This document shows, piece after piece, positions 1-64,000 of a stretch of DNA of 64,000 nucleotides. The notes under the pieces were generated by a model that worked only from the letters and a program-made list of their open reading frames with translations, was not told the origin of the DNA and made no database searches. The translations under genes and the position numbers were made by a program. The first letter of the stretch is position 1. Every line of letters starts with the position of its first letter. The DNA comes from Candidatus Amoebophilus asiaticus 5a2 (GTDB lineage Bacteria > Bacteroidota > Bacteroidia > Cytophagales > Amoebophilaceae). The stretch covers positions 1,468,001-1,532,000 of the forward strand of contig NC_010830.1 in the NCBI RefSeq assembly GCF_000020565.1, in the 5' to 3' direction.

Positions 1-2143
1 TTTCTGCATCTGCTTTTTGCTTGTCTTGTATAATCTGTATGGCACGCTCTTCCGTAACTGTAAGCGGGTCCTCTTCTTTGGGAAGGGTATAAAATTGATT
101 TTGATATTTCAAATAAGGACCAAACCTGCCTATACTCGCTTCTATAGGTAAGTTTTCCCATTGCCCTACTGTTCTTGGAAACTTGAAGAGCGTAAGTGCT
201 TCTTCTAAGGTAATACTTTCTATACGCTGATCTTTTTTAAGGCTTGCAAAACGTGGGGCCTCATCTTCCTCGTTGTTGCCTATTTGCACTAATGGACCAA
301 ATCTTCCAATACGTGCAGTAACAGGCTTACCACTTACAGGATCATGTCCCAACATCCTACTTGTATTAATGGCTGTCCGCTCTACTTGTTGTGTTTCTGC
401 TACTTTGGGATAAAAATTCTTATAAAACTCAGCCAACATCTGGTTCCACTCTTTATGGCCTGTAGCTACCTCATCTAACTCAGACTCTACTTTAGCAGTA
501 AAACCATAATCAGTTACTTCGGAAAAGCGCTCTACCAAAAAGTCATTCACTACCATGGCAATATCAGTAGGGAACAACTTATTTTTTTCTGTGCCTGTTA
601 TTTCCTTAAATATCTCTTTTTTTATAGCATCATCTTTTAGCGTCAACACCTGATAGTTACGCTCCTTCCCTTCTTTTGATTCTTTAACTACATAACCGCG
701 TTGTTGTATAGTAGTAATAGTAGGCGCATAAGTAGAGGGGCGTCCAATCCCCTGCTCTTCGAGCTGCTTAACCAAGCTAGCTTCAGAATATCTAGCAGGA
801 GGCTTGGTAAAACGCTCACGCGCTTGCATATCCTCTAATGGAAGAAGTTGTCCTACTTTTAATGGTGGTAATAGCTTACTGCCTTGTGCTTGATCGTCTG
901 CTTGATCGTCTGCTTCATCGTCTTCATCATGTTTAACTGCATATACTTTTAGGAAGCCATCAAACTTAACAACCTCACCATGTGCCACAAGCTGTTGAGG
1001 GGTAGTAGAAATAGCAATATGTGCGGTAGTCCTTTCCAATTGAGCATCGGCCATTTGTGAGGCAATAGCACGTTTCCAAATTAATTCATATAAGCGCTGC
1101 TCACTAGCGTCTTGACTTACAACACGTTGAGAAAAGTCAGTGGGCCTAATGGCTTCATGTGCTTCTTGTGCCGAAGCAGATTTTGTTTTGTAATGCCTTT
1201 CTTGAAAATAAGTACTACCATAATTGCTTGCTATTTCTTGCTGTGCACTTTGAATAGCCTCTTGCGAAAGCGTCACAGAATCTGTACGCATATAAGAAAT
1301 CTTACCAGCTTCATACAGATTTTGTGCTAGTAACATGGTACGTGTAACGCCATAGCCAAACTTTTGGCTGGCTTCTTGCTGTAAAGTAGAAGTGGTAAAA
1401 GGGGGAGCAGGTGACCTTTTAGCTAGCTTTTTATCTAAATTTTGAATAGAAAAGGTTGTACCTATACATTTCTCTAAAAATTGGTGGGCTTCTTTTTCAT
1501 TTTGCAAACGATCAGAAAGTTCTGCTAACAGACGTTGCTTGTTACCCAAATCAAATAATGCCGTTACAACAAAGTAGTTAGTAGCAACAAAATGCTGTAT
1601 AGCACGCTCTCGTTCTACAATCATTCTAACAGCAACTGATTGCACCCGCCCTGCAGAAAGGCCAGGCTTTATCTTTTTCCACAGCAATGGAGATAAATCA
1701 TATCCTACCAACCTATCTAGAATACGCCGTGCTTGCTGGGAGTTTACTAATGCCAGGTCAATATTTCTAGGGTTTTTTATAGCATTTAGTATAGCATTTT
1801 TAGTAATCTCTCTAAAAACAATTCTTTGTGTTTTATTATCCACTAAGTCGAGTGCCTCTTTTAGATGCCAGGAAATAGCTTCTCCTTCTCGATCATCATC
1901 GCTAGCTAAATAAACTTTTTGTGCGTTGTTGGCTTTCTTCTTTAGTTCTTTTATAAGCTGTTGCTTACCTTTAGTAATCTCATAAGTAGGTTGAAAGTCT
2001 TGCTCAATATCAATAGCCTTATTATGTTTAGGTAAATCGCGTACATGCCCATTGGAAGAAGCAACTTCATAGTCTTTTCCTAAATAATTTTGGATGGTTT
2101 TGGCTTTAGCAGGTGACTCAACAATGACTAAATTCTTGGACAT
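1..2143 (-). CDS. topA: DNA topoisomerase I, C-terminus cut by window edge
   Basis: Type IA topoisomerase that relaxes negative supercoils by cutting and passing one DNA strand. The gene reads leftward from ATG at 2143 and stays open to base 1, so about 714 residues are visible and the stop lies outside. The N-terminus has the Toprim start VIVESPAKAKT and the acidic metal cluster SDDDREGE. The active-site tyrosine sits in SYMRTDS (Tyr284). Near the visible end, repeated GRFGP motifs (GRFGPLVQIG, GRFGPYLKY) belong to the C-terminal repeat region of Bacteroidota TopA, which replaces the zinc fingers of the E. coli enzyme. A short acidic, low-complexity stretch (DEDDEADDQADDQ) lies in the middle of the protein. 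Confidence 0.96.
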   Translation of the reverse strand, partial: MSKNLVIVESPAKAKTIQNYLGKDYEVASSNGHVRDLPKHNKAIDIEQDFQPTYEITKGKQQLIKELKKKANNAQKVYLASDDDREGEAISWHLKEALDLVDNKTQRIVFREITKNAILNAIKNPRNIDLALVNSQQARRILDRLVGYDLSPLLWKKIKPGLSAGRVQSVAVRMIVERERAIQHFVATNYFVVTALFDLGNKQRLLAELSDRLQNEKEAHQFLEKCIGTTFSIQNLDKKLAKRSPAPPFTTSTLQQEASQKFGYGVTRTMLLAQNLYEAGKISYMRTDSVTLSQEAIQSAQQEIASNYGSTYFQERHYKTKSASAQEAHEAIRPTDFSQRVVSQDASEQRLYELIWKRAIASQMADAQLERTTAHIAISTTPQQLVAHGEVVKFDGFLKVYAVKHDEDDEADDQADDQAQGSKLLPPLKVGQLLPLEDMQARERFTKPPARYSEASLVKQLEEQGIGRPSTYAPTITTIQQRGYVVKESKEGKERNYQVLTLKDDAIKKEIFKEITGTEKNKLFPTDIAMVVNDFLVERFSEVTDYGFTAKVESELDEVATGHKEWNQMLAEFYKNFYPKVAETQQVERTAINTSRMLGHDPVSGKPVTARIGRFGPLVQIGNNEEDEAPRFASLKKDQRIESITLEEALTLFKFPRTVGQWENLPIEASIGRFGPYLKYQNQFYTLPKEEDPLTVTEERAIQIIQDKQKADAE

Positions 2144-2390
2144 AGGCTATATATGCTAGAAAATATTTTAAAAATACAGTATATTAATTAAACTTTGAAT
2201 TTTTCCCAAATTTTCCATACAATTACTGTAAAAAAAGATAAATATAGCTTTTTATAATGTTAAGTTCATAATTTTAAGATTTATTTAGATATAACGTTAC
2301 TTTTTTTGGGAAGCCAAAGTTATAATGTTTGTACATATATTATGTTACTGATGCTGTAAACTTTATAAGAAGATAACTTATTGACAATAT

Positions 2391-3434
2391 ATGAAACTCT
2401 TTTCTCATACCAATCATATGCCAACTACTAGAGCTAGCCTTTTTCATACCAATGTTTCTATTGAAGAAGCATCTTTGATAGTAATTCCTGCGCCTTGGGA
2501 GGTGACTGTATCTACAAGATCAGGTACAGCATTAGGGCCTGAAACCATTTTAAAAGCTTCTTATCAACTAGGCCTTTATTCTCCTAGATTTCCTAATATA
2601 GATCAAATATCTATAGCTATGTTACCGATCCCCCATGACTGGAAAATATTAAGTGATACGCTCAGGCATGATACGGCTGGATATATTCATGCATTAGAGT
2701 TAGGAATTCAATATACTACGATGCCTAAAAGTATCTTACAAAAAATTAATTCACACACACGACTTTTTTTAGATGAGTTAAAAAATAAAGCCTTAAACTA
2801 TTTAAACAAAGGCAAAATCGTGTCAGTAGTAGGCGGTGAACACATTGTAGCATTAGGGCTTGTAGAAGCATTGACAGAAAAATATTCAAATTTTGGTATG
2901 CTCCACCTCAATGCTCATGCTACGTTACATAAGGCGTACCAAGGATTTACTTATTCTCATGCTTCATTAATGCATAATGTATTAAAATTACCCCAAGTTG
3001 AAACAGTAGTACAAATAGGCTTGCGTGACTATACAAAAGAGGAAGCACAAGTAATTGATAGTTCAAAAGGACGTATTATAACCTTTTTAAATGACACGCT
3101 AAAAGCAGAAAAGTTTCAAGGAATTACCTGGGATACAAGCTGTAAAAAAATAATAGATGCACTACCAGAACATATCTATATCAGTTTCGATATAGATAGT
3201 TTAGATGCAAGTTTATGTCCTAGCACAGGGACTCCCGTGCCAGGCGGTCTAGGATTTGATGAAGTATGCTATTTGTTTAAATGTTTAGTAAATGCTGGGA
3301 AGAAAGTTATTGGTTTTGATTTATGTGAAGTTTCTCCTGGAGAACAGTTTGACTTAGATGCACAGGTAGGTAGTAGAATGCTATACCAACTTGCTTTAAC
3401 AACAGCTGCTAGCCAAAATACATTAAATAGTTAA
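2391..3434 (+). CDS. Arginase/agmatinase-family protein with degraded metal site
   Basis: A 347-residue ureohydrolase-fold protein. Bacteroidota relatives are annotated as agmatinase, arginase or formimidoylglutamase, which hydrolyse a guanidino or formimino group with two Mn ions. The scaffold is easy to follow: VVGGEH near residue 150, LHLNAHATLH near 185, YSHASLMHN, QIGLRDY, ISFDIDSLD near 265, and TGTPVPGG. The family metal motif D-A-H-x-D is here N-A-H-A-T, so two aspartate ligands are changed (to Asn and Thr). The usual GGDH is GGEH, and the usual DxDxxDP ends in DA. I infer that catalysis is lost or altered. No arginine decarboxylase gene lies beside it, so the context does not name a substrate. 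Confidence 0.85.
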   Translation: MKLFSHTNHMPTTRASLFHTNVSIEEASLIVIPAPWEVTVSTRSGTALGPETILKASYQLGLYSPRFPNIDQISIAMLPIPHDWKILSDTLRHDTAGYIHALELGIQYTTMPKSILQKINSHTRLFLDELKNKALNYLNKGKIVSVVGGEHIVALGLVEALTEKYSNFGMLHLNAHATLHKAYQGFTYSHASLMHNVLKLPQVETVVQIGLRDYTKEEAQVIDSSKGRIITFLNDTLKAEKFQGITWDTSCKKIIDALPEHIYISFDIDSLDASLCPSTGTPVPGGLGFDEVCYLFKCLVNAGKKVIGFDLCEVSPGEQFDLDAQVGSRMLYQLALTTAASQNTLNS

Positions 3435-3505
3435 CCTAATTTTATAATAAAACTGGTAAAGTAGCCTACTATTGCACTAACTGTTTACATAACAGCTTAA
3501 GATGA

Positions 3506-4525
3506 TTAATTATACCTTGAATAATTTTTAAAGTTAGGGGCCATTTGTGCAGGTATCTTACCTTCCTTATTTTTAAGGCTTAATTTAGCACCTCTATCCC
3601 TTAATGCGGCAGTTATTGACCAATAACCTTTTTTAGTTGCTAAATGCAATGGTGTGTTACCATGATTGTCTTGTATATTCACATCTATCTCACTCTCCTG
3701 TAAAAGTCGTGTAACCTTTTCACCATCACCCTTAAGTACTGCTAAATGAAGGGGCGTATGACCCTTATTATCTCTCAAATTTAGCTGAAAGTCCTTTCTA
3801 ACTAATAACGCATCTAAGATTGCTATATCTCCCCAGTCAATCGCTAAGTGTAAAGGACTCTGGTCTTCTATATCTTGTATATTGATATCAAGAGCCAAAC
3901 AGCTTAGTAGTCGTTTGATGGTCTTTACATTACCCCGTGAAGTAGCCAAGTGCAAAACAGTAGAGCCGCTATTATTGACAGAATTTACATCAACTTCTTC
4001 TCGTAACAATAGTATTTCAACCATATTAAAACAGCCTTTTAAAACTGCTGAATGTAAAGGAGTATTACCTTGTGCATCACGCAAATTTATATTAATATGA
4101 TCTTGATTGATTAATAATTGAAAAACCGCTTCATTTTTCTGAAAAACTGCATAGTGTAAAGGAGAAAATCTATTTTGAGCAAGTGTACTAATATTAATTT
4201 GATGGTATAGTAAAGCTTGTATTATAGGCAGGTGGCCTAAAGATATGGCTTGCTGCAAAGCATCAGAATAAAGTTGTACTATATCCGTACTATTTGAGTT
4301 TTTAACAGCATGCATTGAGTCATCTTGAAGTAACTGGAGCGCTCTCAATAATGTAGATCTTCTTGTATCGCTAGCCAACTGTATCATTTCTGCTGTAATA
4401 GGGGTAGATAGAATTACCTTTTCATCTACATTTCTTTTATGCTTGCCATCACAATGAGAAAATGTAGCTAACACCATCAATAATCCTATCATATTATTAA
4501 TATGCTTAATAAATCTTTGCAGCAT
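3506..4525 (-). CDS. Secreted ankyrin-repeat protein (about 6 repeats)
   Basis: A 339-residue protein. It has a short basic N-terminus, a hydrophobic segment (residues about 10-22) and a cysteine after FSH, so a Sec signal or a weak lipobox is likely. Residues about 45-110 form a non-repeat helical domain. About six ankyrin repeats follow, each with TPLHLA-type cores (TPLHSAVLKG, TVLHLATSRG, TPLHLAVLKG, TPLHLATKKG), and a degenerate cap. Both ends closely resemble the 811-residue ANK protein immediately upstream on the same strand (starts MLQRFIKHIN and MLQKLIKHIN), so the two are paralogs differing mainly in repeat number. Ankyrin repeats mediate protein-protein contacts. A role toward the eukaryotic host is inferred from lifestyle and the export signal only. 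Confidence 0.88.
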   Translation of the reverse strand: MLQRFIKHINNMIGLLMVLATFSHCDGKHKRNVDEKVILSTPITAEMIQLASDTRRSTLLRALQLLQDDSMHAVKNSNSTDIVQLYSDALQQAISLGHLPIIQALLYHQINISTLAQNRFSPLHYAVFQKNEAVFQLLINQDHININLRDAQGNTPLHSAVLKGCFNMVEILLLREEVDVNSVNNSGSTVLHLATSRGNVKTIKRLLSCLALDINIQDIEDQSPLHLAIDWGDIAILDALLVRKDFQLNLRDNKGHTPLHLAVLKGDGEKVTRLLQESEIDVNIQDNHGNTPLHLATKKGYWSITAALRDRGAKLSLKNKEGKIPAQMAPNFKNYSRYN

Positions 4526-5061
4526 ATATTTTTTAATTAATATTTTCTAAATCTACAATCACCTTTGATAGTACCAATAAAGCACTTCAATTTAATTATA
4601 AGCATTCTTATATTTTTTAAACCATTAAAGCATAATATGTAGATCGGTGAACCTATTATATAATTTTCCATTTGTAATCAACTCAATTATTCAAGAATAT
4701 TTTACTTGAAGCTTCCTTCTATATTTGTTTCAGATCTCGGCAGCTTGTAGAGTTTTCAAATTGTAGAGAAGCCACAGTTAGTAAACTGCTCAAGTTCACA
4801 TAATTTATGTGATAAGTAGTAATACCTAATTACTCTGAAACGAGCAATGAAGTGGTTTTTCAGTTTACCTGGTCTATAGTGATATTGAGTATTTTTAAAG
4901 AAGTATTTTAGTAACTCATGAAATAGCACTAGTTCTCTTAGTTTTTCAATTGATATCTTTCTCTATATTGTTTAAGGTATTTAATTCCTTTATCCCCAGC
5001 AGTCGATTTGACCAACAAAGCTGCCACTTATTAAGTTAGGGCTCAATTAGTACCTATGTAA
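4526..5061. other. 536-bp spacer between two ANK genes
   Basis: Contains no intact gene. The right half holds a decayed reading frame on the minus strand, listed separately at 4756-5028. The left 230 bases are very AT-rich with no structure I can name, and presumably hold the end of that pseudogene's unit. The promoter of the upstream-reading 339-residue ANK gene should lie within the first 100 bases, but I cannot assign boxes. Confidence 0.5.
4756..5028 (-). pseudogene. Frameshifted remnant of an unknown gene
   Basis: On the minus strand two overlapping open stretches read like one protein broken by a frameshift. The first contains KSTAGDKGIKYLKQYRERY. The second contains EKLRELVLFHELLKYFFKN, YRPGKLKNHFIARFRVIRYY and LCELEQFTNCGFSTI before a stop at 4756-4758. 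The second stretch alone is about 68 codons without a stop, which is long for such AT-rich DNA, and its composition looks protein-like. There is no start codon that would make an intact gene. I do not recognise the family. It lies 34 bp beyond the stop of the 811-residue ANK gene, on the same strand. Confidence 0.35.
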
Positions 5062-7497
5062 CTATAACAATTTACTATACTCTTTTGCCACTTGTAGAGG
5101 CATTTTACGGCTTTTATTCTTAAGAGTAAGTTTAGCACCGTTAGCCCTTAACTTTGAAGCTATGTGCCAATATCCATTAATAACTGCTAAATGCAACGGT
5201 GTATTACCTTCATCATCCTGTGCATCTACATCGGCTCCTGTTCGCAAAATTTCTTCAACTGCTGAATCATGACCACTAACCACAGCTAAATGGAGAGGTG
5301 TTTGACCATCATCGTTACCAAGGTTGAGTTTAGCACCTTTAACTCTTAATGCAGAGATTATACAAGCATACCCTGCATCAGCTGCCCAATGTAATGGCGT
5401 ATTACCCACTTCATCCCGAACATTTGTATCAGCCTCTGCCAGCAAAAGCATCTTAACTACTTGATGATGCCCTTTTAAAACTGCCAAGTGAAGGGGCGTA
5501 TGTCCATAATTATTGACTAGATTCAAATTAGCACCTTTACCTATTAACTCAACAACTATGTCCTCATAACCTTTACTAGCCGCTAAATGCAATGGTGTAT
5601 TGCCTTTAAAGTCTTGTAAATCAATATTTAATTCGGGTGCTGAGTGCAAGAACGTTTTTACTATCTGATGATGATCCTTAAGTACTGCCAAATGTAGTGG
5701 TGTACGGCCATCTTTATTGAGCAGCTCTAGGTTAGCACCTATGCCACCTAACTGCAAAATCACTTTCATATACCCTCTTCTAGCAGCTAAATGCAATAAC
5801 GTATTGCCAGTATTATCTTGCGTATCTATATGTATTTTTTTATCTCTTGCCTGGAAAAATTTCTTAACTAGTTGATAATGGCCATTGAGTAATGCCAGAT
5901 GCAAAAAGGTATAACCATTTTTATTTACAAAAGTTGTGTTAACACCTGCCTCTATCAATTCCAGAACTATTTTCCAGAACCCTCCACTGGCAGCTAAATG
6001 CAATGGTGTATTACCTTTATTATCTTTAAAGTTTGCAAACTTTAAAGATCCTGCCCTTATAAGTTCTTTAAAAACTTCATAATGACCATTAAATACTGAC
6101 AAATGTAGTGGAATATGTCCATTTTTATTCGGAATGTCTATTCTCGCTCCCATAAGGATTAGATCGGCAACTATACTGGGATATCCTTTACTAACAGCTA
6201 TATGTAACGGTGTATTACCCTCTTTATCTTGTGCATTTGCTGTTATGTTTAATTCTGGTAAAAGCACTCTAGCTACTTCATAATTTTCATTAAGTATTGC
6301 CAAATGAAAGGGTGTATGCCCCTGTTTATTACATAAGTTTATATCAGTACCTCTTGTTCTTAATTCCATAACTATGTCCATATCTCCTTTTTTTGTCGCC
6401 AAATGCAAAGGAGTATTTCCTTCATTGTCACGTACGTTTACATCTATGGTTATATTCAGTTTTGGCGCTACCTGTAGCATACATTTTACTATCTTATAAT
6501 GTTTATTCAATGCAGCTAAATGAAGGGGAGTATAACCACGCTTGTTAGGTAGATCTAAGCGAGCACCCCTATTTTTCAACTCTTTAAGTATCTTAACATA
6601 CCCTCCGCTAGCAGCTACGTGTGCTGGTGTATCACCTTTATGGTCTGGCACATTAACTTCAGCTTCTTTATCTAAAAGTTTTATAAGTACGTCATAGTAA
6701 CCATTAAGCGTTGACAAATGAAGAGGAGTACAATCATTATTATCTTTAAGATTCACATTAATATCTGGCCTATCTAGTAATATATCTACCATAGGTATAC
6801 TGTACCAATCGAATGCTAAATGTAAAGCAGTACGACCATTTACAACATTCTGCATATTAACATCCGTAGCTGATTTTTCTAATAGTAATTCAGCCATCTG
6901 CAGATTATTACGTAAAGTAGCTAGTTGTAATGCAGTAAAACCAGCATTATTAACAGCATTAATATTAACTCTTTGATGTGATGTAATGGACTTGGCAATA
7001 TCAATACAGTCTTCCAAAATCGCTAAATGTAATGGTGTATTACCATCTTCATTTGCGCAATTTATATCTAGTTGACCTTGGCTTAATAAAAATTGGCAAA
7101 GGACTAAATCTTTCCATACAATCGACCAATGTAATGCTGTGTATTTACTACAATCAGCCACATTAATATCAATGCCATTTGATATGAGGGCATGTACGAT
7201 TGGTAAGTTTTTTATTATCAAAGCTTGGTATAACACAGAAGCATAAAAATGTCTTACATCAGCACCATGAGAATCCATAACAATAGCCATTCGGTCATGC
7301 TGTAAACTTTGAAGTATATCGGCTAACAGAATTTGATTTTTATCTGTAGCTAATTGTACCATTTGCTGAGTAATAGGAATAGGTGTAGGAACAATCCGTG
7401 TGGTAGCAGTATTTTCCTTATGATGGCATCGCGTATAGGCAGCTAACACTAGGACAAGCGTTATTACATTAATATGTTTGATTAGTTTTTGTAGCAT
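5062..7497 (-). CDS. Large secreted ankyrin-repeat protein (about 20 repeats)
   Basis: An 811-residue protein. The N-terminus MLQKLIKHIN is followed by a hydrophobic stretch and a cysteine (YTRC), as in the neighbouring 339-residue paralog, so export or lipid anchoring is likely. A non-repeat domain of about 110 residues leads into some 20 ankyrin repeats that fill the rest, ending in a partial repeat (MPLQVAKEYSKLL). From about residue 260 the repeats alternate between two types. One has cores such as TPLHLAVLKGHHQVVKMLL followed by a D-x-x-GNTPLH turn. The other has cores such as AASKGYEDIVVELIGKGAN followed by a N-x-x-GHTPLH turn. The unit of amplification therefore appears to be a pair of about 66 residues. 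Function is probably protein binding, with a host target inferred from the family in amoebal symbionts. Confidence 0.9.
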   Translation of the reverse strand: MLQKLIKHINVITLVLVLAAYTRCHHKENTATTRIVPTPIPITQQMVQLATDKNQILLADILQSLQHDRMAIVMDSHGADVRHFYASVLYQALIIKNLPIVHALISNGIDINVADCSKYTALHWSIVWKDLVLCQFLLSQGQLDINCANEDGNTPLHLAILEDCIDIAKSITSHQRVNINAVNNAGFTALQLATLRNNLQMAELLLEKSATDVNMQNVVNGRTALHLAFDWYSIPMVDILLDRPDINVNLKDNNDCTPLHLSTLNGYYDVLIKLLDKEAEVNVPDHKGDTPAHVAASGGYVKILKELKNRGARLDLPNKRGYTPLHLAALNKHYKIVKCMLQVAPKLNITIDVNVRDNEGNTPLHLATKKGDMDIVMELRTRGTDINLCNKQGHTPFHLAILNENYEVARVLLPELNITANAQDKEGNTPLHIAVSKGYPSIVADLILMGARIDIPNKNGHIPLHLSVFNGHYEVFKELIRAGSLKFANFKDNKGNTPLHLAASGGFWKIVLELIEAGVNTTFVNKNGYTFLHLALLNGHYQLVKKFFQARDKKIHIDTQDNTGNTLLHLAARRGYMKVILQLGGIGANLELLNKDGRTPLHLAVLKDHHQIVKTFLHSAPELNIDLQDFKGNTPLHLAASKGYEDIVVELIGKGANLNLVNNYGHTPLHLAVLKGHHQVVKMLLLAEADTNVRDEVGNTPLHWAADAGYACIISALRVKGAKLNLGNDDGQTPLHLAVVSGHDSAVEEILRTGADVDAQDDEGNTPLHLAVINGYWHIASKLRANGAKLTLKNKSRKMPLQVAKEYSKLL

Positions 7498-7568
7498 ATA
7501 ACTTTATCTTAGCTTTAAAAAAACATACCATAAGTATGCGTAGACACTAATTTACATTAAAGTCTATT

Positions 7569-8327
7569 CTATAGCAGTGTACGATGGAAGCTTTTAAATA
7601 AGCTACTTACTTTTAACTTTATAATTCTAAAGAAAGCTTCAAGAATAATATGATGAGACATCTTAGAAGATCCTCTTATTCGATTGGTAAATACAATAGG
7701 AATTTCTTTAAGTTTAAAACCATACTGATAGGCTAAAAATTTCATCTCCACCTGGAAACTATAGCCAATCGACTTGATGGATCCTAAATCAATCGTTTCT
7801 AGTACTGCTCTTTTATAACACTGATACCCAGCTGTAAGGTCCATGATAGGTAGTCCCGTTATATAACGTGCTATCCAATTAGCAATATAGGATAAAAGCA
7901 CCCTTCCCATGGGCCAGTTTACTACATTAACTCCATTCACATACCGAGAGCCAATTGTTACATCATATTCTTGTTGATTGCAGGTTTCATATAAAACTTG
8001 AAGCTTATCAATTGGATGTGAGAAGTCTGCATCCATGGTCAGTATGTATTGATAACTATTTGCTAGTGCGAATTTAAATCCTGCTATATATGCTGTGCCT
8101 AAGCCTGCCTTTTGAGGTCTGCTAAGTAAATGTAATTTACCATTATATTGCGATTGTAGCCCAGCCACAACATCTCCTGTACCATCTGGAGAAGCATCAT
8201 CAACAACAAGGATATGGAACGTAGGAGAAGTTGCAAAAATAGCGTCTATAAGTAATGCTATATTTTCTACTTCATTGTAAGTGGGTATAATCACCAACGA
8301 ATCTGTGTCATGGTGATAAATTGTCAT
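7569..8327 (-). CDS. GT2 glycosyltransferase, polyprenol-phosphate mannosyltransferase type
   Basis: A 252-residue family 2 glycosyltransferase of the dolichol/polyprenol-phosphate mannose synthase type. Such enzymes transfer a sugar from a nucleotide donor to a lipid phosphate on the cytoplasmic face of the membrane. The nucleotide-binding start VIIPTYNEVENI, the motif VDDASPDGTGD, the metal site MDADFSHP and the acceptor-side GYSFQVEMKF are all present. No transmembrane segments follow the catalytic domain, matching the short soluble Dpm1 form. The next gene rightward is divergent (8489), so a promoter lies in the 160-bp gap. The exact sugar cannot be told from sequence. Confidence 0.88.
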   Translation of the reverse strand: MTIYHHDTDSLVIIPTYNEVENIALLIDAIFATSPTFHILVVDDASPDGTGDVVAGLQSQYNGKLHLLSRPQKAGLGTAYIAGFKFALANSYQYILTMDADFSHPIDKLQVLYETCNQQEYDVTIGSRYVNGVNVVNWPMGRVLLSYIANWIARYITGLPIMDLTAGYQCYKRAVLETIDLGSIKSIGYSFQVEMKFLAYQYGFKLKEIPIVFTNRIRGSSKMSHHIILEAFFRIIKLKVSSLFKSFHRTLL

Positions 8328-8488
8328 AATTGTTTAAATTTGAGAATCTATATTCTATAAATTGTATGTCAGCACTCGAAAATACACATTGTATTGCCTG
8401 CTTACAAATCTTGCCAGCCAAGTATCCATACAACTTATACGTATTCAATAGCTCATTCTATAAAATAACTTATACCTAATTAATAAAC

Positions 8489-9184
8489 ATGCAACTATTT
8501 TTTATACACAATATACTTATTCGTATTCTTAAACATCTAGACTTGGTAAATATGGGAAGATCTTATGAACACGCCTATAATTATCGGCCACATATATTAT
8601 CAACTTCCATACTTACAAGGCATATTCTCATACAAGTTGAACCAGAAAGACTGGGACAATTACTAATTGAAATTTCCCAAATTTCTTCTAATAAACCTAC
8701 AAGTATAACCATTCTATTAAATACTAAGGATGATGTATTTCCATTACTTCAGCAATATTTCAAGATTATCAATGCTGCAGGAGGTATAGTAACAAAAGGA
8801 AATCAGCTTTTAATGATCTATAGAGCACATACCTGGGACCTTCCAAAGGGTAGAATTGAAGCGGGAGAAGCAACCATCAATGCTGCTATACGTGAGGTAC
8901 ATGAAGAATGTGGAGTGAGGGCGGTAGCCACAGCCAAGTTTTATACTACTTGGCACGCTTTTCAAGTAAATCGAGTAAATGTACTCAAAGAAACGACTTG
9001 GTATACTATGAATTGTATTGATGATACGCATATGGCCCCTCAAAAAGAAGAAGCTATAGACCGTGTGGCATGGATAGATATCAATCAACTTACACCAATT
9101 TTAGAAAATACATACGCAAGCATTAGACTACTATTGCAAGCATATCAGAATCATATAAAACTTACGAGAACTTTAGATTATTAA
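8489..9184 (+). CDS. Nudix hydrolase with N-terminal extension
   Basis: A 231-residue protein with a full Nudix box, G-x5-E-x7-REVHEECGV, near residues 125-150. The surrounding sequence is Nudix-like (NAAGGIVTKGNQLLMIYR before it and WDLPKGRIEAGE leading in). Nudix enzymes cleave nucleoside diphosphates linked to other groups, and the substrate here is unknown. About 100 residues precede the catalytic domain, and Bacteroidota relatives often carry such an extension. ATG at 8489 gives the longest form; ATG at 8552 (MGRSYEHAYN) is an alternative that removes a hydrophobic 21-residue start. The 3' end overlaps the convergent gene at 9162 by 23 bp. Confidence 0.88.
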   Translation: MQLFFIHNILIRILKHLDLVNMGRSYEHAYNYRPHILSTSILTRHILIQVEPERLGQLLIEISQISSNKPTSITILLNTKDDVFPLLQQYFKIINAAGGIVTKGNQLLMIYRAHTWDLPKGRIEAGEATINAAIREVHEECGVRAVATAKFYTTWHAFQVNRVNVLKETTWYTMNCIDDTHMAPQKEEAIDRVAWIDINQLTPILENTYASIRLLLQAYQNHIKLTRTLDY

Positions 9185-10058
9185 GGTAATTAGTAGCTGG
9201 ATAAAAGTTAACTAAGTCAAAATAATTAATAATTAAATCCTTTTTAAATGACCAGCTAAATTTTAGATAAGGAGGCTTTTCACTAAAAGAAATATGTCGG
9301 ATATAGTTGCGCATCTTCTTGTGAACTAATGAATCCTTAACCACACTACCTGCCAAAATTACCTCATGAACACCTGGGTTAAGTGCAAGCGTATACATGA
9401 CAATTAAAATATATTGAAGAAACTCATCACTAGAATTATACGCAAATCTATTATAATATAACAATTGAGATTTTTCTACTACTGTAATATGCATATGCCC
9501 TGTCTCAGCCAACACAAAGACCTTAGCTTCTGCATATAATTTTTTAGCCTGTATATAGGCTGCTGTACCTGCTATAAGACTGTTAGCCTGGTGTATAATA
9601 CAGCAATGTTCTGGTGTATATCCCTTTTGCAGCCAATTGGCAATACTTTCGTCTACAGCAAAGACAACTGCTAAGCCTAAGTCGGTATGTATACAATGTT
9701 TAACAGCTTGGTCAGCTATATCAACCGCAAGCTTTAGATAATCAGCACTATTATTTTCTTGAAATAAAGCACTAGGCACTAATGTATATTGTTGATTTTC
9801 AAAACATAAGACAACCTTTTTCCATGCTGAAGTAGCAATAAAAGGATGTTCTCTAAAAAGCTGTTGAAGTATGGTGAGATATTGTATAGAATTATCGGCA
9901 TCCATTTGATAAGCCTCCATCAGTAAGCAGCGGCTCGAAGCCTGGTCAACACATGAGATTCTTAGCCTCTTGCTACCTATGCTAATAAGTAAATAGTATT
10001 GGCCAAGGCGATAAACACTAAAACGTTTGTCCTTAACAGAAATAACAGGTTGATACAT
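9162..10058 (-). CDS. DUF3822 family protein
   Basis: A 298-residue protein resembling DUF3822, a Bacteroidota family of uncharacterised, probably ASKHA-like (actin/hexokinase fold) proteins. Features that fit are an early strand pair with SVYRLGQYYLLISIG, a middle FAVDESIANWL segment, the strand KVFVLAETGHMHITVVEKSQ, and a late EVILAGSV motif. No signal peptide or membrane segment is seen. In Bacteroidota this family commonly neighbours coaD and rsmD; neither is present here. The 3' end overlaps the Nudix gene tail-to-tail. Function is unknown. Confidence 0.72.
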   Translation of the reverse strand: MYQPVISVKDKRFSVYRLGQYYLLISIGSKRLRISCVDQASSRCLLMEAYQMDADNSIQYLTILQQLFREHPFIATSAWKKVVLCFENQQYTLVPSALFQENNSADYLKLAVDIADQAVKHCIHTDLGLAVVFAVDESIANWLQKGYTPEHCCIIHQANSLIAGTAAYIQAKKLYAEAKVFVLAETGHMHITVVEKSQLLYYNRFAYNSSDEFLQYILIVMYTLALNPGVHEVILAGSVVKDSLVHKKMRNYIRHISFSEKPPYLKFSWSFKKDLIINYFDLVNFYPATNYLNNLKFS

Positions 10059-10349
10059 GGTTTACAGAATGGACCTTTTAATATTCTATTTTGTTATATG
10101 ATGCTTTACTAAACAAAAAAACGATAGGATTACTACCATACTCATTTGTAAAATCAGGAAGATAATTTAAAACTCTTAATCTATAAGTATTTTAAAGTTT
10201 AAAAAATCTCTAGCTTACTAGCCTTTTTCAAAACAACTTTTATTCTTTAAGCATAGGTTTATAATATATGTAATCTAGTAAAAATAATGCTCATTATATA
10301 AATACAACTTGTATATTATATATTAATTGTATTTTTGTAAAAAAGCGTC

Positions 10350-10694
10350 ATGAAAAAGATTTTAGCACTTGTAATGGCATGTGGGTTAATTAGTCAGAAT
10401 TTAGCTCATATCCAGTCAAGCATATTAACACAGGATCAGTTAATTGAAATATTAGCAGACTTAGAACTGGCAAAAGCCATGTTATATACTTCTGAAGATA
10501 ATAAACAAACAGAAATAGATAACCTATTCCAAGAACAGGCACAACTTATTTATGAAACACATGCTACTGATGCAGTAACTCTACAAGAAAGCTATATAGA
10601 GTATTTAAATAACCCAATACGTTTACAGTGGCTATATGACCAGCTGATTGTTAGGTTGGAAAAACTTTTGAGAGAAGAAATCATAGAGAAATAA
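10350..10694 (+). CDS. DUF4296 family exported protein
   Basis: A 114-residue small protein with an N-terminal export signal (MKKILALVMACG, with Cys11 as a possible lipidation site). The mature part fits DUF4296, an uncharacterised Bacteroidota family. It shows the motif LTQDQLIEILADLELAKAML, a central helix, then TLQESYIEYLNNPIRLQWLYD and a final coiled LIVRLEKLLREE. It is 6 bp upstream of the Smr gene and so likely cotranscribed. No function is known for the family. Confidence 0.7.
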   Translation: MKKILALVMACGLISQNLAHIQSSILTQDQLIEILADLELAKAMLYTSEDNKQTEIDNLFQEQAQLIYETHATDAVTLQESYIEYLNNPIRLQWLYDQLIVRLEKLLREEIIEK

Positions 10695-10700
10695 ATTTAT

Positions 10701-11186
10701 ATGTATCTAAGTGCAGAGTTTTCTAAAGGAGATCATGTACAACTGTTGCATACAGATAAAATAGGTGAAATAATAGCTGTGGATAAAGGGCAAGCTATTA
10801 TAAAATTTGATTATGTTACTTTAAGGTTACCTTTACAAGAGGTTAAACATCTTCCCAAAAACTATTCTACTTTAAAAGCTATTTCTTTAACATCTTCTGT
10901 TGCATCTACTAAAACTAATACCCTAGATATGCATAAATTTATAGCTTTTCAACCTGAGTTAGATTTGCATGGCTTGTGTGTCAGTGGAGCACTTCATATC
11001 TTAGATAAATGGATAGACCAAGCATTGCTAGCAGGACATAGGTATTTACGGATAATACATGGAAAAGGTAAAGGAGTATTACGTGAACAAGTGCATAACT
11101 ATCTTAAAACAAACGAGTTAGTAACCAAGGTAACTACAAATCATAATCTTCCAGGTGGGAGTGGCGTTACTTTAATTGAATTGTGA
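10701..11186 (+). CDS. Smr-domain protein (MutS2 C-terminal type)
   Basis: A 161-residue protein. Residues about 5-50 form a small beta-barrel segment (FSKGDHVQLLHTDKIGEII) like the KOW-type region before the Smr domain of MutS2. Residues about 85-161 form an Smr domain with its signatures ELDLHGL, RIIHGKGKGVLRE and a closing GGSGVTLIEL. Smr domains are nucleases or nucleic-acid binders. No MutS ATPase portion is attached or nearby, so this is a stand-alone form, as in other Bacteroidota. It follows the DUF4296 gene after 6 bp. Confidence 0.85.
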   Translation: MYLSAEFSKGDHVQLLHTDKIGEIIAVDKGQAIIKFDYVTLRLPLQEVKHLPKNYSTLKAISLTSSVASTKTNTLDMHKFIAFQPELDLHGLCVSGALHILDKWIDQALLAGHRYLRIIHGKGKGVLREQVHNYLKTNELVTKVTTNHNLPGGSGVTLIEL

Positions 11187-11221
11187 TAAGTTAACCCTCC
11201 TACTGTAATTCTTATTTAAAA

Positions 11222-11840
11222 AAGGTTGCTAGTTAAAATAAAGCTTTATTAGCTTTATTAGCTTTATTAGCTTTATTAGCTTTATTAGCTTTATTAGCTT
11301 TATTAGCTTTATTAGCTTTATTAGCTTTATTAATTTAAAAAGCCGGTAAAAAAACAAGAACGTTTTAATAAGAAAACTCCTTAAGATTACAGTATAAATC
11401 TTGCTTGAGAAAAGAGACTTTTGATACCGCTGATAGTGGTGGTCACTACTATTTTTTGTATCCTTTCAGATAAGAAACCAAAACTTAACCTTACAGCTGG
11501 CTACTTGCTTAGTAAGCGTCCCTACTTATGAAATTATCTGTTCTCCTATAGCATGCTATGTATAATTGTAACTACCCCTATCACACATATTAGGTATAAG
11601 CGTACTAGCACACATAAATGATTTTTACCTCGTCAATATGCTCACCTAAGCATAAAGCCACTATGATGGTGTAATGCTTGTGTATCTGATACTTTTCTTT
11701 TTTTATCTTCTTTATGGCGTAAATATTGGAGTAACCCATCAATAAATACTTATACTGCTATTGACCTTTTAACCATAATGACCTCCAATTTATGCAATAC
11801 CAAAGAACCTGTGTACATAAACAAGTAGGCCTAGTTTGAA
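11222..11840 (-). mobile_element. Decayed IS982-family element with internal deletion
   Basis: Read on the minus strand, this gap is a ruined copy of the intact IS982 at 21535-22456. Shared stretches include the ribosome-binding context and start (GGAGGTCATTATGG, near 11780), the start-proximal codons for SIAV and KKRKVSD-like sequence, the KQVASCK region, and then, after a deletion of the central catalytic part, the tail for SISGIKSLFSSKI. The 3' end retains part of the terminal repeat (GGTTGCTAGTTA near 11222). Many stops and frameshifts rule out function. The boundaries are approximate, especially on the right. A 9-bp tandem array lies inside the 3' end. Confidence 0.75.
11242..11331. repeat. 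Tandem array, 10 copies of a 9-bp unit (agctttatt)
   Basis: Ten perfect, uninterrupted copies of AGCTTTATT, 90 bp in all. They sit within the 3' end of the decayed IS982, where the intact element has the sequence AAGCTTTGTTGATTTG. The array therefore seems to have arisen by slippage from a degenerated form of that end. The unit length is a multiple of three, but the array lies 55 bp past the Smr gene stop and no gene reads through it. Confidence 0.95.
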
Positions 11841-11956
11841 ATAGAGAAAAGATAAGTATTAAGAAAATTTACCAAAAATCTTTCTTTTGCCATAAAAAAT
11901 CTTGCACAGCCAGCATCTTGCCTCATAAATTCAAATTATTGTATAAATTATTTAGT

Positions 11957-12136
11957 AGACCCGCTGCGAAACAGAAGATCGATAAAAACATTAGATTTTT
12001 GAGAGTTAAATTTATTATTTATAAAAATTCAACCTGCGTTTTTTATACTTTAAACGTCTATTCTTATTTTTTATATTTTCTGAATTGTGCAAAATGCTCC
12101 TCTGTTTTTTTACGGCAGTTGTTTCGCAGCGGGTCT
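11957..12136. mobile_element. 180-bp MITE sharing ends with the local IS5/ISL2-type element
   Basis: A 180-bp non-coding unit with perfect 17-bp inverted ends (AGACCCGCTGCGAAACA). A second copy, in the opposite orientation, spans 42323-44680 and is split by two IS. The ends match the terminal repeat of the IS5-type elements at 40432 and 52003 (AGACCTACTGCGAAAGAGG) closely enough for mobilisation in trans by that transposase. Flanks here are AGT on the left and AAT on the right, near to the A-N-T target duplication seen at the related elements but not a perfect match. It may be old. Confidence 0.8.
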
Positions 12137-13533
12137 AATGTATTTAGAGGTATGCAAGAAGACTGGGGCTGTTGAAAAAGTATATGTTAAAAATATTTTA
12201 TTAAGCATGTTAAGAAAATAAAGAAAGACATAAAAAAGCTGCTTAATTATTCTTTTAATATTTTGTACAACAGCTACCATATATGCTTGTATTTGCACTC
12301 TTTCCAACCTCCTATAACGAGCTTTACCTAACCCATGTAACTGCTTAGCTTCAGCGAAAATACCTTCTATTTTCCACATCCTTTCTTTAAGCTTACCAAT
12401 CAATGCCGACTCTTGCATAGCTTCAAAAGTCTTATCAAACAACTCTTGATGTATGCTTCTAATAAGATATTTTGTGAATGGCCTGCTTTTCTTAGCTGAA
12501 GCAATACAAGCATCTTTTTGCTTGCATATAGCACAAATGGATGATTTTGACCTGTAATATTTACTCTCCCCATTCAGAAAGCCATAAGGGTTCAAATACT
12601 GGTCTTCAGGATATATAAAGCGATCCTGTTCTTTTTGATAGACAAACCCAGCGCTGTAAGCTTCCTGTATGGTCCTACCACTCTTAGTACTAAAGAGTGG
12701 TATATAGCTTACTATAACTTCTTTCTGTAAAGTCTCTATTATCTCTCTTGAACCGTAACCCCTGTCTGCTACAACTTCTTTTATGTTTAGCTTGTGCTTT
12801 TGAATAATATACTTGATTCTCTCTATATATACACCATATACACCACATTCGTGGGTCTTGCCCGTTGTAACCTTTGTATCAATTATTACTCTGCTTGTTG
12901 CATCAATAGAGTTGTGAACTTTATATTTCAACTCCCGAGGACTGCCTTCCTTTTGAGCCAGGCTTACGTCTTTATCTGTTTTACTAATATGAGTGCTGTT
13001 GCTTATACTCCTACTGACAGGAGGTCCAAGTTTATTTATAGCAGCTTTTCTTGCTGCTTTCTCATCAACTGCTGCTTTAGCTTCGATAGGAGTTAATGAA
13101 TTTAGTGATGCATTAGCTTTAATTAATGTGCTATCTGTCATCATAATATTAGACCCCAATAAGCCATGCTTTCGACACAAATTCAGTATAGTAGTAAAGA
13201 GCGCTTCAAATATTCTTTCACCAAATCTGTTTCTTGTTTTACTTAAGTAAGAGTGATCAGGCACCTTGTCTTCTAACTCAAGCTTACAAAACCACCTATA
13301 AGCCACATTGTAGCGTACTTCCTGACATAACCTTCTATCAGAAAATAGCTAATCAGCAGCATCCTAAAGAAAATCTCTGGGTCTATCGAGGGACGCACAT
13401 ACTTGCTATTATAAGAGGATATAACTAACTGATGGGTAAAGGAGAGATCTATATACTTATTAATCTTGGAAAGCAAGTGATTATCATCTACTGGGCTCCT
13501 GCTATAATTAGTATTTTTGTTCTGCCATAACAT
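12110..13533 (-). pseudogene. IS1182-type transposase, frameshifted by a 13-bp deletion
   Basis: Two reading frames encode the halves of one transposase. The N-terminal part (13533 down to about 13330, starting MLWQNKNTNYS) matches the intact copies up to RMLLISYF. A 13-bp deletion (the codons for YNINS) then shifts the frame. The C-terminal part continues to the element end with the DDE region (MMTDSTLIKANAS, VVADRGYGSRE, KERMWKIEGIFAEAK) and the CAICKQKDAC cysteine pair. As in the intact copies, the frame has no stop inside the element. It runs through the terminal repeat and ends only at 12110, inside the neighbouring MITE. Confidence 0.88.
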
Positions 13534-13594
13534 ATACTCTTCAATTAAGCTATGACCTTAATTTAAAACTCTTAATTACTTTTTCAACAGCCCC
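12165..13594 (-). mobile_element. IS1182-type element, broken copy, target duplication GACT
   Basis: A 1430-bp element with inverted ends GGGGCTGTTGAAAAAGT and a clear 4-bp direct duplication GACT on both sides (12161-12164 and 13595-13598). It is a diverged relative of the two 1434-bp copies at 33579 and 43210. The length difference is explained by a 13-bp deletion and a 9-bp (three-codon) insertion in the transposase gene. The left end lies 28 bp from the 180-bp MITE. Confidence 0.9.
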
Positions 13595-13820
13595 GACTAT
13601 TATTAGAGAACTTCCCGAAACTTAGAAGTGTAGCACACCCTTAAATTTATGTTTATGTTCATCCGTATCTACTGATACTTCTAAAAATTTCTATATGTTT
13701 TTATCGAAGGAAAGACAAAAAGGTTTTACATCATTCCTTGATAATGCAAATGCTTATGCTTGCACATAAGCTATTTATACCCTATCATGCTTCACCATTG
13801 GCTCTTAAACTCAGATAGCC

Positions 13821-16800
13821 GTGAAGAAGAATCATAATTTTGTCCAGCTATTTAGGCGCTGTATTTTTCTAGCAAGTTTCATCTTTCAAAGCTGTTCTAA
13901 ACTACAAAACCCTATTATTCCTGGTAAGAAAAAACAAATACCTATAACTCAACAAGTAAGCAAGCCAGAAAGAGTACCATCAAATTTAAGCAAGAAAATT
14001 ACCAATCACCCAGATCTAGATTGCTTTTATAATAGCCTTGAGAAGGGAACAGACATGATTATTTCAGCAGCTCATTTTGCAGAAATATCAGCAGTTAGAC
14101 AAGCAGGCAAATCCGCTCCCATTCAAGAACTCCCATCGAGCAATCTTAACAATTACCTTTCTATTTCTACCAGGCATAACCAGCGTTATCCTATAAAATA
14201 CCAGTCAAAGCAGCCTACTACTAAGACCAGGACAACTAAACAGGACATAGTAGCTAAGAAGCAGCAACATAGCCAATTGAGAGTAACAAAGCTAAAGCAG
14301 GCATTATTAGAAAAAGAAATTATAACCAAAGATAGATATCAACTTAGATTTTACAAAGAGCTAGGTCTATGGAAAGCAGAAGTAATAGAAAATTATGGTA
14401 GCTTGAGTAGAACACATCATCTGCCCGTTTATATAGCAGCAGGTACAGATCTACTACAAGTAGCCAGCTCGAATGAATTACAACAAACTAGGCTTATCCA
14501 TGTAAATTTACCTAAGAATAAACAGCCTGGTTATGTGTACATAGGCAGTGTGGGATTAAAAGGAGGAGGTAAAACTAAGGCTAACAGTATATCTAAGGTT
14601 ATCAGTACGCCCGCTATACCTGGTTATAAATTGCATACTTCTTTACATATAGGGACTTTTTCGAGCATTTATCGTGCAATATGCCTTGCAGATAATCATC
14701 CAGTCGTAATTAAAGTCAGCGCCCAAAAAGTGATAACTGAGAAAAAAGCCCAACGCTTTCTTCGTGAGTTTGAATTGGGCCAGCAGGTCCATTCGCCCTA
14801 TGTGGTTCGCTATTTGGAACTCAAGCAAGATCCGGCTTATGGTATAGCAGTAGTCATGGAAGATGACCAGGCCGTAGAGTTGAGTACTATCGTTCCACGA
14901 GAAGGTTTTTCTAACCGTGATTTTATAGAAATCGCGCTTCAAATTGTTCAAGGCTTACAGGCCATTCATGATGCCAACATCATTCATAATGATCTTAAAC
15001 CTAGCAATATCGTTATTGAGCCAACAACAAAAGCTATCAAAATCACTGACTTTAACTGTGCTTCTACCTTACGAGAAGAAAAGAGAACAGCTATGCCTAG
15101 GCGGACAGGTACCTTGGCCTATATTTCACCTGAGCAAACAGGGCGGGTTAACCGTAGTGTTGATTACCGTACGGATTTTTATTCATTAGGTATTACCTTT
15201 TATCAGTTGCTCTGTGGCGAACCACCCTTTACAGCAAAAGATGCACTGGGACTCATTCATCAGCACTTAGCCAAACAGCCCATACCCCCTCACCACCGTA
15301 AACCCACGATTGCGCTACCCTTATCCCAGATGGTGATGAAATTACTGGATAAAGAAGCGGAGAACCGGTATCAAAGTTGTGAAGGGATTCTACATGATTT
15401 AAGATTCTGCCTGCCAAACTTAAAAGAGACTGGCACCATTCCTGAGTTTGTGCTAGGTCAACAGGATTTTTCCAATAAACTCACCTTATCCCAACAATTA
15501 TACGGCCGAGAAAGCGAAATCAAGACCTTACTAGATGCTTTTGAACGTGTCAGGGAGGGGAAGCGGGAAGGGTTGATGGTCACCGGCCAACCCGGGGTAG
15601 GTAAGACGATCCTGATCCAGGAGATCCAAAAGCCGATTGCCTTAAAGCAAGGATATTTTATAACCGGTAAATTCGATCAGTTAAATAAAAATGTAGCATA
15701 TAGTGCCTTGACCCAGGCCTTTAACAGCCTCATCCAGCAATGGCTAAGCGAAGACGAAATCCGTATTACCCAATGGAAGACTCGGCTGCTGGTGACATTA
15801 GGGGCACAGGCGCCATTCCTTACCAAGGTCATTCCTGCCTTAGCCTTACTGATCGGGGAACAACCAGATACATCCATTACCGACATTAATCAGGCCAAGA
15901 ATGTATTTAACTGGATTTTCCAGGAGTTTATTAAGATTTGTGCCACCACGTCCCATCCCTTAGTGATTTTCTTAGATGACTTACAGTGGGCCGATCAAGC
16001 TAGTTTAGAGTTGATGACCTATTTACTGCAACAACCTAACATCGGCCATCTGCTGTGGATAGGTGCTTATCGGGACACTGAAATCACCCCTTCCCATCCA
16101 GCTTTACAGGCTATCACTACCTTACAAGAAGCACAGATCACCATCCAAAAACTCCCGCTTGCACCATTGTCACTGGCCAGTTTGTATCAGTGGATTGCCG
16201 ATAGTTTACATAAACCCTTAATAGACATTCAGCCACTAGTTGAACTGATTTTTCAAAAAACAGCCGGGAACCCCTTTTTTGTGAAATTATTTTTACAATC
16301 GCTATATGACCAGCGGTTGTTAACCTTTTCTCCGCAAACCCACTGGAAATGGGAGCTTGCTAAAATCTACCAGCATCCGGCAACTGAGAATGTCATTACC
16401 CTGATGACTTACCAAATTCGCCAGCTGCCTGTGACTACCCAAAAAGCATTAAGTGTAGCCAGCTGTATAAGTCATCGTCTGGCATTAAGTACCTTGCAAA
16501 CGGCAATGGCTTGTTCACATGAAGAGGTGGAGAAGACCTTACAACCGGCCCTAAATAGTGGCATTTTGATTCAGGTCGACCATGAAGTATACTTTGCCCA
16601 TGACCGGGTGCAAGAGGCAGCCTATCATTTAATAGCAGAAGAAGAAAGAGCCCATACGCATTTAACGATTGGACAACGATTACTAGCCAACCCTACTAGT
16701 GAAGAGACTTTGCTATTGGATATTGTTGCCCAGTTTAATCGCAGCCGCTTGCTCGTCACTGAGCCTAAAGAGCGCTTGCGGATTGCACGCTTAAACCTAA

Positions 16801-19800
16801 AAGCAGCGCAAAAAGCCAAAAAAGCCACGGCTTATACATCAGCGTTAGATTACCTATATGTCAGTCGGGACTGGATTGACATAGAAACACTCTGGAAAAC
16901 CGATTATCCACTGGCCTTTACCTTCCATAAAGAATTAGCCGAAATAGAATATTTAAGCGGTCATTTTGAGACTTCAGAAGTTCTAATAAAAGACATGCAG
17001 CCTTGGTTGCAATCCAATTTGGATAAAGTCGATATTTTTCGTTTACTGATCATTCAAAAGACATTTCAAGTCCATTATCACGAGGCCATTACCATTGGTC
17101 AGCAAGCATTACAATTACTGGGTAGTAGTTTACCTTTAGATAATTTAACAGAATTCCTCCAGCGTGAAATGCCCTTGCTTAGGCAAAGGCTGGCTGGTAT
17201 ATCATTTTCTTCTCTACTCGATGCGCCACTCGTTGTTAAGCCTGAGAAGCAAGCTCTCTTTAAAATTTTAGAAAGCCTCTATAGCGCGGCTTACTTAACT
17301 GGATCAGAGCTATATCCTGCTATTGCGCTGATATCAATCAATCTGTCGTTAAACTATGGACACACGCCCGAATCTTGCCATAGTTATGCAGCATATGGAC
17401 ACTTGCTTTGTGCTAGGTTTGAAGAATATGCCTTAGGCTATCAATTTGGCAACTTAGCCCTTCAGCTGGCAGAAAAACTTCAATTACCTGTCCAACACTG
17501 TCAAAGTTCAATGATTATGTTAGGTTTTATTTACCCCTGGTCAAAGTCTATTCAACAGTTACCAGCTTTATTGGCGGCTGCTTATAAATCATGTCTAGCT
17601 TGCGGTGAACTCGAATTTGCCGGTTACTGTGCGAATCTAACAGCCCAAACCCTACCTTATCTAGGTATCTCCTTAGCCAAGGTTCAACAAGAAGTGTTGC
17701 CGTTACTGCAATTTGCACAAAACACGAAAAATCAAATGACAGCTAATATCATTCAATCTGTACAGAGGGTGTTAGCTAATTTAAGGGGTGATACACCAGA
17801 TGAATGGAATTTTGATACTGACACTATTGATGAAGCCAAATTTGAAGAAGGTTGCCAACAAACAAACAGCTTTTTTGCCTTATGCTTTTACTATATTTTC
17901 AAAGCTCAGACTTTTTATCTGTATGACGACTTTAAACAAGCACTCGACAATTTAGCATTAGCAAAGAAACATTTAATTGTTATTACTGGTCACTATATCA
18001 CAGCAATTTTTAATTGGTATCATTCTTTAATTTATTTAGCACTCTATCCAACGGCTTCTATTGAAGATCAGCAAGCTTATCTCGAGCAAGTAATCCAAAA
18101 TCAGCAACAGATGCAACGCTGGCAGGCCAGTTGTCCAGAGAATTTTGCTCATAAGTACCTTTTAGTTGAAGCCGAATTGGCGCGACTTAAAGGCCACTAT
18201 GAACAGGCTGAAGAATATTATGACCAGGTTATCGAGTTAGCAGGGCAGCATGGTTTCATTCAAGAACAAGCGTTGGCAGCCAAGCTGGCTGCTAAATATT
18301 GGCTAGCCAGAGGCAGATCTGTATGTGCACAAAGTTACCTGTATATCACCTTTAATGGCTATAAACAGTGGGGAGCTAAGCATAAATTAATGCGATTTAA
18401 AGCGCAATATGCAGATTTATTAAAAGCTTTAACCCCACCTGGCTTAAGTCAGTTAGTGGTCAACCAGGAAACCACGCTCAATGGCAATACCTTACAGTAT
18501 TTAGACCTATCCAGTATTTTAAAAGCTTCCTATGCAATTTCCAGTGAGATCGAACTGACCAAGCTCCTGCGTAGCATGATGCAAATTATTATTGAAAATG
18601 CCGGGGCTCAGCAAGGCGCAGTATTATTTGTTGAAGCAGACGACACTATTTTTGTACAAGCAGAATATGCGATCGATGGTACGATCACTACCCTACAGAA
18701 AATACCACTCGCCGACTGGGCCAATGGTGCGCACACGGTCATTCAGTATGTCAAAAGAATGCAACAACCGATCGTGGTGGACCATGCCACGACGCATGAA
18801 CAATTTAAGACTGACCTATATATCAACCGAACGCAAGCAAAATCCATTTTATGTGTCCCGCTCCTCAAGCATAAGGAGCTTCAAGCCATCTTGTATGTAG
18901 AAAACAACCTGATGACCCATGCCTTTATGCCCGAGCAGGTACAAACAGTGCTAATTTTAACAGCTCAAATGGAGATTTCCTTAGAAAATGCCCGTTATGT
19001 TGCCAGGCAACTTGTACTAACTCAGCAATTAGCCGAGCAATCTGCTCGTAGGCTAATAGCTGAGGAATCGTTGCATGCGGTAACCCATGATTTAAAACTG
19101 GCATTAGAAGCCTCCCAAGCGGGTACATGGAATTGGTGGATTGACACGGATAAGGTCACGTGGGATACAACCAATTGTGCGTTGTTTGGTTTAACACCCG
19201 ATACATTTAAAGGTACGTATGCAGCAGTTGTGGAATGTGTGCATCCTGAAGATCGAGAGCGACTTAATCAGTGTGTTAAGCGTTGCCTTGAGCAAGATAT
19301 CCCGTATGATATGGAATATCGGGTGATTTGGCCAGATGGCAGCCAGCATGTAATTGTAGCACATGGCCATGTTTACCGGGATAAAGATGGTAAGCCAATT
19401 AAAATGGTAGGTGTATGTTTAGACATAACACAGCACAAACAGCTAGAGCAAGAATGGCTTGAGGCCCTCGAGCAAGCAGAAGAAGCACAACGTCAACGCG
19501 CAGATGAGGCTGAACGTCACAGCGAAGAACAGAGATGGTTTATTGATACGGTTTGCCATGAAATTCGCAATCCTATGAGTGGTATTTCTAATACAGTAAG
19601 TTTTATGGAAGAAAAGCTAGCTTCACTCAAAGCATACAAGAAAAGCTTACCTAAGCCGGCGTTAGAAGAGCTTGTGCAAACGCTGGAAGAGGATATAAAA
19701 ACCATTAAGCATTGTGTCAATCATCAGATAGCAGTTATTAACGGTGTGCTTAGTTTGTCAAGATTAGAAGCAGGCAAAGAGGAGCTAATTTTTGAACCGT

Positions 19801-20732
19801 TTAAACCCAAGGCAATCATTAAAGACATTATTACTCTCTTTACGCCTCAATTAAAGACCAAGCAGCTTGACTTAATTGTAGACTTGCCTGAACAGGCGAT
19901 TGCCATCAAGGGAGATCCTGAACGTTTCAAAATAGTTTTAATTAACTTAATTTCCAATGCCATTAAGTTTACTGAAAAAGGGTATATAAAAGTCAGCTTA
20001 CAAATCCAGTCAGTTGATTCAAGCCACGTGCAAGTAGCTATCTGCGTAGAAGATACGGGTACTGGTATGACACCTGAAGAGCAATCGCGTTTATTTCAGC
20101 AGTTTTCACGACCCCTTTCTTCTCAATATGAAGGTTCTGGTTTAGGGCTTGCCATTAGCAAAAAATTACTTGATTTGATGGGTGGTACTATTCAAGTGGA
20201 TAGTGTAAAAGGACAAGGTTCTGTGTTTGCCATCCATTTAACTTGTGAGATAGTGGGTATAGAAGAAAAAATAAGCCCGTTGATTAATCGAAAAACACCT
20301 TCTACTTTACCTCTCTTACCCCCTGTAGCCAAGCATATTCTCGTGGTCGAAGATAATATAGTGAATCAAAAAATTCTACGTAGGCAATTAGAAGCGGCAG
20401 GCTACACATGTACGGTAGCTGACAACGGACAAAAAGCAATCGAAGCTATCGGAGCACTCGAGGAAGTTGAAATGCCCGAACAATGGAATCTGACAGCATT
20501 CGATCTCATTTTGATGGATTTAGAAATGCCTGTGATGGGTGGTATAGAAGCGACTGGATGGATTCGTAAAAAAGAAAAGCAATTAGGCGTACCTTCCATA
20601 CCTATTATTGGCTTATCAGCTTATGCAGAAGAAGTTTATGGCGAAAAAGCTAAGCAGGCTGGCATGAATAATTATCTAACTAAACCTTACAAGCGAGAAG
20701 AAATGTTTAAAGCTATCCAAGCATATCGTTAA
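13821..20732 (+). CDS. Giant hybrid Ser/Thr kinase-ATPase-histidine kinase with lipoprotein-like N-terminus
   Basis: A 2303-residue multidomain sensor starting at GTG. Order: a basic, hydrophobic leader ending in IFQSC (Cys25, lipobox-like); a linker to about 265; a Ser/Thr kinase at 270-535 with a glycine loop, VVIKVS (Lys298), HNDLKPSN (Asp391), and DFN in place of DFG; an AAA-type ATPase from about 560 with GQPGVGKT (Lys595) and VIFLDDLQWAD; a long helical, TPR-like region to about 1540; GAF at about 1570-1725; PAS at about 1755-1880; HisKA with CHEIRNPMSG (His1913); HATPase with NLISNAIKFTEKG and GSGLGLAISKK; and a receiver with HILVVEDN and MDLEMPVMGG (Asp2233). The kinase-ATPase-GAF-histidine-kinase arrangement is a known large family. 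The export-type start on it is odd. The core from about 14.75 kb is visibly richer in G+C than the first 800 bp, suggesting transfer and fusion. No cognate partner gene is nearby. Confidence 0.92.
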   Translation: MKKNHNFVQLFRRCIFLASFIFQSCSKLQNPIIPGKKKQIPITQQVSKPERVPSNLSKKITNHPDLDCFYNSLEKGTDMIISAAHFAEISAVRQAGKSAPIQELPSSNLNNYLSISTRHNQRYPIKYQSKQPTTKTRTTKQDIVAKKQQHSQLRVTKLKQALLEKEIITKDRYQLRFYKELGLWKAEVIENYGSLSRTHHLPVYIAAGTDLLQVASSNELQQTRLIHVNLPKNKQPGYVYIGSVGLKGGGKTKANSISKVISTPAIPGYKLHTSLHIGTFSSIYRAICLADNHPVVIKVSAQKVITEKKAQRFLREFELGQQVHSPYVVRYLELKQDPAYGIAVVMEDDQAVELSTIVPREGFSNRDFIEIALQIVQGLQAIHDANIIHNDLKPSNIVIEPTTKAIKITDFNCASTLREEKRTAMPRRTGTLAYISPEQTGRVNRSVDYRTDFYSLGITFYQLLCGEPPFTAKDALGLIHQHLAKQPIPPHHRKPTIALPLSQMVMKLLDKEAENRYQSCEGILHDLRFCLPNLKETGTIPEFVLGQQDFSNKLTLSQQLYGRESEIKTLLDAFERVREGKREGLMVTGQPGVGKTILIQEIQKPIALKQGYFITGKFDQLNKNVAYSALTQAFNSLIQQWLSEDEIRITQWKTRLLVTLGAQAPFLTKVIPALALLIGEQPDTSITDINQAKNVFNWIFQEFIKICATTSHPLVIFLDDLQWADQASLELMTYLLQQPNIGHLLWIGAYRDTEITPSHPALQAITTLQEAQITIQKLPLAPLSLASLYQWIADSLHKPLIDIQPLVELIFQKTAGNPFFVKLFLQSLYDQRLLTFSPQTHWKWELAKIYQHPATENVITLMTYQIRQLPVTTQKALSVASCISHRLALSTLQTAMACSHEEVEKTLQPALNSGILIQVDHEVYFAHDRVQEAAYHLIAEEERAHTHLTIGQRLLANPTSEETLLLDIVAQFNRSRLLVTEPKERLRIARLNLKAAQKAKKATAYTSALDYLYVSRDWIDIETLWKTDYPLAFTFHKELAEIEYLSGHFETSEVLIKDMQPWLQSNLDKVDIFRLLIIQKTFQVHYHEAITIGQQALQLLGSSLPLDNLTEFLQREMPLLRQRLAGISFSSLLDAPLVVKPEKQALFKILESLYSAAYLTGSELYPAIALISINLSLNYGHTPESCHSYAAYGHLLCARFEEYALGYQFGNLALQLAEKLQLPVQHCQSSMIMLGFIYPWSKSIQQLPALLAAAYKSCLACGELEFAGYCANLTAQTLPYLGISLAKVQQEVLPLLQFAQNTKNQMTANIIQSVQRVLANLRGDTPDEWNFDTDTIDEAKFEEGCQQTNSFFALCFYYIFKAQTFYLYDDFKQALDNLALAKKHLIVITGHYITAIFNWYHSLIYLALYPTASIEDQQAYLEQVIQNQQQMQRWQASCPENFAHKYLLVEAELARLKGHYEQAEEYYDQVIELAGQHGFIQEQALAAKLAAKYWLARGRSVCAQSYLYITFNGYKQWGAKHKLMRFKAQYADLLKALTPPGLSQLVVNQETTLNGNTLQYLDLSSILKASYAISSEIELTKLLRSMMQIIIENAGAQQGAVLFVEADDTIFVQAEYAIDGTITTLQKIPLADWANGAHTVIQYVKRMQQPIVVDHATTHEQFKTDLYINRTQAKSILCVPLLKHKELQAILYVENNLMTHAFMPEQVQTVLILTAQMEISLENARYVARQLVLTQQLAEQSARRLIAEESLHAVTHDLKLALEASQAGTWNWWIDTDKVTWDTTNCALFGLTPDTFKGTYAAVVECVHPEDRERLNQCVKRCLEQDIPYDMEYRVIWPDGSQHVIVAHGHVYRDKDGKPIKMVGVCLDITQHKQLEQEWLEALEQAEEAQRQRADEAERHSEEQRWFIDTVCHEIRNPMSGISNTVSFMEEKLASLKAYKKSLPKPALEELVQTLEEDIKTIKHCVNHQIAVINGVLSLSRLEAGKEELIFEPFKPKAIIKDIITLFTPQLKTKQLDLIVDLPEQAIAIKGDPERFKIVLINLISNAIKFTEKGYIKVSLQIQSVDSSHVQVAICVEDTGTGMTPEEQSRLFQQFSRPLSSQYEGSGLGLAISKKLLDLMGGTIQVDSVKGQGSVFAIHLTCEIVGIEEKISPLINRKTPSTLPLLPPVAKHILVVEDNIVNQKILRRQLEAAGYTCTVADNGQKAIEAIGALEEVEMPEQWNLTAFDLILMDLEMPVMGGIEATGWIRKKEKQLGVPSIPIIGLSAYAEEVYGEKAKQAGMNNYLTKPYKREEMFKAIQAYR

Positions 20733-21534
20733 TTTAGTGCTTAGCCAAAAGCAAAGCTATTGCTAAATAATTAACAAAAAGTTTAACAACAACTTAAAAG
20801 GCTATAAAGTAGATCTTACATATGTATGCCATAAGTTTGATTTGATTAAAAATGATACTACAATGTGGCATTAGAGTTCTTCCGAAACTTAACATAAAAG
20901 TTCATAGTTATAAATTCCAGCAATAAGATTAAAGCGTAGCCCAAATCTTTTTCTCCTATTTCTGTAACGCTCCGCTAAAATTTTAAACCGCTTGAGCATA
21001 CCAATTATATGCTCGCTAAGCACCCTTTGGCTGGCTAATTGCTGATTACTCCTCTTATCGGCTTTGGTCAAAGAATGCTTTTTACTGCGTTTTTTAGGCA
21101 TAAGCGATTTGTCATGTAGCCTCTTTAACCCTTGATAGCCTGTATCTACTATGGCTTGACTATGCTGGCTTATATGTACCTTAGATTCCTTAAACAAGCG
21201 AAAGTCATGCCGCTTTCCATTTGAAAAACTACTACATATTATGGCTCGCGTTTGCTTATCGACAACCAGTTGCGTCTTTAGTGTATGTCGTTTCTTTTTA
21301 CCTGAGTAGTAATATCGCTGCTTTTTTTAGGCCGCTCAATGGGGCTCTCTGTAGCATCTATTAAGATTACTGCATATTCCATATCGCTTTTTAACAATGC
21401 TTTACGGCCTGGTAAAGTGAATTGACCACTTTTAATTAACGCCTCTTCAATAAAACGGATGGTATAATAGCAATTACTCTCACTTATTCCATAACTTTTT
21501 GAAATATGGAAGTATGTGCGGTATTCTCTTAAAT

Positions 21535-22456
21535 AACCTAAGTTGCTAGTAATAGATAAGGCAAAGAGTAAAAAACCTCCGATCTTGTTTTTGTCTTAAA
21601 CCAATAAATCGGAGGTCATTATGATTGAAAAATCAATAGCAATATACTCATTTATTGATACTTTACTCAAGTATTTACATCATCAAGAAGATAAAAAAAG
21701 GAAGTTGTCGGATGCAGAAGTACTCACAACAGCTATCATCTCAGCCTTATACTTTGGCGGACATCTTGACAAAGCTCGATCGTTTATGCATTCCACTAAG
21801 CTTATCCCTAACATGCTCGATAAAAGTAGGTACAATCGCCGCTTGCATGCTATAGGAGAAGAGATAACTTCACTCTTTTTAGGAATAGGCACTTTAATCA
21901 AGCAAGTAGCCACTTGTAAGGACTTTGTATTAGATTCATTTCCTGTGCCTGTGTGCGATAACATACGTATTAGCAGATGTAAACTATTACAAAGTGAAGC
22001 TTACAGAGGCTACAAAGCCTCTATGCGCCGTTACTTTTATGGCATTAAAGTGCAGCTTATTACTACTGATTGTGGTATTCCGGTCGAATTCTCAATAGTA
22101 GCTGGCAGCCAAGCGGATGTAAAAGGATTGCACCAACTGCCCTTTTCTATGCCTGCTGGTAGTGCACTTTATGCTGACTCGGCTTATACTAACTACCATC
22201 TAGAAGATATGTTGGCTGATGATAGGATTAAGCTTTATTCTCAGCGTAAATCTAATGCTCATCGAAAGGATACGCCTTCTCTGGCTTATCTCAAAGAGCG
22301 CATGCGAAAAGTGATAGAGACCAGCATTAGTGGCATTAAAGGCCTTTTCTTAAGGAAGATTCATGCTGTTACCTTCCAAGGCTTTCTGATCAAAATACTC
22401 TTGTTCTTGCTAGCTTTTCAAATCAACAAAGCTTTTCTTAACTAGCAACTTAGGTT
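21535..22456 (+). mobile_element. IS982-family element, apparently intact
   Basis: A 922-bp element with 16-bp inverted ends (AACCTAAGTTGCTAGT and its complement) and one full transposase gene. It sits inside the IS5-family transposase gene, opposite to it. I could not read a clean target duplication (left flank CTTAAAT, right flank ATATATT). A decayed relative lies at 11222-11840. Confidence 0.9.
21621..22445 (+). CDS. IS982-family transposase
   Basis: A 274-residue DDE transposase. The start is well supported by a strong Shine-Dalgarno (CGGAGG, 8 bp before the ATG). Catalytic acidic residues are visible in FVLDSFPVPVCD, LYADSAYTNYH and VIETSISGIKGL. The N-terminal third is the alpha-helical IS982 domain (SDAEVLTTAIISALYFGG). 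The C-terminus is hydrophobic, as is typical. It is full length for the family and has no visible defect, so the element may be active. Confidence 0.93.
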   Translation: MIEKSIAIYSFIDTLLKYLHHQEDKKRKLSDAEVLTTAIISALYFGGHLDKARSFMHSTKLIPNMLDKSRYNRRLHAIGEEITSLFLGIGTLIKQVATCKDFVLDSFPVPVCDNIRISRCKLLQSEAYRGYKASMRRYFYGIKVQLITTDCGIPVEFSIVAGSQADVKGLHQLPFSMPAGSALYADSAYTNYHLEDMLADDRIKLYSQRKSNAHRKDTPSLAYLKERMRKVIETSISGIKGLFLRKIHAVTFQGFLIKILLFLLAFQINKAFLN

Positions 22457-22774
22457 ATATATTCTAAAGTCATTAAAAACATTTGTTCACAACTCAGTTT
22501 ATTAGGCCGCCCTACTTTAGCTTTCTTTGTTTGAATGGCTTTCTGTATGATAGCTAACATTTTGGCAAAGGTCTCAGCCTTTACGCCTGTTAAGCGACGG
22601 AATTCTTCTGGCTTTAAGGTTTTTAGATGACTGTTTTCCATTAATCTTTCTGTTTTTTTTATCCCTAATTTATACATTTATGCTTATTCCTTAGGTTTCA
22701 GAAGATCTCTAATATTATAAGCAAGAAGTAAAAGAAGGAAAAATCAGACGAGTATGATAAATGCTATTTGCAAT

Positions 22775-22853
22775 AGAGTTCTTCTAAAACCCTACAAAAA
22801 CTAGATATAAACCTATTTAAGTGAAGGCAAGTGATAGGTTTCAGAAGAACTCT
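22775..22853. mobile_element. 79-bp MITE of the ISL2-like element, target duplication AAT
   Basis: The ends AGAGTTCTTCTAAAACC and GGTTTCAGAAGAACTCT are inverted copies of each other with mismatches, and match the ends of the IS5-family element at 20873-22710. Only about 45 bp lie between them and no coding remains. AAT flanks both sides directly (22772-22774 and 22854-22856), the A-N-T signature. It is most simply an internal-deletion derivative moved in trans. Confidence 0.82.
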
Positions 22854-23318
22854 AATAAAACACTCCATAGATGGAGGGGATATGCATATATGTATTAGAA
22901 ATCATAATAAACAAGTGGCTTGATTAATATCATACCATAATACAAAAGCATGCTAACAAAATACCTTAAATGAGTTACTTTGCCATAAAAATCTTACATC
23001 ATCACACCCTTGCTTAAATACTTGAAATATTCTCTGCTGTCGGCCGAATGCTAACACACTTAGTTAGTTAAGGATTACTTATAGATTTCTGGTAATTTTT
23101 TTTAAAAGTATTTAGCTAGTTAAGCAACTTATAGAAATTATACAAAATAAAAACCCAAGCAAATTATTTAAAAAATTAGTGACACATCTGTTAATTACGT
23201 AACTTGCACCTATGTTTAATAATATACTTCAAAAATCTCTTAACAACAAAACACACGATTGTTTTATTGACTCTTTCTGTTAGTAATGAGTTCTAAGAGA
23301 ATCTTAGCCTATTAATTG
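22854..23318. other. 460-bp intergenic region upstream of rlmB
   Basis: AT-rich, with no reading frame of note and no recognisable IS remnant. The promoter for rlmB and perhaps the genes after it should be here, but no boxes can be assigned with confidence. A short stretch near 22985 (GCCATAAAAATCTTACATC) resembles one at 11889 near the decayed IS982, possibly a leftover shared repeat. Confidence 0.4.
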
Positions 23319-24059
23319 ATGTCTAAAGAAAATCCCATTTTTGGAAGTAAGGCGGTATTAGAAGCCATTTTAGCAGGCAAAACCATAGATAAAATTTTTA
23401 TTGATAAAGACACAAAAAACGCTGATTATCAATCAATTTTTAATGCTATACGTTATAAGCAAATTCCTTGTAGCCGAGTCCCTGTCGCTAAGCTTAATAA
23501 ACTAGTACCCCTTAATCACCAAGGTATTGTAGCACTTTTATCACCAGTGCCTTTGGTTACACTTAGCCATATCGTGCAAGACACCTATGAAAAAGGCGAG
23601 CTACCTCTTATCATTATTTTAGATGGGGTTACTGATGTAGGCAACCTAGGCGCTATTGTAAGAACAGCTGTATGTGTTGGTGCTCATGCACTAGTGCTTC
23701 CTAAGCAAGGGAGTGCATCGCTAGGTAGTGGTGCTATGAAAACTTCAGCGGGTGCCTTGGCTCACTTGCCTATTTGTAGGGAGGCTAACCTACAAGCTAG
23801 TATAAATTACTTACAAAACAGTGGTTTACAGGTTATTGCGTGTCATGAAAAAACACAAACTTCTATCTATCAGGTCAAACTAACTGTACCCACAGCTATA
23901 CTCTTAGGATCTGAAGATAAAGGCATACAACCACAACTGCTTAACAAAGTAGATGTGCAAGCATCCATACCTATGGTTGGCCCCATTAGTTCTTTGAATG
24001 TGTCTGTAGCAGCGGCTATTATTTTATATGAAAGTTTTAGACAAAGAAATAATATATGA
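23319..24059 (+). CDS. rlmB: SpoU/TrmH-family rRNA 2'-O-methyltransferase (RlmB-like)
   Basis: A 246-residue SAM-dependent RNA ribose methyltransferase of the knotted SPOUT class. The RlmB type acts on guanosine 2251 of 23S rRNA. The N-terminal substrate-binding domain starts FGSKAVLEAILAGKTIDKIF. The catalytic motifs are ILDGVTDVGNLGAIVRTA, ILLGSEDKGI and ISSLNVSVAAAIILYE, which correspond to SpoU motifs 1-3. ATG at 23319 is preferred over the in-frame TTG one codon earlier. RlmB versus a close paralog cannot be fully separated by eye. Confidence 0.9.
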   Translation: MSKENPIFGSKAVLEAILAGKTIDKIFIDKDTKNADYQSIFNAIRYKQIPCSRVPVAKLNKLVPLNHQGIVALLSPVPLVTLSHIVQDTYEKGELPLIIILDGVTDVGNLGAIVRTAVCVGAHALVLPKQGSASLGSGAMKTSAGALAHLPICREANLQASINYLQNSGLQVIACHEKTQTSIYQVKLTVPTAILLGSEDKGIQPQLLNKVDVQASIPMVGPISSLNVSVAAAIILYESFRQRNNI

Positions 24060-24183
24060 GTGCATTTTTCTTACCTATAAGCAAGCATTTTCAAACTAAA
24101 ATACTGTATATTTATCAGTAAAGGGGCAGCAAACACATGTCCTATTCAACTCCTCAAATATAAGTAATTTAAGCAAGCCGATA

Positions 24184-26358
24184 ATGCCAGAAAAATTAAC
24201 TACAGAATTATATAAAGAACTAAAAGAAATTTTTGGCTATGATAATTTTAGGGAGGACCAAGAAGCCATTATCAAGAATATATTACAAGGCAAAAACACC
24301 TTTGTAATCATGCCTACAGGCGGAGGGAAATCCTTATGCTATCAGCTGCCTGCCATTATGCAAGAAGGGTTGGCAATTATCATTTCTCCACTTATAGCTT
24401 TAATGAAAGATCAAGTAGACCAGCTGCAATCAAGGGGTATTAAAGCCGCATTATTAAATTCTACTCTATCGCAAAAAGTTATCAATGAAACTAAACAAGA
24501 GGTATTATCAGGAAATACCAAAATGCTTTATGTAGCACCTGAAACACTTAACAAGGAAGATAATCTGGCTTTCTTAAAACAGGCTAAGTTATCTTTTATA
24601 GCTGTAGACGAAGCCCATTGTATTTCAGATTGGGGACATGATTTTAGACCAGAATATAGAAACATAAGGTATGTTGCCAACCAACAACTAGGGCGTGTAC
24701 CTATTATTGCACTTACAGCCACAGCTACCCCTCGGGTACAACTAGACATCCTTAATAATTTGGACATTAACGATGCCACTACCTTTCAATCATCCTTTAA
24801 CAGGCCTAACCTATACTATGAAATCAGGTATAAAGAAGAACAAGCCAATAAACAGCTCATTAAACTTATTAAAGAGCAACCACAAATTATGGGTATTGTC
24901 TATTGCCAAAGCAGAAAGCAAGTAGATGAGCTAGCAGCACTACTCAACCTCAACGATATTAAGGCTGCACCCTATCATGCTGGGTTAGACGCTAACGTAA
25001 GAGTAAAAAATCAAGAAGCCTTTTTACAAAAACAATACAATGTAATTGTAGCCACCATTGCTTTTGGCATGGGTATAGATACACCCGACGTACGATTTGT
25101 TATACATTACGATATGCCTAAGTCACTGGAAGCATACTACCAAGAAACAGGAAGAGCTGGCAGAGATAGTTTGCCAAGCACCTGCCTAATGTTATACAAT
25201 CCCGAAGACTTTATTCGACTAGAACGTCTTAATAAAAGCAAGCCTAATGGAGAACGAGAAAAGTCGAAAGTGCTTTTAGAAGAAATGAAAGGATATATAA
25301 CATCTGGCGTCTGTCGTAGAAAACAATTGCTATACTACTTTGGAGAATCATTTGCAGACCACTGTAACAATTGTGACAACTGCAAGAAGCCTACAGAAGG
25401 TTATGCAGCACAAGAATATTTACAAATAGTATTAGACGCTGTACAACAGACCCAAGGACTTTTTGAAACAGACCATATTGTATCAGTTATACAAGGTGTA
25501 AGTAATCCTAACATAGAAAGCCACCAACATCAACAATTACCTATATTCGGACAAGGGAACAAGCAAAATGAAAGTTTTTGGAGATCAGTAATTAGGCAAG
25601 CACTTATTCACGACTATCTTACCAAGGATATACAAAAAAATGAAACATTACAGCTCACAAAAAAGGGCCAAGACTTTTTAAAAAAGAAATATGAAATTAA
25701 TTTCGTAAAAGATAATATATACGAACCCATTGAAAGTAATAAAAAGACTATGACCACAAATAAAGGTTATGACGAAAATCTATTTCATCTACTAAAAAAA
25801 CTGAGAGAAAAAGTAGCTAAAGAAAAAGGCATACCAGCTTACACAGTTCTACAAGATAGCTCTTTAGAAGAGTTAGCACTTGTGTACCCTACTACATTAG
25901 AAGAGCTAGCACAAATTGGCGGCTTAAGCATGAGCAAAGCAGTAAAGTTTGGACAACCTTTTATACAAGCCATCAAAAAATATGTAGAAGATAATGATAT
26001 TATTACTTCTTCGGATATTGTTGTAAAGTCAAAAGCCAGCAGATCTAAAGATAAAGTATATATCATTCAACAAATTGATAGAAAGACAGATCTAGAAGAA
26101 ATAGCTATGGCTAAATCTCAAACCATGGATGAGTTAATAGATGAAATAGAAGTCATCTGCTATTCTGGTGTAAAACTTAACTTAAACTATTATATAGACA
26201 ATATTTTAAGTAAAGATGAGCAACAAGAAATATATGATTATTTTATGCAGGCTAAAGAAGATAATATCAAACAAGCGTATAAAACACTAGGCGACTATTA
26301 TAACGAGGAAGACATTCGACTTATGCGAATAAAATTTTTGTCAGAAGTAGCCAACTAA
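24184..26358 (+). CDS. recQ: ATP-dependent DNA helicase RecQ
   Basis: A 724-residue 3'-5' helicase used in recombination and fork repair. Superfamily 2 motifs are clear: a start motif FGYDNFREDQEAII, Walker A MPTGGGKSLCYQLP, DEAH in AVDEAHCISDWGHDF, LTATATPRV, and motif VI YYQETGRAGRD. A four-cysteine zinc site follows (GVCRRKQ... HCNNCDNC near residues 375-405), then a winged-helix region. An HRDC domain lies at about 535-610 (LLKKLREKVAKEKGIPAYTVLQ). The last 110 residues form an extra helical tail, as in other Bacteroidota RecQ. All key residues are present. Confidence 0.96.
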   Translation: MPEKLTTELYKELKEIFGYDNFREDQEAIIKNILQGKNTFVIMPTGGGKSLCYQLPAIMQEGLAIIISPLIALMKDQVDQLQSRGIKAALLNSTLSQKVINETKQEVLSGNTKMLYVAPETLNKEDNLAFLKQAKLSFIAVDEAHCISDWGHDFRPEYRNIRYVANQQLGRVPIIALTATATPRVQLDILNNLDINDATTFQSSFNRPNLYYEIRYKEEQANKQLIKLIKEQPQIMGIVYCQSRKQVDELAALLNLNDIKAAPYHAGLDANVRVKNQEAFLQKQYNVIVATIAFGMGIDTPDVRFVIHYDMPKSLEAYYQETGRAGRDSLPSTCLMLYNPEDFIRLERLNKSKPNGEREKSKVLLEEMKGYITSGVCRRKQLLYYFGESFADHCNNCDNCKKPTEGYAAQEYLQIVLDAVQQTQGLFETDHIVSVIQGVSNPNIESHQHQQLPIFGQGNKQNESFWRSVIRQALIHDYLTKDIQKNETLQLTKKGQDFLKKKYEINFVKDNIYEPIESNKKTMTTNKGYDENLFHLLKKLREKVAKEKGIPAYTVLQDSSLEELALVYPTTLEELAQIGGLSMSKAVKFGQPFIQAIKKYVEDNDIITSSDIVVKSKASRSKDKVYIIQQIDRKTDLEEIAMAKSQTMDELIDEIEVICYSGVKLNLNYYIDNILSKDEQQEIYDYFMQAKEDNIKQAYKTLGDYYNEEDIRLMRIKFLSEVAN

Positions 26359-26487
26359 CCTTTTGATTTGGAGAGGAGGAAATTAAAATAAGTTAATTGC
26401 CTAGCAGAAGGACAAAATCTACCATTACAACGCAGCACATAAGCTTGCGTTTTTTCTGTATAGTTTATACAAAATAGCAAACAGCAT

Positions 26488-26973
26488 ATGCCAAGATTTA
26501 GATGTCTTATAGGATTACTAATCTTAGTTTTCGGTGGCTGCGAAACCAATACCGTATATACTGTTACCCATACACTGAGTGATTATACCTGGTATAGAAA
26601 AGACAACTTACAGTTCAATTTCTGTATACAGGATAACACTCAACCCTATGATATTTATTTATTAATAAACTATGCTCCAGAGTATCCTTACCAGAATTTG
26701 CACCTTACGTATTATCTCAAAGATATCCAATCTACAGTATTAACTACTGAACTTAAAAATTACCTGCTGTTTGAGCCAAAAACTGGCAAGCCATTAGGAA
26801 GAGGATGGAGTAGAAATAAAAAACAGGAGCTGATTTTGTTAAAGAATTACTATTTTAGTACTCCTGGGACTTATACTGTAGAATTAGCACAGTTTATGCG
26901 TACAGAAAACTTATTAGGTGTACATACAGTAGGTATTAGAGTTTGTAAAGCAAGTCCTACAATAACACCATAG
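26488..26973 (+). CDS. gldH: Gliding-motility lipoprotein GldH-like
   Basis: A 161-residue lipoprotein. The signal ends LILVFGGC (Cys18 is the lipidation site). The mature part follows GldH: an aromatic DYTWYRKDNLQFNFCI strand, YLLINYAPEYPYQNLHL, a central PLGRGWSRNKK turn, and the closing FSTPGTYTVELAQFMR and GVHTVGIRVCK. GldH supports Bacteroidota gliding and the linked type IX secretion apparatus. A non-gliding intracellular organism keeping it suggests a broader envelope or secretion role (inference). It is followed after 28 bp by recX and radA in the same direction. Confidence 0.82.
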   Translation: MPRFRCLIGLLILVFGGCETNTVYTVTHTLSDYTWYRKDNLQFNFCIQDNTQPYDIYLLINYAPEYPYQNLHLTYYLKDIQSTVLTTELKNYLLFEPKTGKPLGRGWSRNKKQELILLKNYYFSTPGTYTVELAQFMRTENLLGVHTVGIRVCKASPTITP

Positions 26974-27001
26974 GCCCATTTACAAAAACTATATTTTTCT
27001 A

Positions 27002-27484
27002 ATGAGATCAAGCGAAACCTACCTTATAGCCAAACAAAAGCTAAGCGACTATTGCAGCTATCAAGAAAGAAGTAAGGCAGAAGTATTAAGTAAACTACAA
27101 ACCTATAAGAATTTAAGCCCAGCAGAGGTAGAGCAAATTATACAGGAACTAATAGCAGAAAATTTCTTAAACGAGAAGCGCTATATAGCAGCTTTTGTAC
27201 ATGGGAAGTTTTCTATAAAAAAATGGGGTAAATTGAAAATACACCATGTACTTACGAGCAAGCATATAGCTTCTCAACTAATACAACAAGCATTAAGTGA
27301 AATACCTGATGAAGTATACCAGCAAACAATACAAGATCTTATTCAGAAGAAGCTAGCTACTTTAAAAACACCCATTAATGCTGCCATTCAAAAAAAAGTA
27401 GTAAATTATCTTCTACAAAAGGGTTATGAGTATGAACTTATTAGAGAAAATTTACAAGCCATATTACAGCAAGAAAAACTTTGA
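27002..27484 (+). CDS. recX: RecX family regulator
   Basis: A 160-residue helical protein of the RecX family, which binds RecA filaments and limits recombination. It shows the typical three-helix tandem layout: AKQKLSDYCSYQERSKAEVLSKL, then VEQIIQELIAENFLNEKRYIAAFVHGKFS with the conserved WG in KKWGKLKIHH, and a C-terminal repeat ending VVNYLLQKGYEYELI. The stop overlaps the TTG start of radA by 4 bp, so translational coupling is likely. Confidence 0.9.
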   Translation: MRSSETYLIAKQKLSDYCSYQERSKAEVLSKLQTYKNLSPAEVEQIIQELIAENFLNEKRYIAAFVHGKFSIKKWGKLKIHHVLTSKHIASQLIQQALSEIPDEVYQQTIQDLIQKKLATLKTPINAAIQKKVVNYLLQKGYEYELIRENLQAILQQEKL

Positions 27485-28872
27485 AAGCTTATAAGACAAC
27501 CTATATTTGCCAAAACTGTGGCGCGCAATATGCCAAACAACAAGGTAAATGCAATGCATGCCTAGCATGGAATACCATTGTAGAAGAAGTAACACAAAAA
27601 AAAGCGAACTTATCTAGTCCAACTTGGGAAACTTTTAGTTACCAACACTCAACAACGCCCAGCCATCCTAAAAAGCTACATGAGATTACCCACGATGCAC
27701 AAAATAAGATTATTTGTACTGATAAAGAGTTTAACCGGGTATTAGGAGGTGGTATTGTAGCAGGCTCTCTTGTGCTTATTGGTGGCGAACCAGGCATAGG
27801 CAAATCCACGCTTCTCCTTCAAATAGCACTCAACCTAGGTACTTATAAGGTACTATATGTGTCAGGAGAAGAAAGTGAAGCCCAAATAAAGATGCGGGCT
27901 AGTAGGATGAATCATACTTCTGACAATTGCTATATCCTTAATGAAATATCACTAGACAGCATCTTACAGCATGCTGTACAGTTGAGGCCAGATATTATTG
28001 TTATAGACTCTATACAAACTATATACACACAACAAATAGAATCAGCTGCAGGTAGTGTAGCACAAGTACGAGCTGCCACGGCTATCTTAATGCATTATGC
28101 AAAAACTACTAATACCTCTATCTTTCTAATAGGACATATTACTAAAGAGGGTACCTTAGCAGGTCCTAAAGTATTGGAGCATATGGTAGATACTGTATTG
28201 CAATTTGAAGGAGATAGGCACTTGACCTACCGTATAGTACGTACTATCAAAAATAGATTTGGTGCTACCTCAGAACTAGGTATCTATGAGATGCGCCATA
28301 ACGGATTGCAAGAAGTCTCTAACCCCTCTGCCCTCCTCCTCTCGCAAAGAGAAGGACATTTAAGTGGCATTGCTACAGGTGCTTTTATAGAAGGCAACCG
28401 CTCTCTCTTAGTAGAAGCACAGGCACTGGTGAGCCCTGCTACCTATGGTACTCCTCAGCGTGCTACTACAGGCTTTGATAGTAAAAGGTTAAATATGCTA
28501 CTAGCGGTACTAGAAAAACGAGCAAGATTACGTTTGGCTATACATGATGTATTCTTAAATATAGCTGGTGGTATTAAAGTAGAAGATCCAGCCCTTGATT
28601 TAGCCGTCTGCATAGCTATTATGTCTTCTTTGAAAGACATAATTATTCCTACCAATTATTGTTTTGCTGCTGAAGTGGGACTAGGAGGAGAGGTAAGGGC
28701 TGTTAACAGGATCGAACAACGTATTGCAGAAGCAAGCAGGCTAGGATTTGAGCAAATTTTTGTTGCTAACCATAACTATAAAAGTTTAAACCATAAAAAT
28801 TACACTATCAATATTAACTCAATAGAAACCATCAACGAAGTAGTCAATTATTTTATTGATTCAAGAGATTAA
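27481..28872 (+). CDS. radA: DNA repair protein RadA
   Basis: A 463-residue RecA-like ATPase that drives branch migration during recombination. It has an N-terminal four-cysteine zinc finger (CQNCGAQYAKQQGKCNAC). Walker A is GGEPGIGKSTLLLQ, Walker B is IIVIDSIQT, and the RadA motif KNRFG is at about residue 255. The C-terminal Lon-like domain has VFLNIAGGIKVEDPALDLAV. The start is TTG at 27481, the only start just before the zinc finger, overlapping recX by 4 bp. The length is normal. Confidence 0.96.
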   Translation: MKAYKTTYICQNCGAQYAKQQGKCNACLAWNTIVEEVTQKKANLSSPTWETFSYQHSTTPSHPKKLHEITHDAQNKIICTDKEFNRVLGGGIVAGSLVLIGGEPGIGKSTLLLQIALNLGTYKVLYVSGEESEAQIKMRASRMNHTSDNCYILNEISLDSILQHAVQLRPDIIVIDSIQTIYTQQIESAAGSVAQVRAATAILMHYAKTTNTSIFLIGHITKEGTLAGPKVLEHMVDTVLQFEGDRHLTYRIVRTIKNRFGATSELGIYEMRHNGLQEVSNPSALLLSQREGHLSGIATGAFIEGNRSLLVEAQALVSPATYGTPQRATTGFDSKRLNMLLAVLEKRARLRLAIHDVFLNIAGGIKVEDPALDLAVCIAIMSSLKDIIIPTNYCFAAEVGLGGEVRAVNRIEQRIAEASRLGFEQIFVANHNYKSLNHKNYTININSIETINEVVNYFIDSRD

Positions 28873-28952
28873 TGACTTATATATAAGCAATTACTACTAA
28901 ATAGCTCTTAGATAACTATTCTATCTGATAACTTCCTATTAACTTCGTATTC

Positions 28953-30254
28953 ATGGCAAATATAGTAGCAATTGTAGGTAGACCCAATGTGGGAAAATCA
29001 ACCCTTTTTAACAGACTTGTTGAAGAGCGAAAGGCCATTATGGCTAGTGAAAGCGGAACCACACGCGATAGGCATTATGGATATGCAACTTGGAATGGTA
29101 AAAACTTTACAGTAGTAGATACAGGAGGCTATGTACAAGGAAGTTCCGACATATTTGAAAAAAGTATTTGTGAACAAGCCAAAATAGCTATTGAAGAAGC
29201 GAGTGTAGTTTTATTTATGGTAGATTGCCAAGTAGGTATTACTGCTATGGACAAAGAGGTAGCGCATATTTTAAGAGCTGCCGATAAGCCCGTACTTTTA
29301 GTAGCTAATAAAGCAGACAATGTAGACACTGCTTTAATGGCGCATGAATTCCATGCCTTAGGATTAGGCAACCCCTACCCTATCTCTGCCGCTAGCGGTA
29401 CAGGGACAGGAGATTTACTAGATCAAGTAACTGTTTATTGCCAAGATACTATTGAACAAGAAACCGACATACCTAAAATAGCTATTCTAGGACGGCCTAA
29501 CGTTGGTAAATCTTCGCTTTTAAATGCATTACTAGGAGAAGAGCGTAGTATTGTTACCCCTATAGCAGGAACTACTAGAGATGCCATTGATACCACCTAC
29601 AATCTATATGGCAAAAATTTTATTCTTACTGATACAGCAGGTATTCGTAAAAAATCTAAAGTCAAAGAAGATATAGAATTTTATTCTACATTACGTGCTC
29701 TAAAGGCTTTACAAGATGCAGATGTATGCATTATTATGATAGATGCAACCCTAGGGTTAGAAGGGCAAGATGTTAACCTTATCTCATTAGCATACAAATA
29801 TAAAAAAGGCATACTGCTTTTAGTAAATAAATGGGATTTAATAAAAAAAGACAATCATACCAATGCCCAGTTTAAAAAGAATATTGAGCAAGAGCTAGGT
29901 GCTCATAGCCACATACCTATTTTATTCATATCAGCACTTCACAAACAACGGATTTTCCAAGCTATAGAAAAGGCATTAGAGGTTTATACCAATAAGACCC
30001 AAAAGATATCTACTGCTGCACTTAACCAAACAATGCTGCCAGTTATCGAGAGATATCCACCACCAGCTGTTAAAGGTAAATATATTAAGATTAAATATGT
30101 GGCACGACTACCAACGCATACACCGGTCATTGCATTTTTCTGTAATCTACCTCAGTATGTGCAACCACCATACAAAAGGTATTTAGAAAATCAGCTGAGA
30201 AAAAATTTTAACCTAGCAGGTGTGCCCGTACAATTGGTTTTTAGGAAAAAGTAG
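28953..30254 (+). CDS. der: Ribosome-assembly GTPase Der (EngA)
   Basis: A 433-residue double GTPase needed for 50S subunit maturation. Two G domains are visible. G1 carries GRPNVGKSTLFN, DTGG and NKAD, and G2 carries GRPNVGKSSLLNALLGEER, DTAGIRKKSKV and NKWD. A C-terminal KH-like domain ends the protein (KIKYVARLPTHTPVIAFFCN, then LRKNFNLAGVPVQLVFR). All motifs look functional. It lies 80 bp after radA. Confidence 0.97.
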   Translation: MANIVAIVGRPNVGKSTLFNRLVEERKAIMASESGTTRDRHYGYATWNGKNFTVVDTGGYVQGSSDIFEKSICEQAKIAIEEASVVLFMVDCQVGITAMDKEVAHILRAADKPVLLVANKADNVDTALMAHEFHALGLGNPYPISAASGTGTGDLLDQVTVYCQDTIEQETDIPKIAILGRPNVGKSSLLNALLGEERSIVTPIAGTTRDAIDTTYNLYGKNFILTDTAGIRKKSKVKEDIEFYSTLRALKALQDADVCIIMIDATLGLEGQDVNLISLAYKYKKGILLLVNKWDLIKKDNHTNAQFKKNIEQELGAHSHIPILFISALHKQRIFQAIEKALEVYTNKTQKISTAALNQTMLPVIERYPPPAVKGKYIKIKYVARLPTHTPVIAFFCNLPQYVQPPYKRYLENQLRKNFNLAGVPVQLVFRKK

Positions 30255-30261
30255 CAAATAA

Positions 30262-30286
30262 GGGGGCTGTTACAGGTATAGCCCTC
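30262..30286 (+). terminator. Possible hairpin after der
   Basis: A GGGCT/AGCCC stem with a short loop lies 8 bp past the der stop and is followed by A/T-rich sequence. It lacks a clear T-run, so termination function is tentative. Confidence 0.3.
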
Positions 30287-30444
30287 CAACCAAATAAAAT
30301 CTTTTAAAAGTTATTCAACAAACCCTTATTTTTTATTACATAAAAATTAGGACTTCACTAAACATAACATACAGAGTTTAATAAACCACAATTAATCCGT
30401 AGCTTTGTTTTTTAAGCGGTCATTATCCAAAAATTGGATTGAAT

Positions 30445-31890
30445 ATGTCTACAGAAAAACAACTATTACAACAACTTACTACTGCAGATTATCCTTATGG
30501 ATTTGAGAGTAACATAGCAGTAGAGCAAGCGCCTAAAGGGCTCAATGAAGACACCATTCATTTTATCTCTGCTAAAAAGAATGAGCCACAATGGCTTTTA
30601 GAATGGAGATTAAAAGCTTACCATCATTGGTTAACCCTAAAGGAACCTACCTGGCCCAATGTTACCTACCCTCCTATCAACTACCAAGATATTAGCTACT
30701 ATGCTGCTCCTAAAAACTCAAAAAAGTTGAATAGCTTAGACGAAGTAGACCCTGAGCTGAAAAATACTTTAGATAGATTAGGCATATCAATAGAAGAGCA
30801 AAAAAGGCTAACTGGTGTAGCCATGGACATTGTTTTTGATAGTGTTTCAGTAGCTACTACCTTCCAAGCAAAATTACATGAACTAGGTATCATCTTTTGT
30901 TCATTTACTGAAGCAGTACAAAACCATCCGGAATTAGTGCAAAAATACTTAGGCACTGTAGTTCCGCCTCAAGACAACTATTTTGCTGCACTTAATTCTG
31001 CTGTCTTTAGCGATGGCTCTTTTTGCTATATACCAAAAGGTGTCCATTGTCCTATGGAGCTATCTACTTATTTCCGTATCAATGCGGCTAACACAGGTCA
31101 GTTTGAACGGACACTCATTATAGCAGAAGAAGGCTCTTATGTAAGTTATCTAGAAGGTTGCACAGCACCCATGCGCGATGAAAACCAGCTTCATGCTGCC
31201 GTAGTAGAGATTTATGCTGCTAGTAGAGCAGAAGTAAAATATTCAACTGTACAGAACTGGTACCCAGGCGATAAAGAAGGCAAAGGAGGCATCTTTAACT
31301 TTGTAACCAAACGAGGAATTTGTGCTGGCGAAAGTTCTAAAATATCTTGGACACAAGTAGAAACAGGATCTGCTATTACCTGGAAATATCCTAGTTGCAT
31401 CTTAATGGGAGATAATTCTATTGGAGAGTTTTATTCTGTAGCAGTTACAAAAAACAAGCAACAAGCAGATACAGGCACCAAGATGATCCATATTGGAAAA
31501 AATACAAAAAGTAGAATAGTATCTAAAGGTATTTCTGCTGGGCAAAGTCAGAATAGCTATCGTGGTCTAGTAAAAATAACTAGAAATGCTACCAAAGCAC
31601 GAAACTTTTCGCAGTGCGATTCTTTGCTATTGGGCAACCAATGTGGTGCACATACCTTCCCCTATATTGATGTAAAAAATAGTACTGCTCAAGTAGAACA
31701 TGAAGCTACTACTTCTAAAATTGGAGAAGAACAGCTCTTCTATTGTAACCAACGAGGTATTGACAATGAACAAGCTGTAGCACTTATTGTAAATGGTTAT
31801 TGTAAAGAGGTATTGAATAAGTTACCTATGGAATTTGCTGTAGAAGCTCAAAAATTGTTAGAATTAACGCTAGAAGGGAGTGTGGGGTAA
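30445..31890 (+). CDS. sufB: Fe-S cluster assembly scaffold SufB
   Basis: A 481-residue SufB, which with SufC and SufD builds Fe-S clusters in the cytoplasm. The family core is clear: [75 protein letters not shown], and [25 protein letters not shown] near the C-terminus. ATG at 30445 is chosen over TTG at 30439. In most Bacteroidota sufC, sufD and sufS follow directly. Here the next gene is convergent lplA, so sufB stands alone in this window. Confidence 0.96.
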
Positions 31891-31985
31891 ATTGCGCATT
31901 AACAATACATAATTGTTTATAATATGTAAGCTTTAGCTAACTGTTATGTGTCTGTAAGCAAAATTTTTAAATATGTAAATATAAT

Positions 31986-32966
31986 TTAAAACATCACTTC
32001 TATTAAATCATTCTCTGTCATCTTATGAAAATACTCATCAATTGTAAAGCTAGATAATGCATGCCGAATACTTGGTTCATAATGTGCAACACCAATAAGA
32101 GCAGCTTCAACTTCTGAAATATCCTTTTTATTGAAAAAGTCACCAAATATCTTAATCTTTTTGATAATTCCTTCTTCTACATCCAAGTTCATTTCTATAG
32201 TACCACCCTCTGCTTTAATAATTTTATTAAAATTATAGTTAGGTGAATACCCATAGTTCCATTCTTTAGTAGCATATTTTTCATCCCGAATTCTAGCAAT
32301 TTCCTGTAGATCTTGAGGAGTAAACTCATAAAGATGCGCATCTGGATAAGTAGAAATAATGTGATGCATTATTCTATTAGTAAATTCTTCTATTGATAAA
32401 GGGGCTGAAAGATGACTAGCAATGTTAGTTACTCGTTTAGGGATAGATTTTATAGCCTTGTCCTTATATTTCAAAGGATTTACTTTCAAAGCTTCTGCTA
32501 CCATATTCATATTAGAAGAAAACAGCAAAGTACCATGATGTAAAACTCTATTTCTATAAGTATGTTCTGCATTACCTGATATCTTTCTGCCATCAATTGC
32601 AATATCATTTCTTCCTTCAAAAGAAGCATTGATACCAAGACTTTGTAGGACTTCTATGATAGGCTTTGTATACCTTTGAAAATCTATTAAATAACCTTCT
32701 TTTACAGTTTGCGTAAAAGAAAAATTAATATTGCCTAAATCATGATACACGGCTCCACCTCCTGAAAGCCTTCGAACAACATGGATATTGTTTTGCTTGA
32801 CATATTCATAATTGATCTCTGACAATGTGTTTTGATGTTTACCTACAATAATGGCATTATCATTTTGCCATAACATAAAACAATCTTCTTCTATATATCT
32901 TAAGATATACTCATCTGTAGCTATATTAAAATAAGGATCCGTAGAATGATGGTGGATGCAGAGCAT
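31986..32966 (-). CDS. lplA: Lipoate-protein ligase A
   Basis: A 326-residue enzyme that activates free lipoate with ATP and attaches it to E2 subunits and GcvH. Diagnostic motifs are RRLSGGGAVYHDLGNINFSF, GRNDIAIDGRKISGNAEH and HHGTLLFSS. The C-terminal accessory domain follows (EWNYGYSPNYNFNKI, then GGTIEMNLDVEEGIIKKIKIFGDF). No lipoate synthase is in view, so scavenging from the host is plausible (inference). It is convergent with sufB. Confidence 0.93.
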   Translation of the reverse strand: MLCIHHHSTDPYFNIATDEYILRYIEEDCFMLWQNDNAIIVGKHQNTLSEINYEYVKQNNIHVVRRLSGGGAVYHDLGNINFSFTQTVKEGYLIDFQRYTKPIIEVLQSLGINASFEGRNDIAIDGRKISGNAEHTYRNRVLHHGTLLFSSNMNMVAEALKVNPLKYKDKAIKSIPKRVTNIASHLSAPLSIEEFTNRIMHHIISTYPDAHLYEFTPQDLQEIARIRDEKYATKEWNYGYSPNYNFNKIIKAEGGTIEMNLDVEEGIIKKIKIFGDFFNKKDISEVEAALIGVAHYEPSIRHALSSFTIDEYFHKMTENDLIEVMF

Positions 32967-33578
32967 ATTAAAATAATTAAGTCAATTTCTATTTTATAGT
33001 ACAAACAATGATCTTATACTGCTACAGTAAACATATAGGATAAACGTACATTTTATAAATTCTAAGAAAATGGTTACCCTACTTTGGGCTTGCTAAATAA
33101 AATACATATAAAATAAATCTTTATGTATAAACACACTCAAATTCAAACCAAGATTTAGTTATAGCATATCTATTTGGCTAGAATTGAAATCAAAGGTTCT
33201 CTTATTCCATAATCCCTTTCCCAAACGTAACCTTTATCTAGGTTACTTATCTTGCATCAATTTATAGAAAATAGGCTAACAATATCATCTTGATTTTATT
33301 ATTGTGGGTGCATAAGTTAATAAGTAGCAAGCACGTCTCTATAAGTTTTGCTAATAACTTGAATCCTTTTGTTTCTGGAAGCTAACCTCTATCCTGCTTA
33401 GCTACTACTAGCTAGTTGAGCACAATAGCCAATTCCACACTAACATCTAGCAATCTATTAGTACAAAACCTAGCAAATATATGAGCTATCTTAAGAGGCT
33501 CTAACTGTCTATCCACATAGAATAGTAATAAGGCTATAAGGCTAAGTATCTAAAAGCTTTTTGTGCTATAAAAAGGTT
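32967..33578. other. 612-bp region between lplA and IS1182
   Basis: No intact gene. The right half holds a decayed minus-strand frame, listed at 33262-33552. The left half is AT-rich and should contain the lplA promoter, with nothing else I can name. The last four bases (GGTT, 33575-33578) are the left target duplication of the IS. Confidence 0.5.
33262..33552 (-). pseudogene. Remnant of an unknown gene with two in-frame stops
   Basis: One minus-strand frame of 97 codons reads ILSLIALLLFYVDRQLEPLK, IAHIFARFCTNRLLDVSVEL and, after stops at two positions, LPETKGFKLLAKLIETCLLL and NNKIKMILLAYFL. The residue mix is protein-like, and outside the two stops the frame is clean. There is no good start. 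The family is not recognised; an old transposase or a membrane protein are both possible. Confidence 0.35.
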
Positions 33579-35012
33579 GGGGCTGTTGAAAAAGTAATTA
33601 AGAGTTTTAAATTAAGGTCACAGCCTAATTTTAGCGTATATGTTATGGCAGAATAAAAATACTAATTATAGCACGAGCCCAGTAGATGATAATCACTTAC
33701 TTTCTAAAGTCAATAAGTATATAGATCTCTCCTTTACCCATCAGTTAGTTATAGCCTCTTATAATAGCAAGCATGGGCGTCCCTCGATAGACCCAGAGAT
33801 TTTCTTTAGGATGCTTATGATTAGCTATTTTTATAACATTAACTCTGATAGAAGAGTATGTCAAGAGATACGCTACAATGTAGCTTATAGATGGTTTTGT
33901 AAGCTTGGATTAGAAGACAAGGTGCCTGATCACTCTTACTTAAGTAGAACCAGAAACAGATTTGGCGAAAAAGTATTTGAAGCGCTTTTTACTACTATAC
34001 TCAATTTATGTCGAAAGCATGGCTTGTTGGAGAGTAATAGTGTGATGACAGATAGCACATTAATCAAAGCTAATGCATCACTAAATTCTTTAACTCCTAT
34101 CGAAGCTAAAGCAGCAGCCTATGAGAAAGTAGCAAGAAAAGCTGCTATAAATAAGCTTGGGCCGCCTGCTAGTAGGAGTATAAGCAACAGCACGCATATA
34201 AGCAAAACAGATAAAGATGCAAGCTTGGCTCAAAAGGAAGGGAGCCCCAGAGAGTTAAAATATAAAGTTCACAACTCAATTGATGCATTGAGTAGAGTAA
34301 TAATTGATACAAAGGTTACAACAGGCAAGACCCATGATTCTCAAGTGTATATAGAGAGGCTAAATCACATTAGAGGAAAGTATGCTCTAACTATAAAAGA
34401 AGCTATTGCAGATAGAGCTTACGGATCAAGAGCGATCATAGAGACTTTACAGAAAGAAGGTATAGTGACCTATATACCACTCTTTAGCACTAAAAGTGGT
34501 AGGTCTGTGCAAGAAGCTTATCAAGCTGGGTTTGTCTATCAAAAACAGAAGGATCGTTTTGTATGTCCTGAAGGCCAGTATTTAAACCCTTATGGTTATA
34601 TGGCTAATGAGAGTAAGTATTATAGGTCAAAATCATCCATTTGCGCTATGTGCAAGCAAAAAGATGCTTGTATTGCTTCAGCTAAGAAAAGTAGGCCATT
34701 CACAAAATATCTTATCAGAAGCATCCATCAAGAGTTGTTTGATAAGACTCTTGAAGCTATGCAAGAACCAACATTCATTGGTAAGCTCAAAGAAAGGATG
34801 TGGAAAATAGAAGGTATTTTCGCTGAAGCTAAGCAATTACATGGGTTAGGTAAAGCTCGCTATAGGAGTTTGGAAAGAGTGCAAATACAAGCATATATGA
34901 TAGCTGTTGTACAAAATATTAAAAGAATAATTAAGCAGCTTTTTTATGTCTTTCTTCATTTCCTTAACATGCCTAATAGAATATTTTTAACATATACTTT
35001 TTCAACAGCCCC
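33579..35012 (+). mobile_element. IS1182-type element, intact copy, target duplication GGTT
   Basis: A 1434-bp element with inverted ends GGGGCTGTTGAAAAAGT and direct GGTT duplications at 33575-33578 and 35013-35016. It is nearly identical to the copy at 43210-44643 (same length; one base difference seen, in the codon near 34645). The right end lies only 26 bp before the ATG of the DUF2723 gene. Confidence 0.94.
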
Positions 35013-35028
35013 GGTTGTTTTATTTTAG
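33640..35028 (+). CDS. IS1182-type transposase
   Basis: A 462-residue transposase. The N-terminal region (PSIDPEIFFRMLMISYFYNI, then NVAYRWFCKLGLEDKVPDHS) is the DUF772-type domain of the IS1182 group. The DDE core is visible as MTDSTLIKANAS, IADRAYGSRAII and KERMWKIEGIFAEAKQLHGL. A cysteine pair CAMCKQKDAC lies between. The frame carries no stop inside the IS. The last element-encoded residues are FSTAP, and host bases supply VVLF and the TAG at 35026. No lesion is seen, so it is probably functional. Confidence 0.92.
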   Translation: MLWQNKNTNYSTSPVDDNHLLSKVNKYIDLSFTHQLVIASYNSKHGRPSIDPEIFFRMLMISYFYNINSDRRVCQEIRYNVAYRWFCKLGLEDKVPDHSYLSRTRNRFGEKVFEALFTTILNLCRKHGLLESNSVMTDSTLIKANASLNSLTPIEAKAAAYEKVARKAAINKLGPPASRSISNSTHISKTDKDASLAQKEGSPRELKYKVHNSIDALSRVIIDTKVTTGKTHDSQVYIERLNHIRGKYALTIKEAIADRAYGSRAIIETLQKEGIVTYIPLFSTKSGRSVQEAYQAGFVYQKQKDRFVCPEGQYLNPYGYMANESKYYRSKSSICAMCKQKDACIASAKKSRPFTKYLIRSIHQELFDKTLEAMQEPTFIGKLKERMWKIEGIFAEAKQLHGLGKARYRSLERVQIQAYMIAVVQNIKRIIKQLFYVFLHFLNMPNRIFLTYTFSTAPVVLF

Positions 35029-35038
35029 CAAGCATATT

Positions 35039-38032
35039 ATGAAAATATTTCGTACTATCAATTTATGGATTGGCTGGGGACTCTTTTTTCTAGCCATGCT
35101 CGTCTATACACTAACTATAGAGCCTACAGCTAGTTTCTGGGATTGCTCTGAATATATTGCTGCTGCTTATAAATTACAGGTAACGCACCCACCTGGTGCT
35201 CCCCTATTTCTTCTAATTGGCAGGATGTTCTCTTTTTTAGCTGGTAATAACACAGAGAAAGTAGCTTTTTGGATCAATATGAGTTCGGTAATAACTAGTT
35301 CGGCTACTGTAATGGTAGTATTCTGGATTATTTCTTTACTAGCTAGACGAATTATAGGTAAGACAACACAAGATTTACAACTTTATGAAGCAGCATCCAT
35401 ATGGGGTGCTGGCATAATAGGTGTGCTGTCGCTAACTTTCTGCAGTACCTTTTGGTCCAATGCTACAGAGGCTGAGACATATGCCTGCTCTACACTCTTA
35501 ATGTCCCTTACAGTATGGGCTATGTTAAATTGGGAGTATACAACACCCAGACCACGAAGCTATCAATGGCTTTTATTAGTCGCTTACTTGATAGGATTAA
35601 GTTTAGGAATACGGATGTTTAGTGTATTGACAATACCTGCTTTGTGCCTCATATTTTATTTTAAGCGAGTATCAAAAATCACTTTGCTGGGTACTACTAT
35701 AACACTTTTAATTGGTGGAATACTTTTAGCCTTTATATATACTGGCATTACCTTGAGCTTACCTACCTGTGCCATGCAGTTAGAATTACTTTGCGTTAAT
35801 CAGTTAGGTTTGCCTTTTAAAAGTGGCATCATTATACTAAGTATTACACTAATAGCTAGTTTAACTTATGGTATCATTTATACTATACAAAAGCAGCATA
35901 CCACAATACATATAGGATTGCTATGTTTAGGATTTATTTTAATAGGATACTCTTCTTATGGACTAGTGCCCATTCGTGCTCATGCCAACCCTCCTATCAA
36001 TGAAGGGCATCCAAGCGATATTATTAGTTTTATTAACTATCTCAAGAGAGAACAATATGGCCATAGACCTTTGGTATACGGACCACATTTTGCTGCCCAG
36101 GTCATAAGTGCTAAAAAAGGTGACCCTATTTATAGAAATACTGGGAAAAAATATGAGATTATTGACTATAAGCATATCCCTATTTACGATGCTGGAGCCT
36201 ATACGCTTTTGCCTAGGACTTGGAGTCAGCAAAATTCTATGCATATAACAGCTTATAGGAAGATTCTTAATCTTAAACCTTGGCAAAAACCTAGTTTGGG
36301 AGATCAGCTATATTTTCTCATAAGGCACCAGCTAGGACATTTCTATTTACGTTATTTCTTATGGAATTTTGCAGGACGTGCAAGCGACATGCAGGGTGCT
36401 TCATGGCTTACACCACTAGATGCTTTTGAGAAATTGCCGCCTAGCTTAACACAAATACCTGGAAGAAGTAATTACTTATTCCTTCCATTCCTATTAGGCC
36501 TAATAGGAATGCTTTTCCAGTATAGGCATGATAGACGTTATTTCTGGGTAATAACTATTTTATTTGTGATGCTAGGAGCAGCATTAGTAACTTTTTTAAA
36601 TCCTCCTCCTATTGAACCACGTGAAAGAGACTATATTTATGTAGGTTCATTCCTGTTTTTTACAATCTGGATAGGCCTAGGTACATTAGCTGTTGTAAAC
36701 TATTTCAGGAAACTATTTACACAATATAAAATAGCTGTTACAATAGGTATTATTAGTTGCCTAGCAGTACCTAGCATTATGGCTACGCAAGCTTGGCAAA
36801 CACATAATCGTTCTCAGCGTTACTTTTCAGTAGAAAGCGCCAAAAATTTACTAGCCTCCTGTGCCCCTAATGCTATACTCTTTACAGCAGGTGATAATGA
36901 TACTTTCCCGCTATGGTATGTACAGGAAGTAGAGGGCTTTAGAACAGATGTACGAGTAGTTATCCTTAGCTATGCTAATGCAGCCTGGTATATTAAGCAA
37001 CTCACACGCCCAGTAAACAATTCAGCACCACTACCTTTATCTCTTCCATTTGAAATTTACCAGCAATATGGGCTTAATGATATTTTACCGTATGTACCAC
37101 AACCCAATATACAAGAATTAGATATCATACAATATCTCCAACTTATCCGTGAATCACATCCAGCCTTGCAAATACAGAACATATTAAGAGAAACTACCAA
37201 TACATTACCTTGCAAGAATATGTGTTTCCATATCGATAAAACAGGAATAGCTGCTAAAGAAATTGTACCAACACAATATGAATATTTAATTCCTGAAAAA
37301 ATGAGCTGGTCTATAAAAGGTAGAGGATTAGATAAAAGAGACTTGCTTATACTAGATTTACTAGCGACTAACAACTGGGAAAGGCCTATTTACTTTAATC
37401 ATAGTTCATTACATACCTTAAATATAGACCTAAGTACCCATGTAATGGTGGAAGGCTTAACACTCCGTTTAATGCCTATACAGAACAATATAGGTCACGA
37501 GCTAGTCAATACCGAAACAATGTATAATAATATGGTGAAAAACTTTTATTGGAAAGGAATGGATAAGCCAGGAGTATATTATGATGAAAATTATAGACTA
37601 GTATTTATCCGTAACCAACGTATGAGTTTTTGTACGTTAGCTAAAGCATGTTTACATGAAGGAAAATTGCAACAAGCCAAAGAAGTACTATTATATGGCT
37701 TATCGGTAATACCTGATGAAGTGGTACCATATGATATAGCCAACGTGTATATGATACATTTGCTCTTTGAAGTAGGAGAAAATGAACATGCCTTAAATAT
37801 GATAAAAATTATAGGCAACAGAGCTGAAGAAATACTAACCTACAAAACAAGAAAAAGTAGTTTTATAGATAGAGAAGTACAGGAACAGATGGGGACATTA
37901 TATGAAATAGCTAGAAGCCTAAGAGCAATAGATTATCAAGAGTTAGCACAAGAATATGAAGACCTTTTAAACAAATACCAAATTTTACTTGATGTACCTG
38001 ATGATAATAATAATGATATAGCTAGACGCTAA
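35039..38032 (+). CDS. DUF2723 polytopic membrane protein
   Basis: A 997-residue protein. The N-terminal half has about a dozen hydrophobic segments with the DUF2723 hallmark TIEPTASFWDCSEYIAAAYKLQVTHPPGAPLF at its start, plus EAETYACSTLL, IRMFSVLTIPAL and PIEPRERDYIYVGSF. The C-terminal 450 residues are soluble and probably extracytoplasmic (FTAGDNDTFPLWYVQEVEGFRTDVRV), ending in TPR-like helices. The family is common in Bacteroidota and is thought to be related to protein O-mannosyltransferase-type enzymes (GT-C fold); no activity is shown here. ATG at 35039 is chosen because the TTG at 35015 lies at the IS boundary. The IS1182 insertion directly upstream probably separates the gene from its old promoter. 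Confidence 0.88.
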   Translation: MKIFRTINLWIGWGLFFLAMLVYTLTIEPTASFWDCSEYIAAAYKLQVTHPPGAPLFLLIGRMFSFLAGNNTEKVAFWINMSSVITSSATVMVVFWIISLLARRIIGKTTQDLQLYEAASIWGAGIIGVLSLTFCSTFWSNATEAETYACSTLLMSLTVWAMLNWEYTTPRPRSYQWLLLVAYLIGLSLGIRMFSVLTIPALCLIFYFKRVSKITLLGTTITLLIGGILLAFIYTGITLSLPTCAMQLELLCVNQLGLPFKSGIIILSITLIASLTYGIIYTIQKQHTTIHIGLLCLGFILIGYSSYGLVPIRAHANPPINEGHPSDIISFINYLKREQYGHRPLVYGPHFAAQVISAKKGDPIYRNTGKKYEIIDYKHIPIYDAGAYTLLPRTWSQQNSMHITAYRKILNLKPWQKPSLGDQLYFLIRHQLGHFYLRYFLWNFAGRASDMQGASWLTPLDAFEKLPPSLTQIPGRSNYLFLPFLLGLIGMLFQYRHDRRYFWVITILFVMLGAALVTFLNPPPIEPRERDYIYVGSFLFFTIWIGLGTLAVVNYFRKLFTQYKIAVTIGIISCLAVPSIMATQAWQTHNRSQRYFSVESAKNLLASCAPNAILFTAGDNDTFPLWYVQEVEGFRTDVRVVILSYANAAWYIKQLTRPVNNSAPLPLSLPFEIYQQYGLNDILPYVPQPNIQELDIIQYLQLIRESHPALQIQNILRETTNTLPCKNMCFHIDKTGIAAKEIVPTQYEYLIPEKMSWSIKGRGLDKRDLLILDLLATNNWERPIYFNHSSLHTLNIDLSTHVMVEGLTLRLMPIQNNIGHELVNTETMYNNMVKNFYWKGMDKPGVYYDENYRLVFIRNQRMSFCTLAKACLHEGKLQQAKEVLLYGLSVIPDEVVPYDIANVYMIHLLFEVGENEHALNMIKIIGNRAEEILTYKTRKSSFIDREVQEQMGTLYEIARSLRAIDYQELAQEYEDLLNKYQILLDVPDDNNNDIARR

Positions 38033-38103
38033 GCCTTGAGTTATTGCTTAGATCACGTTAAATTTAGGTACTGTTAATTTTTATTTATATATAATAATAG
38101 CTT

Positions 38104-39990
38104 ATGTCTACAAATATTGTCCGTCTACTTCCAGATAGTTTAGCTAACCAAATAGCAGCTGGCGAGGTTATTCAAAGGCCTGCTTCTGTTGTTAAAGAGT
38201 TAGTAGAAAATGCAGTAGATGCAGCAAGTACACATATTAAAGTAGTCATTAAAGATGCTGGTAAAACCCTTATACAAGTTATTGATGATGGAATAGGTAT
38301 GTCAGAAGTAGATGCTAGGATGAGTCTTGAAAAACATGCCACTTCTAAAATAAGCCAAGCAGACGACCTATTTAACATTCGCACTATGGGCTTTCGAGGA
38401 GAAGCACTACCCTCTATTGCAGCCATAGCCCAAGTAGAGATAGAAACACGTACCGAAGATGCAGAACTTGGCACACGCCTTGTGGTAGAGGGTTCTAAAA
38501 TAAAACTACAAGAACCTGTTGCTACTACAAAAGGCACTACCATTAGCGTTAAAAACCTTTTCTTTAACGTCCCAGCACGAAGAAACTTTTTAAAATCAGA
38601 GCCTGTAGAAACCAAGCATATTATAGAAGAGTTTCAACACATTGCTTTAGCAAGGCCAGACATCTCCTTTTCACTATATCAAAATGAGCAAGAAACCTAC
38701 CACCTACCAGCCACTAAGCTTGCCAATCGAATTGTACACCTTTTTGGAGAAACTTATAAAAAGCAACTAATACCTTGCCAAGAAGGCACTGATATTATAC
38801 AGATACATGGGTATGTAGGAAATCCTTCTTATGCTAAAAAGACTAGAGGCGAGCAATTCTTTTTTGTTAACAACCGTTTTATAAAAAGTACATATTTACA
38901 CCATGCTGTTAAGAGTGCATTTGAAGAACTAATTCCTAAAGATACTTTTCCTTTTTATGTATTATTTATTGAAATTTCACCTGAACGTATTGATGTAAAT
39001 GTGCATCCTACCAAAACAGAGATCAAGTTCGATGATGAGCGGATGGTATACTCTATATTACAAGCATCAGTAAGGCAAGCCCTAGCACATCATACCACAC
39101 CGGCATTCGACTTTGAGCAAAATATTAATTGTGATCCGCTCGGTTTACAAGAGCAACCAAGACAAAAAAGCTTTACAACAAGTACAGATAGGGCATATAG
39201 CTCATTTAAAAAGTTTGACAATCCTTCTGTTAATCAACAAGAATGGGAACAACTGTTTCAACGAATCAACGTAGATACTGATAGTACTACACCTATCCAC
39301 GGGCAACAAGCACAACTGTTAGACCTAGAAAATATGTTGTCAACAGTTAATGAGGTATCTTCTATGGCTACAATGCAAGAAAACATCCAGCCATTTTCTA
39401 TGCTAACTCATGAAGGGACAGATACTGCTGCTAAGATGCAACTGCATGCTACTTATATTCTAGCATCTGTCAAGTCAGGTTTATTGCTTATCAACCAACA
39501 TGCAGCGCATGAACGTATTTTATATGAAAAATATATCGAACATCTACAAAATCACCATGCAGGTACTTCTCAGCAATTACTGTTTCCACATCAAATAGAA
39601 TTAAACCCAGCAGATTTTGCACTTATACAGGATTATGAGGGGACACTAGGAACACTAGGTTTTGCAATAGAAGACTTTGGCAAAAACAGCATCATATTAG
39701 TTGGCTACCCAGCAGAAGCTGCACAGCATAATCCAAAACAATTATTAGAAGACATATTAGAACAAATTAAGTGGAATAAAAGCCATCTCTCCCTGCCAAT
39801 TCAAGAAAATGCAGCTCGTGCTTTAGCAAAACATGCTGCTATCCAACCTGGAAAAAAATTGACCATGGTAGAAATAGATAGCTTAGTAGATCAATTATTT
39901 GCTTGCAAGAACTCAACTCATGCGCCAGATGGTAGAAGAATATGGGTTATTATAACCTTAGAAGAGTTGGCTAGTTTATTGAAAACCTAA
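38104..39990 (+). CDS. mutL: DNA mismatch repair protein MutL
   Basis: A 628-residue MutL. The N-terminal GHKL ATPase is complete: ELVENAVDAASTHIKV, DDGIGMSEVDA, GFRGEALPSIAAIA and NVPARRNFLKS. The middle domain has VNVHPTKTEIKF. After a poorly conserved linker the dimerisation domain begins near residue 440. Its endonuclease-type motif reads NQHAAHERILYE, with Asn where active MutL endonucleases have Asp, and the last motif lacks the CPHGRP-type zinc ligands. I infer a matchmaker role in repair, with nicking activity doubtful. No mutS is seen in this window. Confidence 0.94.
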   Translation: MSTNIVRLLPDSLANQIAAGEVIQRPASVVKELVENAVDAASTHIKVVIKDAGKTLIQVIDDGIGMSEVDARMSLEKHATSKISQADDLFNIRTMGFRGEALPSIAAIAQVEIETRTEDAELGTRLVVEGSKIKLQEPVATTKGTTISVKNLFFNVPARRNFLKSEPVETKHIIEEFQHIALARPDISFSLYQNEQETYHLPATKLANRIVHLFGETYKKQLIPCQEGTDIIQIHGYVGNPSYAKKTRGEQFFFVNNRFIKSTYLHHAVKSAFEELIPKDTFPFYVLFIEISPERIDVNVHPTKTEIKFDDERMVYSILQASVRQALAHHTTPAFDFEQNINCDPLGLQEQPRQKSFTTSTDRAYSSFKKFDNPSVNQQEWEQLFQRINVDTDSTTPIHGQQAQLLDLENMLSTVNEVSSMATMQENIQPFSMLTHEGTDTAAKMQLHATYILASVKSGLLLINQHAAHERILYEKYIEHLQNHHAGTSQQLLFPHQIELNPADFALIQDYEGTLGTLGFAIEDFGKNSIILVGYPAEAAQHNPKQLLEDILEQIKWNKSHLSLPIQENAARALAKHAAIQPGKKLTMVEIDSLVDQLFACKNSTHAPDGRRIWVIITLEELASLLKT

Positions 39991-40431
39991 AACTACTCAG
40001 CAGTAAATTACTTATTTGCCAACAACAAGAAATCTTGATTTTTAAAATGCACATTATCTTATAGTAATAAGAATAAAATTTCTATATAGCGCCTCTCCCT
40101 TAACACATGTAGAACAATACATACAATTTCCTATGATACCAGTAAGCTATACAGTACAAAATTACCTTAGCATATAAATTTTTATTTTCTTATAACATAA
40201 AACGGATAGTAATTTATAGTTGCTTGGTTAAAACTGATAAAACACAGAAAAAGACTATTACTTGCTATATAACTGAGCTTAGAATCTACCCAGTCTAGCA
40301 TGTTAAATTGTATGCACTCACAGGTCTGCCAATGTTAGAAACTCACTGTTTTAAGTATAAAAAAGCACTTGGTTGCTAAGAATAAAATACTAAGCAACTA
40401 TAAAATTAATCATATACTAACCATAAACAAT
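39991..40431. other. 441-bp region between mutL and an IS
   Basis: AT-rich with no reading frame longer than a few dozen codons. I looked for decayed IS sequence on both strands and saw none. The final AAT (40429-40431) is the left target duplication of the IS5-type element. Confidence 0.5.
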
Positions 40432-41420
40432 AGACCTACTGCGAAAGAGGTAAAATAGAGTAGAATTTTAAATAAAATAAAGAAGGGAGCTTGGCTCTAG
40501 CGACATTATTTGTTAAAAAGCGTACTTGAAGTTTATAAGCCCGGATATAATGTTAAAGCGAAGGTTATATTTTTTCTGAAAATTCCTGTATACCTCTGCC
40601 ATAATTTTAAATACCTTGATCTCTCTTATCTTATGCTCTACCTTCATGCGTATGGAGGATAGCTTTCTGTTATGTTCTTTCTGCTCCTTGGTTAACGGCC
40701 GCTTACGGCTCTTTTTGTAGGGTATCATTACATTGCTCTGTAGCTTTTGCCAGCCTTGATAACCACTATCTGCTAGCTTTAAGCTTTCTTTAGGTAAGAG
40801 TTTTTCTCCTTTACGAATTTTAAAGTCATGCACTTTTCCTTTATGGGATTTGGATACAGAGAGTATTTTTCCATCTTCTCCCATCACTATCTCTATTTTT
40901 ATAGTATGTCGCTTTTTCTTGCCTGAATATGATTTCTTTTGCTTTTTACTAGGTCTTTGCGTAGGCTGTTCACTCACATCTGCTAATATGCGCAATACCT
41001 TTTCTGAGGTTAAGCTGCGATCTTTTTTAATGCTAATCTTCTTAGCTAGTAAGGGCTCCATTTTTCTTAGCAAGCGGCATATGTTAGCGTTGTGTAAGTT
41101 AAATAAGTAGCCTAGAAATACATGGCTAATATAGGTGCGGTAATATACCAAAACACAGAGCAGTTTATCCTCTAACGTAGGTAAATGGCTCCGACGTCCA
41201 TGGCGCAGCTTGCTCGCTTCTAACTTTTCAAAGAGAGGCCTTACTTTTTGAACTAATTTATCAAATGTTTCTAGCCTCAATCCAGTTATTCTTCTAAAAT
41301 TGTATGGGTACTTGCTTATTCTGGTGTAGGTTAAATGCATACTTATTCCTTTTAGTATATAACAAGGATTACATTTTAACCTTTTCTACTCTCTTTATCA
41401 ACCTCTTTCGCAGCAGGTCT
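40432..41420 (-). mobile_element. IS5-family (ISL2-like) element A, target duplication AAT
   Basis: A 989-bp element with inverted ends AGACCTACTGCGAAAGAGGT (left) and a one-base variant on the right. AAT directly flanks both sides (40429-40431 and 41421-41423). It shares length and ends with copy B at 52003-52991, but the two differ at many bases, so they are not a recent pair. The same ends, slightly altered, bound the 180-bp MITE family. Confidence 0.93.
40513..41340 (-). CDS. IS5-family transposase (copy A)
   Basis: A 275-residue DDE transposase. An N-terminal helix-turn-helix region (NFRRITGLRLETFDKLVQKV) precedes LEDKLLCVLVYYRTYISHVFL. A basic stretch KKQKKSYSGKKKRHTIK comes before the catalytic core, with Asp in LKLADSGYQGW and Glu in RMKVEHKIREIK. 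The first catalytic acid lies near ILADVSEQPTQRP. It is intact, with its own ATG and stop. Relatives here are copy B and the broken element at 20873. Confidence 0.92.
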   Translation of the reverse strand: MHLTYTRISKYPYNFRRITGLRLETFDKLVQKVRPLFEKLEASKLRHGRRSHLPTLEDKLLCVLVYYRTYISHVFLGYLFNLHNANICRLLRKMEPLLAKKISIKKDRSLTSEKVLRILADVSEQPTQRPSKKQKKSYSGKKKRHTIKIEIVMGEDGKILSVSKSHKGKVHDFKIRKGEKLLPKESLKLADSGYQGWQKLQSNVMIPYKKSRKRPLTKEQKEHNRKLSSIRMKVEHKIREIKVFKIMAEVYRNFQKKYNLRFNIISGLINFKYAF

Positions 41421-42451
41421 AATTGTTTGATCCCTAATAATTATGGTTATATTAGCGTAGCTAATATAAGTGATCAAAATCAAGCAAGAAGATTATGGGA
41501 CAACTATTACATAAATGCGCCAGGACAACAGAGAAAATTCGTAGAGAAATACAGCTATCTAAAGAAAGTATAGCCACTTTAGCCACACGATATGGGGTCA
41601 ATCGTAAAACAATAGCTAAATGGAAAAACAGAACTTCTTGTCAGGATGTACCTATGGGGCCTAAAGTAAGACGCTCTAAGGTATTAACTGAGCAAGAGGA
41701 AAAGGTTGTTATTGCTTTTAGGAGACTTACTCAATTGCCCTTAGATGATTGTCTGTATACTTTACAAGAAACCATACCTCACTTATCTCGTTCTACTTTG
41801 AATCGTTGTTTTCAGCGCCATGGCTGCCCTAAGCTAGAGAAAGTGCAGACTAAGCAGAAAGCGGCTAAGAAGCATTTTAAAGCGTATTCTATCGGCTATT
41901 TCCATATAGATATAGCAGAAGTACAAACAGCCCAGGGTAAACTCTATTTGTTTGTAGCCATAGATAGAACCAGTAAATTTTGTTATGCTAGACTCTATCC
42001 CTTTGCTTCTAAATCAGCAGCAGTAGGCTTTTTACAAGACTTGATAGCTCTTGTTCCCTATAAGATACATAAAATACTTACAGATAATGGCGTTCGATTC
42101 ACTAATAGGAAAGAAGGAGAATTAGCACTCGAGCATATGTTTGATTGTATTTGTGAGCAAGAAGGGATTGACCATAGAAGGACGCAAGTAGCCCATCCTT
42201 GGACCAATGGACAAGTAGAGCGAATGAATAGAACTATTAAACAAGCCACTGTGGGAACTTACTATTATAGCAGTCATCAGCAGTTAGAGCGACATCTGAA
42301 TGATTTCTTGTTGGCTTACAATAGACCCGCTGCGAAACAACTGCCGTAAAAAAACAGAGGAGCATTTTGCACAATTCAGAAAATATAAAAAATAAGAATA
42401 GACGTTTAAAGTATAAAAAACGCAGGTTGAATTTTTATAAATAATAAATTT

Positions 42452-43183
42452 GGTATTGTTAAATTGGGATAGGATTAGTAAGTTAGAGGAAAAAGTATGA
42501 ACTGTCCTCGATGTAATAATACTCAAAGCTGTAAAGATGGAATTGTTAGAGGTAGACAGCGCTACCAGTGTAAAAGTTGCCGTTTCCGTTACACAGTTAG
42601 TCACAAATCAGATGTTAAACCTGTATATACTAAGCGAAAAGCGTTGCAATTATACTTAGAAGGATTAGGATTTCGAGCTATAGGCCGTATACTCAACATA
42701 AGCTATGGAACAGTCTATCAATGGGTAAAAGCATCTGGAGAGCAAGTAAGTTTACCAGAAAGACAAGATGAAGTAGAGATAGTCGAGATGGATGAAATAC
42801 ACACTTATGTGGGTTCAAAAAAGTCTACTGCTGGATATGGATAGCTGTTGATAGATTGAGCAAGCGCTTTATATCTTATGTGTGTGGAGATCGCTCGACA
42901 CAAACCGGACTGAAGTTATGGGAGCGCGTCAAGGATATAGGCAAGCTGTATTGTAGTGACTATTGGAAAAGCTACCAGCAGTTTATTCCAAAAGATAAAC
43001 ACCGACAAAGCAAGGCAGAAACTTATACAGTGGAAGGATATAATAGCTTAATGAGGCACTATTTAGCAAGATTTAAGCGTAAAGGAAAATGCTATAGCAA
43101 ACAGGTGCACATGATAGAAAAATCGCTCAACCTGCTAATGGCCAAGCTAAATAATCAGCTGTCTATCTTAATTTAACAATACC
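42452..43183 (+). mobile_element. IS1-family element, copy 1, target duplication ATAAATTT
   Basis: A 732-bp element with inverted ends GGTATTGTTAAATT and direct 8-bp ATAAATTT copies at both sides (42444-42451 and 43184-43191). An 8-9 bp duplication is typical of IS1. It sits inside the 180-bp MITE. Confidence 0.93.
42497..43176 (+). CDS. IS1-family transposase, two frames joined by a -1 shift
   Basis: Frame 1 (42497-42844) encodes a zinc-finger-like start (CPRCNNTQSCKDGIVRGRQRYQCKSC), a helix-turn-helix region (GLGFRAIGRILNISYGTVYQWVK) and VEMDEIHTYVGSKK. At that point an A-AAA-AAG slippery heptamer allows a -1 shift into the second frame, which continues VYCWIWIAVDRLSKRFISYV and runs to 43176 with the remaining catalytic region (YCSDYWKSYQQFIP, VEGYNSLMRHYLARFKR). 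IS1 is known to make its transposase by -1 frameshifting at such a site. Without the shift, frame 1 stops seven codons later. Confidence 0.9.
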
Positions 43184-43209
43184 ATAAATTTAACTCTCAA
43201 AAATCTAAT

Positions 43210-44643
43210 GGGGCTGTTGAAAAAGTAATTAAGAGTTTTAAATTAAGGTCACAGCCTAATTTTAGCGTATATGTTATGGCAGAATAAAAATACTAATTAT
43301 AGCACGAGCCCAGTAGATGATAATCACTTACTTTCTAAAGTCAATAAGTATATAGATCTCTCCTTTACCCATCAGTTAGTTATAGCCTCTTATAATAGCA
43401 AGCATGGGCGTCCCTCGATAGACCCAGAGATTTTCTTTAGGATGCTTATGATTAGCTATTTTTATAACATTAACTCTGATAGAAGAGTATGTCAAGAGAT
43501 ACGCTACAATGTAGCTTATAGATGGTTTTGTAAGCTTGGATTAGAAGACAAGGTGCCTGATCACTCTTACTTAAGTAGAACCAGAAACAGATTTGGCGAA
43601 AAAGTATTTGAAGCGCTTTTTACTACTATACTCAATTTATGTCGAAAGCATGGCTTGTTGGAGAGTAATAGTGTGATGACAGATAGCACATTAATCAAAG
43701 CTAATGCATCACTAAATTCTTTAACTCCTATCGAAGCTAAAGCAGCAGCCTATGAGAAAGTAGCAAGAAAAGCTGCTATAAATAAGCTTGGGCCGCCTGC
43801 TAGTAGGAGTATAAGCAACAGCACGCATATAAGCAAAACAGATAAAGATGCAAGCTTGGCTCAAAAGGAAGGGAGCCCCAGAGAGTTAAAATATAAAGTT
43901 CACAACTCAATTGATGCATTGAGTAGAGTAATAATTGATACAAAGGTTACAACAGGCAAGACCCATGATTCTCAAGTGTATATAGAGAGGCTAAATCACA
44001 TTAGAGGAAAGTATGCTCTAACTATAAAAGAAGCTATTGCAGATAGAGCTTACGGATCAAGAGCGATCATAGAGACTTTACAGAAAGAAGGTATAGTGAC
44101 CTATATACCACTCTTTAGCACTAAAAGTGGTAGGTCTGTGCAAGAAGCTTATCAAGCTGGGTTTGTCTATCAAAAACAGAAGGATCGTTTTGTATGTCCT
44201 GAAGGCCAGTATTTAAACCCTTATGGTTATATGGCTAATGAGAGTAAGTATTATAGGTCAAAATCATCCATTTGTGCTATGTGCAAGCAAAAAGATGCTT
44301 GTATTGCTTCAGCTAAGAAAAGTAGGCCATTCACAAAATATCTTATCAGAAGCATCCATCAAGAGTTGTTTGATAAGACTCTTGAAGCTATGCAAGAACC
44401 AACATTCATTGGTAAGCTCAAAGAAAGGATGTGGAAAATAGAAGGTATTTTCGCTGAAGCTAAGCAATTACATGGGTTAGGTAAAGCTCGCTATAGGAGT
44501 TTGGAAAGAGTGCAAATACAAGCATATATGATAGCTGTTGTACAAAATATTAAAAGAATAATTAAGCAGCTTTTTTATGTCTTTCTTCATTTCCTTAACA
44601 TGCCTAATAGAATATTTTTAACATATACTTTTTCAACAGCCCC
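43210..44643 (+). mobile_element. IS1182-type element inside the MITE, mismatched flanks
   Basis: A 1434-bp element with the same ends and sequence as the copy at 33579-35012. The left flank is TAAT (the MITE's own sequence), but the right flank is GGTT followed by GTTTTT. The length of the host MITE requires a 4-bp duplication here, so the right copy should read TAAT. GGTT is instead the target duplication of the 33579 copy. Confidence 0.92.
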
Positions 44644-44809
44644 GGTTGTTTTTATCGATCTTCTGTTTCGCAGCGGGTCTAATTTTTCTCGTAGGCTTAA
44701 GGCTTTGAAGGGTAAAACTCCTTGGCAATTTATAGAAGAACAATGGGGCAAAAATCCTCAGCTTTTTCACACAAATATTAATACCTTCACTAAGGGACTA
44801 AACATCTAA
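43271..44809 (+). CDS. IS1182-type transposase, fused in frame to IS481 tail
   Basis: Residues 1-456 are identical to the intact transposase at 33640. The frame has no stop inside the element, so it reads through the right end, the rest of the MITE (VVFIDLLFRSG) and into the C-terminal tail of the IS481-type transposase (NFSRRLKALKGKTPWQ), stopping at 44809. The predicted product of 512 residues is therefore a chimera created by nesting. The catalytic region is intact. Whether the extra tail affects activity is unknown. Confidence 0.88.
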   Translation: MLWQNKNTNYSTSPVDDNHLLSKVNKYIDLSFTHQLVIASYNSKHGRPSIDPEIFFRMLMISYFYNINSDRRVCQEIRYNVAYRWFCKLGLEDKVPDHSYLSRTRNRFGEKVFEALFTTILNLCRKHGLLESNSVMTDSTLIKANASLNSLTPIEAKAAAYEKVARKAAINKLGPPASRSISNSTHISKTDKDASLAQKEGSPRELKYKVHNSIDALSRVIIDTKVTTGKTHDSQVYIERLNHIRGKYALTIKEAIADRAYGSRAIIETLQKEGIVTYIPLFSTKSGRSVQEAYQAGFVYQKQKDRFVCPEGQYLNPYGYMANESKYYRSKSSICAMCKQKDACIASAKKSRPFTKYLIRSIHQELFDKTLEAMQEPTFIGKLKERMWKIEGIFAEAKQLHGLGKARYRSLERVQIQAYMIAVVQNIKRIIKQLFYVFLHFLNMPNRIFLTYTFSTAPVVFIDLLFRSGSNFSRRLKALKGKTPWQFIEEQWGKNPQLFHTNINTFTKGLNI

Positions 44810-45251
44810 TAGCTTTTATAGCTAGTTACTAAATAAAATATGTGTTTTTGGCCCATTTTAAAGGTATAGTATACATGTGAACGTGTACTTTGGGAATTTA
44901 CAGATCATTAACCCTGAGCGTCGTCAGATAGATAAAACTGAACAATTAGATCAATATGTTGATAGGGTTTGTTTGCTTCAATAGCCTGAATATATAATAA
45001 ATTTTAGAAGGAGACAAAAATAATCTGTTTCCTTCTAAAATTCTTATAATACTTAGTACCGTATCTATATATTAAACTACAAAATGTATGTTTTAAATGA
45101 ATTTATTGATGGTAGATACCTAAACAGAATAAGTTTTTTAGATATTTCTAATATGCACTTAAACACCTATGAAGAACCAAGTGTTAGGTGTTATTTAGCA
45201 TTAAAATAAAGCGCTTAGACTTTATACGTATTGTTGTATAAAAGGACCCAT
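44810..45251. other. 442-bp region after the IS nest
   Basis: Holds two short protein-like scraps on the plus strand. One is about 35 codons near 44875-44983 (VNVYFGNLQIINPERRQ, then DKTEQLDQYVDRV). The other is a 41-codon frame at 45084-45209 (MYVLNEFIDGRYLNRISF, then NTYEEPSVRCYLALK). Neither is recognised; they may be fragments of genes cut by IS. A strong hairpin lies between them at 45000-45042. Confidence 0.45.
45000..45042. terminator. Strong hairpin, possible bidirectional terminator
   Basis: A near-perfect inverted repeat with arms ATTTTAGAAGGAGACA and the complement ending TCCTTCTAAAAT, about 17 bp with one G-T pair and a 9-nt loop. The outer stem is A/T-rich, so A-runs and T-runs fall on both sides, as in a bidirectional terminator. 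It would serve the clpX transcript coming from the right. Function is not proven. Confidence 0.5.
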
Positions 45252-46463
45252 TTACGCTACTTTAGCAGCAGATAGCTTACTAATTGCATAGTTTTTATCT
45301 ATTAATAAGACAGCGGCTTCTTTTTCAGAAGACAGCTCAAACATGGCATCCATAATAACTGCCTCGCAGATAGATCTTAAGCCTCTAGCCCCTAATTTAA
45401 GAGAGAGCGCCTGTTCTACCATATAGTCGAGCGCATCTTCAGTAATGGTTAATTGTACATTATCCATAGCAAAAAGCTTAGTATACTGCTTAATCAATGA
45501 GTTCTTAGGCTCTGTAAGGATACTTTTTAAAGCTTTTGCATCAATTGGGTTTAGATAGCTAATGATTGGAAGCCTACCTATTAATTCAGGAATTAAGCCA
45601 TAGACTCTTAAATCATTGGAAGAAACATGTTTTAAAAGGTTACTAGTTTCTCTTGTTCCTTGGCTTCTAGACTGGGCAATATCAAAACCTAGAGTGCCGG
45701 CATTAAGCCTTTTACTAATAATTTTATCCATACCTTCAAAAGCCCCACCGCATATAAACAGAATATTTTCTGTATTTACTGGTATCATTTTTTGGTCTGG
45801 ATGTTTTCTTCCACCTTGTGGAGGCACATTAACAATAGTACCTTCTAGTAATTTTAGTAAAGCTTGTTGTACACCTTCTCCACTTACGTCGCGGGTAATA
45901 GAAGGATTATCTCCTTTACGTGCAATCTTATCTATTTCATCTATATAGACAATGCCTCTTTCAGCAGCAGCCACATCATATTCGGCTGCTTGTAAAAGTC
46001 TGGTAAGTATGCTTTCTACGTCCTCACCCACATATCCTGCTTCCGTTAAAACTGTAGCATCTGCCATGCAAAATGGTACATGAAGAAGTTTTGCTAGCGT
46101 ACGCGCTAAGTAAGTTTTGCCAGTTCCTGTCTCGCCTAACAGCAAGATATTTGATTTTTCTATTGTAATCCCATCTTCCTCTTCGTAAGACTGTCTTAAC
46201 CTTTTATAGTGGTTATAAACGGCAACAGCAAGCGTTTTCTTTGCCACATCTTGACCAATAACATATTGATCTAGATATGCTTTAATTTCTTTTGGAGTGA
46301 GGATTTCTAAGTTGGTAGGGACAGGTTTATGAATTCTTTCCCTATCAATGAGTAGTAGAGCTTCTTCAATACATCTGTCACATATATGAGCTGTGTGGCC
46401 AGATATCATTACCTCTACCGTTTCATTACTTTTTCTGCAAAAAGAACAGTAAATAGTATCCAT
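45252..46463 (-). CDS. clpX: ATP-dependent Clp protease ATPase subunit ClpX
   Basis: A 403-residue AAA+ unfoldase that feeds proteins into ClpP. The N-terminal zinc-binding domain has CSFCRKSNE and ICDRCIEEA. Walker A is [14 protein letters not shown] (the second position is Glu where most ClpX have Pro). Also present are [42 protein letters not shown], the RKHPDQ pore loop, and sensor 2 [10 protein letters not shown]. Three bases separate it from clpP upstream, so the tig-clpP-clpX order forms one operon, as in many bacteria. Confidence 0.97.
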
Positions 46464-46465
46464 AT

Positions 46466-47146
46466 TTATTGATTGTTTTTTTCTAATACTTCATCAATAA
46501 TGCCATACTCTTTTGCTTCTGAAGCACGCATCCAATAGTCTCGATCTCCGTCTTTTTCTAGCTTTCCTTGGCTTTTTCCTGTATGTTTAGCAAGAATTTG
46601 ATAAAGATCTCTTTTTATTTCCAACATCTGCTTAACAGTAATTTCCATATCAGATGCCTGGCCTTGAGCTCCTCCTAATGGCTGATGGATTAAGATTCGT
46701 GAATGCGGTAAGGCATAACGTTTCTTGTGTGCACCGCCTGCTAGTAATACAGCTGCCATAGAAGCTGCCAAGCCGGTACATATAGTATGTACATCTGGAG
46801 CAATATACTGCATAGTATCGTAAATACCTAAACCTGGATATACAGAACCACCTGGGCTATTAATATACAAGCGGACATCCTTTTTAGGATCTGTTGACTC
46901 CAAAAATAAAAGCTGTGCTACAATAATATTGGAAATATGATCATCTACAGGCATACCTAAAAAGATAATCCTATCCATAATAAGTCTTGAAAAAACATCG
47001 ATTTCCCTAAAATGTGTTGGACGTTCTTCAATAACACTACGAGTCATATTTTCTATATGATCTATATATTTATCAACATGCATGCTGCTGATATGCCTAT
47101 CTTTGACTGCGTAGCTTTTAAATTCCTTTTTATCGAGCATAAACAA
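46466..47146 (-). CDS. clpP: ATP-dependent Clp protease proteolytic subunit ClpP
   Basis: A 226-residue serine peptidase that forms the ClpXP chamber. The catalytic triad is in place: Ser in [14 protein letters not shown], His in [12 protein letters not shown] and Asp in [34 protein letters not shown] is the usual substrate strand. The N-terminus is about 25 residues longer than the E. coli mature protein and could include a propeptide. It lies between tig and clpX, with gaps of 35 and 2 bp. Confidence 0.96.
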
Positions 47147-47181
47147 GTATAGTTTGTCTTCTTTAATACTTTAATGTAATA

Positions 47182-48579
47182 CTACTTATTATCTACTTTT
47201 GGTGTGTCTATTGATGCCGTATCTTTCTTTTTAGATAAATCATCCAACATTTGATTGAATTCTTCAACACTAGTCTCTTTTATATGAATTTTAACTTTAT
47301 CTTTTAAGGTATGTAAAATCTTTTCTTGAAAAATTAAATCATATGTTTCTTTATAGCGCTGGTCAGTTTCTCCACTTGCAAAACTTTTTTCTATTCTTTT
47401 TTTAAGGTCTTCTTTACTTAATGTACCTAATTCACTATAGCCTCTTGTAGTACTAGCCTTCCTTTTAATTAATTCAATAATTTCTTCTATAGTTACTTGT
47501 ATCTCATGTTCTTGCCCAATCTTTTCAGCTATTAAATCCCAATGCAAGTTAGGTTGCATATATGCATAAAACTGCCCTATTAGAGATTCTTCCCAAGTAG
47601 GGTTTTTACTTTTTAGCCGTTTCTTGATAAAGGTTTCTGGCAGTTCAAGTGATATATGATTACTAACAGCTTGCTTCAAGTTATTAGCCAACAAAGAATC
47701 TGCTACGTTTTGTGTATAGGCAATAAAGCTATCACTAAATTTTTGTTTGAATTCTTCGAGTGTAAAGGTTTCATCTTCTCCTAAGATATTAGAGAAAAAT
47801 GTTTCGTTAAGCTCGGCTGGTATTGTACGATAAATCTTCTCTGCCGCGAACTGATAATCACCCTCTAATGAGCTTAAAAGTGATAATGTTTCTTGATGAG
47901 CAGCGCTTACTTTTGGAAGTATATATGGTTGCTTAGGATCCAGCTGGAGTGTTCGTTTTTCTGAAATCTCCATATCCAAAAGGTCTGTAGCATTTTTCTC
48001 AAACTTAATCTCTGCAGGAAGATATACTGGTTGTTTAAAATTAGCATCATCTGTAAGTAAGCCATATACCATATCTCCTGGTTCACTTTTGGTTACTTCT
48101 ATCGCATCACCATACTGTAGTTGAACTTTTTTTATGGCTTCATCAACCGTATTATCAGCTACACTTTTAATTTTCCAACATTCTATCTCAACTTGTTCTA
48201 ATTGTGTTAGATCTACGTCAGGAATTAATCCACATTCAAATTTAATTTGAAAGTTACCAGGATGTTGAAAGTTGATATCTGAATTATATAGAGAATTTTC
48301 CACCATAATGGGCTCGCCCCATAATCTAAGCTTCTGTTCTTCTACATACTCCTGGATAGCTTTTGTAACCATCTCCATCACTACCTGAAGTAAGACTTCT
48401 GGACCATACATCTTCTTTACAAGCGCCTGGGGAACTTGTCCTTTTCTAAATCCTTTTAAGTTAACTTTGGAACGATATTGTACGATGGCTTGTTCTACAC
48501 GGGGTATATAATCTTCTTCTGTCAGGTCTATGATGAGATCTGCCTCAAGAGGATTACTCTTATGGAATATAATGTTCAA
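47182..48579 (-). CDS. tig: Trigger factor chaperone
   Basis: A 465-residue ribosome-associated chaperone, first gene of the tig-clpP-clpX cluster. The N-terminal ribosome-binding domain has the signature KGFRKGQVPQALVKKMYG (the GFRxGxxP loop that contacts L23). The middle part is divergent and the peptidyl-prolyl isomerase domain is hard to recognise, as usual in Bacteroidota. The C-terminal arms are helical and highly charged, ending with a lysine-rich, disordered tail (DDLSKKKDTASID). Confidence 0.92.
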   Translation of the reverse strand: MNIIFHKSNPLEADLIIDLTEEDYIPRVEQAIVQYRSKVNLKGFRKGQVPQALVKKMYGPEVLLQVVMEMVTKAIQEYVEEQKLRLWGEPIMVENSLYNSDINFQHPGNFQIKFECGLIPDVDLTQLEQVEIECWKIKSVADNTVDEAIKKVQLQYGDAIEVTKSEPGDMVYGLLTDDANFKQPVYLPAEIKFEKNATDLLDMEISEKRTLQLDPKQPYILPKVSAAHQETLSLLSSLEGDYQFAAEKIYRTIPAELNETFFSNILGEDETFTLEEFKQKFSDSFIAYTQNVADSLLANNLKQAVSNHISLELPETFIKKRLKSKNPTWEESLIGQFYAYMQPNLHWDLIAEKIGQEHEIQVTIEEIIELIKRKASTTRGYSELGTLSKEDLKKRIEKSFASGETDQRYKETYDLIFQEKILHTLKDKVKIHIKETSVEEFNQMLDDLSKKKDTASIDTPKVDNK

Positions 48580-48734
48580 TTTTTGCTATATAATGTTACG
48601 ATTTAACAAACAAATACTTATACTGCTTCCAAATTGCCTAAAATCTTATTAATATTATCACAAGCTAATATTATAGAAGTATAATTGCATGCAGTTTATC
48701 AATATTCAACCTACAAGCAATAGGCGATTGTTAG

Positions 48735-48816
48735 TGCGGATGGAGGGACTCGAACCCCCATGCTTTGCAGCGCTAGATCCTAAGTCTAGTGCGTCTACCA
48801 ATTCCGCCACATCCGC
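48735..48816 (-). tRNA. tRNA-Leu (anticodon UAG)
   Basis: On the minus strand an 82-nt cloverleaf starts GCGGATG and closes CATCCGC plus discriminator A. The D arm has GGTAGACGC. The anticodon stem CTAGA/TCTAG holds loop CTTAGGA, giving anticodon TAG. A long variable arm typical of class II leucine tRNA follows (CGCTGCAAAGCATG), then the T loop GGTTCGAGTCC. CCA is not encoded. It lies between tig and the RSH gene. Confidence 0.95.
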
Positions 48817-49014
48817 GTTGTTGCTATACAAATCTACTACAAATAAAAGATTTTTTATGCTAATGAAGCAAAAAAATATACAATAAAATGATATTAAATT
48901 TGTTTCAACAAGTAGCGAAGAGATGGAAGAGATGTTGGATTAATAATTATAACTACATGTCAACTAATTATAATGAGTTATATCGAAAACTAAAACCTTT
49001 GTACTTACAGGTAT

Positions 49015-50289
49015 ATGGAACCTAAGCTTGCAAAATTGTTGACTTATACTAATGATATAATTCGTACTCAAAAAGAGGTAGAGAGGAAAGTTATTTTAAA
49101 AAGCTACCGCACATTATATCAATTAGGGAGTTGGCAACCGTGTAGTAAAAATAAAGATTATCTAAAATTAATGAAAAAGGCTTTCCGATTTACCTTGCAG
49201 GTATATCAAGAGCCAAATTATGAGTTTATATCTGGTTCAGTATTTCATCCAATAGAGATTGCTATTATTACAGCAGACAAATTTAGATTAGGTGCCAAAT
49301 CAATTGTTTGTGCGTTGTTGCACGATATTCTTAAGGACAAAAAAGTTACCGAATTAACCTTACGTAAAGAGTTTGGTGCTGAAATTACATCTATAGTAGT
49401 TGGGCTTACTAAGGTAGCAGGGATTACAGCAACAGGATCGGGTAATGAATGCAGTAACCTACGTTATGCTTTAGCTCATTTCTCTCCAGATAATCTGCTA
49501 ATTGTTTTAATAAAGTTTGCCGAATATTTACGCAAAATGTATAAGATAGAGCAATTTTCAAGGGAGAAGCAAATAAGGTTAGCGGACGAAGCCTATGGAA
49601 TTTATATTCCATTAGCACATAATTTAGGGTTGGATAGTATTTATTTGGAATTACAAGACTTGTATTTAAAATTCAAACATAGAATTGTTTATGATGCTAT
49701 CTTAAAAAAAATCAGAGCTACGAAGACAACTAAAGAGGGGTTTTTAGAAAGGTTTATAAAGCCAGTATGTACAATCCTTAAAAAGGAAGGTATACAATTT
49801 ACGCTTAAAGGTAGAACTAAATCTATTGCCTCTATTTGTAATAAAATAAAGGAAAGAGACCTGCCCTTTGAAGCAATATATGACTTTTATGCTGTACGTA
49901 TTGTCTTTGATAGTGATATGGGACATGAGTATAGTAGCTGTTGGGGTATCTATGAACTTATAACTAACCTATATGAACCTAAAATCTCTCATTTAAGAGA
50001 CTGGGTAAGTTATCCTAGAGATACTGGCTATGAAGCTTTACATATTACTGTTATGAGTCCAGAAGGACAGTGGGTAGAGGTGCAAATCCGTGCCAAAAGA
50101 ATGCATAATAATGCTGAACATGGTAATGCAGCACATTGGAAATACAAAAGCAATAGTTTGGGTAAAGAATTTGAGAAAATGGATGGCCGGTGGTTAGAAA
50201 GAGCTAGAGATTTTCTGTCTAAAAACAGCTATGAAGGGGAGCAAAACCAAATATCAATTAGTGTCAATAAAATTTATGTGAATGAGTAA
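49015..50289 (+). CDS. RelA/SpoT-like protein, synthetase intact, hydrolase degraded, no C-terminal domains
   Basis: A 424-residue RSH enzyme; full-length RelA/SpoT proteins are about 700 or more. The (p)ppGpp synthetase region keeps its key residues: the GRTKSIASI loop, the Asp in YDFYAVRIVFD, PRDTGYEALHITV, and Glu in VEVQIRAKRMHNNAEHG. The N-terminal HD hydrolase has HP (VFHPIEIA) and HD (LLHDILKD). However, the usual HDxxED is HDxxKD, and the usual LADRLHNM is FAEYLRKM, replacing the fourth metal ligand and the conserved Asn. The TGS and ACT domains of ribosome sensing are absent, and the protein ends shortly after the synthetase. It appears to make alarmone but not degrade it. How it is controlled is unclear. 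Confidence 0.9.
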   Translation: MEPKLAKLLTYTNDIIRTQKEVERKVILKSYRTLYQLGSWQPCSKNKDYLKLMKKAFRFTLQVYQEPNYEFISGSVFHPIEIAIITADKFRLGAKSIVCALLHDILKDKKVTELTLRKEFGAEITSIVVGLTKVAGITATGSGNECSNLRYALAHFSPDNLLIVLIKFAEYLRKMYKIEQFSREKQIRLADEAYGIYIPLAHNLGLDSIYLELQDLYLKFKHRIVYDAILKKIRATKTTKEGFLERFIKPVCTILKKEGIQFTLKGRTKSIASICNKIKERDLPFEAIYDFYAVRIVFDSDMGHEYSSCWGIYELITNLYEPKISHLRDWVSYPRDTGYEALHITVMSPEGQWVEVQIRAKRMHNNAEHGNAAHWKYKSNSLGKEFEKMDGRWLERARDFLSKNSYEGEQNQISISVNKIYVNE

Positions 50290-50581
50290 TCATTAAACTA
50301 TTTTATACTTATCCGATCTAAGCGCTCTTCCTTTTTTACTAGAATTACACTCGTATTTCTACTCTTTCTGCAATAAGCTTATATAAACAGAACTATATTT
50401 TTAAATTATTTTAAAAGTAACCTTACACTTATTTTGGTTAACTATTGCAAACTTTATTAAAATTTACTTTGTTGGCTTACTAGGTATGTTATGGTGCTTA
50501 TGGCAACGAGGATAAAGAAGTTATGAAGTTTAGTGGAATAGTTGTTTATTTTTCATTTTTTTCAAAAACAGCTTTTAATAT

Positions 50582-51910
50582 ATGTGGATTTTTACTCGTT
50601 TAGATAAAGAATTAAAACAAGCTATCAAGCTATTATCATTAGGTACTTTTTTAGAATACTTTGATTTGTTTTTATATGCCCACATGGCTGTTTTGCTCAA
50701 TGACTTATTTTTCCCGCCTGCTGACACACATGCTAAATCTTTATTAACTGCTTTTGCTTTTTGCAGTTCCTTTATTTTTAGGCCTATAGGCGCTATGTTA
50801 TTTGGTTACATAGGTGATACTTATGGACGTAAAATTACCGTAGTGATTACTACTTTTATGATGGCCATTACCTGCTTGATTATGGCCAATGCACCTACTT
50901 ATTCACAAATAGGTATTGCAGCTGCTTGGATTGTAACGGGGTGCCGTATTTTACAAGGTATGTCGTCTATGGGTGAAATTGTAGGTGCTCAGCTTTTTCT
51001 AACAGAAGCTACTCCTTCACCAGTTAGGTTTCCAGTAGTGGGGTTAATTAATGTATTTGGTGATTTAGGAGCAACAATGTCTATTGCAGTAGGGGTATTA
51101 GCAACTTCATATGGGTTTAATTGGCGAATTGCTTTTTGGATAGGCTCGGCCGTAGCCCTTATAGGTAGTTTTGCCCGTACTACTTTGCGTGAATCTCCTG
51201 AGTTTGCAGATGCTCGAAAAAGGTTGCAAAGTGTAGCTACAAGAGCAAAAGAAGATATTACGCAAATCAAAGCAAGACCTTTTTATAATGAACCAATTGC
51301 TGTAAAGACTGCTTTAGCTTATTTTCTAATTAAATGTTCTGGAGCAGTATTTATTTATTTTATCTTTTTTTATGCTACAACTACTTTTAAATTGGTTTTT
51401 AGCTATGATGCTCATCAAATTTTACTGCATAATTTCTTGCTAGGTATAGTAGGAATAATTGCTTGGTCTACACTTAGGACTTATTTAAGCACTAAGATTC
51501 ATCCTCTTAAAATACTTACCTTTGCTTGGATTGGAATAAGTATATTTATCCCCTTTTTGCCTTGGTTATTAAATTACGTCACAGCTCCTTGGCAACTTTT
51601 TCTTATACAAAGTTACATTATATTATTCTGGCCTAATGACTTGCCAGGTGTACCCATTTTTTTTAAAAATTTCCCTGTTTTTAAACGTTTTTCTACTGCT
51701 AGTTTTCTATTTGCTCTAGCTTATGCAGTAGTTTATACTATCACATCGTTTGGCTTAATTTATTTAGTAAATTATCTAGGATATTGGGGTTTATTATTTC
51801 TGATGGTACCTGTACTTATTGGATATAAGTATGGGCTTAATCATTTTATACAATTAGAAAAAGCGGCTGGTAGGTATCCTAAGCTAATCAACTGGGATAT
51901 GGATTGGTAG
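50582..51910 (+). CDS. MFS transporter, ProP/MHS-like
   Basis: A 442-residue polytopic protein with about 12 hydrophobic segments. The MFS loop 2-3 signature is GYIGDTYGRKITVV, and the segments before it (TFLEYFDLFLYAHMAVLLND) resemble the metabolite:H+ symporter group that includes ProP and related amoeba- and Rickettsia-type importers. RILQGMSSMGEIVGAQLFLTE is the conserved motif of helix 4-5. The substrate is unknown; an osmolyte, amino acid or dicarboxylate is possible. It is flanked by the RSH gene and an IS, with no operon partner. Confidence 0.85.
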   Translation: MWIFTRLDKELKQAIKLLSLGTFLEYFDLFLYAHMAVLLNDLFFPPADTHAKSLLTAFAFCSSFIFRPIGAMLFGYIGDTYGRKITVVITTFMMAITCLIMANAPTYSQIGIAAAWIVTGCRILQGMSSMGEIVGAQLFLTEATPSPVRFPVVGLINVFGDLGATMSIAVGVLATSYGFNWRIAFWIGSAVALIGSFARTTLRESPEFADARKRLQSVATRAKEDITQIKARPFYNEPIAVKTALAYFLIKCSGAVFIYFIFFYATTTFKLVFSYDAHQILLHNFLLGIVGIIAWSTLRTYLSTKIHPLKILTFAWIGISIFIPFLPWLLNYVTAPWQLFLIQSYIILFWPNDLPGVPIFFKNFPVFKRFSTASFLFALAYAVVYTITSFGLIYLVNYLGYWGLLFLMVPVLIGYKYGLNHFIQLEKAAGRYPKLINWDMDW

Positions 51911-52002
51911 TATCCTCATATTGTAATTGCACGAAAATATCCGTCTGTTAGAGAGCCATATAGCTAACTGTTTAATAAACGATCAGCCTTACACCCTACA
52001 TT

Positions 52003-52991
52003 AGACCTACTGCGAAAGAGGTAAAATAGAGTAGAATTTTAAATAAAATAAAGAAGGGAGCTTGGCTCTAGCGACATTATTTGTTAAAAAGCGTACTTGA
52101 AGTTTATAAGCCCGGATATAATGTTAAAGCGAAGGTTATATTTTTTCTGAAAATTCCTGTATACCTCTGCCATAATTTTAAATACCTTGATCTCTCTTAT
52201 CTTATGCTCTACCTTCATGCGTATGGAGGCTAGCTTTCTGTTATGGTCTTTTTGCTCTTTGGTTAATGGCCGCTTACGGCTCTTTTTGTAGGGTATCATT
52301 ACATTGCTCTGTAGCTTTTGCCAGCCTTGATAACCACTATCTGCCAGCTTTAAGCTTTCTTTAGGTAAGGGTTTTTCTCCTTTACGGATTTTAAAGTCAT
52401 GCACTCTTCCTTTATGTGATTTGGAGACAGACAGTATTCTCCCATCTTCTCTGATGACTATCTCTGTTTTTATGGTATGTCTCTTTTTCTTGCCTGAATA
52501 AGATTTCTTTTGCTTTTTACTAGGTCTTTGCGTAGGCTGTTCACTTACATCTGCTAATATGCGCAATACCTTGTCTGGGGTTAAAGTCCTATCTTTTTTA
52601 ATGCTAATTTTCTTAGCTAGTAAGGGCTCCATTTTTCTTAGCAAGCGGCATATGTTAGCGTTGTGTAAGTTAAATAAGTAGCCTAGAAATACATGGCTAA
52701 TATAGGTGCGGTAATATACCAAAACACAGAGCAGTTTATCCTCTAAGGTAGGTAAATGGCTCCGACGTCCATGGCGCAGCTTGCTCGCTTCTAACTTTTC
52801 AAAGACAGGCCTTACTTTTTGAACTAATTTATCAAATGTTTCTAGCCTCAATCCAGTTATTCTTCTAAAATTGTATGGGTACTTGCTTATTCTGGTGTAG
52901 GTTAAATGCATACTTATTCCTTTTAGTATATAACAAGGATTACATTTTAACCTTTTCTACTCTCTTTATCAACCTCTTTCGCAGTAGGTCT
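52003..52991 (-). mobile_element. IS5-family (ISL2-like) element B, target duplication ATT
   Basis: A 989-bp element with the same inverted ends as copy A (AGACCTACTGCGAAAGAGGT). Direct ATT copies flank it (52000-52002 and 52992-52994), matching the A-N-T preference. It is diverged from copy A across the catalytic region. Confidence 0.93.
52084..52911 (-). CDS. IS5-family transposase (copy B)
   Basis: A 275-residue DDE transposase, the same length as copy A and alike throughout. Substitutions include RTLTPDK for RSLTSEK and REDGRILSVSKS for GEDGKILSVSKS. The helix-turn-helix start, the basic KKQKKSYSGKKKRHT stretch and the catalytic LADSGYQGW and VEHKIREIK are intact. It looks functional. 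Confidence 0.92.
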   Translation of the reverse strand: MHLTYTRISKYPYNFRRITGLRLETFDKLVQKVRPVFEKLEASKLRHGRRSHLPTLEDKLLCVLVYYRTYISHVFLGYLFNLHNANICRLLRKMEPLLAKKISIKKDRTLTPDKVLRILADVSEQPTQRPSKKQKKSYSGKKKRHTIKTEIVIREDGRILSVSKSHKGRVHDFKIRKGEKPLPKESLKLADSGYQGWQKLQSNVMIPYKKSRKRPLTKEQKDHNRKLASIRMKVEHKIREIKVFKIMAEVYRNFQKKYNLRFNIISGLINFKYAF

Positions 52992-53091
52992 ATTGATAAA
53001 TAAACAAAAAGATAGGAGTATTAACTGAAATTATCTATATAAGATTATTTAACTCTCGTAAAATATAAGAACTCTTTATACGATCCTAATT

Positions 53092-53676
53092 TTATTGTAT
53101 TGCAAGCAGTTTATAAGATTTACGATGATAAGGGGTAAGGCCCAGCTCTTGAATGGCTTTCCGGTGTGTTACTGTAGGGTAACCTACATTCTTTTCCCAA
53201 CCATAATCAGGATACTGTATTGATAATTGATGCATATAGGCATCTCTGTAAGTTTTTGCCAGAATAGAAGCAGCAGCGATAGCATTAAATTGAGCATCAC
53301 CATCTATGATACATTGATGAGGTATATTGGGATAAGGATTAAAATATTTTCCATCAATCAGCAAGAGTTGTGGTAGTTGTCCTAGCTGGCTAATAGCTCG
53401 ATGCATAGCTAAACAAGAGGCATTGAAGATATTTATTTGGTCAATCTCTTCGTGGGTTGCTTCTCCTATAGCCCAAGCAATAGCTACTTCCTTAATGATG
53501 CTGTCTAGCAAAATTCTTTTTGCTGTGCTAAGCTTTTTGGAGTCATTTAACAGAGGGTGGTAATAATTTTTAGGTAAAATAACTGCAGCAGCTACCACAG
53601 GGCCTGCTAGGCAGCCTCTTCCTACTTCATCGCAACCAGCTTCTAGCAAGTCTTCTGTATAATAGGGTTTAAGCAT
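53092..53676 (-). CDS. rnhB: Ribonuclease HII
   Basis: A 194-residue RNase HII that cuts RNA in RNA-DNA hybrids and single misincorporated ribonucleotides. The family signature is DEVGRGCLAGPVVAAAVIL (the D-E pair binds metal). LLIDGKYFNPYP and IIDGDAQFNAIAAASILAKTYRD hold the other catalytic acids. The C-terminal GYPTVTHRKAIQELGLTPYHRKSY is characteristic. It lies 18 bp after the nuoL stop on the same strand. Confidence 0.95.
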   Translation of the reverse strand: MLKPYYTEDLLEAGCDEVGRGCLAGPVVAAAVILPKNYYHPLLNDSKKLSTAKRILLDSIIKEVAIAWAIGEATHEEIDQINIFNASCLAMHRAISQLGQLPQLLLIDGKYFNPYPNIPHQCIIDGDAQFNAIAAASILAKTYRDAYMHQLSIQYPDYGWEKNVGYPTVTHRKAIQELGLTPYHRKSYKLLAIQ

Positions 53677-53694
53677 ATTTTATTCTAAACATGG

Positions 53695-55833
53695 CTATAT
53701 GAACAAGCTGTTATAGATTATCCAGGCAATTAAAAGCAATAATATGCTTATAAAGCTCCATGCTATATGATGTTGGGTATTACCTTTCTGTATGTGTAAA
53801 TATAGCTTACTAAAGCTCCCAAATATAGTAGCTATTGCACGTCCAATACCATCTATAAGTTTATTGTCTATCCAAGCTACAATATGTGCAATGATGACAT
53901 ATCCAATTGTTAAGTATCTTATAAAGCCAGCTATGAGCTTATTTTCTAACCAAGCTACACTATACGCAGTAGTTATACAACTGTTTGCCAGTCGTTTTAT
54001 AAACCCATCTATCATATATTTCTCTACCTTAACTGTATGTTTACTAAAGGACAATATCTGTTTGGCAAACAAACTTACTAAAGCGTCCATGTACCAACCT
54101 TCTGAAAATAGTTGTGTTATTTTATTAGATTTAGAGATTCTGATAATTCTTTTTGGTTTTATGAATAGAAATGCTAAGAGTAGTATAGACGAGAATAAAA
54201 CTCCTATTGCAAGGGACATAGTTAGGAAGTGTATATATGAAAGTTTATTCATCGACAGTGAATCTAGCACATAGGCTATGTTAGCTTTTGCCAAACCATC
54301 TATGATGAATTGTTGGATGGGCAAAATAGAGAAGCCAACTACGAATATTGATAATGCTAATACACTACCTTGCATGGACTTTAAATAATTGTTTTTTACT
54401 ATTGGTACTTTTATATCGTTTCTCCACGTAGGAGTACCGAAAAATATGAGAAGAAAAGATTTTCCTAAATATAAGGCGGTCAAAAAAGTACTGGTAAATG
54501 CCATAACAGGAACTATATAGGCTATATAGTAATTGTCTATAGAAACATTTTCTATACTCCATAGTAAGGTTTGTTCTAAAATAGCTTCTTTAGCATGAAA
54601 GCCTGTCAATCCAGGTAGCCCGACTAATGTTATTGTAGCTACTAAATAACTGACAGCTACCCATGGTAAATAATGCCTTATGCCACCTAGTTGGTCCATA
54701 TATGCTGCATTTTCTTCTTTTGTTCCCTGATGTTGAAGAAATTTTATAACAATACCGGCACATAAGAATAAACAAGCTTTAGCTAAGCCATGAAGTAGTA
54801 AATATGTGATACCTGCCCCCAATGTTTTCAAGCCAATAGCTGCAATAACATATCCTAGCTGGGATAAAGTAGAATAAGCTAACATACGTTTAATATGTTG
54901 TTGCAATAAGGCAGCACAGGCTCCCATGCAAGCAGTTGTATACCCTATTGTAATCATAATATTTTGACACTCAGGCAACAAAATAGTTTCAATACGTATT
55001 AATAGATAAATACCAATGCTAAGTACAGTGGCCGCATGCAAAAGTGCAGATGCTGGTGTGGGAGCTTTCATTGCATTAGGAAGCCAGTTGAAGAATGGAA
55101 ATTGTGCCGATTTGGTAAAGGCAGCTATTAAAAAGCATATCCCTGCTATAAATAAGCTGTTAGAAAAGTTGGCCGTAGCATTTATAGGACGATTTACAAG
55201 CATCATTAAATTACAATTACCTAGCTCTTTTACCACGACTACAATGCCTATTAACAAGCATATAGAGCCTAACTTGCTAGTAATCCAAGCTTGTAAACTA
55301 GCCTTAGCAGCAGTGGGTTGTTGATACCAAAAAGCAATTAGTAAGCTGGAAGCTAAACCGATAAGCTCCCACCCTATTAACATCTCCCATAAATTATCTG
55401 ATACAACGACCCAGCATGCAGCACTAACAGATAGATTTAATAATATAAAGTAGGGCTGTTGTTTAATATTATCTTGTATATAAGCTAGGGAGTATATATG
55501 TACAACCCAGCTGATCAGTGTTATCATAAACAACATGAGTGCTGCCAAGAAGTCTACATAAATACCTATATACAATACGGAATCTTGGCTAAGATGAACC
55601 CAGGGCAAGGAGTGATGGAAAGTAATACCTGAATAGGTGGTTATCAGGGTATAGCTACAGCAGACAATTTGCAGTAATCCTACTAAGTTTATTAACAAAA
55701 AAATACAATTGTTTTTTTTAAATAATATTACCGAAAATGCTAATAATAGGGGTAATGTAATGGATATAAGTAAAAAGATAGAAAAATTTCTTTCTAAAAA
55801 GGAAGGAACATATAACCAAGAGAATGTAAACAA
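53695..55833 (-). CDS. nuoL: NuoL-like proton-pumping subunit, solitary, with repeated C-terminal arm
   Basis: A 712-residue membrane protein of the NuoL/MrpA antiporter fold with about 15 hydrophobic segments. Conserved stretches are WEMLIGWELIGLASSLLIAFW, KSAQFPFFNWLPNAMKAPTPASALLHAATV, MLAYSTLSQLGYV and LLLHGLAKACLFLCAG. In complex I it carries one proton channel and the lateral arm helix. The C-terminus is longer than usual. A roughly 32-residue module (core IDGFIKRLANS, then AYSVAWLENKLI) recurs as AGFIRYLTIGYVIIAHIVAW and IDNKLIDGIGRAIATI, suggesting internal duplication. No other nuo genes flank it, so complex I membership is uncertain. Confidence 0.88.
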   Translation of the reverse strand: MFTFSWLYVPSFLERNFSIFLLISITLPLLLAFSVILFKKNNCIFLLINLVGLLQIVCCSYTLITTYSGITFHHSLPWVHLSQDSVLYIGIYVDFLAALMLFMITLISWVVHIYSLAYIQDNIKQQPYFILLNLSVSAACWVVVSDNLWEMLIGWELIGLASSLLIAFWYQQPTAAKASLQAWITSKLGSICLLIGIVVVVKELGNCNLMMLVNRPINATANFSNSLFIAGICFLIAAFTKSAQFPFFNWLPNAMKAPTPASALLHAATVLSIGIYLLIRIETILLPECQNIMITIGYTTACMGACAALLQQHIKRMLAYSTLSQLGYVIAAIGLKTLGAGITYLLLHGLAKACLFLCAGIVIKFLQHQGTKEENAAYMDQLGGIRHYLPWVAVSYLVATITLVGLPGLTGFHAKEAILEQTLLWSIENVSIDNYYIAYIVPVMAFTSTFLTALYLGKSFLLIFFGTPTWRNDIKVPIVKNNYLKSMQGSVLALSIFVVGFSILPIQQFIIDGLAKANIAYVLDSLSMNKLSYIHFLTMSLAIGVLFSSILLLAFLFIKPKRIIRISKSNKITQLFSEGWYMDALVSLFAKQILSFSKHTVKVEKYMIDGFIKRLANSCITTAYSVAWLENKLIAGFIRYLTIGYVIIAHIVAWIDNKLIDGIGRAIATIFGSFSKLYLHIQKGNTQHHIAWSFISILLLLIAWIIYNSLFI

Positions 55834-56134
55834 AGCTTTAAATTTTGCTTATCAATTTGCTAAAAAGATGTTAGATTGAATATACAAATATAAAAGATAC
55901 TTATTAGGTGACAATAAAATGGTGAGTAAAGCATGCTTATTTGATATATATCAAAGAAACACTTTAAGCTTGTGTTAAATTGATTGTACAACCCCGAATG
56001 GCTGGTTAATAATTATATAAAGGTTCTAGATTAATATTTATTAATATATCCTTTGCTCTATTTATATTTGTATTGTTTAAAATTTTTTTTGTATTAAAAA
56101 CCTACCTCTTAATATATTTTCTAAGTATAAATTT
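55834..56134. other. 301-bp divergent intergenic region
   Basis: AT-rich DNA between two divergent starts (nuoL leftward, the ANK gene rightward). It should hold both promoters. No conserved boxes, repeats or IS traces were made out. Confidence 0.45.
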
Positions 56135-56177
56135 ATGGAAAAAAATCATTTGCGTAGCATATTTATTATTTCCCTTA

Positions 56178-57068
56178 GAGCCTGTTCAAGATCTTTGTTC
56201 ATTAAGTTAATATTTATTAGATTAGAGAGGAAACTAGTCAATAACTTGATAAAAAAGGGACTTATCTATGACTCAAGAGTATTCTACTAATATTAATAGA
56301 GAACAATTTGAAGTTATACGCCCTATTTTGGAAGCAGCCCGAAAAAAGACTAAACCTCGCCAGGTAGATTTATATGAGGTATTCTCTGGATTACTGTATC
56401 TGCTCAAGACAGGCTGCCAATGGAGAATGTTGCCTAAAGATTTTCCTAAATGGCGTACGGTACATGCTTATTTTCAGATATGGAGTGAAAAGCAAGAAAA
56501 TGGCATAAGCTTTCTAGAAGAAGCATTAAAAAAATATGGTTGCTCGTCTGAGGAAGCAAGCAGGTAAAGCAGCCCAAACGAGCCTGATTATAGTAGATGC
56601 GCAAAGCATAAAGAATACAGATACAGCCAAAGAGAAAGGCTATGATGGAGCTAAAAAGATAAACGGGATCAAGCGCCACATAGCCGTAGACAGCCAAGGC
56701 TTACCGCATGGGATATATGTTACACGGGCTAGTGAAACAAATAGAGATGGAGCAGTAACTATGCTTAAAGATCACAAAGAGCAATTAGCTAAGGTAAAGA
56801 AGGTGCTCGTAGATGGAGGCTATAGTGGAGAAGTGTTTGCCAACCAAGTAAAAGAAGTCCTTCAGGGAGCGGAAGTAGAAGTAGCTAAAAGGAGCGAATT
56901 GCATCGATTTAAGGTAATACCTAAGCGATGGATAGTGGAGCGAAGTTTTGGCTGGCTGGAAAAATGCCGACGCCTATGGAAAAACTGTGAGAGAAGATTA
57001 ACTACAAGCTTACAAATGGTGGTGCTTGCTTTTCTAAGAATATGCCTACAAAGATTATGAACAGACTC
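56178..57068 (+). mobile_element. IS5-family (IS427-like) element, target duplication TA
   Basis: An 891-bp element with inverted ends GAGCCTGTTCAAGATCTTTG and a near copy (GAGTCTGTTCATAATCTTTG) read from the right. TA flanks both sides within TTA and TAA. The joined sequence of the host gene reads in frame if one TA is removed, which supports these boundaries. Confidence 0.88.
56268..57060 (+). CDS. IS5-family (IS427-like) transposase in two overlapping frames
   Basis: Frame 1 (56268-56567) encodes the DUF4096-type start ([38 protein letters not shown]). Frame 2 (56536-57060) holds the catalytic core: Asp in IIVDAQSIKNTD, Asp in VLVDGGYSGEVF and Glu in RWIVERSFGWLEKCRRLWK. The two overlap by 32 bp at a run of seven A. 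Members of this group often express the transposase by frameshifting between two such frames. A simple mutation is the alternative. No stop breaks either frame otherwise. Confidence 0.85.
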
Positions 57069-58094
57069 TAAGGCATCAAATAATCAAACTAACCCACAAC
57101 CGCCCAATTCATCTAACAATAATATATCCGTTGATTCTATACAGAAAGCTATAGCTGAGCTAGAAGAGTCAGTAAAAAACAACACAGCAACCCCTCAACT
57201 AAAGAATGTTTATGCATTACTGGAATATTTACCGCCTAAAAGATTTAAACAGAATGCAGACGGAAGCTTATCTCGTATCAATGAGGAAAAAAGTGGTAAA
57301 GAGTTATATATTAAATTTATTGATACTATACCATTTGCGGAGGCTCTATATGACACAAATACACCAGAATTATTAGAAAATATTGTTGATTGGTTAGTAG
57401 AGAAGAAATTGTTAGAAGCTAATGAAATGGATGAACAAGGTAATACTCCGTTAGAGCAACTCATATTAGCTTTTAGTAAAAAACCTTTTAATGCTATAAA
57501 CCTAAAGCGTATGATAGATGCTTGGATGAAGCAAGGTGCTCAGCTTACCCCTAACAAAGCAAGCAAATTACTAGAGGAATTAGTGAAAAGCTCTACTTTC
57601 GATTTAAAAAAGTATACTGATATAGTAGGTTTTCTTACCAAACAAGGTGCTCAATTGCTGCCTGATAAAGCCAGTGAATGGCTAGAAAAATTGATAGAAG
57701 CACCTACTTTCTTCTCAGAAACGTATGTTGAAAGAATTAATTTTTTTATAAAACAAGGCGCAACGCTAAAAAACAATACCAAGGTTACTGCTTTACTTCA
57801 AGAAGCTGTTAAAAGAGAGGATAAGAAATTATATGCATCTCTTTTAAGGTTAGGAGCAGATCCTAATATAGAAGTAACTCATCCATATATGGGCGAGATG
57901 CCCTTTTTACATATGTTGTACGGAGGCTTGGACAAAGTAGAAGAAGAACTCTTCCAAGAATTAATTAAAGACTCTAAAGTAAATATCAATATTACTAATC
58001 AAAAAGGACTTACGCTTGCTATGGACATAGCTTACAAGCATAATCCTTTAACTAGGGTTATGGAAAATCTATTACAGCGGAAAGATTTAGATAT

Positions 58095-58825
58095 GGTATT
58101 GTTAAATTAAGATAGAAAGCTGATTGTTTAGTTTGGCCACGAGTAAATTAAGTGATTTTTCAATCATATGTACCTGCTTGCTATAACATTTACCTTTGCG
58201 CTTAAATCTAGCTAAATAGTGCCTAATTAAGCTATTATATCCTTCCACTGTATATGTTTCTGATTTGCTTTGTCTATGTTTATCTTTTGGAATAAACTGC
58301 TGGTAGCTTCTCCAATAATCACTACAATACAGCTTGCCTATATCCTTGACGCGCTCCCATAACTTCACTCCCGTTTGTGTCGAGCGATCTCCACACACAT
58401 ATGGTATAAAACGCTTGCTTATCCTATCAACACCTATCCATATCCAGCAGTAGACTTTTTTGAACCCACATACGTGTGTATTTCATCCATCTCGACTATC
58501 TCTACTTGATCTTGGCTTTCTGGTAAACTTACTTGATCTCCACATGCTTTTACCCATTGATAGACTATCCCATAGCTTATGTTGAGTATACGGCCTATAG
58601 CTCGAAATCCTAATCCTTCTAAGTATAATTGCAACGCTTTTCGCTTAGTAGATAGAGGTTTAACATCCGATTTGTGACTAACTGTGTAAGGGAAACGGCA
58701 ACTTTTACACTGGTAGCGCTGTCTACCTCTAACAATTCCATCTTTACAGCTTTGAGCATTATTACATCGAGGACAGTTCATACTTTTCCTCTAACTTAAT
58801 AATCCTATCTCTTTTTAACAATACC
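58095..58825 (-). mobile_element. IS1-family element, copy 2, target duplication TTAGATAT
   Basis: A 731-bp element with GGTATTGTTAAA-type inverted ends and 8-bp direct TTAGATAT copies (58087-58094 and 58826-58833). It is a close relative of copy 1 at 42452, in reverse orientation, and splits the ANK-like gene. Confidence 0.93.
58102..58781 (-). CDS. IS1-family transposase (copy 2), -1 frameshift type
   Basis: Frame 1 runs from 58781 down to 58434 (CPRCNNAQSCKDG, GFRAIGRILNISYGIVYQWV, VEMDEIHTYVGSKK). The second frame, reached by a -1 shift at A-AAA-AAG, continues VYCWIWIGVDRISKRFIPYV and ends at 58102. It has several differences from copy 1 (for example GVDRIS for AVDRLS), so the two are distinct lineages. 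No disabling change is seen. Confidence 0.88.
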
Positions 58826-59158
58826 TTAGATATTAATACGATAAAGGTAGGAGATGCTTGCTCAGGAATCAAAAGTTTTACATTATTAGATATAATTATA
58901 GATAATTGTTCTGTAATACCTACTGGGCATGATTGGCAAAAGCAGATAATATTAAATGGCAATAAAAAATGGCTAGAAGTATTGAAAAAAATGAGCAGCC
59001 ATAAAAATTATTTTGTAAATGATAAAAATATCAATCTAGCTACAAATAAAAACAAGCAATTAGAGGAGATTCATGTTCCTGACAAAATAGACACTGATGC
59101 AATAGCTGTAGCAAAAGAAATTCTCAATATTTTACAAAAGGGTCCTGGAAAATTTTAA

Positions 59159-59280
59159 TAGGGTAAAAAGGCATATGTTTTGGAAGAAACAAAATAAATA
59201 ACCCCGCCGCAAGCAGCGGGGTATTCAACTGATAAATTTACGAGTATTTAATTAGTTTTAATAGAGGCTTATTGCTCTTA
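59159..59280. terminator. G+C-rich hairpin after the ANK-like gene (59201-59222)
   Basis: ACCCCGC and GCGGGGT arms with an 8-nt loop stand out in otherwise AT-rich DNA, 42 bp past the ANK-like stop. On the minus strand it is followed by T-rich sequence (TTATTTATTTTG), so it would work best as a terminator for leftward transcription. The rest of this spacer is featureless. Confidence 0.45.
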
Positions 59281-60151
59281 GAGGCTGTCTAAAAAGGGTA
59301 ATTTAGATAGGAAAAGCAGACAAAACTTTATAAAATTAGTTAGTGAACTTTAAACTAACAGCTATGCCATACACTAGCGATTTAACAGATAAGGAATGGG
59401 AAGTGTTAGAACCATTAGTTACTTACATAGGTCCTTGCCGACCCCGTAAATACACTATAAGAGAAGTATTAGATGCTATTTTCTATTTAGAAAAAACAGG
59501 CTGTCAATGGCGCATGCTACCTGCCCATTTTCCACCCTGAAAAAGTGTTTATGACTTGTATTATCGCTGGCGAAGAAATGGTAAATGGGACTTAGTCCAT
59601 GATACACTTCGAGATCAAGTACGAGAAAAGTTGGGCAAACAAGCCATACCTAGCGCTGCCATTATGGATAGCCGCTCGGTTAAAACAGCACAAAAAGGGG
59701 GTCGAGAGGCTATGATGCAGCAAAAAAAGTAAAAGGCCGTAAGCAGCATATTATTGTTGATACGCTGGGGCTTATACTTTGTGTGGTAGTACATTCAGCT
59801 CACTTATCAGACTCAAGAGGATGTCATCTTTTGCTTATTCGCCTTTTTAATACATTCCCTTCTATTAAACACATATGGGTAGATGGAGGATACCAGAAAG
59901 GATGTATAATGTGGGCTTATGGGGTGCTAGGTTATACTTTAGAAGTTGTACAACGGCTCTCAAATGGGTTTCATATTCTAAAAAAGCGATGGATAGTCGA
60001 GCGTACATTTGCTTGGCTGAGTTTTTCTAGGAGGCTCTCTAAAGATTACGAGCATAATCCCAAGTCTTCTGAAACACATATTAAAATTGTTATGATTAGA
60101 ATCATGCTTAAGCGGCTTTTATGACTCCATTTTGGCTTTTTAGACAGCCTC
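59281..60151 (+). mobile_element. IS5-family (IS427-like) element, decayed
   Basis: An 871-bp element with near-perfect inverted ends GAGGCTGTCTAAAAAG. The flanks extend the palindrome (CTCTTA on the left, TAAGAG on the right), giving at most a TA target duplication. It belongs to a different subtype from the element at 56178. Confidence 0.9.
59343..60124 (+). pseudogene. IS427-like transposase with nonsense and frameshift mutations
   Basis: The frame starts [20 protein letters not shown] and reads to LPAHFPP, where a Trp codon has become TGA (59538-59540). It continues KSVYDLYYRWRRNGKWDLVH and AAIMDSRSVKTAQKGG (first Asp), then shifts frame at about 59700. The third part reads DAAKKVKGRKQHIIVDTLG, IWVDGGYQKG (second Asp) and RWIVERTFAWLSFSRRLSKD (Glu). 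All catalytic residues survive, but two lesions break it. Confidence 0.88.
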
Positions 60152-60164
60152 TAAGAGGTTAAAG

Positions 60165-60720
60165 ATATCCCTGAGTTATTACTTGTACTTCTGTTTTAGA
60201 GTTCTGAGAAAAGCCATTTAAGGCATAGATCATCGCTTTGGTATGAGGGCCTAGTAAATCCTTGCCTGCTGCTTGAGGTAAGGGAGCAACTATTTTTTTA
60301 CCACATGCACACATTTTTCATGATAGCGTCTGTATTCTATTACATAAGGATTGATAAGTGGTATTCCTATACGTTGCTCCCTGGTAAAATGATTACCTAC
60401 CTTTACTTATGCTTGGCACAAGCAAGTGTTTACCTTGAGTTCTACGATCTCATCTGCTGGCATAGGTTGGTATGTGCTCCCTCGATGGCCGGGCTAACCA
60501 CCAGCTCTACGGTTACTTTTTGCCCTATTTCTTCTTTTGTTAGCATAAAGGTCTCTGGATGGTGGTAGGGAAGAGTTGGTTGAGTTTAAGTTAAGCTGCT
60601 CTTTAGGCCTTTGTATTTCTTGTTGAAGTCCACTATAACCAATTCCCTGGAAAATCTATTCTCTTTTCCAAGTAAATCAACTCTTGTTTGTAAGTCAGTA
60701 TGCATAAAGTAAATAAGATA
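60165..60720 (-). pseudogene. Relic of an IS66-family tnpC transposase
   Basis: Minus-strand scraps in several frames match the IS66 transposase layout in order. They are LNLNSTNSSLPPSRDLYANK (N-terminal coil and the NSSLPPS motif), LTKEEIGQKVTVELVVSP, and IEYRRYHEKCVHVVKKIVAP followed by LPQAAGKDLLGPHTKAM. The last corresponds to the IEYRxYxxxC...APLP region. Stops and frameshifts are frequent. The C-terminal catalytic half is missing, apparently lost at the junction with the IS427-like element at 60151. Confidence 0.65.
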
Positions 60721-60885
60721 GCTTCTCTATGCCAATCTATAACTTTCCTTTCGCTTATCTAACCATTACCTTGTCTTATTTTGGGTTGGTCCCTGAACGG
60801 GTACAATAATATGGACTAAACTGCGTAGTCAACTAATGTAGAAATATGTAAAAAATAAGAGTATATACTTAATTAATATACATTT
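60721..60885. other. Short intergenic region after the symporter gene
   Basis: No gene or repeat is recognised. The sequence is AT-rich near 60840-60885, where the dicarboxylate symporter transcript should end. Confidence 0.4.
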
Positions 60886-62220
60886 TTAATCAGCTGTACT
60901 TTTTGCTGTAACAGACTTATTAATATCATTATCAGATGTTAACTCTCCTTCTGTACTAGCAACCACTACAGCTACTACAGCATCGCCTGTGATATTCGTA
61001 ACTGTCCTACACATATCCAGAATACGATCAGGTGCTAAAATGAGTGCTAGCCCTACGCCAGGAATACCTATAGCATGCAATATCATAGTTGTAGTAACCA
61101 TAGCTGCACCGGGTACGCCAGCCACGCCTATAGAAGAAATAGCAACATTTGCTACAATCATAAATTGAGTTTCTAGCGACAATTTTATACCTAGTGCTTG
61201 CGCAATAAAAACCACTGCTATCCCTTGGTAAACAGCCGTTCCATCCATATTTACAGTAGCGCCTAGCGGCAAAACAAAGTTGCTTATTTCTTCAGAAACG
61301 CCTAAATGTTTTTCAACACGCTCCATAGTAACAGGAAGGGCTGCAGAACTAGAACTAGTAGTAAAAGCTATAAGCTGTGCAGGACGTATTTGCTTAAGAA
61401 AAGTAAGATAACTTTTCTTTGTAAAAAACCTCATTATAATAGGATATATTACTAGCGTCATTATAGCTAACCCTAGCACTACAGTACCGACATACCATAG
61501 TAGTGCGTACAAGATTTCAAATACCTCATATGTATTACTACCTCCAGCTATTTCTATCAAAAGAGAAGAAACCAAAGCAAAAACTCCAAAAGGAGCTAGC
61601 TTCATAATAAACCCTACAAGCTCTATAATAGCTTCATTAATTCCTGAAAAGAATAAGATAACAGGCTTACTTTTTCTAACTGGTATCTTAAGAAGTGCTA
61701 TACCCAACATCGTAGCCACTAGTACTACCTGTAGTAAACTCATATTATTTCCTAAGGCTTGAAATAAATTTTCAGGTACTAGATCTACTAAGAATTGTAA
61801 GGGGCCGGTAGCTTTTGTTTGCTCAAAAGATACTGAATGCTGCTCAGCCTGCCCACCATAAAGTTTTAAAAGAGAATCTCTGGTCTGTTCTGAAATCACC
61901 TCTCCTGGCTTTATTATGTTAGCAACAGCAAGTCCAAGGATGACAGCTAGTATTGTTGTAATGGTATAGATAATAAAAGTCTTTCCTCCAATTCTAGAAA
62001 GCTTAGTAGTATCCTCTATACTGGTTATACCTATTACCAAAGAAACAAAAACTAATGGTATAGCTATCATTTTCAAGCTATTTAAGAATACTGTACCAAA
62101 AGGCTTGATATAATTAATGGTAAAAGAAACAGGCCAACCCAGCTGAATAGATAATAGAGCAAAGCATAACCCTAACGCTAGACCTATTAGTATCTGGATG
62201 TGAAGTTCAATTTTTTTCAT
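60886..62220 (-). CDS. Dicarboxylate/glutamate:cation symporter (DAACS family)
   Basis: A 444-residue inner-membrane importer of the GltP/DctA/GltPh fold. The re-entrant loop HP1 reads TSSSSAALPVTMERVEKHLG (serine-rich, diagnostic). TM7 has VNMDGTAVYQGIAVVFIAQ (the NMDGT motif binds substrate and Na). HP2 is VAGVPGAAMVTTTMILHAIGIPG, and TM8 has LILAPDRILDMCRTVTNITGDA. The Asp and Asn in TM8 fit acidic amino acids or C4 dicarboxylates. It is likely a route to take carbon and nitrogen from the host cytosol (inference). It stands alone. Confidence 0.93.
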   Translation of the reverse strand: MKKIELHIQILIGLALGLCFALLSIQLGWPVSFTINYIKPFGTVFLNSLKMIAIPLVFVSLVIGITSIEDTTKLSRIGGKTFIIYTITTILAVILGLAVANIIKPGEVISEQTRDSLLKLYGGQAEQHSVSFEQTKATGPLQFLVDLVPENLFQALGNNMSLLQVVLVATMLGIALLKIPVRKSKPVILFFSGINEAIIELVGFIMKLAPFGVFALVSSLLIEIAGGSNTYEVFEILYALLWYVGTVVLGLAIMTLVIYPIIMRFFTKKSYLTFLKQIRPAQLIAFTTSSSSAALPVTMERVEKHLGVSEEISNFVLPLGATVNMDGTAVYQGIAVVFIAQALGIKLSLETQFMIVANVAISSIGVAGVPGAAMVTTTMILHAIGIPGVGLALILAPDRILDMCRTVTNITGDAVVAVVVASTEGELTSDNDINKSVTAKSTAD

Positions 62221-62697
62221 ATGGCGCTCAGTTTATAATGTTATATAACTTCATGCAGCGATACAAAGTGAAATAAGCTTATAAACACATTAACATTCTG
62301 CTTTAAGCTTACTAATAAAACTGGATACATATGTTATGGCTTATTATTATACAGTTATGATATATCTAGCAACTTGCTCAAGAGACCTGTTTAAAATTTT
62401 CCAATCCCTATAAATCTTCAAGCTACACACATTCCTATTTAGTAAGTAATAAATATTGACGGATTTTATTCTAGCCTACTATTTAAATTCGTATCTTTTT
62501 ACATACTCTCTAGAAATACCTTAGATAAATAATTAACCATCGACCTTATTTACAAGAAGAATCACATAACTAATCAAAATTATTTGTCAATATGGCTAAC
62601 TATATTTATTTATAGCAATCTCTTAAAACAAGGCCCTTTTTTATTAAAAAGGTATCTAAATTCCAAGTTGTATTTTTAACTATATATAGTTAAACTA
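62221..62697. other. 477-bp intergenic region
   Basis: AT-rich DNA between the symporter start and the rpoZ stop. It should hold the symporter promoter. I checked both strands for IS scraps and found none I could name. Confidence 0.45.
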
Positions 62698-63027
62698 TTA
62701 GACTGCCGTATTTTCTTCTTCAGCATGACGATACATCAACTTACCTTCTAAAAATTCTTCTGTAGCAATGGTAGTTGGTTTAGGAAGTTTTTCATAAAGT
62801 CTTGTTATCTCTGCCTGCTCCTGCTTAGCAGCCTTTTCTTCATCTTGTAACTCTTCTGTATCGTCTGATACAAAATCTACCAGTTTACTATCAAGATCTT
62901 CTTTCATATGTAATGCAACTTGACGAGCACGTTTAGAAATGATAGCTACTGCTTCATATACGTTACTTGTTGGGGCGGTTAATGCTGAAAAGTCTCTGGT
63001 AACTAGGGTGTTAATTTTATATTTCAT
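62698..63027 (-). CDS. rpoZ: RNA polymerase omega subunit, Bacteroidota type
   Basis: A 109-residue protein. The omega-type core TSNVYEAVAIISKRARQVALHMKEDLD (near residues 19-45) is the AxxRARQ region that binds beta-prime. LPKPTTIATEEFLEGKLMYR is the usual Bacteroidota tail. It lies 5 bp after the bamD stop, the standard bamD-rpoZ pairing in this phylum. Confidence 0.85.
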   Translation of the reverse strand: MKYKINTLVTRDFSALTAPTSNVYEAVAIISKRARQVALHMKEDLDSKLVDFVSDDTEELQDEEKAAKQEQAEITRLYEKLPKPTTIATEEFLEGKLMYRHAEEENTAV

Positions 63028-63032
63028 AGCAA

Positions 63033-63836
63033 TTAATTATTCTTATCGTTTACAAAATTATTAATTTTTTCAAGGGCAGCGTTATATACACTTTCTAATG
63101 TCTTGAGATATTTACTATTTGGGAATTTATCTAAAAATATGTAATAATAATTTACGACAGCATACAACCTATCAGGTTGTTCTTTAACCTCACTTCCCAA
63201 TGCCCATTTATACTGAGCCTGTATTTGTAAACACAGGGCCTCTTCTTGGTAAATGGACTCAGGATATTTTTCTCGAAAATTTCCTAATGCTATAACAGCC
63301 GCCTTATAATGTCCTAATTCGTAATAAAGCTTAGCAGCTTTAAAGGATTTAAGCATAAGCTTATTCTGTAACTCATCATTATACTGGTGAGCCTCTTGTT
63401 GATAAGTGCCGGAAGGATACTTGTTAAGATATGTTTGTAGCGTTTTAAGTGCTTTTTCTGTTACTGCTTGATCCAAGCGAATATCAGGTATAGATAAATA
63501 AAGTGAATAGCCTTGCATATACAAAGCTTCCTCTGCTTGCGCTAACCTAGGATAAGTCTTGTAAAAAGACTCAAAGCAATAAGCGCTCATTTTATAAGAT
63601 TTCTGATAAAAGTAAGCATATGCCTGGTAAAATTGCGCTGGTATAATTTCTTTCCTTCCCTTGAGCATAGGGATAACTTCTTTGAACAACTGCAACGCTT
63701 CGTAATAGTCTTTAGCTTCATAGCGTGCCACAGCTTGTTGATACTTGCTAAGGTAATTACCAGAATGGGTGTGTGTAGCGCAAGAAGCAAGCGCTAGTCC
63801 TATTAATCCTATTTTTATAAATTTAATATATGACAT
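63033..63836 (-). CDS. bamD: Outer-membrane assembly lipoprotein BamD
   Basis: A 267-residue lipoprotein with a signal ending LALASC (Cys19). TPR-like repeats fill the mature part: YQQAVARYEAKDYYEALQLF, EALYMQGYSLYLSIPDIRLD, ALKTLQTYLNKYPSGTYQ and AVVNYYYIFLDKFPNSKYLK. BamD works with BamA to fold beta-barrel proteins into the outer membrane. Five bp separate it from rpoZ, so the two share a transcript. Confidence 0.92.
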   Translation of the reverse strand: MSYIKFIKIGLIGLALASCATHTHSGNYLSKYQQAVARYEAKDYYEALQLFKEVIPMLKGRKEIIPAQFYQAYAYFYQKSYKMSAYCFESFYKTYPRLAQAEEALYMQGYSLYLSIPDIRLDQAVTEKALKTLQTYLNKYPSGTYQQEAHQYNDELQNKLMLKSFKAAKLYYELGHYKAAVIALGNFREKYPESIYQEEALCLQIQAQYKWALGSEVKEQPDRLYAVVNYYYIFLDKFPNSKYLKTLESVYNAALEKINNFVNDKNN

Positions 63837-63893
63837 GGATGCAAATTAACTCATAAATATACGTTTTCAAAGTACAAAACCGTCCAACCATCT

Positions 63894-64000
63894 TTAATTA
63901 AGTTCTTTCTTTGAATTTATATGGTTTTTTTGTGCGCTTTTATTACCAGCTTTTTGTGCAGCAACTTGTTTTCTTAATAAAAACTCTTCTAATATAGGTT
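63894..64000 (-). CDS. C-terminal end of an unidentified gene
   Basis: The last 34 codons of a minus-strand gene entering from beyond the window: PILEEFLLRKQVAAQKAGN, then KSAQKNHINSKKELN and a TAA at 63894-63896. It is basic and probably helical. It lies 57 bp upstream of bamD on the same strand. There is too little to name. Confidence 0.55.
   Translation of the reverse strand, partial: PILEEFLLRKQVAAQKAGNKSAQKNHINSKKELN

What the first reader, a model, noticed from the sequence alone, without database searches (positions are those of the whole stretch)
13821..20732. Sensor kinase of 2303 residues with a lipoprotein-type leader and a G+C step
A cytoplasmic-type signalling array (Ser/Thr kinase, AAA ATPase, GAF, PAS, histidine kinase, receiver) is fused behind a leader ending IFQSC. 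Exporting ATP-dependent domains makes little sense unless they act in the host or the leader is non-functional. The first 800 bp are AT-rich like the neighbours, while from about 14.75 kb the G+C content rises (for example around 15541-15600). This suggests a transferred kinase fused to a resident exported-protein start. The kinase has DFN in place of DFG.
Basis: partly seen in the sequence, partly recalled or inferred. Interest (0 to 1): 0.72.

Follow-up and report, generated by a model that had tools for sequence, protein, structure and literature searches.

The report
Surface-anchored hybrid kinase in amoeba symbiont
A bacterium that lives inside amoebae has apparently acquired a large signalling enzyme from an unrelated bacterium and fused it to the leader it uses for dozens of other predicted host-directed surface proteins, so the enzyme probably sits on the bacterial surface facing the host's cytosol.

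Summary
ORF 13821-20732 (GTG, 2303 aa) has a lipoprotein leader (FQS|C26), then Ser/Thr kinase, AAA_16, GAF, PAS, HisKA/HATPase and receiver domains. The G+C step is real: the best GC3 change point falls at about 14,715. The leader is neither accidental nor non-functional. With a ~90-aa domain (residues ~162-251) it forms a module found in 76 ORFs of this genome, at least 64 with a lipobox leader; other carriers bear U-box, F-box, ankyrin, Sel1, GIMAP and Tox-ODYAM1 parts. This matches the 'Amoebophilus prodomain' APD1 (Zhang et al. 2012), proposed to anchor host-directed effectors on the symbiont surface. Two paralogs here and one ortholog in Ca. Amoebophilus sp. 36-38 share leader and GC step. 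All homologs from other bacteria start at the kinase core with no leader. The nearest (45% identity, full length) is in a Dot/Icm-bearing gammaproteobacterium; trees place the Amoebophilus kinases with it, away from Bacteroidota homologs. Catalytic motifs are intact and selection is purifying (dN/dS ~0.16). DFN occurs in all four Amoebophilus copies. The symbiont reportedly lies free in host cytosol, which would supply ATP. Best reading: a transferred soluble dual kinase turned into an APD1-type surface effector. Surface display and activity are untested.

The parts
13821..13895 (+). Lipoprotein (SPII-type) signal peptide, residues 1-25, ending FQS
   Evidence: sequence; aligned leaders of paralogs and sister species; lipobox in 64 of 76 APD ORFs by rule
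13896..13925 (+). Lipidation Cys26 and following SKLQNPIIP (post-Cys N-P-hydrophobic-P element shared by many APD proteins)
   Evidence: N.?P within +17 of the Cys in 48 of 64 APD leaders, no acidic pair in +1..+6 in any
14304..14573 (+). Amoebophilus prodomain (APD1-type) domain, residues ~162-251
   Evidence: HMM match E 1.8e-33; 79 matches of the family in this genome
14628..15386 (+). Ser/Thr protein kinase domain; K298, D391, D410-F411-N412
   Evidence: Pfam Pkinase E 2e-43; motif alignment
14715..14715 (.). Best GC3 change point (codon 302 of the open frame), about 90-110 bp inside the kinase module
   Evidence: likelihood change-point scan, permutation P 0.0018
15495..16061 (+). AAA_16/STAND-type ATPase (P-loop GQPGVGKT)
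   Evidence: Pfam AAA_16 E 6.7e-39
16062..18554 (+). Long middle region without a Pfam match, conserved in the dual-kinase family
   Evidence: full-length alignments
18555..18983 (+). GAF domain
   Evidence: Pfam E 2.8e-9
19155..19415 (+). PAS_3 domain
   Evidence: Pfam E 9e-23
19539..20243 (+). Histidine kinase core (HisKA with H1913, HATPase_c)
   Evidence: Pfam; intact H, N, G1 and G2 boxes
20337..20720 (+). Receiver domain, phospho-acceptor D2233
   Evidence: Pfam E 3.1e-23; motif DLILMDLEMPVMGG

Best explanation
This is an APD1-type lipoprotein of Candidatus Amoebophilus asiaticus whose cargo is a complete Ser/Thr-His dual kinase. A soluble dual kinase (HstK-like kinase-AAA-GAF-PAS-HK-receiver) came by horizontal transfer from a lineage near a Dot/Icm-bearing gammaproteobacterium, was joined behind the resident leader and APD module before the kinase duplicated, and has since been kept under purifying selection in three copies. 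The leader sends it through Sec; lipidation on Cys26 anchors it in the outer membrane, most likely facing the host cytosol where the symbiont lies. There it uses host ATP and signals sensed by the AAA/GAF/PAS parts to phosphorylate host proteins and/or pass phosphate through its own receiver. Shown by computation: leader, APD module, fusion boundary, transfer signal, intact motifs, selection. Inferred: lipidation, surface exposure, catalysis, host targets.
For: Leader and APD domain shared by 76 ORFs, at least 64 with a lipobox. Other carriers have host-directed parts: Sel1 18, ankyrin 13, U-box 7, F-box 3, AIG1 3, Tox-ODYAM1 3 of 63; Tox-ODYAM1 is listed with APD1 in PMC3482391, whose authors propose surface anchoring. 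Same leader in both paralogs and in the sister species. All non-Amoebophilus homologs begin at the kinase core. Full-length 45% relative in G343, joined to Amoebophilus at 98*-100*. GC3 break. dN/dS 0.15-0.18 for the kinase part. Catalytic motifs intact. Host-cytosol location (PMC8831229).
Against: No protein-level data on localisation or activity. The post-Cys sequence lacks the acidic lipoprotein export signal known from other Bacteroidota (PMC5080379), so surface exposure, as opposed to the inner leaflet of the outer membrane, is not shown. The sister species' copy ends after GAF, so the HK-receiver half is dispensable there or that copy is decaying.
Confidence: 0.6

Rival explanations
1. 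The lipoprotein is anchored on the periplasmic side and acts on, or is scaffolded to, the bacterium's own envelope; kinase activity is vestigial because the periplasm lacks ATP.
For: No known acidic lipoprotein export signal after the Cys in any of 64 leaders (PMC5080379).
Against: All catalytic motifs are intact in three paralogs and dN/dS is 0.1-0.25 in the kinase, HK and RR domains; the other APD cargo parts are of kinds that make sense only in a eukaryotic cytosol.
Confidence: 0.17
2. The N-terminus does not export the protein; it is an uncleaved membrane anchor or is bypassed by an internal start, and the kinase works in the bacterial cytoplasm like its relatives.
For: All relatives outside the genus are leaderless, presumably cytoplasmic proteins; the window gene starts with GTG.
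Against: Lys-rich N-terminus before the hydrophobic stretch predicts N-in/C-out; the lipobox leader is conserved across paralogs and species and shared with dozens of host-directed proteins; no Met between residue 79 and the core in the window protein and none near the core in the sister species.
Confidence: 0.13
3. The kinase module was inherited vertically within Bacteroidota; the GC difference comes only from protein composition.
For: The family is common in Cytophagales.
Against: The step is at third codon positions; trees join Amoebophilus to G343 at 98*-100*, and Amoebophilus with core Bacteroidota as one clade is rejected (p-AU 7e-50; the core set is not itself a clade, which inflates this value).
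Confidence: 0.07

Closest known systems
APD1/APD2 effectors of Amoebophilus asiaticus (Zhang et al. 2012, PMC3482391)
   Same: Signal peptide with lipobox, then a lineage-specific ~90-aa domain, then a variable C-terminus; Tox-ODYAM1 cargo linked to APD1 is among our carriers
   Different: The paper's main text names no kinase cargo ('protein kinase' and 'histidine kinase' have 0 occurrences); our count is 76 ORFs, and the domain also occurs in sister genera
Dual Ser/Thr-His kinases HstK / cbSTKIII (cyanobacteria, PMC2176072) and their relatives in Proteobacteria, Bacteroidota and Planctomycetes
   Same: N-terminal Ser/Thr kinase, AAA_16 and GAF, often PAS and histidine kinase; homologous over the whole core at 30-45% identity
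   Different: The members compared here start at the kinase core with no leader; DFN in place of DFG; here the module is fused to a lipoprotein leader and APD domain
MafB-N and Microscilla-N toxins (anchored N-terminus with variable cargo)
   Same: Same principle of a constant anchoring N-terminus with polymorphic cargo
   Different: No sequence relation tested; no immunity genes looked for; cargo here is a signalling enzyme

Membership tests
APD1-type surface effector family of Amoebophilus | Signal peptide with lipobox at the N-terminus | tested here: met
   FQS|C26, aligned with LQS|C of the paralogs; shared by at least 64 of 76 ORFs
APD1-type surface effector family of Amoebophilus | Shared N-terminal domain after the lipobox | tested here: met
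   HMM E 1.8e-33. Equation with APD1 rests on co-occurrence with Tox-ODYAM1; the paper's alignment file could not be read
APD1-type surface effector family of Amoebophilus | Polymorphic C-terminal cargo across members | tested here: met
APD1-type surface effector family of Amoebophilus | Surface anchoring | not testable with these tools
   proposed in PMC3482391, no experiment
Dual Ser/Thr-His kinase (HstK/cbSTKIII) family | N-terminal Ser/Thr kinase and C-terminal His kinase with GAF between | tested here: met
   Pfam
Dual Ser/Thr-His kinase (HstK/cbSTKIII) family | Sequence homology over the core to cyanobacterial members | tested here: met
   33-39% identity to Nostoc, Gloeothece and Leptolyngbya proteins
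Dual Ser/Thr-His kinase (HstK/cbSTKIII) family | Both kinase activities | not testable with these tools
   motifs intact apart from DFN
Bacteroidota LES-type surface lipoprotein | Acidic export signal K-(D/E)2 or S-D-D within +2..+6 of the Cys | tested here: not met
   no acidic pair in +1..+6 in any of 64 leaders; C-S-K-L-Q-N-P in this protein

The most novel reading that the evidence does not exclude
A bacterial His-Asp and Ser/Thr hybrid kinase acts as a host-directed effector: displayed on the symbiont surface, it phosphorylates host proteins or feeds the host's own histidine-kinase phosphorelay (Acanthamoeba encodes 48 sensor histidine kinases, PMC4053784). The same module may be used by a Dot/Icm-bearing amoeba-type gammaproteobacterium with a different delivery route, so that delivery signals were swapped during transfer.
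Probability: 0.25. Interest if true: 0.8.

Novelty: new variant of a known kind. Interest (0 to 1): 0.52.

Why it matters
Two-component kinases are normally bacterial self-regulators. Here a complete one carries the same leader and prodomain as dozens of predicted host-directed proteins of an endosymbiont that lies free in host cytosol. If displayed and active, it would be an unusual case of bacterial phosphorelay aimed at a eukaryote, and it shows how a resident export module can recruit a foreign cytoplasmic enzyme in one fusion. The post-Cys NPxIP-like element, shared across the family and unlike the acidic export signals of other Bacteroidota, is a testable candidate surface-sorting signal.

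Tried and rejected
NCBIfam gave no model for the N-terminal 262 residues. The fold of the APD domain (pLDDT 81.6) gave no convincing PDB match (best Foldseek E 0.19, best VIA Z 4.1 over 65 residues with an unrelated topoisomerase), so its biochemical role stays unknown. G343 has no TLC ATP/ADP carrier but has DotI/IcmL; no APD was found in it. A first phylum-wide search failed at the machine. A strict lipobox regex undercounted leaders because of Arg in the hydrophobic stretch and was replaced. DFN as a sign of a dead kinase was rejected: K298, D391, D410 and the SPE motif are intact, and free-living relatives also vary at the third position of DFG.

Full report
WHERE IT IS. The window is C1:1468001-1532000 of a single-contig genome of 1,884,364 bases. 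The same-genus genome G001 holds, on a contig of the same length and at the same place, the record MKUM01000094.1 'Candidatus Amoebophilus sp. 36-38'. The size matches the 1.88-Mb A. asiaticus genome (PMC3196728), so I take the window to be Ca. Amoebophilus asiaticus 5a2; the tools did not name it.

OBSERVATION. The GTG start lines up with the ATG of both paralogs. Third-position G+C is 0.296 in the N-terminal part and 0.385 in the rest; a shuffle of codons reaches this step in 0.18% of trials, and the best change point lies at about nt 14,715. The same step is in the paralogs at C1:696935-703840 and C1:1298400-1305227 and, more weakly, in the sister species (0.327/0.391). In 55 APD ORFs with leaders there is no step on average, and the three kinases have the highest C-part GC3 of 66.

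WHAT THE N-TERMINUS IS. Searching the genome with the whole protein showed that residues ~159-255 recur in dozens of proteins. A profile finds 79 matches in this genome, in 76 ORFs; 64 of them have a lipobox leader by rule, and about five more by eye (e.g. QLLTITSC). Leaders are strikingly alike (LLxSLxLQS|C). Most continue with an N-P element (N.?P in 48 of 64, P-hydrophobic-P in 28 of 64), which only 1 of 21 other lipoprotein-like ORFs in the sample shows in a similar form (rough regex, small sample). C-terminal parts of 63 carriers hold Sel1, ankyrin, U-box, GIMAP/AIG1, LRR, F-box and Tox-ODYAM1 domains. Outside this genus it occurs in several Amoebophilaceae, and in none of 36 genomes from other families of the order. 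Zhang et al. 2012 described just this arrangement as Amoebophilus prodomains APD1 and APD2 and proposed surface anchoring of host-directed effectors. The kinase cargo is not mentioned in that text; its supplement was not readable. So the family is known and the cargo appears to be new.

WHAT THE CARGO IS AND WHERE IT CAME FROM. The kinase module belongs to the dual Ser/Thr-His kinase family known from cyanobacteria (HstK, cbSTKIII; PMC2176072) and found here in Bacteroidota, Thioploca, other Gammaproteobacteria, rhizobia, Paraburkholderia and Uabimicrobium. All of these begin at or close to the kinase core. The nearest full-length relative, 45% over residues 3-2039 of the module, is in gammaproteobacterium G343; it has no leader, has DFG, lies in a genome with DotI/IcmL genes, and its genome shows no APD. 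In trees of kinase plus AAA and of the whole core, the four Amoebophilus sequences form one clade (100*), joined by G343a (98*, 99*) and then G343b (100*). All four Amoebophilus copies carry the leader, so the fusion most likely preceded the duplications. Transfer from the gammaproteobacterial side fits the nesting and the higher G+C (about 44% at the G343 locus). The donor species is not identified.

FUNCTION. Lys298, Asp391, Asp410, SPE, P-loop, H1913, the N and G boxes and D2233 are intact in the window protein, and the same motifs in both paralogs. dN/dS over the kinase part is 0.15-0.18 in the pairs compared, and APD and leader are also below 1 (dS near 1, so rough). DFN is in all four Amoebophilus copies; relatives mostly show DFG, but also DFS, DFD, DFT and DFE. 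The sister-species copy stops after GAF. The export paradox is answered by biology: the symbiont is reported to lie directly in host cytosol without a host membrane (PMC8831229), where ATP is at hand, and the host genus has 48 sensor histidine kinases (A. castellanii, PMC4053784). I therefore favour a surface lipoprotein that signals to the host. Lipidation, topology and activity are inference.

LIMITS. No wet data; the leader lacks the acidic signal known for surface lipoproteins in other Bacteroidota (PMC5080379); the AU test used a Bacteroidota set that is not itself a clade; the original genome paper was not in the library.

Noticed in passing
window 12110-13306 (-), 20889-21197 (-), 21621-22445 (+): The kinase gene is flanked on both sides by transposase genes or remnants of different DDE types.
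   Followed up: partly
window 5062-7497 (-): 811-aa ankyrin-repeat protein near the kinase; not an APD carrier by the profile.
   Followed up: no
L033:2036-6601 (C1:785535-790100): An APD gene is split by an in-frame TGA within the APD domain; likely a broken gene.
   Followed up: no
L026:1762-8422 (C1:1458261-1464921): A short ORF with a lipobox leader overlaps a long ORF that has an APD domain but no leader, suggesting a frameshift between leader and cargo.
   Followed up: no
L034:1892-5143 and L035:1683-4934: Two 1084-aa APD ORFs that look identical in length, leader and domain, 12 kb apart: a recent duplication.
   Followed up: no
L066:1030-5991 (Ca. Amoebophilus sp. 36-38): Ortholog of the kinase keeps leader and kinase-AAA-GAF but ends before PAS-HK-receiver.
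   Followed up: partly
L031:3936-10841: Paralog 2 carries two APD-type domains in tandem (residues 59-145 and 164-247 of the open frame), and paralog 3 a weak second one.
   Followed up: partly
L129 (G343), 3788-4483: The contig carrying the second G343 kinase copy also holds a leucine-rich-repeat-like protein, in keeping with a host-associated gammaproteobacterium.
   Followed up: no
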